The notes under the pieces: generated by a model
Told to the model about the DNA's origin: nothing
The model's input: the letters and a program-made list of their open reading frames with translations, nothing else
Databases searched by the model: none
DNA from: Candidatus Aciduliprofundum sp.
GTDB taxonomy: Archaea > Thermoplasmatota > Thermoplasmata > Thermoplasmatales > Aciduliprofundaceae
Direction of reading: 5' to 3'
Length of the DNA stretch: 37,646 nucleotides
NCBI GenBank assembly: GCA_015520565.1
Contig: WAPW01000061.1
Span: 1 to 37,646, forward strand
Shown: piece by piece, positions 1-37,646 of the stretch
How the letters are laid out: each line of letters starts with the position of its first letter
Position numbering within the stretch: position 1 is the stretch's first letter
Program-made: the position numbers and the translations under genes

Positions 1-392
1 AATCCATTCACAGGTAATGCAAAAACTCTCCATGGATCACCCCTATACCCCTTTAGACGAAAAGCGTACAATCCAAGAATCTTTGCCTCTTCGCATTCTT
101 TTAGAAATCTTTCTGCCTGCTCTTGGGCACGAGAGCTTGAATGAGTGAAAATTATCGTCTTACTTGATGAGGATTTAACCTCTATGGGAAATGAATAATC
201 ATCCCTTATTGCTACAAGATCCACCCCTAGAGAGCCAGCGGCACGGAGAACCATAAAAGGCCTAGTTTTTGAACTTTCATACCACTTAAAATCCTCACCC
301 AAGGACTTTTTAAATTTGGAAATAATTTTATCATCCCCCGAAAGTATACCTTTGAGCTCCCTCTCATAAATTGTACCCTTACTTCCCAACAA
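1..392 (-). CDS. hjc: Hjc-like Holliday junction resolvase (3' end cut off by window)
   Basis: The reverse strand is open from base 392 to the window edge, about 130 codons. The translation has the signature of the archaeal Hjc/RecB-like nuclease fold: an N-terminal YERE glutamate, then LRAAGSLGVDLVAI with the catalytic aspartate, then PIEVKSSS with the E-x-K pair, and a long helix (SSSRAQEQAERFL) as in Hjc. Hjc cleaves four-way DNA junctions during recombination and repair. No ATG lies near the start; I chose the TTG at 392, just after a GGGGTGA ribosome site, and a second TTG follows at 389. Hjc is usually 120-140 residues, so most of the gene is present and only the C-terminal tail is missing. 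A related RecB-like nuclease of another family cannot be excluded. It is divergent from the CBS gene. Confidence 0.7.
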   Translation of the reverse strand, partial: MLGSKGTIYERELKGILSGDDKIISKFKKSLGEDFKWYESSKTRPFMVLRAAGSLGVDLVAIRDDYSFPIEVKSSSSKTIIFTHSSSRAQEQAERFLKECEEAKILGLYAFRLKGYRGDPWRVFALPVNG

Positions 393-468
393 ATCACCCC
401 TATAAAATATGATTCTGTGATAAAAAGTTTTGCGATGATTTTATATATGGATTAAACAATAAACATCT

Positions 469-978
469 ATGGGGGATGAAAAAAAAGAGTTAGGATATGT
501 GCTCAAAAACTTTTATCAAGTTCCAGTTGGACAGGTGATGAACAAGAATTTATGGGACATTCCCATATTACCAAAAACCGCATCCATTGAAGAGGTCCTA
601 TCGGTAATGTCAGCAAGAAGCCATGTTTGGATAGTTGATAAGGAAAATAGCAAGAAAATCGTTGGGATTATAACGGAAAAGGATTTAATTAACATACTTG
701 CTCCTAAAAAGATTAAACCTTATGTAACTGTTGGTGTTGATTTATCCTCAATTCTCTTCGGAAATGTTAAAAAAGCTGAGGAGATAATGTGCAAAAAAGT
801 AATTGCATTGCATAAGAGAGATACCATTGAGGATGCTTTAGATAAAATGCATTCTCATAGGGTTAGAAGATTGCCTGTTATAGACGAAAATGGAGAGCTT
901 CTTGGAGAGCTAACATTAAAATCGCTGATAATACAATTTAGAAGGGTTCTAAAATGGTATAATATAACCAAGAAATAA
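469..978 (+). CDS. CBS-domain pair protein
   Basis: A 169-residue soluble protein made almost entirely of two CBS motifs. The first spans roughly residues 17-80 (VGQVMNKNLWDIPILPKTASIEEVLSVM ends in VGIITEKDLI). The second spans about 100-155 (AEEIMCKKVIALHKRDTIEDALDKM ends in LGELTLKSLI). Tandem CBS pairs form a Bateman module that usually binds adenosine nucleotides and regulates a partner protein or channel; no effector domain is fused here, so the target is unknown. A TATA-like stretch (TTTATATA, about 440-447) lies about 25 bases before the ATG with no ribosome site, which suggests a leaderless transcript. The gene ends back to back with the convergent TPR gene. Confidence 0.85.
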   Translation: MGDEKKELGYVLKNFYQVPVGQVMNKNLWDIPILPKTASIEEVLSVMSARSHVWIVDKENSKKIVGIITEKDLINILAPKKIKPYVTVGVDLSSILFGNVKKAEEIMCKKVIALHKRDTIEDALDKMHSHRVRRLPVIDENGELLGELTLKSLIIQFRRVLKWYNITKK

Positions 979-2106
979 TCATTTTCCATTAATCAAACTG
1001 TAATTCTTCTTGGCTATTTCTCCCTTAGGATTAATTTTGATTGCCTTCTTAAGATACATTTCAGCTTTCTCCACATCTCCCTTTTTTAGAAGAGCCCTTC
1101 CCATATTGTTCAAAGCGAGATAACAATTTGGATTTCTCTTTAGAACCTTTGAGTATATATTTATGGCCTCCTCAAGCTCCCCTTTCCTATAATAAAGATT
1201 ACCAAGATTCGTTAGATATATATCTTCATCCTTTAATTTTATTGCTCCTCTTATAAAGGCCTCAGCATCTTCAAATTTGCTCATTCGCATTAAAGCAACA
1301 CCCATGCCATTAAACAAACGGTCGTCTTTATAACCCTCCTCCGCAACTCCCCTAAATAGAGCATATGCATCTTCCCACTTTCCATTCTCCAGTAATCTAT
1401 AACCCTCATCAATCTTTTTAACTATTTTCTCCCTAGCATTTGATAAATAAACTAGTGCCAAGGCAAAAATCACATAAACTATTGTTGAAGTTATTATTAT
1501 AGCACTATCATAAATTCCAAAGGAGCCGTTACTCTTTATTCCAAATATCTCATGGAATGCTGGGAGAAGGAAAAAAGACATAGCTAATACTATATAACTC
1601 AAAGCTCCTTCAACATAAACATATTTTCTTGAGAATAGATAGAGGCCTGATATTATTATGCCTGAGGCAATAGTTATCAACACAAAATCCATACTTAAAA
1701 TATAAACATTCAAAAGGACTTCTAAGGGAGGCACAATGGCCAATATTATAAATCCGCTAAATGTAAGCCCCAGTGAGAGCCATTTTTTATATGTTGAAGT
1801 TTTACTTAAAATCAACAGAAGCAGAGAGGTAAGTATAACAATTCCACCTGCAAACCAGTTAAAGAAAACGACAACTATACCTGCTATAAGAATTGATATT
1901 GCAGGCCAAAATGCCCTATTCCTCTCCCCACTTAAAAAGAGGTAAATTAGTGTCACAATTAGAGATATTAACCCCAACAATGCTATACTCTCAGCTGCAA
2001 ATATGAACAAATTGGTATTTGGCGGAACTCCTGCAAGGTATATAACCCACCCAAACACAACTGTAAGGGTATTAAGTGCCAATATTATGGCAATATTCTT
2101 CTCCAT
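979..2106 (-). CDS. Multi-pass membrane protein with C-terminal TPR repeats
   Basis: A 375-residue protein. The N-terminal 220 residues are almost continuous hydrophobic segments, roughly seven membrane spans ending near YVIFALALVYLS. From about residue 230 there are tetratricopeptide repeats (ENGKWEDAYALFRGVAEEG, MSKFEDAEAFIRGAIKL, KGELEEAINIYSKVLKRNP, KGDVEKAEMYLKKAIKINP). The layout is a membrane anchor with a soluble, presumably cytoplasmic TPR scaffold for protein binding. The first repeat is less regular than the last three. A TATA-like GCTTAAATAATG sits about 25 bases before the ATG, so the message is probably leaderless. The specific function is not recognisable. Confidence 0.85.
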   Translation of the reverse strand: MEKNIAIILALNTLTVVFGWVIYLAGVPPNTNLFIFAAESIALLGLISLIVTLIYLFLSGERNRAFWPAISILIAGIVVVFFNWFAGGIVILTSLLLLILSKTSTYKKWLSLGLTFSGFIILAIVPPLEVLLNVYILSMDFVLITIASGIIISGLYLFSRKYVYVEGALSYIVLAMSFFLLPAFHEIFGIKSNGSFGIYDSAIIITSTIVYVIFALALVYLSNAREKIVKKIDEGYRLLENGKWEDAYALFRGVAEEGYKDDRLFNGMGVALMRMSKFEDAEAFIRGAIKLKDEDIYLTNLGNLYYRKGELEEAINIYSKVLKRNPNCYLALNNMGRALLKKGDVEKAEMYLKKAIKINPKGEIAKKNYSLINGK

Positions 2107-2186
2107 TGCTTCTTATATTGAGCAATCATTATTTAAGCTTTTCACAAATTTTTAATCCTTAATTGCAATAAAGATGCGGTGAAAAT

Positions 2187-2927
2187 ATGAATAGATGGGA
2201 CAAAAAATGGATAATCTTGGGACACAGGGGATTCAAGAGCAATTTTCCAGAGAATAGCATAAAGGCATTTGTGGAAGCAATGAAAGCTGGAGCAGATGGG
2301 GTAGAGCTTGATGTCTGGCTAAGCTCAGATGGTTATGCGATGATAAGCCATGATGAGAATTTGGAGAGGGTTTCAGGAAAAAATATAAGAATAAAAGATT
2401 CTAAATTGGAAGATTTAAAGGGTGTGAATATAGGTAATGGTGAGCATGTACCTACACTGGATGATGTATTTTCAAGCTTGCCCGATGCTTTGATAAATGT
2501 TGAGATAAAGGATATTGATGCAGTTGATAGAAGCTTAGAAATCGTTAGAAAATGGAATGCTATGAATAGAGTTATGTTCTCATCTTTCAACATTGATGCT
2601 CTAAGGGAAATTAGAAAAAGAGACAAAGATGCCATTCTTGGATTGCTAATAGATAAGAAGGAGACCATTCCAAGGATACCAGAATTAAAGGAAGAATTGA
2701 ATTTATACTCTGTAAATCTTCCAATAGATGCCCTAACAATTTTCCCCTTTGATGATTTCAAAGACCTAATTTTATGGTTAAAAGAATTAGGGCTGAAAAT
2801 AGTGCTCTGGGCCGAAAAGGATGAAATTTATTATTTGAATAACTACATTGATAAATTAAAAGATATCGTGGATATAGTGATAACGGACAATGTAGTTAAG
2901 ATGAGGGAGCATCTATCAAAAGATTAA
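2187..2927 (+). CDS. Glycerophosphodiester phosphodiesterase family protein
   Basis: A 246-residue GDPD-family TIM barrel. GHRGFKSNFPENS near the N-terminus holds the first catalytic His and the Arg; VELDVWLSSDG supplies the metal-binding E-x-D; ISHDENLERVSG carries the second catalytic His; INVEIKD is the conserved strand with Glu. Family members hydrolyse glycerophosphodiesters to glycerol-3-phosphate (or glycerol-1-phosphate in archaea) and an alcohol, recycling lipid head groups. There is no signal peptide, so it should be cytoplasmic. GGTGA six bases before the ATG supports the start. It runs into folD after 26 bases and may be co-transcribed with it. Exact substrate is unknown. Confidence 0.88.
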   Translation: MNRWDKKWIILGHRGFKSNFPENSIKAFVEAMKAGADGVELDVWLSSDGYAMISHDENLERVSGKNIRIKDSKLEDLKGVNIGNGEHVPTLDDVFSSLPDALINVEIKDIDAVDRSLEIVRKWNAMNRVMFSSFNIDALREIRKRDKDAILGLLIDKKETIPRIPELKEELNLYSVNLPIDALTIFPFDDFKDLILWLKELGLKIVLWAEKDEIYYLNNYIDKLKDIVDIVITDNVVKMREHLSKD

Positions 2928-2953
2928 AATCTTTTGAAAAATTAAAGGATGGT

Positions 2954-3772
2954 ATGATAATAGAGTGCAAAGCTCTTGCAAAAGAGATTAGAGAGAATGC
3001 AAAAAAAGAAGCAAAGGGCAAAAAATTATGGCTCCACAATATTCTTGTAGGCGGGGATGAGGCCTCCCTCGTCTATGCTCGTTCAAATTTAAAACTTCTT
3101 AGAAAACTTGGCTTTGATGGAAAGATACATCATTTGGAAGAAGCAAGTGAGAAAGAATTGCTAGATTTGATCCGAGCTTTAAACGAGGATGACTCTGTGC
3201 ATGGAATAATGGTAAATTTCCCCCTACCAAAGAACATAGACCCTATGAAGGTTCGCAGTGCAATCTCGCCAATAAAAGATGTAGATGGAATAAATCCCAT
3301 AAACTATGGAAAGTTGCTATTGGGTGAGGAAATATTGACACCAAATACACCTAGGGCTGTTATAAGAATTCTTGAAAGAGAAACAGAGCTTAGGGGAAAG
3401 GATGTTTTAATCATAAACCGCACTCCTGTGGTAGGCAAGCCATTATCTCTCTTACTCTTGAACAGGGATGCAACCCCAACTATAGCTCATTCAAAGACAA
3501 GAGATTTGAAGAAGAAAGCATTGAATGCGGATATAATCGTTGTAGCTGTAGGCAAGCCGGGATTCTTGAAGGAAGATAGGGTGCGCGAGGGAGCTATTGT
3601 AATAGATGTAGGCATAAATGTTGTAAATGGAAAAATCGTTGGTGATGCGGATTTTGAGAGCATAGAGAAGAAAGCTAAAATCACCCCAGTTCCCGGAGGT
3701 GTGGGCACGGTTACAAATGCATGTCTGATTGAGAATCTAGTCAAGGCGGCAAAGCTACAGGGAGTTATATGA
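2954..3772 (+). CDS. folD: Bifunctional methylenetetrahydrofolate dehydrogenase/cyclohydrolase
   Basis: A 272-residue FolD homologue, close to the usual 280. Family motifs include the substrate region VDGINPINYGKLLLG, the nucleotide-binding stretch NRTPVVGKPLSLLLLNRDAT, and the C-terminal PVPGGVGTVTNACL that matches the FolD signature PGGVGP-T. The enzyme converts methylene-tetrahydrofolate to formyl-tetrahydrofolate by way of the methenyl form, in cytoplasmic one-carbon metabolism. The catalytic lysine normally sits in the N-terminal YVxxK segment; here that region reads ASLVYARSNLK, so the motif is shifted or altered, and I would not claim full activity from sequence alone. The start has AAGGAT just upstream. 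It overlaps the next gene by four bases (ATGA). Confidence 0.88.
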   Translation: MIIECKALAKEIRENAKKEAKGKKLWLHNILVGGDEASLVYARSNLKLLRKLGFDGKIHHLEEASEKELLDLIRALNEDDSVHGIMVNFPLPKNIDPMKVRSAISPIKDVDGINPINYGKLLLGEEILTPNTPRAVIRILERETELRGKDVLIINRTPVVGKPLSLLLLNRDATPTIAHSKTRDLKKKALNADIIVVAVGKPGFLKEDRVREGAIVIDVGINVVNGKIVGDADFESIEKKAKITPVPGGVGTVTNACLIENLVKAAKLQGVI

Positions 3773-4701
3773 AAATTATAGCAGAGCTCTGGGGAGAAAA
3801 AATAGATTTGGCAATAGGAGAGATAAATGGAATATGCGAAGGAGAAAAAATAAAATGCAGAATAATAAAAGTGGATTATCCTGTGGCAATTATTGAAACG
3901 GATAACTATACCCCCTTAAAAAGAGCAGGATTGCTGAGGAGGATATCAAAGCAAATTTACTCAGGAAAAAACATTCCAAATTTAGGGATTAAGCTAGAGG
4001 ATTATGCAATTAGGGTTAGAAAAAATAAAAATTGGAAGGAAGGAGAGATAATAAGAGCCCTTGCAAATGGTGTGGAAGGAAAGGTAAATCTTGAGAATCC
4101 AAAAAACATAATTAGGGTTTATGCAGGAAAAAATTTACATATAGGCATGGAGCTTTATGATTTCTCAGAGCAATCCTTTGAATCCCGTAGAGCAAAGAAT
4201 CTTCCCATATCCTATCCAATAACTATGCATCCACGCTTAGCTAGGGCGATGATAAATTTAGCGAAAGTTAAAAGTGGGGCAAGGATATTAGACCCTTTTT
4301 GTGGTACTGGGAGCATACTAATTGAAGGAGCAATTATAGGGATGAAAATGTATGGGAGCGATATAGATGAGAGAATGCTCAAAGCATCTCAAACGAATTT
4401 AAGAAGTTTCGGGATAGATGCAATCTTGGAGAAAAAGGATGTAGGTGAGATTGAAGGCTCCTATGATGCGATAGTCACCGATCCTCCCTATGGCCGCTCA
4501 TCCTCCTCCATGGGTGAGGAAATTTATAAACTATACGATAGGGCATTTAAAAAATTCTCAGAAGTTACCTCCAAGGTTGTAATAGCATTGCCAGATGAGA
4601 AAGCAATTAAAATTGGAGAAAAATATTTTGAATTGGAGGAAGCGTATCCGTATAGGGTGCACAAATCCCTCACAAGATACTTCTCATATTTCCGTATTTG
4701 A
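3769..4701 (+). CDS. tRNA (guanine10-N2)-methyltransferase, TrmG10/Trm11 family
   Basis: A 310-residue class I methyltransferase. The C-terminal half has the SAM-binding motif ILDPFCGTGSILIEGAI and the catalytic motif TDPPYGRSSS, the D-P-P-Y form typical of N2-guanine methylation of tRNA position 10. The N-terminal half, about residues 1-140, occupies the place of the ferredoxin-like/THUMP region that binds tRNA, but is weakly conserved. The start ATG overlaps the folD stop codon, so translation is probably coupled. The 3' end overlaps the convergent small membrane-protein gene by about 32 bases. An rRNA-methylating relative is the main alternative. Confidence 0.85.
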   Translation: MKIIAELWGEKIDLAIGEINGICEGEKIKCRIIKVDYPVAIIETDNYTPLKRAGLLRRISKQIYSGKNIPNLGIKLEDYAIRVRKNKNWKEGEIIRALANGVEGKVNLENPKNIIRVYAGKNLHIGMELYDFSEQSFESRRAKNLPISYPITMHPRLARAMINLAKVKSGARILDPFCGTGSILIEGAIIGMKMYGSDIDERMLKASQTNLRSFGIDAILEKKDVGEIEGSYDAIVTDPPYGRSSSSMGEEIYKLYDRAFKKFSEVTSKVVIALPDEKAIKIGEKYFELEEAYPYRVHKSLTRYFSYFRI

Positions 4702-4900
4702 CGAGCTCTCTGAACTTTAAGATCTTAATTTGAGCGCTGAGAACTTTAGCTGCTTTTCTTGGAACGCCTTCTTTTCTCAGGGTTTTGTAGAATATACGCT
4801 TGTATTTCTTTGCCTTATGAAGGTAGCCCACATAACTAAAAATAATGGTAATTATTAAGAGAGGTATGTATGCTGTTAGGTACAACACCAGTTGTCCCAT
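4670..4900 (-). CDS. Small single-pass membrane protein, unknown function
   Basis: A 76-residue protein with one hydrophobic N-terminal segment (LVLYLTAYIPLLIITIIFSYVGYL, about residues 4-27). A strongly basic stretch, HKAKKYKRIFYKTLRKEGVPRKAAK, follows it, so the tail should be cytoplasmic and could contact nucleic acid or the membrane surface. GAGGT lies eight bases before the ATG. It is the third gene of a tight run behind the winged-helix gene and the 4911-5294 gene, 10 bases after the latter. It overlaps the end of the tRNA methyltransferase gene on the other strand. I do not recognise the family. Confidence 0.7.
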   Translation of the reverse strand: MGQLVLYLTAYIPLLIITIIFSYVGYLHKAKKYKRIFYKTLRKEGVPRKAAKVLSAQIKILKFRELVKYGNMRSIL

Positions 4901-4910
4901 TGTGAAAACC

Positions 4911-5294
4911 TCAGTTCTCTTTTTCTTTCTTTAACTCTTCATTTACCTCTTTCATCACCTGCTCTGCAATCTCTTCTGGATTCACATTCTCATTTTTCCA
5001 TTTCCCCCAATTTCCCTCAGAGAGTATTTTCTTCAAAATACCAACAACATCTCTACTTTCCATGAATTTCTGAGTCAAAGTGAATGCTTGCTCATTGCTC
5101 ATACCCGCGTCCACCAAGGATTTGTAAAAATTTGCCACCTGTTTGCCAAACTCCTCTGCACTCTGGCCAGAGTAAAGGGCTTCTACAATTTCTCTTATCA
5201 TTGCAGGTATGAAATTCCTAAGAGTACTCATCACTTCTTTAAACTCTTCTATATCCTTTTCGTCATCATCCACTTCTTTTCTTTCTTCACTCAT
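4911..5294 (-). CDS. Acidic helical protein of unknown function
   Basis: About 127 residues, mostly predicted helix, with a very acidic N-terminus (MSEERKEVDDDEKDIEEFKE) and a highly charged C-terminal helix (NPEEIAEQVMKEVNEELKKEKEN). No membrane segment, cysteine or catalytic motif is visible. The open frame continues to a TTG at 5309, but a perfect GGAGGTGAT lies directly before the internal ATG at 5294, so I use that start. It sits 15 bases behind the winged-helix gene and 10 bases before the small membrane-protein gene, so the three are probably one operon. The function is not recognisable. Confidence 0.75.
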   Translation of the reverse strand: MSEERKEVDDDEKDIEEFKEVMSTLRNFIPAMIREIVEALYSGQSAEEFGKQVANFYKSLVDAGMSNEQAFTLTQKFMESRDVVGILKKILSEGNWGKWKNENVNPEEIAEQVMKEVNEELKKEKEN

Positions 5295-5309
5295 ATTTAT
5301 CACCTCCAA

Positions 5310-5744
5310 TTATTCCTTAGGGGCATCTCCCTTTATATTTATTCCGAGCACTTTTAACCACTTCTTAACTGCATACTCAGAGATGGAATAAATCTTCTCA
5401 TTCTTCTTTTCCTCGCATTCTACAATACCCTTCTCCACCAAATTGCCTAATTTCTCCCTTACTATGCGTCTAGATGCTTTTCCTCTGGATTTCTTCAACT
5501 CTTCAGTTATCTGAGAGGTATTTAATCTTCCATAGGAGAAGAGAATCTCAATTATTTCCCTAGATATAGGGTCCCTGACTTCTGGAAAAATTATAGCTGG
5601 ACTTATCTTTCCGTACTCCACATAGATATTTATCAATCTCAGGTAAGAGGCGAGAATGTGCCTTATATAAACTAGATAATCGTTCTCCAAATATTTTTCA
5701 AGCAGCTCCTCAACTTTCCTTATTCTCTTCTCCAAATCATCCAC
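5310..5744 (-). CDS. Winged-helix DNA-binding protein
   Basis: A 144-residue protein. Residues about 1-25 look like a coiled coil (LEKRIRKVEELLEKYLEN). Residues about 68-130 form a winged helix: SREIIEILFSYGRLNTSQITEELKKSRGKASRRIVREKLGNLVEKGIVECEEKKNEKIYSISEYA, with the recognition helix around the SRRIVREKL stretch and a charged wing. It is probably a transcriptional regulator that dimerises through the N-terminal helix. A TATA box (TCTATAAATACC) is about 30 bases before the GTG start and there is no ribosome site, so the transcript is essentially leaderless. It is the first gene of a three-gene operon with two unknown proteins, which it may regulate. Confidence 0.8.
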   Translation of the reverse strand: MDDLEKRIRKVEELLEKYLENDYLVYIRHILASYLRLINIYVEYGKISPAIIFPEVRDPISREIIEILFSYGRLNTSQITEELKKSRGKASRRIVREKLGNLVEKGIVECEEKKNEKIYSISEYAVKKWLKVLGINIKGDAPKE

Positions 5745-5849
5745 AGTTATTTAATGCTGGTCAGGGTATTTATAGATTTTGAGTGAAATTTTTCAAATTT
5801 TAGCAATTATACACGAAAGTAATAAATAAAAGCTGTGAGATGGCAAAAT

Positions 5850-7091
5850 ATGATTAAGGGTAAAATTTCATCTATAATAACCTTGATTCTCGCAACTCTG
5901 CTATTGGGCATCTATATTTTTCAAAATGCACCCTCAATTAAAAATTCAAATAATGAAATCAAACCGCAATGGAGTAATGGAGGAGTTAATACCGAGAATC
6001 TCCAAGCTCTAGGGTATGCAAACAACAGATTTGCACTTTCTCTATTCAATGAAATATGGGGGCGGGAGAATAATACATTTTTCTCTCCATTAAGTATATG
6101 GATAGCCCTAGCAATGCTCTACGAGGGGGCAGAGGGGGAGAGCGCAGCTCAATTGCAAAAAGCTCTTTATCTGCCTAAGAATAAAACAATTCTGCGGGAA
6201 AACATAAAGTATCTCCTTGATAAATTGAATAACGGGGAGAATTATACTCTAAAAATAGCAAATGCCCTTTGGCCCCATGCAAATTCATCTGTCAAGAAAG
6301 AGTATGTAGATATCTTGGAAAATTATTACCACGCGTATCTACATTATCTCAACTATGCCAAAAACCCTGAGAAAGCAAGAGAAACGATAAACTCTTGGGT
6401 TGAAAATCAAACAAACGGAAAGATAAAAGAGCTGTTGCATAAAGGAGATATTAACCCTCAAACAATTCTTGTGCTAACAAATGCCATATATTTTTACGGA
6501 TTATGGAGCCATCCATTCAACGCTTCAAAAACCACTGATGACTATTTCTTCACTCCTCATGGCAAAGTAAAGGTAAAAATGATGCACGATGAGCTCAAAT
6601 TGAAATACACGGAAGATGAGAATGTGCAAATTGTAGAACTTCCATACAAGGGCAATAATATCTCAATGGTCGTTATTCTTCCAAAAACACAGAATTTTGA
6701 AATAAATCTTGCCAAGATTCAAAAATGGAGAGAAAATTTGAGAGATGCCGAAGTAAATATTTCATTTCCAAAATTTGAGATGAAGGAGAGATTGAACTTA
6801 AAAAATTCCTTAGAAAAATTGGGAATTAAGGACATATTCAATCCAGCAAAGGCAAATTTAAATGGGATAGCTCCTTCATTGAGCGTAAGTGATGTTGTAC
6901 ATCAAAGCTATGTTAAAGTTGATGAAAAAGGAACTGAAGCGGCAGCAGCCACAGGCGTATCGGTGAGGGCAACTGCACTACCTCTCCTACCCCATGTAGT
7001 ATTCAAAGCAGACCATCCATTCCTCTTTCTAATACAAGACAAAATAACGGGGAGCATACTATTTATGGGCTGGCTCGCTACTCCTTCATAG
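5850..7091 (+). CDS. Exported serpin (serine protease inhibitor)
   Basis: A serpin-fold protein of about 413 residues. An N-terminal membrane segment or signal (IITLILATLLLGIYIF) indicates export or outer-face anchoring. Serpin landmarks include NTFFSPLSIWIALAMLYEGAEGESAAQL, the NAIYFYGLW strand, the hinge VDEKGTEAAAATG, and the C-terminal DHPFLFLIQDKITGSILFMGWL. The small-residue hinge (TEAAAATG) is that of inhibitory serpins. Counting from the hinge puts P1 near the T-A-L in RATALP, suggesting an elastase- or subtilisin-like target; the register is uncertain by one. A GTG at 5835 is also in frame, but the TATA-like AATAAATAA ending near 5829 is about 25 bases before the ATG at 5850, which favours a leaderless ATG. 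Confidence 0.9.
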   Translation: MIKGKISSIITLILATLLLGIYIFQNAPSIKNSNNEIKPQWSNGGVNTENLQALGYANNRFALSLFNEIWGRENNTFFSPLSIWIALAMLYEGAEGESAAQLQKALYLPKNKTILRENIKYLLDKLNNGENYTLKIANALWPHANSSVKKEYVDILENYYHAYLHYLNYAKNPEKARETINSWVENQTNGKIKELLHKGDINPQTILVLTNAIYFYGLWSHPFNASKTTDDYFFTPHGKVKVKMMHDELKLKYTEDENVQIVELPYKGNNISMVVILPKTQNFEINLAKIQKWRENLRDAEVNISFPKFEMKERLNLKNSLEKLGIKDIFNPAKANLNGIAPSLSVSDVVHQSYVKVDEKGTEAAAATGVSVRATALPLLPHVVFKADHPFLFLIQDKITGSILFMGWLATPS

Positions 7092-7126
7092 AAAAATGTT
7101 AAATCCCATCATTCCATAGGGCGATT

Positions 7127-7654
7127 ATGAAATACTGCCCAAACTGCGGTGCCAAGCTCAGCGATAACGCCAAATATTGCCCATTCTGTGGTGCAAAACT
7201 TGAAGATTACATAGTTTATGAAAAACCAAAAATTGAAATCACTCCTGATTTGATATGTAGGCACTGCGGTAAGGGCAAGCTTATGCTTGTGGATGCAGAT
7301 AGTGATATTCCATTGTACATGTGCCCCCACTGCGGCTGGTACTACGGAGATTTCCTAGGTATTGGAAGGGCCATTTATTACGATTCAATACATTTAAAAA
7401 TTGGGAGGATAATAAAAGCAGAGATAAGAATGCGCGGCCATCTAAGGGTAAATATAAAAAACACACCTGATTGGGAAGAAGAGGGGCTCACAGAATTAAG
7501 CAAATATTTACACGATGATTTAAAAGAATACAGCATCTCGGACATAAGGGATGCCCTAGTTTATCTCCTTGAAGAGAATGTTATTGAAAGTTATACGGAA
7601 AAAATAGATGACGAATTCCTATGGTTTGGGGTGAGGTTCGTTGATAGTGATTAA
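7127..7654 (+). CDS. Zinc-ribbon protein
   Basis: A 175-residue protein opening with a double-cysteine ribbon (YCPNCGAKLSDNAKYCPFCGAKL, residues 3-25). A second ribbon follows (LICRHCGKGKLMLVDADSDIPLYMCPHCGWYYG, about 45-78). The C-terminal 90 residues are acidic and look like a small helical, possibly winged-helix domain (LTELSKYLHDDLKEYSISDIRDALVYLLEENVIESY). The N-terminal ribbon is the common zinc-ribbon-2 type of archaeal regulators. Its end overlaps the start of the Nop5-like gene by 14 bases, so the two are likely co-expressed. The function is not recognisable beyond zinc binding. Confidence 0.8.
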   Translation: MKYCPNCGAKLSDNAKYCPFCGAKLEDYIVYEKPKIEITPDLICRHCGKGKLMLVDADSDIPLYMCPHCGWYYGDFLGIGRAIYYDSIHLKIGRIIKAEIRMRGHLRVNIKNTPDWEEEGLTELSKYLHDDLKEYSISDIRDALVYLLEENVIESYTEKIDDEFLWFGVRFVDSD

Positions 7655-8441
7655 ATGGTATGGAGCATTCAAAATTGAAGGAGGAGGAGAAGTAAAGGAG
7701 AAATACATATTTCCAGCTGAACAAAGAGCCGAGATTCTCGTGAGAATAAGAGAAGGAGATTACAGCGTTATTCCGTTCAAAGATAATAACATAGTTTTTG
7801 AAGGAGAGCTCAAGGATAAGAGAGCATTAATATCCACTGCAATAGAAGTTGCCAAAATAGAGATGAAAGAGAAGCTCCGAGAGGATTACATACTCATTGA
7901 GAATCTCAACACATACGATGACCTAATCTCTACAATAAATTTGCTAAGTGAGAGAGCATTAGAATGGGATAGAATTGCAGAAATTAAGGGCAAGAATATG
8001 GAGAGTGGAGATATGTTAAAGAAGGAGATTGAATCTATTGAGAAATTAAAGGATGAAATTGCAGATGAGATTAATAATTTAAGCAAGAATGTATGCCTAA
8101 ATCTTGCATATCTTGTAGGGCCAATAATAGCAGCTCGGCTCATAGCAAGTGCGGGTGGATTGAGAAGATTGGCAAATTTGCCTGCAAGTACAATACAGGT
8201 GCTAGGCGCCGAAGATGCATTTTTCCGGCATTTAAAATCGGGAGCAAAATGTCCAAAGCATGGCATAATCTTCCGAGTTCCATGGGTTAGAAACTCTCCT
8301 AAAAAATTGAGGGGCAAGATTGCAAGAACTTTAGCAGCTAAGATTGCCATTGCTGCAAAAGTGGATTATTATAAAGGCGATTTCATAGGAGATAAATTAA
8401 AAGAGGAGATGGAGAAGAGAGTGGAGGAGATAAGAAAATGA
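7641..8441 (+). CDS. Compact Nop5/Nop56-type C/D box RNP core protein
   Basis: A 266-residue protein. Its C-terminal 115 residues are an unmistakable Nop domain: LAYLVGPIIAARLIASAGGLRRLANLPASTIQVLGAED, then KHGIIFRVPWVR, then RGKIARTLAAKIAIAAKVDYYKGD. Archaeal Nop5 bridges L7Ae-bound C/D guide RNA to fibrillarin for 2'-O-methylation. Residues 1-110 fit a fibrillarin-binding N-terminal domain, and about 115-155 a short coiled coil. Typical Nop5 is nearer 380-420 residues, so the coiled coil and basic tail are reduced. The start is ambiguous: a TTG at 7641 with GGTGAGG five bases upstream, or the GTG at 7647. No fibrillarin gene is adjacent, although it commonly is. It overlaps the MoaE-like gene by four bases. 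Confidence 0.85.
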   Translation: MIVIKWYGAFKIEGGGEVKEKYIFPAEQRAEILVRIREGDYSVIPFKDNNIVFEGELKDKRALISTAIEVAKIEMKEKLREDYILIENLNTYDDLISTINLLSERALEWDRIAEIKGKNMESGDMLKKEIESIEKLKDEIADEINNLSKNVCLNLAYLVGPIIAARLIASAGGLRRLANLPASTIQVLGAEDAFFRHLKSGAKCPKHGIIFRVPWVRNSPKKLRGKIARTLAAKIAIAAKVDYYKGDFIGDKLKEEMEKRVEEIRK

Positions 8442-8812
8442 TTATCTTGGGCAAAAAAAGCGAGAAAGAGTTACTTTCTATTATTGAGCAAAATGGCTCT
8501 GGCTCCATAGTATCATATTTTGGATATGTGAGGGGAGAAGTTAACGGCAAGAAAGTTTCGTATATGTTATGCAAAAAAAAGGAAAATAGCGAAGAAATTA
8601 TGGAAAAAATTGAAAATGAGATAAAAGAGAAGTTCCCCATAATAGATGTAATTTTATACCATTCACTCGGAGATTTGAAAGTAGGTGAGCTAGTGGCTGC
8701 TGTGATTGTATCATCTGTGCACAGAGCCGAGGGATTTGAAGCTTGCAAGTACGGTATTGATAAGATAAAAGAGTTAGAGCCCGTGGAGAGAGAGGATGTT
8801 CTGAAAGAATAA
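8438..8812 (+). CDS. MoaE-like protein lacking the C-terminal catalytic motif
   Basis: A 124-residue homologue of the large subunit of molybdopterin synthase. It keeps the MoaE N-terminal strand GSIVSYFGYVRGEVNGKKVSYM, the LGDLKVGELVAAVIVSSVHRAEGFEACKYGIDKIKE core and the HRAEGFEAC signature. Normal MoaE proteins then have P-(I/F)-W-K-(K/R)-E, whose lysine is catalytic, followed by a further tail. Here the sequence reads ELEPVEREDVLKE and stops. The protein is therefore MoaE-like in fold, but its ability to make molybdopterin is doubtful. The start overlaps the Nop5 stop codon (ATGA). It leads the OsmC/E1/MoaD run after 48 bases. Confidence 0.78.
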   Translation: MIILGKKSEKELLSIIEQNGSGSIVSYFGYVRGEVNGKKVSYMLCKKKENSEEIMEKIENEIKEKFPIIDVILYHSLGDLKVGELVAAVIVSSVHRAEGFEACKYGIDKIKELEPVEREDVLKE

Positions 8813-8860
8813 GGGAAATTATTTTAATACCACTTCTAATTATCCATCGGAGGTTATGAT

Positions 8861-9247
8861 ATGAGAGTTAGAGTCCATGACGATATGCTAATAACAGCAG
8901 AAGATGAAAATACTGCGCTAATTTTATCTGGAAATGGTAAGGCAATGAGTCCAATGAAAGCCCTTCTTGCAAGCTTAGGAGGATGCACTGGCATTGATGT
9001 TCTTATGATTTTGCAGAAGATGAGGGAAGATGTTAAGGAGGTAAATGTTTACATTGACTATGAGAGAGCAAAAGATTATCCGCAAATCTACACTAAGATA
9101 AATCTAAAATATGTCGTGGTAGGAAAAGTAAAGAAAGAAAGCGTGGAGAAGGCAATAAAATTATCCGAGGAGAAATACTGCTCTGTAAGTGCAATGCTTT
9201 CTAAAGCTGCAGAGATAAATAGAAGTTATGAAATAGTAGAAGGATAA
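8861..9247 (+). CDS. OsmC/YhfA-family thiol protein
   Basis: A 128-residue OsmC-fold protein. The two conserved cysteines are present: SLGGCTGIDVLMIL (about residue 42) and EEKYCSVSAML (about residue 107). The MSPMKALLASLGGC stretch preceding the first is diagnostic of the family. OsmC proteins reduce organic hydroperoxides through this cysteine pair, but the YhfA-like branch often has no assigned reaction and may act on persulfides or other sulfur species. GGAGGT seven bases before the ATG and an upstream ATTTTAATACC box suggest it has its own promoter. It is two bases from the E1-like gene, which fits a sulfur-handling context. Confidence 0.88.
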   Translation: MRVRVHDDMLITAEDENTALILSGNGKAMSPMKALLASLGGCTGIDVLMILQKMREDVKEVNVYIDYERAKDYPQIYTKINLKYVVVGKVKKESVEKAIKLSEEKYCSVSAMLSKAAEINRSYEIVEG

Positions 9248-9248
9248 C

Positions 9249-9899
9249 ATGGCTCGCTATTCAAGGCAAGAGGCCCTTGTTACGCAAGATAATTTGAAAA
9301 ATTCATCGGTGCTCATTGCTGGTGTAGGTGGTTTGGGTGGATTCTCATCCATGTATCTTGCGTTGGCAGGAGTTGGAAGAATAATAATCGTAGACAACGA
9401 TGTTGTTGAAGAGAGCAATCTAAATAGGCAGGTACTCTACAGAGAAGAGGATATTGGAAAAAAGAAAGTTTATGTGGCAAAAGAGAGATTAGAAGAGTTA
9501 AATCCGGATGTAGAGATAATGGCTATAGAGAAAAGAATAGATGAAAATTTTGAATTCCCTAAAAAAGTTGATGTTGTTGTGGATGGCTTGGATAACTATG
9601 AATCTCGCATAGAATTAGAGAGAGCTGCACTTCAAAAAAGCATACCCTATGTATTCGGAGCAGTTGAAGGTTATATGGGAATGGTAACATTCATTGATAA
9701 CACAACGAAAAAATTGGAAGATTTCATACATAATTTCAAATTTAAAAATGTGCAGGTCCTCGCTGCCACAGCCGCATTTACAGCATCAATCCAAGTTATG
9801 GAAGTACTAAAATACTTGAGCAATAAAGGCGATTTACTTCGCAATCGCTTGCTAATATACGATGCCCTTAGCACAAATTTCTTGGAGGTGAAACTATGA
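9249..9899 (+). CDS. E1-like adenylating enzyme (MoeB/ThiF/UbaA family), without cysteines
   Basis: A 216-residue ThiF-fold protein. GVGGLGG (about residues 25-31) is the nucleotide-binding loop, IVDNDVVEESNLNRQVLYREEDIGKKK is the family signature with the ATP-contacting Arg, and VDGLDNYESR is the adenylation motif. It would adenylate the C-terminal glycine of a MoaD/ThiS-type carrier, and the next gene encodes exactly such a carrier. The protein is short for the family and contains no cysteine at all, so it lacks both the CxxC zinc knuckles and any thioester cysteine. It would need a separate sulfur donor. It overlaps the carrier gene by four bases. Confidence 0.88.
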   Translation: MARYSRQEALVTQDNLKNSSVLIAGVGGLGGFSSMYLALAGVGRIIIVDNDVVEESNLNRQVLYREEDIGKKKVYVAKERLEELNPDVEIMAIEKRIDENFEFPKKVDVVVDGLDNYESRIELERAALQKSIPYVFGAVEGYMGMVTFIDNTTKKLEDFIHNFKFKNVQVLAATAAFTASIQVMEVLKYLSNKGDLLRNRLLIYDALSTNFLEVKL

Positions 9900-10129
9900 G
9901 AGTTCGCATAAGATACTTTGGAAGATTCGCCACAGAGATAGGAAAATTCTCAGAGGAAATTGAAATAAACGAAAATGCAAATGTAAAAGACCTAATTGAA
10001 TTCCTCAAAGAGAAGTACCCATTCTTAAAAGATGAGGTTATAGAGGTATCCATTGATGGAAAATATGCCAAAGAGGAAGACCCCATAGCTCCAGAAGTGT
10101 CCGTATTTCCAATAATAAGTGGAGGATGA
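9896..10129 (+). CDS. MoaD/ThiS/SAMP-family ubiquitin-like sulfur carrier
   Basis: A 77-residue beta-grasp protein starting MRVRIRYFGRFATEIGKFSEEIEI and ending in the functional di-glycine of VSVFPIISGG. NVKDLIEFLKEKYPFLK is the typical MoaD helix. The terminal glycine is adenylated by an E1-like protein, then either carries a thiocarboxylate (molybdopterin, tRNA thiolation) or is joined to protein lysines (archaeal SAMP). The ATG lies in the stop of the E1 gene, so the two are translationally coupled. A MoaE-like gene in the same run suggests molybdopterin, but that MoaE lacks its catalytic end, so SAMP-like roles are equally likely. Confidence 0.88.
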   Translation: MRVRIRYFGRFATEIGKFSEEIEINENANVKDLIEFLKEKYPFLKDEVIEVSIDGKYAKEEDPIAPEVSVFPIISGG

Positions 10130-11203
10130 TCAAGTCACTTTTTCCATCTCTTCTCCAACGATAAATGTATCCTCGTGCTTTATGGCACCCTCGGGTAGCA
10201 TTAGGGGAGGATGTACTATGGCTAAAACCATATCTGGCAGAATCTTCCAAAATCTATGGGCAACCACGATGGTTGTTATGGGCGGCTCCTCTATTAGAAG
10301 CCCCACACTATGTGTATAGCCCTTGATATAGTATTCTTCAAGCCTTTCGTGCCTGTAAAGCTCGGCAATTTTCTTCTCCACATCTGTAAATTTCCTGCCC
10401 GGCTTTGTTTCTTGAATTGCAAATTTGTATGCCTCTTCCTTAACTTCTATAGCCCTTTTAACTTCCTTATTCACCTCGCCAACTATGAATGTTCTAGCCA
10501 TATTCGCATAATAGTTATTATAATCTGTGCCTATTACCACCGTAACCACAGAATCATTCTTCACATAAGCATCTCTAAATGGCTCGGCATGTACCCTTGG
10601 AGTCGTGGAAACATAAACCTTTGGGTCTTCGCTACCCTCTTTGGTTAAAAGATGAGCTATCTCCGATGCAATTTCTAACTCGCTCATTCCCGGTTTTATT
10701 ATCTCCTCCGCAAGATTCATTCCCTTATTTGCAATTCTTCCTGCCTTTCTTATGTTTTCTTTCTCCCATCCATCCTTTATCATTCTAAGTGAAAATGTCA
10801 AATCCAAAATATCTACAAGCTCTATATCAGGGTTCAACCTTTTAAACACTTTATAAAACAACAGATAAGAATCCCTCTCAACGGAGAATTCCATACCTAC
10901 CCTCTTAAATCCATTACTCTTTATCCATCCAACAACTGTAGCCATTAAGGATTCTGCATCTTGGTATTCTACAACATCTCTTACCCATGCCCTGTTTTTG
11001 AACTCTTCCGCCTCTCCCTCCACTACAAGCGCCTTGGGCTCTCCCTCTGCAGGAATAAGCAAGGATGGCCTTAACCACCTAGTTCCCGTGAAATATGTAA
11101 AAGAGGACAAAGTTCTTATTATAGCTCCATCCACATTATTCTCTCTAAGCATTTCTTGGAACTTTCTCACTCGGGATTCAAACATACTCGCATCTCCTCT
11201 CAT
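10130..11203 (-). CDS. M24-family (Xaa-Pro peptidase fold) protein with lost metal ligands
   Basis: A 357-residue two-domain protein with a creatinase-type N-terminal domain (residues 1-125) and a pita-bread C-terminal domain starting at LRMIKDGWEKENIRKAGRIA. In active aminopeptidases the metals sit on two Asp, one His and two Glu. Here the first Asp position reads VVTVVIGTDY (no Asp in the usual D-x-G), the second reads YYANMARTF (Asn for Asp), the His of THSVGL is kept, and the E-P motif reads AIVHPP (Glu lost). The last Glu (KHEDTF) remains. This resembles metal-free creatinase more than a peptidase. The open frame continues upstream to 11242, but GGAGGTGAT precedes the ATG at 11203. It follows the DUF438 gene by four bases. 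Confidence 0.85.
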   Translation of the reverse strand: MRGDASMFESRVRKFQEMLRENNVDGAIIRTLSSFTYFTGTRWLRPSLLIPAEGEPKALVVEGEAEEFKNRAWVRDVVEYQDAESLMATVVGWIKSNGFKRVGMEFSVERDSYLLFYKVFKRLNPDIELVDILDLTFSLRMIKDGWEKENIRKAGRIANKGMNLAEEIIKPGMSELEIASEIAHLLTKEGSEDPKVYVSTTPRVHAEPFRDAYVKNDSVVTVVIGTDYNNYYANMARTFIVGEVNKEVKRAIEVKEEAYKFAIQETKPGRKFTDVEKKIAELYRHERLEEYYIKGYTHSVGLLIEEPPITTIVVAHRFWKILPDMVLAIVHPPLMLPEGAIKHEDTFIVGEEMEKVT

Positions 11204-11207
11204 GCCA

Positions 11208-12524
11208 TCACCTCCAATCCAACAATCTTTTCTCACCCTCAATCTTTCTTATATCCGTTATATCTTGCGTAAACTCCAACACTCCCATATACTTCCCATT
11301 TTTGCGAACAGCAAAGTACTGTATTAATATTTTCCTACCATGCATATCAATCCAGAAATCAGCCCTATCTCTTTCCCCACTCTTGAACGCTTGCAATATC
11401 TTGTTAACTATATGCACACTCTTTGGGGGATGGCATAGCTGCACAGGCCTGCCGAGAATCGTATTTGTGCGAGTAAATATCCTTTCACCTCCAGAGAAAA
11501 ATCTCACTCTATCTTCCGAGTCAATGAAAGTTACATCCACGGGCATTGTTGCAAGCATTGCAGATATCTCGTCTGGAAAGAGATAACCATTCTCAAGCTC
11601 TATATCCCCCTCCCTCTTGAGCTCCTTGAAATCCGCTTTAAGCTTAACATCTCCCATATTCTTCTTCATTTCCTCTATGAGATGCTGAGGCAGAGATAGT
11701 AATTGCTCAGGGGTGATTTCCTCTCTAACTTCATACGGCATTATGGGCTTTGCCTCACTCTTCCACTCATTCCCCGGCTTGATTTTGTAATATCCAATTT
11801 CATCATCTTGCATCCTTATGGCTTTGAATTCGCCTTCACTGAGAAGAACTTTCAGAGTAGGATACAGAATATTATTCTCCCTAAACACCATATCTATTAG
11901 GCGAGAGGCGAGCTCTTGCCCAAGGTTTGCAATTTCTTCATAATCTCCCTTATGGATTAGATTTAAAAGCTTGTTCATCTCTGCCCTTATCTCATCATGC
12001 TTTCTCCATAGCACAGCGGGCACGGCATTCAATCCCCTCCTCTCAAGATAGGGGAAAATAATCATCTCTTCACGATTGTAATGGGTATAGCCAACTGCCT
12101 TCAATCCGCGCACTATCCCTTCAAGAGTTTTTAGTGTGCTTTTAAGGGCATTGCCCTTCAATTTCAAAAGCGAGGACGCATAAAGATTCAAAATCTCTGC
12201 ATCCTTTATTATCTTAACATTCTCCTCATAAAGTGTGCGAAGAGGATGCCCTGATGGAAACTTAGCTACCTCTTTTTCAGCTCCACTCACGCTCTCCCTG
12301 AATATTTCAACATGAATGTCGCACATCTTGGCAATTTCCCTCGCAGATATCCCTTCCGCTACGAGCTCCTGCTCAATAAGTGGAATTTCAAGGGGAGATA
12401 TGGAGCGAAGTACATTTTTAAATTCTTCCTTCACCTTTTCCTCATCCTCTCCTGAATGCAATTTTTTGAGCATTTCTTTCAGTTTTTCCTTCTTCATTTC
12501 CCTATTATCAAGCAATTCTGACAT
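11208..12524 (-). CDS. DUF438 / hemerythrin-like / PAS protein
   Basis: A 438-residue protein with three parts. Residues about 10-85 match DUF438 (EKLKEMLKKLHSGEDEEKVKEEFKNVLRSISPLEIPLIEQELVAEG). Residues about 90-235 are an HHE hemerythrin-like bundle with candidate ligands in GHPLRTL, THYNREEMIIFPYLE, WRKHDEIRAEM and FRENNILYPTL. Residues about 315-430 are a PAS sensor domain (LPDEISAMLATMPVDVTFIDSEDRVRFFSGGERIF, ending in YMGVLEFTQDIT). Such proteins bind a di-iron centre and probably sense oxygen, nitric oxide or redox state; no output domain is present. GGTGAT precedes the ATG. It is co-directional with the degenerate M24 gene four bases downstream. Confidence 0.88.
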   Translation of the reverse strand: MSELLDNREMKKEKLKEMLKKLHSGEDEEKVKEEFKNVLRSISPLEIPLIEQELVAEGISAREIAKMCDIHVEIFRESVSGAEKEVAKFPSGHPLRTLYEENVKIIKDAEILNLYASSLLKLKGNALKSTLKTLEGIVRGLKAVGYTHYNREEMIIFPYLERRGLNAVPAVLWRKHDEIRAEMNKLLNLIHKGDYEEIANLGQELASRLIDMVFRENNILYPTLKVLLSEGEFKAIRMQDDEIGYYKIKPGNEWKSEAKPIMPYEVREEITPEQLLSLPQHLIEEMKKNMGDVKLKADFKELKREGDIELENGYLFPDEISAMLATMPVDVTFIDSEDRVRFFSGGERIFTRTNTILGRPVQLCHPPKSVHIVNKILQAFKSGERDRADFWIDMHGRKILIQYFAVRKNGKYMGVLEFTQDITDIRKIEGEKRLLDWR

Positions 12525-12589
12525 TTTATCACCAAAAGAAGTGATAATTACACATTTTTAAACTTTTCTGGACAAAATTGTCCATAAAA

Positions 12590-13219
12590 TTAAAGGATTT
12601 TCCTATATTTCTCAATCTCTCTCATCATTCTGCGCGTTGCCTCTCTTGGGTTCTCAGCGGCAAGAATTGCAGAGATAACTGCGATACCATCAACTCCTGT
12701 TGATAGTACATCCCCCACATTCTCAATATTAATCCCTCCTATGGCCACCACAGGAATTCTCACGCTTTTCACTATCCTCCTCAAATTATCCAAGCCAATC
12801 ACAATTGCATTTTCCTTACTACTCGTGGGATAAACACTTCCCGCTCCGATGTAATCCGCCCCATATTCCTGTGCTTTTATGGCCTCATCCACACTATGCA
12901 CCGTAGCTCCTATGAGCAACTCAGGTGCAATTCTCTTAGCAACCCTTAAAGGCATATCCTCTGGCCCAAGATGCACTCCATGGGCATCTATTGCAAGGGC
13001 CACATCAACCCTATCATCCACAAAGAGGAGAGCATCGTAATCCTCCACAATTTTCCTTATCTTTGCTCCTTTTTCAATCATTTGCCTCGTGGATGCTTTT
13101 TTCATCCTGAGCTGTATTGCCCTAGCCCCCCCCTCAAGAGCGAGCTTTACACTCTCAATTTCATCTCTTAATCTTCCATCCGTAATCACATATAATTTTA
13201 ATTTCTCCCTGAGATTCAC
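12590..13219 (-). CDS. thiE: Thiamine-phosphate synthase
   Basis: A 209-residue ThiE TIM barrel, of normal length. Motifs are GARAIQLRMKKAS (pyrophosphate/pyrimidine site), LLFVDDRVDVALAIDAHGVHLGPEDMP (metal-binding DDRVD and the HLG segment), GATVHSVDEA, GADYIGAGSVYPTSSKENA, and VVAIGGIN at the phosphate end. It joins hydroxymethylpyrimidine pyrophosphate to thiazole phosphate to give thiamine monophosphate. No other thiamine gene is nearby. The start is a GTG with a TATA-like CTAAAAAATAAG about 25 bases upstream and no ribosome site, so it appears leaderless. Confidence 0.9.
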   Translation of the reverse strand: MNLREKLKLYVITDGRLRDEIESVKLALEGGARAIQLRMKKASTRQMIEKGAKIRKIVEDYDALLFVDDRVDVALAIDAHGVHLGPEDMPLRVAKRIAPELLIGATVHSVDEAIKAQEYGADYIGAGSVYPTSSKENAIVIGLDNLRRIVKSVRIPVVAIGGINIENVGDVLSTGVDGIAVISAILAAENPREATRRMMREIEKYRKIL

Positions 13220-13299
13220 AAACTAAAATTGCAAGGGCTTATTTTTTAGTTTCGGGTTTTTGTGGAAAAATTTTAAACAACCAAACCATACTCTTCCAT

Positions 13300-13459
13300 A
13301 TGAATAATGAATCCCAATACGATACTCCTATAGCCGATGCATTGAATAACCTTGGTGGATACATAAAATGGTGCACTCCTTCAGTTCTACCAAATCAAAA
13401 GAAGATTTCAAATATTTACAAATCTGACATTTCTGTTTCTGCAGGATTCCTCGGGAGTT
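13300..13459 (+). pseudogene. N-terminal fragment of the decarboxylase-family gene, out of frame
   Basis: An ATG at 13300 opens a frame reading MNNESQYDTPIADALNNLGGYIKWCTP, which matches the N-terminus of Orn/Lys/Arg decarboxylases (TPIxxAL then YI-x-x-x-TP). Near base 13441 homology passes to the next frame, where QDSSGVMLIIPGIFKEAHAKAA continues the same protein. One extra base (or two missing) at the TCTGCAGG stretch would explain it. This could be a true mutation, a sequencing error or, less likely, programmed frameshifting; there is no obvious slippery run. It is not an independent 66-residue gene. Confidence 0.6.
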
Positions 13460-14764
13460 ATGTTGATAATACCCGGAATCTTCAAAGAAGCACACGCTAA
13501 AGCTGCAAAAGTATATGGTGCCGACAAAACCTTATTTAGCGTGAATGGCACTACAGGTAGCAATTTCATAGTATTAAGAATGCTAACTTTAGAATACGAA
13601 TCACCCCAAATTTTAGTCACAAGAAATATTCACCATTCCATACTCCACGCTGCAGAATGGCTTGGAATAAAATTCAGATTCATAAAATCCTCCTATGACC
13701 CTCAGTTTGAAAGCTTGATTCCACCAAAGCCAGAGGATGTTCTTGACACTCTCAACAATTACCCAGAGAGCAATGCTGTAATCATCTCTTCTCCCACATA
13801 CTCGGGACTTGCTGCAAAACTAAGAGATATTGTAAAGGTCGTGAAGAATTTTGATAAGGAGATAAAAGTAATCGTTGACGAGGCTTGGGGCTCTCACTTC
13901 CATTTCAGCGATGAATTACCTAAGAGTGCAATGCAGGCTGGAGCGGATATAGCCATGCAGAGCACACACAAACAAGGAGGATCTTTACAGCAAACTGGAA
14001 TGATTCACTGGAAGGAAAAATATGTGAATAGCGAACTGATGTACGAGGCTTTTCGAGAATACGCCACTACAAGCCCATCCTATCATCTCCTCGCTTCTCT
14101 GGATTCTGTAAGGGCAATTATGGAGAGAAATGGGAAAGATCTAGTGGAATCTTTGATAAAGAAGGCGGAGTACTTCAAAGATTTACTCGGTAAGAAATTG
14201 ATTCCCCCATTAAAAATAATGGATGATTCCCTTGAGTTTGACCTCGTAAAAGATTACATTTCCGGCTATGATAAGACAAAAACTGCAATAGCGCTTACGA
14301 AATTTAAAGAAACTGGATTTGAGCTTGGTAATCTTCTAGCTAAGAATAAAATAATTGTGGAGAAGAGCAGCCTTAATACAATTCTTATGCTAACAACTTT
14401 TTCATTATCCTATGGAGAAATAGACAAAACTGTAAGGGTCTTGTCCTCCCTAATAAAAGAGTTCCACAAGATAGGAAAGAAAGAATTGATTCAGAATCCA
14501 TTCCAGCATTTAGAAACGAAGCCAGTTATTGAGCCACATACAGCTAGAAGAGTAGCTCAAACAATAGGAAGGATAGTTCCACTCAAAGATGCAATAGACA
14601 AGATTGCAGCAGAGCACATAGAAATTTATCCTCTGGGAGTTCCAGTCATTCTTGAAGGGTTTAGAATTACCGAGAATAATGTTCGCTATCTTCTAAATGT
14701 GAAGGAGAGAGGAGGTCATATAAGCGCCAGAGATCCTTCCCTTCAAACGATATATGTGCTATAA
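13460..14764 (+). CDS. Orn/Lys/Arg decarboxylase-family PLP enzyme, N-terminus in another frame
   Basis: 434 residues of a fold type I PLP enzyme related to basic amino acid decarboxylases. AKVYGADKTLFSVNGTTGSN is the diagnostic early motif, IVDEAWGSHFHFSDELP holds the PLP-nitrogen aspartate and a nearby histidine, and MQSTHKQGGSLQQTG holds the Schiff-base lysine. A C-terminal domain follows from about residue 330 (PFQHLETKPVIEPHTARRVAQTIGRIVP, then YPLGVPVILEGF). It would decarboxylate arginine, lysine or ornithine for polyamine synthesis or acid resistance; the substrate cannot be read from sequence. The ATG at 13460 is only the first start in this frame. The native start is probably 13300, with a frameshift near 13441. 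Confidence 0.8.
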   Translation: MLIIPGIFKEAHAKAAKVYGADKTLFSVNGTTGSNFIVLRMLTLEYESPQILVTRNIHHSILHAAEWLGIKFRFIKSSYDPQFESLIPPKPEDVLDTLNNYPESNAVIISSPTYSGLAAKLRDIVKVVKNFDKEIKVIVDEAWGSHFHFSDELPKSAMQAGADIAMQSTHKQGGSLQQTGMIHWKEKYVNSELMYEAFREYATTSPSYHLLASLDSVRAIMERNGKDLVESLIKKAEYFKDLLGKKLIPPLKIMDDSLEFDLVKDYISGYDKTKTAIALTKFKETGFELGNLLAKNKIIVEKSSLNTILMLTTFSLSYGEIDKTVRVLSSLIKEFHKIGKKELIQNPFQHLETKPVIEPHTARRVAQTIGRIVPLKDAIDKIAAEHIEIYPLGVPVILEGFRITENNVRYLLNVKERGGHISARDPSLQTIYVL

Positions 14765-14835
14765 ACAAATACACAAAAATATCCAGAAATGTTTAAATAT
14801 GTTTCCCCAATGCAAAATTAGGTTGAGGTGATGAG

Positions 14836-15135
14836 ATGGTCAAGGAAGAGGATGTGTGGAATGCCCTGCGAGACATAGTAGATCCAGAAGTTGGCGCTAA
14901 TTTAGTTGATTTGGGATTAATATACGAGGTTAGAGTTGATAATGGAAAGGATGTGTATGTGAAGATGACATTAACAGTTCCGGGATGCCCGCTAATGAAT
15001 GTACTTCCAGCACAGGTGGAGGAGAGGTTAAAGCAGTTGGAAGGAGTGGGCAAGATAACCGTGCAGCTAACATTTGACCCGCCTTGGAGCCCAGATAGGA
15101 TGAGTGAAGAGCTTCGCAAGCTCTACGGCTGGTAA
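14836..15135 (+). CDS. DUF59 (MIP18/SufT-like) iron-sulfur assembly protein
   Basis: A 99-residue single-domain DUF59 protein: ALRDIVDPEVGANLVDLGLIYEVRV, then MTLTVPGCPLMNVLPAQVEERL with the conserved cysteine, and the C-terminal TFDPPWSPDRMSEELRKLYG. Relatives (PaaD, SufT, MIP18) help insert or mature Fe-S clusters. GAGGTGATGAG precedes the ATG, and a TATA-like TTTAAATATG lies about 45 bases upstream. It sits 38 bases before an Fe-S enzyme gene (family 4 uracil-DNA glycosylase), which has its own TATA box, so the link is suggestive only. Confidence 0.9.
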   Translation: MVKEEDVWNALRDIVDPEVGANLVDLGLIYEVRVDNGKDVYVKMTLTVPGCPLMNVLPAQVEERLKQLEGVGKITVQLTFDPPWSPDRMSEELRKLYGW

Positions 15136-15173
15136 GTTGAAAATTTTTAATATTCTATTTCAATACGAGCATA

Positions 15174-15749
15174 ATGCAAACAACCCTTTACAATTTTGGA
15201 GATTCGCTGGAAAGAATAGAGAAAGAGATTAGAGAATGCAAAAAATGCCCATTATACAAAACTAGGAAGAATGCAGTTCCCGGTGAAGGGGGATTTGAGA
15301 AGAGAATTATGTTTGTGGGCGAGGCCCCTGGAAGGAGAGAGGATGAGCTTGGCAGGCCCTTCGTGGGCGCTGCAGGAAAATTTTTAGATGAATTATTGGC
15401 GAGCATAGGGTTATCCCGCAAGGATGTTTACATAACAAATATTGTGAAATGCAGGCCTCCGGGAAATAGAGACCCTACGGACGAGGAGATAAAATCATGC
15501 TCTCCCTATTTAGATAGGCAAATCGCAGTTATGAAGCCAAGGATAATATGTCCCCTTGGTCGCTTCTCTGCAAAATACATTCTTGAGAAATTTGGATTCA
15601 CTATGGATAAAATTTCAAAAATTCAAGGCAGGGTATTTGAAGGAGATATTCTAGTTCTCCCCATGTACCATCCTGCCGCCGCTTTGTACCATCAAAATTT
15701 GAAAAACGAGCTTTACAGGAGCTTTGAAATTTTAAAATCTCTTCTGTAA
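15174..15749 (+). CDS. Family 4 uracil-DNA glycosylase
   Basis: A 191-residue type 4 UDG, of normal length. The four Fe-S cysteines are visible: ECKKCPL (residues about 21 and 24), KSCSPYL and RIICPLGRF. The active-site loop is MFVGEAPGRREDELGRPFVGAAGKFLD (GEAPG), and LPMYHPAAALYH carries the HP-S/A second catalytic motif. It removes uracil arising from cytosine deamination, important at high temperature. The start ATG lies about 25 bases after the TATA-like TTTTTAATATTC with no ribosome site, so it is probably leaderless. Confidence 0.93.
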   Translation: MQTTLYNFGDSLERIEKEIRECKKCPLYKTRKNAVPGEGGFEKRIMFVGEAPGRREDELGRPFVGAAGKFLDELLASIGLSRKDVYITNIVKCRPPGNRDPTDEEIKSCSPYLDRQIAVMKPRIICPLGRFSAKYILEKFGFTMDKISKIQGRVFEGDILVLPMYHPAAALYHQNLKNELYRSFEILKSLL

Positions 15750-15811
15750 GTATTATCGCGAGTGATAAAGAGCCAAAAAACTTTAATATCCTTTAGTAAG
15801 ATAGCCTCTTG

Positions 15812-18800
15812 ATGCAAGTAAAATGTAATGAGCTTGCAGATGCTGTTAAAATCGGAATCGTTATATTGGATAAAAATTTCAAAATTGTAGATGTAAATAG
15901 GGAGATTTTGGTAAAGGGAAACATAAAAAAGGAAATGCTACTCAATACTCCTTTCATCTCTTGGTTTCCAGAAAAAATGAGGGGCGAGATTGAAAAAACC
16001 CTTAAAGATGTTTGGAATGGTAAGGTTGAATGGGGCAAGGGCTCATACGAATTGTATCCCATGGGCAGCGATAAGCCAATAATGGTTGATGTTCGCGTTA
16101 AAAAATTAGAGGATTCATTGGTTGTGACAATAATTGATAAAAGCTGGCTCTACAAGACCTTGGGAAAATTGAACATCGTGCAATCAGCAGTGGACAATAT
16201 GGCTGAAGGACTCGTGGTCACGGATGTGAATGGTACAATAATGTTCGTAAATCCGGGATTTACGAAGATGACGGGATATAGTGAGGAAGAGGCCATAGGG
16301 CAAAATCCAAGAATTTTGAAAAGTGGCAAGCAAGACAGAAAATTCTACGAAAATATGTGGAACACAATCCTCTCGGGCCGAATTTGGAAGGGCTCATTGA
16401 TAAACAAGAGAAAAGATGGAACATTGTACTGGGAAGAGATGACAATAGTGCCAGTGAAGGATAGCAAGGGGAGAATCACAAATTTCGTTGCTGTGAAGAG
16501 AGATGTATCCGAAAGGAAAAAATTGGAAGAAGAGGTAAGAAAGAAGGAAGAGTACTATCGCAAGATATTCAGTATGAGCAACGATGGAATATTCATAGAA
16601 ACCCTTGATGGAAAAATTGTAGATTTGAACGAGGCAGCAGCTAAAATACTTGGCTACAAGAGAGAAGAGCTCTTAGGAAAGAATTTGAGCATTATAATAC
16701 CAGGAGATGCCAAGGAAAAAATTGTAGCTATGGTTAAAAAATTAAAAAGAGAGGGGTATGTGCGCTTAGAAGCATTTAATAAGCACAAAGATGGCCATTT
16801 AGTTCCTCTGGAACTTTCAATAAGCATGCTTAACATTGAAGGAGAGAATCTAGCCCTTGTAATTGCAAGGAATTTATCATTTAGGGAAGAGCAAGAGACA
16901 AAATATAGAATTTTGAGCGAGATGGCAAGCGATGCTGTGATTCTAATCAACGAGAATGGAATAATTGAGTACTGGAACCCTGCAAGTGAGAGAATATTTG
17001 GATACTCATATAATGAGGCGTTGAATAAGCCATTCTGGAAACTAATTATCCCTGAGAAATACTTGCCAAACTCCAATTTTCCAAAACTCTTTAAGAAGGG
17101 ATTTAATAAGCAATTGCCATACACAAGGAGATTTGATATCCAAGCAAAAAGAAAGGACGGAAAATTGATAGATGTTGGGCTAGGAATTTCAATATTTAAC
17201 ATAAGTGGGAAGAAATATGCATTGGCGGTGATAAGAGATATAAGCGAAAGGGTTGAGATGGAGAGAAAGTTGAAAAAGCAAACTGATGAGCTTAAATCCA
17301 TTTATCATTTCTCCCTTGAACTTGGCTCAATTGTAGATACTCGCATCTTATCTCAAAAGGTTTATGAAGAGATAAAGAAGCTTATTGATTTTGATAGCTT
17401 CGCCTTGGGAACTATTGACTGGAATAAAAAAACCGTTAAATTTGACATCCTTACTTCTAGGGATAAAAATTTAGGACCTCTTGAAATAGATATAGCTCCT
17501 AAGGATTCTCTAACGGGCTGGATTATATACTCCAAAAAACCCTTATTAATAAAGAATTTGGATGAAGAAAAGGATAATTTGCCTGCAAAATTGATTAAAG
17601 TGGGAAAAATGCCAAAATCTTGGCTTGGCGTGCCTTTGATGTATAAAGGTGAAGTTCTTGGTATTCTCATAGTTCAAAGTTTCAAGGCCTACAAATATGA
17701 TGAGAATAATAGAGATTTCATAATGACTCTTGCAACCCAACTTGCTATAGTAATAAAGAATGCGGAACTATTTAATGAAATTAAAGAATCCAAAGAGAAG
17801 CTTGAAAACATAATCAACTCCTCCATAGTGGGAGTTGGTATTACAGATTTGAATAATAACCTTACATTTGTGAATGATACCTTTGCAGATATGCTCGGAT
17901 ACAAAAAGGAAGAGCTCATAGAAAAGAGCGTATTTGACTTAACCACTCCTGAGGGCAAAGAGATATTCAAGAATATGCTTGAAAGGAGAAAGAGGGGGCT
18001 AAAAGATCAATATGAGGCTGTTCTCATCCGCAAAGATGGAAAAATCATTCACACCTTAATAAATGCATCACCACTTAAAGATGCTAATGGAAAAATCGTC
18101 GGCACCTTAGGCATAGTTTTAGACATAACCGAGAGAAAGGATATGGAAGAGAAAATAAGAAATGAGAGAGAAAGGTACAAGCAATTATTTGAGAGTATGG
18201 CAAGCATAGTCGTGCTCATACAAAATGAGAGGGTTGTATATGTAAACAAGCAGTTTGAAGCGGTCACAGGATACACAAGTGAGGATGTTCTAAACAAGCA
18301 TTTCATTGAATTTGTGCACCCAGACATGCGAGATATAGTGCTAAATAATTACAGGAGAAGAATGCGTGGCCTTGAGGTCCCAGAGCATTATATCGTGAAG
18401 CTCATAGCAAAGAATGGAAAAGAGATTTGGATGGATATTCGCACCTCACTTATAAATTGGGAGCATGGAAAAGCAGACCTTGTGAGCATGGTTGATATCA
18501 CAGAAATAAAAGAGATGGAGGATAAATTAATCACACTGGATGAGATTGCAAGAAAATTGAAGATGGCAAAGAGCAAAGATGAAATTTACGATATTGCCAT
18601 ACAAAATCTATACAGAGTGCTTAATCTTTACAATTCTGCAATTTTAGAGATAAAAGATGATATACTCATAGTTGCAAAATCAAGGGGTTATATAAATACG
18701 GACATAAAGCTACCCGTGGATGGAAATAAGGGCATAACTGTATGGGTCGCAAGAAACAACTTGCCATATTATTGTGCGAATACAGATGAAGACCCGTTGT

Positions 18801-19630
18801 ATATTGAGGGCGTGAGAGGAGCAAAATCAGAGTATGCTACCCCAATATCCATTGATGACAAAGTATATGGTGTATTAGATGTGCAGAAGGATGAGCCCTA
18901 TTCAATAAGCGAGGATGATATGAAGCTAATTGACCTATTGGCCAATAATATGGCTGTGGCCCTTAGGAGCTTAGAAATTCAAAAAGATTTAGAGAAGGCA
19001 AAGAACTTGCAAGAGCTAATGCTCCACATAGTTAGCCACGACTTAAAAAATCCACTTGCAGTTATTGAGGGCTATATAGATTTAATGAAAGAAGGGTTTG
19101 ACCCATCATACTTGGATGCCATGCAAATGGCTGTGGAGGAGGCATCAAGCATAATTGAAAAGGCAAGGTTGTTCTCAAGGCTCGGAGCAGGTAAGATTGA
19201 CGAGGAAAAAGAGCTCTTGGATTTGAAAGAAGAAATTGAAAATGTTGCCTCTCTGCTATCCCACAAATACCCAGCTGCGAAGATAAATATAGCCACGGAT
19301 AATATTAAAATCCACGCATTTCCAATAATAAGAGAAGTTTTCACAAATATAATTGATAATGCATTTAAGTACGGGGCGAAGAATGTGGATATATCAATAA
19401 TTGAAAAGGAGGATAGCGTAGAGATAAGAATTGCAGATGATGGTCCGGGCATACCAGAAGAGATGCAAAATAGAATATTCAATGCCTTTGAAACTCTATC
19501 AAAGAAGAAGGGAAGTGGATTAGGATTGACCATTGTCAAGATGATTGTAGATATGCACGATGGCAAAGTTTGGGTAGAAGAGAACAAGCCTAAGGGAAGT
19601 GTTTTTGTAATACAATTGCCTAAGGATTAA
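15812..19630 (+). CDS. Large soluble multi-PAS/GAF sensor histidine kinase
   Basis: About 1272 residues with no membrane span. In order I read: a degenerate PAS (1-105), PAS (118-240), PAS (247-365), PAS (370-490), GAF (505-665), PAS (680-800), PAS (805-920), GAF (925-1065), a HisKA helix with the phospho-accepting His near 1076 (VSHDLKNPLAVIEG), and the ATPase domain with N box (EVFTNIIDNAFKYG), G1 (ADDGPGIP) and G2 (GSGLGLTIVKM). Six PAS and two GAF domains imply integration of several cytoplasmic signals, such as redox, gases or small ligands. No response regulator is encoded in this window. A TTG at 15809 is also in frame, but the CTTTAATATCC box about 25 bases upstream fits a leaderless ATG at 15812. 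Confidence 0.9.
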   Translation: MQVKCNELADAVKIGIVILDKNFKIVDVNREILVKGNIKKEMLLNTPFISWFPEKMRGEIEKTLKDVWNGKVEWGKGSYELYPMGSDKPIMVDVRVKKLEDSLVVTIIDKSWLYKTLGKLNIVQSAVDNMAEGLVVTDVNGTIMFVNPGFTKMTGYSEEEAIGQNPRILKSGKQDRKFYENMWNTILSGRIWKGSLINKRKDGTLYWEEMTIVPVKDSKGRITNFVAVKRDVSERKKLEEEVRKKEEYYRKIFSMSNDGIFIETLDGKIVDLNEAAAKILGYKREELLGKNLSIIIPGDAKEKIVAMVKKLKREGYVRLEAFNKHKDGHLVPLELSISMLNIEGENLALVIARNLSFREEQETKYRILSEMASDAVILINENGIIEYWNPASERIFGYSYNEALNKPFWKLIIPEKYLPNSNFPKLFKKGFNKQLPYTRRFDIQAKRKDGKLIDVGLGISIFNISGKKYALAVIRDISERVEMERKLKKQTDELKSIYHFSLELGSIVDTRILSQKVYEEIKKLIDFDSFALGTIDWNKKTVKFDILTSRDKNLGPLEIDIAPKDSLTGWIIYSKKPLLIKNLDEEKDNLPAKLIKVGKMPKSWLGVPLMYKGEVLGILIVQSFKAYKYDENNRDFIMTLATQLAIVIKNAELFNEIKESKEKLENIINSSIVGVGITDLNNNLTFVNDTFADMLGYKKEELIEKSVFDLTTPEGKEIFKNMLERRKRGLKDQYEAVLIRKDGKIIHTLINASPLKDANGKIVGTLGIVLDITERKDMEEKIRNERERYKQLFESMASIVVLIQNERVVYVNKQFEAVTGYTSEDVLNKHFIEFVHPDMRDIVLNNYRRRMRGLEVPEHYIVKLIAKNGKEIWMDIRTSLINWEHGKADLVSMVDITEIKEMEDKLITLDEIARKLKMAKSKDEIYDIAIQNLYRVLNLYNSAILEIKDDILIVAKSRGYINTDIKLPVDGNKGITVWVARNNLPYYCANTDEDPLYIEGVRGAKSEYATPISIDDKVYGVLDVQKDEPYSISEDDMKLIDLLANNMAVALRSLEIQKDLEKAKNLQELMLHIVSHDLKNPLAVIEGYIDLMKEGFDPSYLDAMQMAVEEASSIIEKARLFSRLGAGKIDEEKELLDLKEEIENVASLLSHKYPAAKINIATDNIKIHAFPIIREVFTNIIDNAFKYGAKNVDISIIEKEDSVEIRIADDGPGIPEEMQNRIFNAFETLSKKKGSGLGLTIVKMIVDMHDGKVWVEENKPKGSVFVIQLPKD

Positions 19631-19632
19631 AG

Positions 19633-20568
19633 ATGCGTGCCCCTTGCATAAAAGTTCCACTCTCCGAGGCAGAAAGAACAAAAAGAGAATTGGCCAAGAT
19701 AAATGCTCTCGCGAATTTGAAATGGAAAAAAGAGAATGGGTACGCAATAATACCTTTAAAAAGAGAGATAGAAAATTTTGAAATTTGCTACGATGATTTT
19801 GAAGAGAAGAAAAGAAGGGAGAAAATCGGCTCCTTTGACATAATTGGCGATATAGCCATAGTGAAGTTCAAGGAAAATATGAATTATGAGGAACTTGCAA
19901 AAAAAATAGTAGACAGAAAGAGCATAAAAAAATTGGCAGTGGATATGGGAGTTAGGGGTAAAGAGAGGATAAGAGAATTAAAACTCATAGTTGGAGATTC
20001 ATTGGAAACGATGCATAAAGAGTACGGCATACGCTTAAAGGTTGATATTTCAAAAGTTTATTTCTCTCCACGCTTGGCAACGGAAAGGTGGAGAGTTGTG
20101 CAAAAAGTAAGAGATGGCGAGACAATATTTGATATGTTTGCGGGCTGTGGCCCATTCTCAATCCTTATAGCAAAATACAAAAAAGTGAAAATTTACGCCT
20201 GCGATATTAATCCCTACGCAATAGAATACCTCAAAGAGAATATAAAATTAAACAAAGTTGATGGCATAATTCCAATCTTAGGGGATGCGAGAGAAGTGGC
20301 AAAAAAATTAAGAGCGGATAGAATAATAATGAACTTGCCGCACTCTTCATTTGCATTTTTAGAATATGCGATTAAGGCAGCAAAAAATGGAGCATTTATC
20401 CACTATTACGAAATTTTGCCAAGGGAAAATGAGAGAGAGGAGGATATAATCGATAAGGGGAAAGAAATGAGGGTGGAAATAAAAATTTTAGAAAAAAGAA
20501 AAGTACACGCATACTCACCAAGCAAGGATATGTTTGCTTTCCTGCTTCAAATATTCAAATTTACCTAA
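19633..20568 (+). CDS. trm5: tRNA (guanine37-N1)-methyltransferase Trm5
   Basis: A 311-residue Met-10-like methyltransferase. The C-terminal half has the SAM-binding loop FDMFAGCGPFSILIAKY, the acidic strand YACDINPYAIEYLKENIKLN, and the catalytic NLPHSSFAFLEYA (N-x-P-x). LATERWRVVQKV before motif I is the usual archaeal Trm5 segment. The N-terminal 90 residues lack the small D1 anticodon-recognising domain in full length, so this is nearer the short Trm5b form. It makes m1G37 beside the anticodon, preventing frameshifts. The ATG is two bases after the kinase stop, implying co-transcription. The 3' end overlaps the convergent aCPSF1 gene by eight bases. Confidence 0.88.
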   Translation: MRAPCIKVPLSEAERTKRELAKINALANLKWKKENGYAIIPLKREIENFEICYDDFEEKKRREKIGSFDIIGDIAIVKFKENMNYEELAKKIVDRKSIKKLAVDMGVRGKERIRELKLIVGDSLETMHKEYGIRLKVDISKVYFSPRLATERWRVVQKVRDGETIFDMFAGCGPFSILIAKYKKVKIYACDINPYAIEYLKENIKLNKVDGIIPILGDAREVAKKLRADRIIMNLPHSSFAFLEYAIKAAKNGAFIHYYEILPRENEREEDIIDKGKEMRVEIKILEKRKVHAYSPSKDMFAFLLQIFKFT

Positions 20569-22504
20569 GGCGCACAACTTCTAAATTCTTCAGAGCCATT
20601 GTCTCCATTCCATACCTCTTATGTAATCCTATTGCAAGGTCTATGCATTTATTTTCCTCTCCGTGGCATATTATAACCCTCTCAGGCTTAGGATTCATAG
20701 AAGAAATGTACTGCACAAGTTGCCTCCTATCAGAATGGCCTGAGAAACCATCAATTGTCTCTATGTTCATCTCAACCTTAACTGTGAATGGCTTGCCACC
20801 CAAACTCATAAGCACTTCTTTTAGGCCATTCTGTATCCTCCTTCCCAAAGTACCAACTGCTTGGTAGCCAACGAATACAAGGGTATTGCGGGGGTCATCT
20901 GCCCAGTGCTTAAAGTACTCTAGTACTGGCCCTCCATTCATCATACCTGATGTGGAGAGAACGATAAGCGGGTCTGATGAGCTTATAACCTCTTCCCTCC
21001 TCTCTGCAGATTCAACCCTATGGAATATTGGAGATAAGAACGGATTCTCTTTTTTCTGGAATATGAGCTCGCGCAAATCCTTGTTCAAATATTCTGGATA
21101 CGCTGCATGTATAGTAGTCGCCTCCCAAATCATACCATCAAGGTAAATAGGAAGCTCAGGCAATTCTCCATTCCTCATAAAGCTTTCAAGAACGAGCATA
21201 ACTTCTTGGCTCCTTCCAACAGCAAAAACGGGAATAAGGACTTTTCCTCCTTTCTCATAGGTACGCATAACAACATCTTTCAATCTTTCTGCTGCCTCTC
21301 TCCTAGATGGCTGAAAATCCTCACGGCCCCCATAAGTGCTTTCCATTATAACTGTCTCCACGCGAGGAAAGCGATTATGGGCTGCGTTAAATAACCAAGA
21401 GCGCTCGTATTTTATATCTCCCGTTATGACTATATTGTAAAGTCCCTCGCCTATGTGGAAATGCGAAACTGAGGAGCCAAGAATATGGCCAGCATTGTGA
21501 AATGTCAATCTTATATCGGGGGCAATATCCGTGGTCTCCCCATACTTGAGCGTTATAGTATGCTTTATCATCTCCTTTATATGCTTTGATTCATAGGGTA
21601 CTTTTTTCCCTTCTGATTGAGCAACTTTAACATAATCAATGAGTAGCATAGCTGCAAGGTCTCTGGTGGGAGCTGTCATATATACCGGGCCATCGTAATT
21701 GTACTTGAATAAAAGAGGCACAAGACCAACATGGTCAAGATGAGCATGAGTTACCACAACAGCATCTATATGCTTAAAGGGTTTTTCAGGATCGCTAGCA
21801 TCCCAAACCTCGGGAACATAGAGATACGGAGCACCGCTCCAAGGGTCTGCCTTATCAGGCACAGCCACATTTAAGCCACAATCCACAAGCACCCTGCTTG
21901 TGCGGGTCATAATGAGAGTGGAGCTTCTTCCAACTTCTCTATAACCGCCGAGAGCTTCAACACGAACCCACTGCTCCCCACTCAATGGTGGCCTGTTTAT
22001 TCTCTTCCCAATATTTCTCAAAATCTCTCTCCTCTCCTCGCGCACAAGTTTCAAATAAGCTCTCATCTCTTTGACTATCCTTGACTCTAAAGGGGGTGCA
22101 CGAACCACGCGAGGTGCCCATTTTATCTTTTTCTTTATTTCATTTAAAAGCTGCCCATCCTTGCCTATAACAGTGCCGGGGGATTCTGCCTCTATAACTA
22201 CTTCTCCCGTCTCTGGCACAAAATAAATATCCTTTATCCCTGCCTCCTCTGGCACTATATTCAAAATCTCCTGTTTAGCTTCATTTTCATCCATAAGCAT
22301 AGATGGATCTGGCCTGATGAATATTCTGCGCCTCACCGTTTGGGCAACTTTCTTTATAATATCTGGATGGTCTGCAAAAAATTCCACATCTCTAGTGTAA
22401 ACTACAACCAAGGGCCCTTCAAGATCAATATCCGTTATTTCAACCTGTGGAGCAAGTTCATCTATTACTTCCTTGACCTGCTTCAGTACATCCTCCCATG
22501 GCAT
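20561..22504 (-). CDS. aCPSF1 (FttA) RNA endonuclease/termination factor
   Basis: A 647-residue archaeal CPSF73 homologue. Residues 1-180 hold two KH RNA-binding domains (the second around EAESPGTVIGKDGQLLNEIKKKI). The metallo-beta-lactamase core follows with THAHLDHVGLVPLL, ITGDIKYERSWLFN and MESTYGG, and the beta-CASP insert includes VLIPVFAVGRSQEVM, STSGMMNGGPVLEYF and SGHSDRRQL. aCPSF1 cuts nascent transcripts at U-rich 3' ends and terminates transcription in archaea. The ATG is four bases behind psmB, an arrangement I recall as common in euryarchaea. The length matches the family, and all zinc-binding motifs appear intact. Confidence 0.95.
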   Translation of the reverse strand: MPWEDVLKQVKEVIDELAPQVEITDIDLEGPLVVVYTRDVEFFADHPDIIKKVAQTVRRRIFIRPDPSMLMDENEAKQEILNIVPEEAGIKDIYFVPETGEVVIEAESPGTVIGKDGQLLNEIKKKIKWAPRVVRAPPLESRIVKEMRAYLKLVREERREILRNIGKRINRPPLSGEQWVRVEALGGYREVGRSSTLIMTRTSRVLVDCGLNVAVPDKADPWSGAPYLYVPEVWDASDPEKPFKHIDAVVVTHAHLDHVGLVPLLFKYNYDGPVYMTAPTRDLAAMLLIDYVKVAQSEGKKVPYESKHIKEMIKHTITLKYGETTDIAPDIRLTFHNAGHILGSSVSHFHIGEGLYNIVITGDIKYERSWLFNAAHNRFPRVETVIMESTYGGREDFQPSRREAAERLKDVVMRTYEKGGKVLIPVFAVGRSQEVMLVLESFMRNGELPELPIYLDGMIWEATTIHAAYPEYLNKDLRELIFQKKENPFLSPIFHRVESAERREEVISSSDPLIVLSTSGMMNGGPVLEYFKHWADDPRNTLVFVGYQAVGTLGRRIQNGLKEVLMSLGGKPFTVKVEMNIETIDGFSGHSDRRQLVQYISSMNPKPERVIICHGEENKCIDLAIGLHKRYGMETMALKNLEVVRLR

Positions 22505-22508
22505 AGAA

Positions 22509-23141
22509 TCACTTCAATTTTAGTTTCTTCATCCTCTTCTCAACTTCTTCTTGACTCAATTCCACAAATCCATTATCCTTAGTTATGGTGGCAACGGAAA
22601 TACCATCACCACTAGCAGCATCACGCTTCATGGCTGCATTTATGCCCCTTATAACCAAATTTATACCTTCATCCAAACTCAAATCATCATTCCATCTATC
22701 TTCAAGAACACCATAAACAAATAGGGAGCCAGAGCCAACGCTTGCATACTTATCCTCAATTGCCCCTCCAGCAGCGTCTATGGCAAATACATGGTAGCCC
22801 TTATTATCAAATCCTCCAACCAAGAGGCCAACATAATATGGGAAGAATTTCCTCTCGTTGAGAATATTGGATAGCAAAGTGGCAGCTGCACCCACGGGCA
22901 TGTACATCTTTCTCCTTATACGATAAAGATTGATTTCTGCACGCATATAGCGCACTAGAACCTGCAAATCTCCAACAAGACCAGCAGTTGTCATTCCTAT
23001 ATTGTAATCTAACTTGTATAGTTTCTGAGCTGTCTTATGGGCTATGAATGTCTCCATACTAGCCCTATGCTCAGTACCCATCACAACGCCATCCTTCGTC
23101 ACAATTCCTACAGTGGTAGTTCCAGTTTTAGCATTCTCCAT
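22509..23141 (-). CDS. psmB: Proteasome beta subunit
   Basis: 210 residues of an archaeal 20S proteasome beta subunit. The start at 23141 gives MENAKTG before the mature N-terminus [12 protein letters not shown], so autocatalytic cleavage would expose Thr8 as the nucleophile. Lys at the usual position (MGTEHRAS to [12 protein letters not shown] region), [21 protein letters not shown], and [28 protein letters not shown] are all conserved and close to the Thermoplasma protein. An in-frame extension to 23246 exists, but it crosses the promoter and the GGTG ribosome site at about eight bases from the ATG, so I reject it. aCPSF1 follows after four bases. Confidence 0.95.
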
Positions 23142-23180
23142 CTCTAACACCTTCAAAATTTTACGGGGGTATAATCGGAT

Positions 23181-23200
23181 GGATATATATAAATCTTTTC
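23181..23200 (-). promoter_or_regulatory. psmB promoter (TATA/BRE)
   Basis: On the reverse strand GAAAA followed by GATTTATATATATCC makes a strong A-rich BRE plus TATA box about 45-50 bases before the psmB ATG. That puts the start of transcription near 23160-23165, leaving a leader of about 20 bases that contains the GGTG ribosome site. It should drive psmB and aCPSF1. Confidence 0.65.
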
Positions 23201-23205
23201 CGAAT

Positions 23206-24033
23206 TCACTTTTTAAACATTGTGAAGAAATATACTCCTGTGGCAATCAACCCAGCATAGGCACTGGGAGAAACTGGAGAGATTACTGCAAGAGCTAAAC
23301 CACCGAGTCCGGAAAAGAGGGAGATGAGAAAGGCAAAGAGCATGGTAAATGCCACGGTGGAAGATAGGCGCTTAGAGGCAGCAGCTGGAATTATAAGAAG
23401 AGCATAAACCAATATGGCACCAACACCCTTCAATAATACCACAACTCCGATGGCTACAATAACATACAGCAAGCTTTCATAGATTATGGGTTTTAATCCA
23501 ACTGCCATGGCACCTTCAGGGTCAAAAATTGAGAATAGAATCCTTCTATGGTAAATAATGAAAATTAGAACAATAACGATTACGGAGAGGAGCATTATCT
23601 CAATATCCACTTGGGATAAGAGAAGAAGGTCTCCAACAATCAATCCCCAAGCAACTGAGGCATACTCTCTAATCAAAGAGAGAAATAGGATTGCTAAACT
23701 CATAGATAGGGCAAACATCACGCCCACGGCAACATCAACATTTTCTTTTCTATGGGATGCATATCCAATTGCAAGGGCGAAGAGTATGGAAAATATGAGG
23801 GCTACGAGAAGGTAATTAACGAAAAAGAGATAGAGGGCGAGAAATATACCCAAGGCAGCACCTGCTAAGGCGCCATGGGCTATCCCACTAACTAAGAAAG
23901 TACTACCACTAAAAACGGAATAGCTTCCTATAAGAGATGAGACAACTGCTATTAAGAAAACTGCAATTATAGCCCTAATTAGCCATACATCAATGGCGAA
24001 GATGAACATCACCCCCCACAACATAACAAACAT
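23206..24033 (-). CDS. Metal ABC transporter permease, ZnuB/MntB type
   Basis: A membrane protein of up to 275 residues with about eight hydrophobic spans, of the ABC-3 family. Diagnostic features are [32 protein letters not shown] near the N-terminus and [50 protein letters not shown] (the ABC-3 signature with LLIIPAA). It would form the channel for manganese, zinc or iron uptake. The start is uncertain: ATG at 24033, 24024 and 24009 are all in frame, the earlier ones overlapping the ATPase gene by up to 44 bases. It is third in the DtxR operon. No substrate-binding protein gene is present in the cluster. Confidence 0.88.
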
Positions 24034-24742
24034 TCTCCCTTCTTATTATTGGCACCCTAACCCCGTACAACCTCTCCATATTCTCTTCCCTCAAAACTTC
24101 TGGAACTGTGCCATAGGCAATTATCCTCTTCCTTAAAAGCAAAATTTTGTCCGTGCATTCTACAAGGGGATTAACATCGTGGGTCACTATTATTATCGTT
24201 TTATCCCTTTTCAATATATGCAGAATCTTCGCCATCTTCATCTTCGTAGCTACATCTGTGGCAGAAAACGGCTCGTCAAGAATGAGCACCTTGCTATTCT
24301 GAGCGAGTACCCTAGCTAGAAAAACTCTCTGCTGCTCACCCCCACTTAAAGCTGAGAAATTTTTATCCCAATAATGAAGCATATTAACTCTCTTTAAAGC
24401 TTTCTTTGCATTTTTAACATCTTGAAGGCGAATTCCAAAATAGTATTTGGATAAGAGAGGCATAAGAACAACATCCTTAACCCTTAATGGAATGTTCGTA
24501 TTCACCCTATCTCTCTGGGGCATATAGCCAATCATATCCCTAGCCTCTTCAGGTTTTTTTCCAAAAATTCTTATCTTTCCCTCATACTCAACCAAGCCAA
24601 GGAGGGATTTTAAAAGTGTGGTTTTTCCAGCTCCATTTGGGCCCATTATTACAAGCAAAGAAGGATGCTCTAATTTTAAATTTATATTTTCAAGAGCAAT
24701 ATTGTTGCCATACTTAACACTCAAATTTTCAATTTCAATCAT
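23990..24742 (-). CDS. Metal ABC transporter ATPase, ZnuC/MntA type
   Basis: A 250-residue ABC ATPase: Walker A GPNGAGKTT, Q-loop MPQRDRVN, signature LSGGEQQRV, Walker B VLILDEPFSATD and switch histidine IIVTHDV. The GYMPQR form and the neighbouring ABC-3 permease assign it to the metal-uptake family. A longer in-frame start exists at 24856, but its extra 38 residues are the DtxR gene read in another frame; GGAG lies just before the ATG at 24742. The start overlaps the DtxR stop by eight bases, and the 3' end overlaps the permease, so the three genes form one translationally coupled unit. Confidence 0.92.
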   Translation of the reverse strand: MIEIENLSVKYGNNIALENINLKLEHPSLLVIMGPNGAGKTTLLKSLLGLVEYEGKIRIFGKKPEEARDMIGYMPQRDRVNTNIPLRVKDVVLMPLLSKYYFGIRLQDVKNAKKALKRVNMLHYWDKNFSALSGGEQQRVFLARVLAQNSKVLILDEPFSATDVATKMKMAKILHILKRDKTIIIVTHDVNPLVECTDKILLLRKRIIAYGTVPEVLREENMERLYGVRVPIIRRENVCYVVGGDVHLRH

Positions 24743-25145
24743 TAACCACTCCCTCCGGAATTGGCCTTCCATGAGGGCATTCTTTAGGATTGCCAAGATA
24801 ATTACAAATGAGCTCAACAACATCATCCTCAATGTCAACCTGGATGCGAGAGGCAATATTGCAAGCTCTATTCAAATCAACTCCAATCCTATAAAGCATT
24901 GTTTCAATTATTCTATGATTTCTCACAACTCTCTGCGCCAAAATTATACCTTTCTCAGTAAGTTTATATTTCCCTTTCTCCTTGCTTAAATATCCCATAT
25001 TTGCAAGCTTAGTTAGAACTTCATAAGCAGTGGGCCTTTTTACATTCATCATCTCTGCCATCTTCTTTGGCCCAATGGATTCAATACCATTCCTCATAGC
25101 TTCGTATATAGCCATAAGGTACTTTCCTTCAACCTCGGTTATCAC
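24735..25145 (-). CDS. DtxR/MntR-family metal-dependent repressor
   Basis: A 136-residue DtxR-type regulator. The N-terminal winged helix (EGKYLMAIYEAMRNG, then PKKMAEMMNVKRPTAYEVLTKLANMGYLSKEKGKYKLTEKG) is followed by the dimerisation/metal domain (VRNHRIIETMLYRIGVD, then IEDDVVELICNYLGNPKECPHGRPIP). ECPHG with the preceding H and E residues supplies metal ligands. No SH3-like third domain is present. It should bind its operator when loaded with iron, manganese or zinc and repress metal uptake. The GTG start lies about 26 bases after a TATA box, so the message is leaderless. A perfect palindrome covers the space between the two, implying autoregulation of the whole transporter operon. Confidence 0.92.
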   Translation of the reverse strand: MITEVEGKYLMAIYEAMRNGIESIGPKKMAEMMNVKRPTAYEVLTKLANMGYLSKEKGKYKLTEKGIILAQRVVRNHRIIETMLYRIGVDLNRACNIASRIQVDIEDDVVELICNYLGNPKECPHGRPIPEGVVND

Positions 25146-25146
25146 G

Positions 25147-25163
25147 GTTAGGTAATACCTAAC
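25147..25163 (-). promoter_or_regulatory. Palindromic operator for the DtxR-type repressor
   Basis: GTTAGGTAATACCTAAC is a perfect inverted repeat with eight-base arms around one central base. It sits immediately downstream of the reverse-strand TATA box (TTTAAATA, 25168-25175) and ends two bases before the GTG of the DtxR gene, so a bound repressor would block initiation. TTAGG...CCTAA is the general form of DtxR/IdeR/MDR1 operators. It is also about 30 bases upstream of the TATA box of the divergent phospholipase-D-like gene. Confidence 0.75.
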
Positions 25164-25192
25164 GAATTATTTAAATCTTGGGCATGTGAAAA

Positions 25193-25200
25193 TTTATATT
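25193..25200 (+). promoter_or_regulatory. TATA box of the phospholipase-D-like gene
   Basis: TTTATATT lies about 26 bases before the ATG at 25223, the normal archaeal TATA-to-start distance. This implies a leaderless transcript beginning at that ATG, not at the TTG at 25199 that overlaps the box. Confidence 0.5.
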
Positions 25201-25222
25201 GGCAATATGGATAACCTACCAA

Positions 25223-26677
25223 ATGAGATTTGCAAAATTACTTGTGCTCTTCTACGCTTTTATCCTACTTACTTCCATAATCTACGCTATAAATTTGGAG
25301 CAAAGCAATGAGGGAAATGTAAAAGATTTGAGCACTTCAAGCAATGAGCTCTTCGTTGTGCCCATTGAAAATTATGGTTATGCTCCCATGTTAAAGCATC
25401 TTATTGATAATGCTAGTAAGAGCGTATATGTATCCATGGAAATTCTCAGCGATTACGAGCCCGTTAGAACCTTGCTTGATTCTCTAATAGCGGCTCATAA
25501 TAGAGGTGTGGATGTCAAGGTTATATGCGAAGGAGATATCACTTCAAATAAGTACGGGGTGCAGTACCTTGAAAATGGAGGAGTGGAGGTTAAAGTTGAT
25601 AACACAGAAAAATTCATCCACACAAAGCTAGTCGTGATTGATGGAAAAGAGGTATATTTGGGCTCGCATAACTGGAGCCCTTATGCATTAGGAAAGAATA
25701 ATGAGTATGGAATTTTAATTTTTAACTCACAAATTGCAGATTTCTATCAAAATTATTTCAATTCTCTATGGGATAATTCTTCCAAAACTCCTCAGCTAAG
25801 CTTATTATCTCAATCCAATAGAGGAATGAGCATAGAAACAACCTACGATGGCTATACCTATGATGCCCTAAAAAATTTGATAAACTCAGCCAAGAATCGC
25901 CTATATGTAAGTGTTTACACAATGGCTTATTATTCAAATCCTCAAGGAAATGAAAGCTTAGTTGATGATTTGGTAAATGAAATAATTGCAAAAAAAGCAA
26001 TTGCAAAAGTTGTGCTAGATGAGCATGATAGTGATGATGCTTACAATTACCTACAAGATAATGATGTAAGCGTAGAGTACGATTCTTCCTCAGTAACCAC
26101 GCATTTAAAATTGGTCATAGCAGACAATACCGTTTATGTCGGGGATGCGAATTGGGGTTATAAATATTTAGATAATGAAACTCACACTGTGGGAGTAATA
26201 ATTGAGAATAAAACCCTAGCAAATTTCTTTGCAAGTTATTTTCTTCAAATTTGGAAATATAGGGACAATCCATGGTACATTCCAGATGGTTTTGTAGATA
26301 AGTGGAGCTTTACAGCTTATCCCGGAGAAAATTTAGATATAAATGTATTCTTGGCAAATGGAGGATACAAAAATGATTCTTCCTTCTATCTAATCCCTAG
26401 AGGGAATTTAAATATATCCATTAATGAAAATTTAACATGGTACAGGGAGAATGTCTATGATTGGAGAAACGAAACTATGGAAGTTGAAATACCATCTAAT
26501 GCAAGTGGATACTACACCGTGGCCATAACATTCTACGGGGAAGATAAATATATCAATTACACGATGTATTTTACAATATATGTAGAAAATTCCGTGCCAG
26601 AGTTTGGAAGCTTTGCACCATTAATAATTGCCCTTGCGATTATAGCTGCAATATTAATAAAGAAAAAAGAGAATTAG
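25223..26677 (+). CDS. Exported phospholipase-D-like protein with PEF-type C-terminal signal
   Basis: A 484-residue protein. Residues about 5-22 (LLVLFYAFILLTSIIYA) are a signal peptide. Two PLD domains follow, each with an HxKxxxxD motif: IHTKLVVIDG (His133, Lys135, Asp140) and THLKLVIADN (His294, Lys296, Asp301), each backed by G-S/D-x-N-W. The pair forms one phosphohydrolase active site acting on lipids or nucleic acid outside the cell. Residues about 365-455 look like a beta-sandwich with several N-x-S/T sites. The C-terminus VPEFGSFAPLIIALAIIAAILIKKK is a short motif, membrane helix and basic tail, as in PEF-CTERM archaeosortase substrates. The TTG at 25199 is rejected in favour of the ATG that fits the TATA box. 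Confidence 0.85.
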   Translation: MRFAKLLVLFYAFILLTSIIYAINLEQSNEGNVKDLSTSSNELFVVPIENYGYAPMLKHLIDNASKSVYVSMEILSDYEPVRTLLDSLIAAHNRGVDVKVICEGDITSNKYGVQYLENGGVEVKVDNTEKFIHTKLVVIDGKEVYLGSHNWSPYALGKNNEYGILIFNSQIADFYQNYFNSLWDNSSKTPQLSLLSQSNRGMSIETTYDGYTYDALKNLINSAKNRLYVSVYTMAYYSNPQGNESLVDDLVNEIIAKKAIAKVVLDEHDSDDAYNYLQDNDVSVEYDSSSVTTHLKLVIADNTVYVGDANWGYKYLDNETHTVGVIIENKTLANFFASYFLQIWKYRDNPWYIPDGFVDKWSFTAYPGENLDINVFLANGGYKNDSSFYLIPRGNLNISINENLTWYRENVYDWRNETMEVEIPSNASGYYTVAITFYGEDKYINYTMYFTIYVENSVPEFGSFAPLIIALAIIAAILIKKKEN

Positions 26678-27168
26678 TTTTTCCCCTTGCTTTTTCTTAT
26701 GTACTCTATTATGCCTCCTGCGCTAATTATGTCCATTACATAGCCCTCAAATGGTGGAAAATGCAGTTCAAAGCCCTTACTCTTGTTAATTATTATCCCT
26801 TTCTCAATATCCACATCCACTTCATCTCCAGCATCAAATTTCGCAATGTCTTCTTTTTTAAGTGTTATAGCAGGCAAGCCAAGATTTATGCAGTTACGAT
26901 AATAAATGCGAGCAAAGCTCTCGGCTATTATTGCTTTAATCCCCGCAGCTTTTAAGCACTTCACCGCCTGTTCCCTTGATGAGCCATAGCCCCAGTTCTT
27001 TCCAGCCACAATAACATCTCCGGGCTTTACATTCTTAGCAAAATTGGGATCTAAGTCCTCTAAGGCGTGAGAAGCCATCTCCTCATCGCTCATGATCTTG
27101 TATGTATATTTTCCTGGAAATATTACATCTGTATTTACATCATCTCCATATTTCCAAACCTTTCCCAT
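26674..27168 (-). CDS. leuD: 3-isopropylmalate dehydratase/homoaconitase-type small subunit
   Basis: A 164-residue LeuD-type swivel subunit: KYGDDVNTDVIFPGKYTYK at the N-terminus, GKNWGYGSSREQAVKCLKAAGIKAIIAESFARIYYRNCINLGLPAI with the substrate-contacting YGSSREQA. It pairs with the large subunit next door to isomerise 2-isopropylmalate (leucine) or homocitrate-type acids. The loop after FPGKY, which sets substrate choice in this family, reads TYK and is not diagnostic by eye, so leuD is a tentative name. GGAGGTG overlaps the end of the large-subunit gene. The 3' end overlaps the convergent phospholipase-D-like gene by four bases. Confidence 0.85.
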   Translation of the reverse strand: MGKVWKYGDDVNTDVIFPGKYTYKIMSDEEMASHALEDLDPNFAKNVKPGDVIVAGKNWGYGSSREQAVKCLKAAGIKAIIAESFARIYYRNCINLGLPAITLKKEDIAKFDAGDEVDVDIEKGIIINKSKGFELHFPPFEGYVMDIISAGGIIEYIRKSKGKN

Positions 27169-28425
27169 TTAAAGCACCTCCCTTGGATCAGTTATATATC
27201 CTTTAAGAGCCGTAGCCGCAGCGGTTGCTGGAGAGCCAAGATAAATTTCCGCATTTGGATTGCCCATTCTTCCTTTGAAATTGCGATTTGCTGTGCTCAA
27301 GCATTTATCACCATCGGCAAGAACACCTGCATGCGCTCCTAAGCATGGGCCACATCCAGGATTCATAACCACTGCACCTGCCTCTGCGAGCGTATGCAAT
27401 ATACCCTTTTCATCAGCTTCACGCCATACATCCCAAGAAGCTGGGAACACGAGCATGCGGACATTCTTATTCACTTTATTCCCCTTCAAAATCCTAGCTG
27501 CTATTTCTAAGTCCTCAACACGCCCATTTGTGCAAGTTCCAAGGAATACTTGGTTTACTTCAATACCTTCCGCCTTATCAATATCGTAAACATTATCAAC
27601 AGTGTGAGGGAATGCAATTTTTGGAACCAAATCAGAGGCATCATACTCATAGCGCTTCTCGTACTCTGCATCTTCATCAGGATGCATAATATCCCAAGGC
27701 CCTCTAGCCCTCTCTTTTATATACACTTCTGTCTTCTCATCCGCTTCAATTATTGCATTCTTGGCTCCCATCTCAGCGCTCATGTTTGTAAGAACCATCC
27801 TTGATGCTATAGTCATATCTTTTATTGTCTCTCCTTTGAATTCAACAGCTTTATAGACTGCTCCACTCGCAGTCACATCTCCCACAATATGCAACGCTAA
27901 ATCCTTTGCAAAAACCCCCTTGGGCAGCTTGCCATTCACAATTATCTCATAGCTCTCTGGCACTCTCAACCATATCTTTCCAGTGGCCCATATGGCTGCA
28001 ACTTCACTTCTCCCTATGCCAGCTGCAAATGCTCCAAATGCCCCCGGCGTGGTTGTGTGTGAATCAGCACCAACTATAACCGCACCTGGTAAATCATAAC
28101 CCTTCTCCGCCATTACTTGATGGCATATCCCCGTATTTATATCCCAAAAATTCTCAATTCCCTGCTCTTTTACAAAGTTCCTAATGCTCTGGTGATTGTT
28201 CGCATATTCCGCTGTGGGTGCAGGCACTGTGTGGTCCAGAATAATCACTATTTTGTTTGGATTCCAAACCTTCTCCACACCTGTTTTCTTAAATTTGAGC
28301 AGGATTGCAGCGGAATTATCATGGCTCATAACCCAAGTTGGCTCCACAGTCACTATCTCCCCAGGTTGCACTTCCTTCTTTCCAGCCTTTTTTGCAAGAA
28401 TCTTTTCTGTTAAAGTCATCCCCAT
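27169..28425 (-). CDS. leuC: 3-isopropylmalate dehydratase/homoaconitase-type large subunit
   Basis: A 418-residue aconitase-family large subunit of the archaeal two-subunit type. The three Fe-S cysteines are in VNQVFLGTCTNGR and VMNPGCGPCLGAH; VGADSHTTTPGAFGAFAAGIGRSEVA is the family core, and HDNSAAILLKF plus ILDHTVPAPTAEYA are N-terminal active-site segments. With the small subunit it dehydrates and rehydrates isopropylmalate or a homologue. Other leucine or lysine genes are absent from this window, so substrate is open. GGTGAT lies five bases before the ATG. It is divergent from nob1. Confidence 0.9.
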   Translation of the reverse strand: MGMTLTEKILAKKAGKKEVQPGEIVTVEPTWVMSHDNSAAILLKFKKTGVEKVWNPNKIVIILDHTVPAPTAEYANNHQSIRNFVKEQGIENFWDINTGICHQVMAEKGYDLPGAVIVGADSHTTTPGAFGAFAAGIGRSEVAAIWATGKIWLRVPESYEIIVNGKLPKGVFAKDLALHIVGDVTASGAVYKAVEFKGETIKDMTIASRMVLTNMSAEMGAKNAIIEADEKTEVYIKERARGPWDIMHPDEDAEYEKRYEYDASDLVPKIAFPHTVDNVYDIDKAEGIEVNQVFLGTCTNGRVEDLEIAARILKGNKVNKNVRMLVFPASWDVWREADEKGILHTLAEAGAVVMNPGCGPCLGAHAGVLADGDKCLSTANRNFKGRMGNPNAEIYLGSPATAAATALKGYITDPREVL

Positions 28426-28486
28426 AGTATCACCAGATGATAATCTCCCAGATTTATTTAATACTTATCGGGCAAATTTAAAAACT

Positions 28487-28969
28487 ATGATGCAATGCAG
28501 TTTCGTGGAAAGATTAGTGTTGGATTCCTCCGCATTAATTGAGGGTTTCGTTCCTCCTGCAAACTATGAAATTTACATTCCTCCGGGCGTGGCAGAGGAA
28601 GTTAGGGATAAATCCTTTGATTTTACCCTTTTAAAAATTGTCACTCCTTCAAGATACAATACTAAGCTTGCAGTAAAGGCAGCAAAAGAAACGGGTGATT
28701 TTCCCTCACTCTCCAATGTGGATATTGAAATTATAGCTCTGGCTCTTCAGCTAAATGCCAGAATAATTACGGATGACTATGCAATTCAGAATGTTGCCGC
28801 TCATCTCGGGTTAGATTTTGAAGGTGTGCATCAAGAAAAGATAAAAGAGAAGAGAAAGTGGAAGTGGAGATGCACTTCCTGCGGGAGATACTTCAATCAT
28901 TACTATGAGCAATGCCCAGTATGTGGTGGAAAATTAAAGAGGGTAAGAAGCTCGGGAAAGAAAATATAA
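28487..28969 (+). CDS. nob1: NOB1-type ribosome maturation endonuclease
   Basis: A 160-residue protein: an N-terminal PIN domain with the acidic residues in LVLDSSALIEGF, PGVAEEVRD, SNVDIEIIALAL and IITDDYAIQNVA, then a zinc ribbon WRCTSCGRYF and CPVCGGKLKR at the C-terminus. This PIN-plus-ribbon layout is archaeal NOB1, which cuts the 3' end of 16S rRNA. The open frame continues upstream to 28196, but that extension is the leuC gene read backwards. The TATA-like ATTTATTTAATAC about 30 bases before the ATG at 28487 supports the short form, leaderless. It is the last clearly chromosomal gene before the truncated tRNA. Confidence 0.92.
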   Translation: MMQCSFVERLVLDSSALIEGFVPPANYEIYIPPGVAEEVRDKSFDFTLLKIVTPSRYNTKLAVKAAKETGDFPSLSNVDIEIIALALQLNARIITDDYAIQNVAAHLGLDFEGVHQEKIKEKRKWKWRCTSCGRYFNHYYEQCPVCGGKLKRVRSSGKKI

Positions 28970-28976
28970 AGGAAAA

Positions 28977-28985
28977 AATTATAAT
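28977..28985 (+). promoter_or_regulatory. TATA box of the interrupted tRNA gene
   Basis: AATTATAAT, preceded by a GGAAAAA stretch, lies about 25 bases before the inferred 5' end of the tRNA half at 29008. It is the spacing expected for a tRNA promoter, and suggests the host promoter stayed with the truncated 5' half. Confidence 0.45.
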
Positions 28986-29007
28986 CTCCAAAGCAATGCG
29001 CCTACGA

Positions 29008-29048
29008 GCAGGGGTTACCGAGCCAGGTCAAAGTGCGGGATTTAGGGT
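29008..29048 (+). other. Attachment-site remnant: 5' half of a tRNA-Leu(UAG) gene
   Basis: From 29008 the sequence reads as the 5' half of an archaeal class II tRNA: acceptor strand GCAGGGG, T8, the D-loop GAGCCAGGTCAAA typical of tRNA-Leu, an anticodon-stem strand CGGGA, and the loop TTTAGGG with anticodon TAG. A tRNA would continue with TCCCG to close the stem; the sequence instead goes to TGGAG and no variable arm, T-arm or CCCCTGC acceptor strand follows. The D-stem also pairs poorly (ACC against GTG), as expected for a copy no longer under selection. Integrase coding sequence begins inside it. I infer an att site with the crossover at or near the anticodon loop. Confidence 0.72.
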
Positions 29049-29929
29049 GGAGCCTTTCTCTTAAAAAGAGAAATGCTTCAGCCAAAGAGAATGATGATAG
29101 AACAAGCTTGGTATATGATAAGCACAGAAAAGATTTTATTATCTGGATTAAAAATAGAGTTAGTGATGACCATGCTAAACATCAAATCTCATATTTAGAT
29201 AGATATCTTTCTGGAAAAATTATAACCTCTCCAGCGCAGATATCAAGGATAAGAGATAATGCAAGTAGCAAAAAACAGATAACCATAGCCATAAGAAATC
29301 TGTTGAACTATTGCGAGGAAATGGATTTGTTGGATGAGGCTTTCATAGCGAAATTGAGAAAACCACTAAAGAGTGTGAGAAGTAATCCAGATAACTATGT
29401 GCCCAATGATGAAAAGGTAAGAGAAGCATATCAAAAGATTAACCCTAAATACAAAGTTCTTTTCAAACTACTCCTCTTTAGCGGAATAAGAGCCACAGAG
29501 GCAATTGAATTTTTCAAAAACTACACTAAAGATAAGGTGGAGATTGTGGGAAATGTAGCAAGGTATCCTTTATTTTCCCTAAGAAAGAATAAGCGTTCTT
29601 ATTTTGTTTATTTCCCCGCCGATATGATCAATGAAATAGAAAATAGGGAATACACAAGAAGAGGAATATCCAACGCATTCATCAGAGCAGGATTACCATC
29701 TAAATATTTGCGTAAGTGGAACTATAATTTTCTCATTATGCATAATGTACCTGAAAGTGTGGCCGATTTCATCCAAGGGAGAAGCCCTATATCTATTGGC
29801 TCAATGCATTACTTGGCCAAGGTTAAGCAAGCTGATTACTGGTACAATAAAATTGCAAAGGAAATAGTGAGCGTGTTGAATAATGATGAGAACTTCATAG
29901 AGTTGCATCCACTAAAGGTAAAAACTTAA
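29033..29929 (+). CDS. Archaeal SSV/pNOB8-type tyrosine integrase, probably the int(C) part
   Basis: A 298-residue tyrosine recombinase of the archaeal phage-integrase type. Visible features are LLLFSGIRATEAIEFF with the first catalytic Arg, the LRKWNYNFLIMHNVPESVADFIQGRSP segment characteristic of archaeal integrases, and HYLAKVKQADYWYNKIA with the probable nucleophilic Tyr near the end. The usual GSRHY segment reads GSMHY, so one conserved Arg may be lost. The GTG at 29033 lies inside the tRNA half, and the frame stays open upstream through the tRNA to a stop at 28982-28984 without an ATG. That pattern is expected if the gene was split at attP on integration, leaving int(N) at the other end. 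Activity in this state is uncertain. Confidence 0.82.
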   Translation: MRDLGWSLSLKKRNASAKENDDRTSLVYDKHRKDFIIWIKNRVSDDHAKHQISYLDRYLSGKIITSPAQISRIRDNASSKKQITIAIRNLLNYCEEMDLLDEAFIAKLRKPLKSVRSNPDNYVPNDEKVREAYQKINPKYKVLFKLLLFSGIRATEAIEFFKNYTKDKVEIVGNVARYPLFSLRKNKRSYFVYFPADMINEIENREYTRRGISNAFIRAGLPSKYLRKWNYNFLIMHNVPESVADFIQGRSPISIGSMHYLAKVKQADYWYNKIAKEIVSVLNNDENFIELHPLKVKT

Positions 29930-29976
29930 GGCAAAATAGAGAAAACCTTAAAATGATAGAAATTAATGTATAGAAT

Positions 29977-30180
29977 ATGGAAAATGGAGAGTTAGAGATT
30001 ATAAAGAAGGATGTTGAAGAGATAAAAGTACATTTGGCATTTTTATTATCTCGTTATTTAGAGGAAGAGGATGTGGAGGAAGAGGAAAAGAAAGAGATAA
30101 TGGCAATATTGGAAGATATGAAGAGGGGTAATTACATCACTAAAGAAGAGCTCCAGAAAGAGCTTTTAGAGGGAGATTGA
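29977..30180 (+). CDS. Small acidic helical protein, antitoxin-like in composition
   Basis: 67 residues, strongly acidic and helical (MENGELEIIKKDVEEIKVHLAFLLSRYLEEEDVEEEEKKEIMAILEDMKRGNYITKEELQKELLEGD). The N-terminal helix has a coiled-coil pattern; the end, MKRGNYITKEELQKEL, resembles tails of small archaeal antitoxins, but no toxin gene is beside it, so that is a guess. A TATA-like CCTTAAAAT lies about 27 bases before the ATG and there is no ribosome site, consistent with a leaderless transcript. The next gene starts 133 bases later with its own promoter. Confidence 0.6.
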   Translation: MENGELEIIKKDVEEIKVHLAFLLSRYLEEEDVEEEEKKEIMAILEDMKRGNYITKEELQKELLEGD

Positions 30181-30312
30181 ATTTTTCAAATAAAGTTGTA
30201 AGTGTAATTAAAATTGAGAAAAGAGAGATAGAGTATAAATAAAGTATCTAAAAAGGCAAGAAAATGATATATACGATTAAAATCATATCTTTGGTACTAA
30301 GGAGGCATAGTA

Positions 30313-31980
30313 ATGCTCAAGAAGACCAAAATTATCTTGGCTGTGGTGCTTCCCATCGTGCTTGTTGTAGGCGGAGGTGGATTTTACTACGCAGCTTTTC
30401 ATCCTATGCGAGAGAATGTACAGGAAAAGCCGATTGTCAAGTTGCCTACGAGGTATGAGGGGAACATATCTATATTTCCATTTCTTGGGCCTTACTCATA
30501 TGACAGTAAAACACCCCTTAAAAAGTACTGGTTAAGAGAGTACTTTAAAGATTATTTAGAGGGTTATAGGGTGAATGAAACTGTAGATAACATAACCCTA
30601 ACAATTAATAATACTTGGTTTTCAGGGTACCCTGGATGGGAGCAACATCTTGCCTTTAATGTGACACTTAAAAGCAGCACATACATTGAAAAAGCCATAT
30701 TCATTTCCAATGCGACATACATTTATGAATTGGGTAATTTCCCAACTGCTTATTTAAGCTATCCACCAGAGTATAGTAAGTACATAGTGAAAAGAGTGGA
30801 TGTACCTCAGTATTATTATGATTTGGTGGTTTTCAAATTTGAGAAGAGCAATGTGTCTATTCAGGCTACTGATTTTGTTGATATAGATGGGGGAGATGTT
30901 AATAAAACTGTGCCATACTATTTTACCGCATACATAGAGACGAAGGACAAGATATACGAGATGAATTTCGTGTTCAATCTAACTGATGAGTGGGAACCTT
31001 ACCTTGACTTGCAGGATCTTTATTATATGGGGAACTATAGTTTCTATATCCCTGGATCAAAATACTTCTGCTATACGCCCTATGGGAAGAGTAAGGTAGT
31101 TATAAGTAATCATATTGTGCCCGGTACAAAGTATTTTTTTGCTGAGAAAGATGGAGTTTTAAGTGCAATTACTCGTTACTTGCCTGAACAGAAATATGTG
31201 AAAAAGAATTTTTATGTGAATAAACTGTTCTATTTTACACCCAAAGAGCTTAATGCAACAATTCTAAATTCTACTCCACTTGCTAAGTACTGGGAGAAAG
31301 AGTACCTAAAGAGCCATGAATGGGAAATGAATGCGGGTGGAATATCAATAGAAGTATATCCCATATACTTCTTGGGATATAATGGCACCTTTTTGGGATA
31401 TAATACCACTAAGGGACAGTTCATTCTTAATTCAATTGTTAATTCTACCAAGTATGTGGGAAATATAACATACACATTGAACGCTTTAAAAGCAATACCG
31501 CTAAATGGCGCGTACTTTGATACAGCTGTAGCTCCACAGGGAAATCCATTAAATAACGGAGCACATTACAAAAGAGTTTATAGGAACTATATGGAAGATT
31601 GGCAGGAAGTTAAATATGCTTTCAATACTGAGAATTTCACATTCTCTTCTCAGCTTTATTTGAACATATCATATTGGACCGCAAGCGAAATACCATATAG
31701 TGTAACTATAACTGTGGAACAGAAAGATTACTACTATGATATTCTGGAGAATGTTACCTATTACACATTGCAAATTCATTTTAATCTTGCTCGGGAACAA
31801 TATCCATTTTTGAATCCAAATACCACAGGACACAATGTTACCTATTTCTGCTACAACTCTTCCTGGGGTAAGGTAGTGATAAGCGACCACCTTGTTGCTG
31901 GTACTCAGTATTACTTTGTTGAGAAGAATGGAGTTTTGAGCAGAATATGGAGTCCCTATGAAGTGAGGAATGGTTGGTGA
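30313..31980 (+). CDS. Membrane-anchored surface protein with internal duplication
   Basis: A 555-residue protein of unknown family. Residues about 5-28 (KIILAVVLPIVLVVGGGGFYYAAF) are an N-terminal membrane anchor, with the rest outside. It then has two related units of about 240 residues. Each starts with TPLxKYWxxEYxK (TPLKKYWLREYFKDYLEG and TPLAKYWEKEYLKSHEWE) and ends with KVVIS-x-H-x-V-x-GT-x-YxF-x-EK-x-GVLS (SKVVISNHIVPGTKYFFAEKDGVLS and GKVVISDHLVAGTQYYFVEKNGVLS). It is rich in Tyr, Asn and N-x-S/T sites, so it is probably glycosylated. AAGGAGG eight bases before the ATG and a TATA box at 30233-30241 support the start. It could be a virion, adhesion or exclusion protein of the element. 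Confidence 0.78.
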   Translation: MLKKTKIILAVVLPIVLVVGGGGFYYAAFHPMRENVQEKPIVKLPTRYEGNISIFPFLGPYSYDSKTPLKKYWLREYFKDYLEGYRVNETVDNITLTINNTWFSGYPGWEQHLAFNVTLKSSTYIEKAIFISNATYIYELGNFPTAYLSYPPEYSKYIVKRVDVPQYYYDLVVFKFEKSNVSIQATDFVDIDGGDVNKTVPYYFTAYIETKDKIYEMNFVFNLTDEWEPYLDLQDLYYMGNYSFYIPGSKYFCYTPYGKSKVVISNHIVPGTKYFFAEKDGVLSAITRYLPEQKYVKKNFYVNKLFYFTPKELNATILNSTPLAKYWEKEYLKSHEWEMNAGGISIEVYPIYFLGYNGTFLGYNTTKGQFILNSIVNSTKYVGNITYTLNALKAIPLNGAYFDTAVAPQGNPLNNGAHYKRVYRNYMEDWQEVKYAFNTENFTFSSQLYLNISYWTASEIPYSVTITVEQKDYYYDILENVTYYTLQIHFNLAREQYPFLNPNTTGHNVTYFCYNSSWGKVVISDHLVAGTQYYFVEKNGVLSRIWSPYEVRNGW

Positions 31981-32110
31981 GGATGTTGGGGGTTAGAAAA
32001 TGAAGAAGGTTGTAATAGTAAATTAAAGCTCAAAAGCCACAATATGTTTTAGTTCTATATGTACAATATGGCGTTTAAAGAGATGGAATATAGATGTATA
32101 AATGGAAAAA

Positions 32111-32248
32111 TCAAAGAGTATTAGAAGCATTTATCTCCACTAAGTGAGGAAATTTCTTTGATTCTCTGGGCATATGCAATTTTACATACTCTAAAGTTGG
32201 ATTTTTCACTCTCGCTCCAGATTCTCTACTCTCTCCCATTACATGCAT
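32111..32248 (-). CDS. Possible 45-residue protein
   Basis: A reverse-strand frame from an ATG at 32248 to a TGA at 32111, reading MHVMGESRESGARVKNPTLE and then on through YVKLHMPRESKKFPHLVEI. The composition looks protein-like (mixed charged and hydrophobic residues, no low-complexity run). I do not recognise it, there is no clear ribosome site, and it could be a fragment of a decayed gene. The frame stays open upstream to 32290 without a better start. Confidence 0.25.
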   Translation of the reverse strand: MHVMGESRESGARVKNPTLEYVKLHMPRESKKFPHLVEINASNTL

Positions 32249-32313
32249 ATACGCTAAAAAGGAGTTACAGTTACTAAAAAGTAAATTAGCCTATTTTTAA
32301 TACACACTATATT

Positions 32314-32407
32314 CTGGAGAAACTGGAGAATAGATAAACCTTACATCCCTTTAGTGTAGAAAGATAAACCTACATATAGTAAAATCCTAGAAGGCTATAC
32401 TGGAGAA
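32314..32407 (+). repeat. Short direct repeats in the element's gene-poor region
   Basis: CTGGAGAA occurs at 32314-32321, 32323-32330 and 32400-32407. AGATAAACCTTACAT at 32332-32346 recurs almost exactly as AGATAAACCTACAT at 32362-32375, 30 bases on. The cluster of two repeat types within about 95 bases is iteron-like, although the copies are few. Confidence 0.5.
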
Positions 32408-32606
32408 AAAGAAAAATAAAATCTCAGCAAGAGCTTGGGGAAATATTCAAACTAGTGCATTCCTATAGAAAGACTTTTCCTCTCTAAACGATGCAGCCCT
32501 ATTCTTATGTGAGTTTATGGCTTAATTCTATGGAAATTTTTGTTGGACAATAAGAACCTTTATTCATACACAAATCTTAAATACTTCACATTACATTATC
32601 ATAATC

Positions 32607-33959
32607 ATGTATGAACAATTTGTAAATAGAGAGAATGAAATGAGATTTTTAAAGAGAGCGTATGAGAGTGAGCGTGCTGAGCTAATAATAATTTATGGAA
32701 GAAGGAGGGTGGGAAAGACAGAATTGGCCAGGAAATCTGCAGAGGAAAAAGAACATATTTACTTTTTTGCAGAAGAAACCTTAGAGGAGGAGAACTTAAA
32801 GAATTTTAAGACTCTTGTAGCCAAGTATCTGAAGAATGATATAATTGAGAAGGCAGAGCTAAGCTGGGAAGAAGTTTTCAAGTTGTTGAAAGATGAGAAT
32901 CTCGTGATAATAATTGATGAATTTCCGAACATGATAAGGGAGAATAAGAGTATAGTTTCCAAATTTCAAAGAATATGGGATGAGATATTATCCACATCAA
33001 AGATAAAACTAGTTCTTTTGGGCTCATCCATAAGCGTGATGGAATCTCAAGTTCTAGGATACCGCAGTCCATTGTATGGCAGGAGAACGGGACAAATTTA
33101 TCTCAAACCGCTAAAGTTCATACATCTCAAAGAGTTCTTCCCTGAAAAATCCTTAGAAGAGATAGTAAGAATATACGGACTCACAGATGGCATTCCTGCA
33201 TACATAAGAGAGGTTCAATATCGCTTTAAGATTGGTGAGAAATTTGGAGAGGTATTTATGCCCAATAAACCTCTATTTGAGGAGGCAGAGTACCTTTTGA
33301 GGTATGAGATAAGGGATCCTGTAAGGTATGCTCAGATACTAAAAGCCATATCTCTGGGCTACACTAAGTTTGGTGAGATTGTGAATTTCACGGGATTTCC
33401 AAACTCCACGGTCTCACAATACTTGAACAACCTTGAAACTCTCCACATAGTTGAGGAGGAGTATCCAATTGGAGAGAGCAGGAAAAGAAATGCAAGGTAC
33501 AAAATATCGGATAACTATTTCAGATTCTATTTCAGGTTCATTTATCCCAACAAATCTCTACTATTAGGGGGAGGAAAAATACCAGCCTTTGAGAATAAAT
33601 ATAATCAATACCTTGGCTATGTGTTTGAGGATGTTGCCCAGGAGCTTTTGTGGACATTAAGTAAAGAAGGAAAGCTACCTTTTCAAATTCAAGAGATGGG
33701 GAGATGGTGGAAAAAGGGTGAGGAAATAGATGTGGTGGCTATAAATAGAGATGAAAGGAAAGCCCTTCTGGTTGAGGTAAAGTGGAAAGATCTGATGCCT
33801 AGAGAGGTCCAAGGGATTATTGAGAAATTGAAAGATAAAACAAAGCCTCATCTAATTCGTGGCTATGGGCTCCATTATGGAGTATTCGCTAAACACATAA
33901 AATACAAGAAAAAAGTGAGAGAAGGCTACTTAGTATTTGACCTACAAGATTTTGAATGA
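32607..33959 (+). CDS. Archaeal ATPase (STAND-like) with C-terminal DUF234 nuclease-like domain
   Basis: A 450-residue protein. Walker A is IIYGRRRVGKTEL (residues about 28-40) and Walker B is NLVIIIDEFPNM, typical of the archaeal ATPase family. A winged-helix segment (ILKAISLGYTKFGEIVNFTGFPNSTVSQYLNNLETLHIVEEEYP) follows. The C-terminal DUF234 domain contains GRWWKKGEEIDVVAINRDERKALLVEVKWK, with an E-x-D ... E-V-K arrangement as in PD-(D/E)XK nucleases. These proteins are common and often multi-copy in archaea and near mobile DNA; their role is unknown. A TATA-like CTTAAATAC about 27 bases before the ATG suggests a leaderless transcript. Confidence 0.88.
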   Translation: MYEQFVNRENEMRFLKRAYESERAELIIIYGRRRVGKTELARKSAEEKEHIYFFAEETLEEENLKNFKTLVAKYLKNDIIEKAELSWEEVFKLLKDENLVIIIDEFPNMIRENKSIVSKFQRIWDEILSTSKIKLVLLGSSISVMESQVLGYRSPLYGRRTGQIYLKPLKFIHLKEFFPEKSLEEIVRIYGLTDGIPAYIREVQYRFKIGEKFGEVFMPNKPLFEEAEYLLRYEIRDPVRYAQILKAISLGYTKFGEIVNFTGFPNSTVSQYLNNLETLHIVEEEYPIGESRKRNARYKISDNYFRFYFRFIYPNKSLLLGGGKIPAFENKYNQYLGYVFEDVAQELLWTLSKEGKLPFQIQEMGRWWKKGEEIDVVAINRDERKALLVEVKWKDLMPREVQGIIEKLKDKTKPHLIRGYGLHYGVFAKHIKYKKKVREGYLVFDLQDFE

Positions 33960-34073
33960 GCTTTTATTTTTCATAATTTTCATAAAGTGGGATCGGCAAA
34001 GTTTATCGGTAATCATTATTGGGGATTATTAGTAAGAAAAACTTATATTCTTTTATATCATTTATATCCTAAA

Positions 34074-34367
34074 ATGAAGGTGGATAATTTAGATGAGCTA
34101 GAGAGGATTATAAAAGACTGGGATGGAGAGATAGTTGTTGAAGCATACGATATAATAGACCACAAAGGCATTGCAGCTCTATCTCTTGTTAAGAATGATG
34201 AATTTTACGAGGGTATAGAATTTGAAGGAAATAGGGAAGATATACTATCCTTATTCACCGATGTTTTAAAGAAGAATATAGACAAGGTTTTAGAAGAGCA
34301 GAAGGTGACTGTGCAATTTGCAGAGAAGGACATAAAAAGAGCACTTAAGAAATTGAGAGAAGAATAA
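34074..34367 (+). CDS. 97-residue protein of unknown function
   Basis: A small protein with a mixed alpha/beta pattern (MKVDNLDELERIIKDWDGEIVVEAYDIIDHKGIAALSLV, then helices ILSLFTDVLKKNIDKVLEEQ and AEKDIKRALKKLREE). No cysteine, membrane segment or known motif is visible. The frame is open upstream to 33987, but a TATA-like CTTATATTC at 34042-34050 lies about 27 bases before the ATG at 34074, so the short, leaderless form is preferred. It sits between the ATPase and the replication gene on the same strand. I do not recognise the family. Confidence 0.65.
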   Translation: MKVDNLDELERIIKDWDGEIVVEAYDIIDHKGIAALSLVKNDEFYEGIEFEGNREDILSLFTDVLKKNIDKVLEEQKVTVQFAEKDIKRALKKLREE

Positions 34368-34483
34368 CTCTAGAGAAGAGAGAATCTCCATCTTTCAAAG
34401 GTTCGTTTTCTGAACTTCAATTTTTTCAATTTAAAATAGAATTAGTATTTTACTTGCTCTCTATGCAATTTCAAAATTTCAAC

Positions 34484-34534
34484 TTTTTATATAGTAGAAA
34501 AACATGAAAATTTTTTATAAATACTTGGAGGGTG
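34484..34534 (+). promoter_or_regulatory. Promoter and ribosome site of the replication gene
   Basis: A TATA box (TTTTTATATAG, 34484-34494) is followed by a second A/T box (TTTTATAAAT, 34513-34522) and the ribosome site GGAGGGTG (34527-34534), four bases before the ATG at 34539. The upstream box fits a transcript start near 34515-34519 with a leader of about 20 bases; the nearer box is too close to be the TATA of this start. Confidence 0.5.
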
Positions 34535-34538
34535 CAAA

Positions 34539-37310
34539 ATGAACGGAATACATAGAATTGGAATTGCAGGAATAATAAGAAAAAGAGAGAAAAAGAATGA
34601 CGAAATAAGGAAGTACATAGCGAAGTATCTGGAGTGGGGCTTTAACATAGTTCCCGGAAGAGAGCATACAAAGTATCCTGTGGAAGACTGGAAAAAGTAC
34701 CAGAGTGAGAGGTATCCCAGAGAGAAGCTCAAAGAATATACGGATGTGGGAAATAGAAACTGGATGGTAATATGCGGAGCTATTAGTGACAATCTCGTTG
34801 TCCTGGACTTTGATGACCCTCAGCTTTACAAGAAATACACAGAGAAGATAGAGAATAAATTTATGGATACTTTCATAGTCAGAACTGGGAAGAAGGGATA
34901 CCATATCTACTACAGAACTCCAGAGCCAGTGAGATCCACCAAGCTTGGAAAGATAGATATTCTGGGCAAGGGAAAATTGGCAATGTTGCCTCCAAGTGTC
35001 CATCCAGAAACTAGCAGAACATACATAATCTGGGAGGACAGAAAACCATTAAAATTGAAAAATGAGGAATGGCAACATGTATTCCATGTTCTCATGGATA
35101 TAACAGGGACTAACTCTAAAGTTAATAATACAAGTAAAACTGAGGGAGAAATAGCCAAAATCATTCGGATTGTTGGACCCTACTGGAAGAAAGGCCAGAG
35201 AGATGCATTAGAGTATGCACTCTTGGGTTACATGCGTAAGAAAGGAGTACCTATAGAGATAGCCAGCAAGGTTTTGAGAGGATTAATAACCTTAACTGGG
35301 GACGAAGAAGCAATTATGAGATTGAAGAATTTAGAGAGAAATTACGAGCTACCTGTGGATGAGTTGAAGGGGTACTCACAGCTAAAAGATATTCTTTCAA
35401 AGGAGGACTTAAAGAAGGTAGAAAAGTATGTGATGGCTTTATCTCCAAACCCTAAATTAGAGGAAAAGAAAAATGAGAAAAATAAAGGGAAGATGAAGAA
35501 GGTTGTATCGTACATTGCTCTTCCCGATAAACTCTATTTAGCAGTAAAGGGGGATAATGACAATTATTACTTTGCTTATTTGGATGAGGGAGAAGTAAAG
35601 CTTACCAAAGTTATAGAATTAGAAGATGCCATATATGAACCGAGAAATCCCTATGGGGATCCTGTATATTATCCAACTACTAACATAATGAATGCCAAGT
35701 ATGTGGAAACTAATGAGTTAATAAAGAATATAGAAGAGCATCTCAAAAAGTATATAGATTTGGAGGATAGAGACTTGGAATTTTCAATATACTACATCCT
35801 ATTTACATGGTTTTATAGAAAAGTTCATACTGTACCATATCTTGCATTTAGAGGAGATACCGGGAAAGGAAAAACTAGGATGTTGGATGTTATAGGCCAG
35901 TTATGCTTCTATCCATTGATCACATCTGGAGGCTCTTCAAGAAGTGCAATAATGAGAGCCCAAGAAGATTATAAAGGAACTTTGGTGCTGGATGAAAGTG
36001 ATTTCAGAGGAGATAAAGAGCATGAGATGGCAAAGTACATAAATTCAGGCTTTGAAGATTATAAGCCATTTCTTTTAACAAACCGCAATAGTGGAAAAAG
36101 AGAAAGATACGATAATTTCTGCCCAAAAATACTAGGAATGAGGGAAGCTTTCCAAGATGCGGCCAGTGAAGGGAGAATATTCACAATAAGTCCTTTGGAG
36201 ACTATGAGAACGGATATTCCACCAAATCTTGACGACATATACTTCCAAGAAACAGATTTGCTAAGGGATTTAATTGCAAGATGGGCCTTGGAGAACTGGA
36301 GCAAAATCAATGGAGAATACATGGAAATAATTCAGCAGTTGCCATTGGAAGGACGCATAAAACAATTGGGAGCTCCTCTAACTATACTCATTCCTATTCT
36401 TGGAGAAGATTATGCAAAGAAATTGATATACTGGCTTCTTAGAAGGCAAAAAGAAATTGCAAAGGACAGGGCAAACTCTACAGAGGGAATTATTTTCAAT
36501 GCAGTTGTAGATATAAGCCAGAGGATACTAGAAGATAGAGTAGATGTGGGAGATAGCATAGATTATTATGGAGAGGAGAAGTTCATAACAACAAGCATGG
36601 TAATAGAGGAGACTGGGCTAAGCAAGAATACAGTTAAAAGAAAACTCCAAGAAATTGGATTTGAGACACTAAGGAAGAAAGTGAAAATTGGAGATAAACG
36701 CACTACTGCAACATTGATATATATCTCAAGTACCCGCAGATGGGTTGAGAACTGGAGACGCTATAGGTGGGGAGAAGAATTGATAGATGTACCTCCGTTC
36801 CTGAAATTACCAAATAGAGAATATAAAAATATAGACAAATATAGAGAACTATTAAACACTATGAAAAACTTCTCCATCAAAGATGTCTCAACTATCCCAG
36901 TTGGCTCAACCATAGGACACAGGGAGAAAAATGAGAATGAAACACTAAAAAGTATATTATCCTATTTTAATTCTAATTTTAGGGTGCATGCATGGGTTGA
37001 GACTGTTGAGCCAGTTGAGACAGGTAATCCTCCCTTAGCGGGTAATTCTTTGGTATATGGCAGGGCGAGAAAGGACTTTAAAGTTGCATTGCCCGATGGA
37101 GATGCTTCTCTAAAGAAGGGTAGAGTGTATATATTTGAGAAAAGAGTTGCGGATATACTAAAAAAGAATAATCTTATTTCTATATGCAATAATATCCATC
37201 CAAGTTTGTGGAGAGTTAATAATTTACCAAAGAAATTTAGGCCACCTTTCCATAGTGTCTCTCAAAATAAATCCTACGGTGATTCTTCTTCCACCATTGC
37301 TGAAACTTAG
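34539..37310 (+). CDS. Primase-polymerase/helicase replication protein, pRN1 ORF904 type
   Basis: A 923-residue multidomain replicase. The N-terminal PrimPol domain has the metal-binding D-F-D (Asp90, Asp92 in VVLDFDDP), His122 in GKKGYHIYYR, and IDILGKGKLAMLPPSVHP as the third motif. A linker leads to an ATPase with Walker A GDTGKGKTRM (about 439-445) and Walker B GTLVLDESDF. A winged helix (TTSMVIEETGLSKNTVKRKLQEIGF) lies near residues 685-710. The C-terminal 140 residues include KKGRVYIFEKRVADILKKNNLI, reminiscent of a small replication-factor fold. In plasmid pRN1 this arrangement primes and unwinds DNA, so this is the likely initiator of the element. Length is close to ORF904. Confidence 0.87.
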   Translation: MNGIHRIGIAGIIRKREKKNDEIRKYIAKYLEWGFNIVPGREHTKYPVEDWKKYQSERYPREKLKEYTDVGNRNWMVICGAISDNLVVLDFDDPQLYKKYTEKIENKFMDTFIVRTGKKGYHIYYRTPEPVRSTKLGKIDILGKGKLAMLPPSVHPETSRTYIIWEDRKPLKLKNEEWQHVFHVLMDITGTNSKVNNTSKTEGEIAKIIRIVGPYWKKGQRDALEYALLGYMRKKGVPIEIASKVLRGLITLTGDEEAIMRLKNLERNYELPVDELKGYSQLKDILSKEDLKKVEKYVMALSPNPKLEEKKNEKNKGKMKKVVSYIALPDKLYLAVKGDNDNYYFAYLDEGEVKLTKVIELEDAIYEPRNPYGDPVYYPTTNIMNAKYVETNELIKNIEEHLKKYIDLEDRDLEFSIYYILFTWFYRKVHTVPYLAFRGDTGKGKTRMLDVIGQLCFYPLITSGGSSRSAIMRAQEDYKGTLVLDESDFRGDKEHEMAKYINSGFEDYKPFLLTNRNSGKRERYDNFCPKILGMREAFQDAASEGRIFTISPLETMRTDIPPNLDDIYFQETDLLRDLIARWALENWSKINGEYMEIIQQLPLEGRIKQLGAPLTILIPILGEDYAKKLIYWLLRRQKEIAKDRANSTEGIIFNAVVDISQRILEDRVDVGDSIDYYGEEKFITTSMVIEETGLSKNTVKRKLQEIGFETLRKKVKIGDKRTTATLIYISSTRRWVENWRRYRWGEELIDVPPFLKLPNREYKNIDKYRELLNTMKNFSIKDVSTIPVGSTIGHREKNENETLKSILSYFNSNFRVHAWVETVEPVETGNPPLAGNSLVYGRARKDFKVALPDGDASLKKGRVYIFEKRVADILKKNNLISICNNIHPSLWRVNNLPKKFRPPFHSVSQNKSYGDSSSTIAET

Positions 37311-37403
37311 GAATTTATCTGAATTTATTATTTATTCATTTATCTTGCTATCATCCACATTGGGCATTAAATCAGCGATATATACTTATTTAAGATATAA
37401 AAA

Positions 37404-37410
37404 TTTTTTT
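37404..37410 (+). terminator. T-run, possible terminator of the replication gene
   Basis: Seven consecutive T bases lie about 95 bases after the replication gene stop, in a non-coding gap of 199 bases. Archaeal termination commonly uses such runs, but the assignment rests on this alone. Confidence 0.3.
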
Positions 37411-37509
37411 ATAAGAGGGCATGTTAAATTTCTTGATTTTCAATTTCCATAAAACTTAACTTACCCGTAAAATAGTAAAGTTCAAATATATCCATTAATT
37501 ATATAATTT

Positions 37510-37646
37510 ATGGCAGGAAGACCTCGCACAAAAAATGGGAAGAGTTATGTGTTTTACCTGAGCGATGAAGTGGATGCTTTAATCGAGCAGTACAAAGGTA
37601 ACCTTTCCCGGAGTAATTTTGTGGAAGAGGCAATAAAGTACTATGT
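37510..37646 (+). CDS. Ribbon-helix-helix DNA-binding protein (cut off by window)
   Basis: An ATG at 37510 begins MAGRPRTKNGKSYVFYLSDEVDALIEQY and continues GNLSRSNFVEEAIKYY to the window edge, 45 codons with no stop. The pattern (basic tip, a beta strand YVFYLSDEV, then two helices) is a CopG/Arc-type ribbon-helix-helix. Such proteins control plasmid copy number or other element genes in archaea. An AT-rich stretch (TTAATTATATAATTT) ends at the start codon. The 3' end is outside the window. Confidence 0.75.
   Translation, partial: MAGRPRTKNGKSYVFYLSDEVDALIEQYKGNLSRSNFVEEAIKYY

What the first reader, a model, noticed from the sequence alone, without database searches (positions are those of the whole stretch)
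29008..29048. tRNA-Leu gene split at the anticodon loop by an integrated element
The sequence has a good 5' half of tRNA-Leu(UAG) with promoter, but the anticodon stem cannot close and no 3' half follows; integrase coding starts inside it. Most known archaeal tRNA integrations keep the 3' half as the shared core. Here the 5' half is at the int side, so the functional tRNA must be rebuilt at the far end using the element's own copy of the 5' half, and transcribed from an element-borne promoter. The poor D-stem of this copy fits relaxed selection.
Basis: partly seen in the sequence, partly recalled or inferred. Interest (0 to 1): 0.72.

Follow-up and report, generated by a model that had tools for sequence, protein, structure and literature searches.

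The report
tRNA-Leu gene rebuilt by integrated element
A plasmid-like element has inserted into the middle of an archaeon's only tRNA-Leu(UAG) gene and kept it whole by supplying its own copy of the gene's front half together with a promoter, both hidden inside its integrase gene; this is a new variant of a known but uncommon way of inserting.

Summary
Window 29008-29048 is the first 42 nt of tRNA-Leu(UAG) with one base lost, and no 3' half follows. The genome's only complete tRNA-Leu(UAG) lies on contig C100, whose end overlaps the window's right end by 98 bp. There the intact tRNA is preceded by the integrase N-terminal part, which reads in frame through promoter and tRNA 5' half. The window holds the C-terminal part. 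So an ~8.7 kb element with an SSV-type self-splitting integrase (PF16795) integrated at the anticodon loop and rebuilt the tRNA at its far end. A near relative (G001) shows the uninterrupted nob1-tRNA-Leu site. G010 holds a separate complete case, with G004 as its empty site. It is not without precedent: Thermococcus pTN3 does the same. New here: the integrase is closer to pT26-2-type (3'-half) enzymes. Its Aciduliprofundaceae clade mixes 5'-half and 3'-half targeting (tRNA-Leu, tRNA-Cys versus tRNA-Leu(GAG), tRNA-Phe), and trees reject a single origin with pTN3. A well-placed tRNA-type TATA box is encoded inside int. In a complete relative, probably A. boonei, the sole tRNA-Leu(UAG) has a decayed integrase fragment as its promoter.

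The parts
28963..29048 (+). attL direct repeat: tRNA promoter plus tRNA 5' half, 87 bp in the other copy (C100 reverse complement 125-211)
   Evidence: 97.7% identical to the attR copy, one substitution and one gap
28971..28986 (+). chromosomal tRNA promoter (TATA box GGAAAAAATTATAATC), now in front of a half tRNA and IntC
   Evidence: scores 11.1 with a matrix from 36 other tRNA promoters of this genome; 0 of 5000 coding 60-mers reach it
29008..29048 (+). tRNA-Leu(UAG) 5' half, one base deleted in the D arm
   Evidence: alignment to the full tRNA at C100:16368-16452
29033..29929 (+). Int(C): catalytic part of the split tyrosine integrase; in-frame GTG inside the tRNA half
   Evidence: PF16795 E 4e-42; SSV1 integrase structures E 2e-10; FSGIR, KYLRKW and SMHY motifs present
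29049..29092 (+). hairpin just past the crossover point, at the start of the IntC-specific sequence
   Evidence: folds at -21.4 kcal/mol, z -4.6; not a significant match to the tRNA-linked hairpin model (E 0.17)
30313..31980 (+). element gene of unknown function, 555 aa, N-terminal hydrophobic segment
   Evidence: no Pfam match
32607..33959 (+). element gene: archaeal ATPase with DUF234
   Evidence: PF01637 and PF03008; a relative lies in the G003 element
33987..34367 (+). element gene, 126 aa, unknown
   Evidence: no confident Pfam or PHROG match
34539..37310 (+). element replication protein: primase-polymerase
   Evidence: PF09250 E 5e-17; pRN1 ORF904 structures E 1e-5; 48% identical to the G010 element protein
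37510..37646 (+). start of Int(N) (MAGRPRTKNGKSYVFYLSDEV...), continued on C100 through the promoter and tRNA 5' half
   Evidence: 98-bp overlap with the C100 end; homologous to IntN in G010, G003, G012

Best explanation
This is attL of an ~8.7 kb integrative plasmid-like element. In the free circle the integrase gene (376 codons) contains attP: an N-terminal domain that I read as ribbon-helix-helix, a linker whose DNA is a tRNA promoter, the 5' 42 nt of tRNA-Leu(UAG), then the catalytic domain. Recombination at the anticodon loop of the host tRNA-Leu(UAG) gene, directly after nob1, cut the integrase gene in two. The host promoter and 5' half stayed at attL joined to Int(C). The host 3' half was joined at attR to the element's promoter and 5' half, giving a complete tRNA gene. 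Shown: anatomy, target, polarity, empty sites. Inferred: that the element-borne TATA box drives the tRNA, that Int(C) is transcribed from the abandoned tRNA promoter, and that excision would need an intact integrase from elsewhere.
For: Full tRNA at C100 preceded by IntN, in frame through promoter and tRNA half. 98-bp overlap joins the contigs. The split 376-aa integrase is rebuilt across the two ends, PF16795 E 6e-42. G001 shows nob1 directly followed by the intact tRNA; flanks align at both sides. G010:C30 is a second complete case with both ends on one contig, ~6 kb apart, and G004:C100 is its empty site over 202 bp left and 190 bp right. Only one tRNA-Leu(UAG) was found in the genome. Element-borne promoter score 11.1 in G000 and 10.5 in G003 against a coding 99th percentile of 7.3.
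Against: The genome is a fragmented assembly and the contig join rests on a 98-bp overlap with two mismatches. No expression data. Element-borne promoters in G010 (5.6) and G012 (6.8) are weak, and 3'-type IntN linkers score 6.1-9.0, so a TATA-like linker is not special to 5'-half elements.
Confidence: 0.93

Rival explanations
1. The stretch is half of a split (trans-spliced) tRNA gene whose 3' half is transcribed elsewhere.
For: A promoter and a clean 5' half ending in the anticodon loop.
Against: A complete contiguous tRNA-Leu(UAG) exists; the half copy has a D-arm deletion; integrase coding follows.
Confidence: 0.01
2. Ordinary integration as described, but the rebuilt tRNA is transcribed by read-through from the integrase promoter further upstream, as proposed for pTN3, and the TATA box in the int linker is only an A-rich coding accident.
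For: 3'-type IntN linkers of the same clade also look TATA-like (6.1-9.0), and G010 and G012 score modestly. The pTN3 review states expression from the integrase promoter.
Against: In G000 the element-borne box is identical to the host promoter and correctly placed; in G003 an unrelated sequence scores 10.5 at the same distance. pTN3 itself has no such box (-8.2).
Confidence: 0.2
3. Assembly chimera: the half tRNA and the C100 end come from different strains or elements.
For: 103 contigs, contamination estimate 3.95%, two mismatches in the contig overlap.
Against: The same arrangement is on one contig in G010, and remnants lie in the complete genome G003 and in G012; the halves join into one integrase.
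Confidence: 0.04
4. A tRNA gene fragment duplicated by chance, unrelated to integration.
For: One base deleted, no longer a recognisable tRNA.
Against: Position at an integrase gene, exact stop at the anticodon loop, partner at the other end, empty sites in relatives.
Confidence: 0.01

Closest known systems
pTN3 / TKV4 integrative elements of Thermococcus (pTN3-like suicidal integrases)
   Same: attP inside int; the tRNA-Leu 5' half is shared, ending at the same tRNA position (read from the pTN3 sequence); integration splits int and separates the rebuilt tRNA from its original promoter (PMC5495485 S2 Fig; PMC8371274).
   Different: The integrase is only 24.7% identical (E 2e-10), and the tree rejects 5'-types plus pTN3 as one clade (p 0.008). 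No TATA box directly in front of the tRNA half in pTN3. The element carries a primase-polymerase and no recognised virion genes.
pT26-2 / pGE2 suicidal integrases and relatives (Archaeoglobus proviruses)
   Same: Closest named integrases (pT26-2 33.7%, E 4e-37; pGE2 32.4%; Archaeoglobus profundus provirus 34.5%); attP inside int.
   Different: They carry the tRNA 3' half in antisense (T-arm read); the window element carries the 5' half in sense.
SSV1 / pSSVi integrases of Sulfolobus
   Same: Split-gene (type I) integration; catalytic domain matches solved SSV1 integrase.
   Different: 3' half of the tRNA; distant sequence (pSSVi 25.9%).
CalSub-E1 of Ca. Caldiarchaeum and the tRNA-Thr insert of the same species
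   Same: Recombination at the 5' part of a tRNA gene in an archaeon (PMC6563490, PMC3293823).
   Different: tRNA-Ser / tRNA-Thr; the tRNA-Thr insert was assigned to a pNOB8-type integrase, whose gene is not split.

Membership tests
SSV-type (suicidal, type I) integrase elements | Integrase with Phage_integr_3 domain (PF16795) | tested here: met
   143.6 bits, E 6e-42
SSV-type (suicidal, type I) integrase elements | attP lies inside int, so integration splits it into int(N) and int(C) | tested here: met
   IntN at attR and IntC at attL are one frame across the tRNA core
SSV-type (suicidal, type I) integrase elements | Enzyme recombines attP and attB | not testable with these tools
   catalytic motifs are present; no assay
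pTN3-like elements | 5' half of a tRNA gene shared by attP and attB | tested here: met
pTN3-like elements | Integrase belongs to the pTN3-like clade | tested here: not met
   nearest relatives are DHVE2 enzymes, 3'-type among them, in a 100/99 clade; AU p 0.008 for all 5'-types with pTN3, 0.048 for window plus pTN3
pTN3-like elements | Virion (PRD1-like) genes | tested here: not met
   none among the element ORFs by Pfam or PHROGs
pT26-2-like integrases | Integrase sequence close to pT26-2 | tested here: inconclusive
   best named hits, but the tree places the Thermoplasmatota enzymes as their own group with weak deep support
pT26-2-like integrases | 3' half of tRNA as att site | tested here: not met
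   5' half in sense
Split (trans-spliced) tRNA genes | No contiguous gene for that tRNA | tested here: not met
   complete tRNA-Leu(UAG) on C100

The most novel reading that the evidence does not exclude
Within one integrase clade, elements switch between the tRNA 3' half (antisense) and the 5' half (sense) by swapping their IntN-plus-core half at the anticodon-loop crossover. The near-palindromic anticodon stem lets one catalytic domain serve both. The 5'-half state repeatedly hands the host a new, integrase-coded tRNA promoter that outlives the element. The tRNA-intron-like hairpin found just past the crossover in some of these integrase genes would further suggest that such events can leave or move tRNA introns.
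Probability: 0.35. Interest if true: 0.7.

Novelty: new variant of a known kind. Interest (0 to 1): 0.5.

Why it matters
The 2021 review of archaeal tyrosine recombinases treats 5'-half targeting as unique, in archaea, to pTN3-like integrases. Here it appears in another integrase lineage, next to 3'-half relatives, which makes the evolution of target choice directly testable. It also shows a mobile element's protein-coding sequence acting as promoter and front half of an essential single-copy tRNA gene, and in one complete genome apparently left there after the element decayed.

Tried and rejected
Pattern search with substitutions only missed the full tRNA because of the one-base deletion. No free (episomal) form or relative was found in viral contigs; among phages and plasmids only distant relatives, no close one; one fragment in named genomes, DHVE2 MAG S014_41. 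Rfam gave nothing but the tRNA itself for the region. I considered claiming that the in-gene TATA box is selected in 5'-type elements, and dropped it because 3'-type linkers score similarly. I considered calling the window hairpin a member of the tRNA-linked hairpin family, and dropped it (E 0.17). Whether host promoters were captured by elements or the reverse could not be decided: G006 and G003, and G000 and G006:C2, share short A-rich stretches in both directions.

Full report
What is there. Window 29008-29048 reads GCAGGGGTTACCGAGCCAGGTCAAAGTGCGGGATTTAGGGT. The genome's only complete tRNA-Leu(UAG) is at G000:C100:16368-16452 on the minus strand. Its first 42 nt are the same sequence plus one G in the D arm. 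BLAST gives E 2.3e-13 for the half copy, so chance is excluded.

The other end. The full tRNA lies 169 nt from the end of contig C100, with its 5' side facing that end. The outermost 98 bp of C100 repeat the last 98 bp of the window at 97.96% identity. The two contigs therefore join, and the element measures 8598 + 113 = about 8.7 kb. Upstream of the intact tRNA an open frame starts in the window at 37510 (MAGRPRTKNGKSYVFYLSDEVDALIEQYKGN...) and runs through the tRNA promoter and the tRNA 5' half (...DKGKNYNLQSNAPTSRGYRARSKVRDLG). After the core, the window continues this frame as WSLSLKKRNASAKEND.... Joined, this is a 376-aa integrase with PF16795 at E 6e-42 and a match to the solved SSV1 integrase catalytic domain. 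The N-terminal part resembles a ribbon-helix-helix domain by eye; Pfam did not call it.

Direct repeat and promoter. The repeat between the ends is 87 bp (window 28963-29048 against C100 reverse complement 125-211). It has one substitution and one gap and includes the TATA box. A position matrix built from 36 other tRNA upstream regions of this genome gives 11.1 for this promoter at the right distance. The leave-one-out median for real tRNAs is 9.0, and the 99th percentile of coding 60-mers is 7.3.

Empty sites. In G001, the nearest relative, nob1 is followed directly by the complete tRNA-Leu(UAG). The left flank and half tRNA align over 348 bp, and the tRNA plus ~44 bp of trailer on the other side. 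G002 has nob1, tRNA-Leu(UAG) and the C100 flanking transglutaminase-like gene in that order without an element. So the chromosome once read nob1, tRNA-Leu(UAG), transglutaminase-like gene, and the element sits in the anticodon loop.

A second complete case. In G010 contig C30 a half tRNA (7941-7982) is followed by IntC, and ~6 kb further on IntN runs into a complete tRNA-Leu(UAG) (13965-14049), all on one contig. G004 contig C100 is its empty site: 202 bp align on the left and 190 bp on the right, and the sequence in front of the tRNA at attR is the element's, not the host's. The element carries a related primase-polymerase (48% identity). G012 also has IntN in front of tRNA-Leu(UAG). In G003, a complete 1,486,778-bp genome that I take from memory to be A. 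boonei T469, the same nob1 site holds a decayed element. The half copy is gone and IntN has an internal stop. The only tRNA-Leu(UAG) found there (132701-132785) has the IntN linker as its upstream region, promoter score 10.5.

Not only tRNA-Leu. In G013 contig C76 an IntC follows the 5' half of tRNA-Cys. In G011 contig C153 a broken IntN lies in front of a complete tRNA-Cys. Other Thermoplasmatota integrases of this family whose target could be read carry the tRNA 3' half in antisense: tRNA-Leu(GAG) in G004, G010 C49 and G017; tRNA-Phe for the G011 C169 IntC and for IntN in G001, G006 and G008; and several in G044, G279 and G401. PF16795 occurs in 7 of 390 genomes sampled from the phylum.

Relationship. 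By sequence the integrase is nearest among named ones to pT26-2 (33.7%, E 4e-37), pGE2 and the Archaeoglobus proviruses, all of which carry a 3' half, and far from pTN3 (24.7%, E 2e-10). In a tree of catalytic parts the Aciduliprofundaceae enzymes form one clade (100/99) in which 5'-type and 3'-type are mixed. The window enzyme pairs with a 3'-type (G011 C169) at 88/85 support. Holding all 5'-types with pTN3 together is rejected (p 0.008). Holding the three local 5'-types together is rejected at p 0.019, and the local 3'-types at p 0.002. These are 21 rows with some long branches, so the number of switches is not settled, but an origin shared with pTN3 is unlikely.

What is known. [quoted passage not shown] The pTN3 paper shows a 41-bp shared stretch and separation from the original promoter (PMC5495485). 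A thaumarchaeal survey adds one 5' case, CalSub-E1 (PMC6563490). The window is therefore a new variant: same logic as pTN3, different integrase lineage and different cargo. Here the promoter box sits inside the integrase gene next to the tRNA half; in pTN3 that stretch has no such box (score -8.2; the matrix is from another genus).

Limits. Transcription was not tested. The promoter matrix also gives 6.1-9.0 for 3'-type IntN linkers, so an A-rich linker may have been a lucky preadaptation rather than a selected promoter. The assembly is fragmented. IntN trees were not built because the domain is short.

A side finding. A hairpin (AAGCCCCTTT...AAAGNGGCTTTACCC) occurs 36 times in this genome and 35 times in G003. 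The copies I compared lie in tRNA introns, at the crossover-like position in the anticodon loop, or at or close behind tRNA 3' ends. Convincing copies also sit just past the crossover in two integrase genes, G011 C169 (44.6 bits) and G013 C76 (22.9 bits). The window's own hairpin at that place is strong (z -4.6) but not a significant match, although it aligns to the G011 copy. A link between integration and tRNA introns has been proposed before (PMC3293823). This deserves separate work.

Noticed in passing
G000 genome-wide, e.g. C100:16323-16367, C97:16388-16432, C41:18574-18612; L134-L140: A hairpin family (AAGCCCCTTT...AAAGNGGCTTTACCC) with 36 copies here, 35 in G003 and 41 in G009, linked to tRNA genes: inside introns or just behind the 3' end. 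It also lies inside two integrase genes just past the crossover. Function unknown.
   Followed up: partly
L073 (G003:C1:126000-140000): The tRNA-Leu(UAG) locus of a complete relative carries a decayed element on its 5' side, and about 7 kb separates the tRNA from the transglutaminase-like gene that follows it directly in G000 and G002.
   Followed up: partly
L072 8000-8060 (G010:C30): Just past the core, the G010 IntC contains a stretch resembling the variable and T arm of tRNA-Leu (CCCGCCCCGTATGGGTTCGAGG), as if attP once held a whole tRNA copy.
   Followed up: no
window 5835-7091: A serpin-like protease inhibitor gene in an archaeon (by reading; no family search run).
   Followed up: no
G000:C6:45-129 and C54:7260-7344: tRNA-Leu(GAG) appears twice, each copy at a contig end; probably one gene split between contigs.
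   Followed up: no
window 37549-37646 against C100 end: The contig overlap has two mismatches near the C100 end, suggesting strain variation or assembly error at this junction.
   Followed up: no
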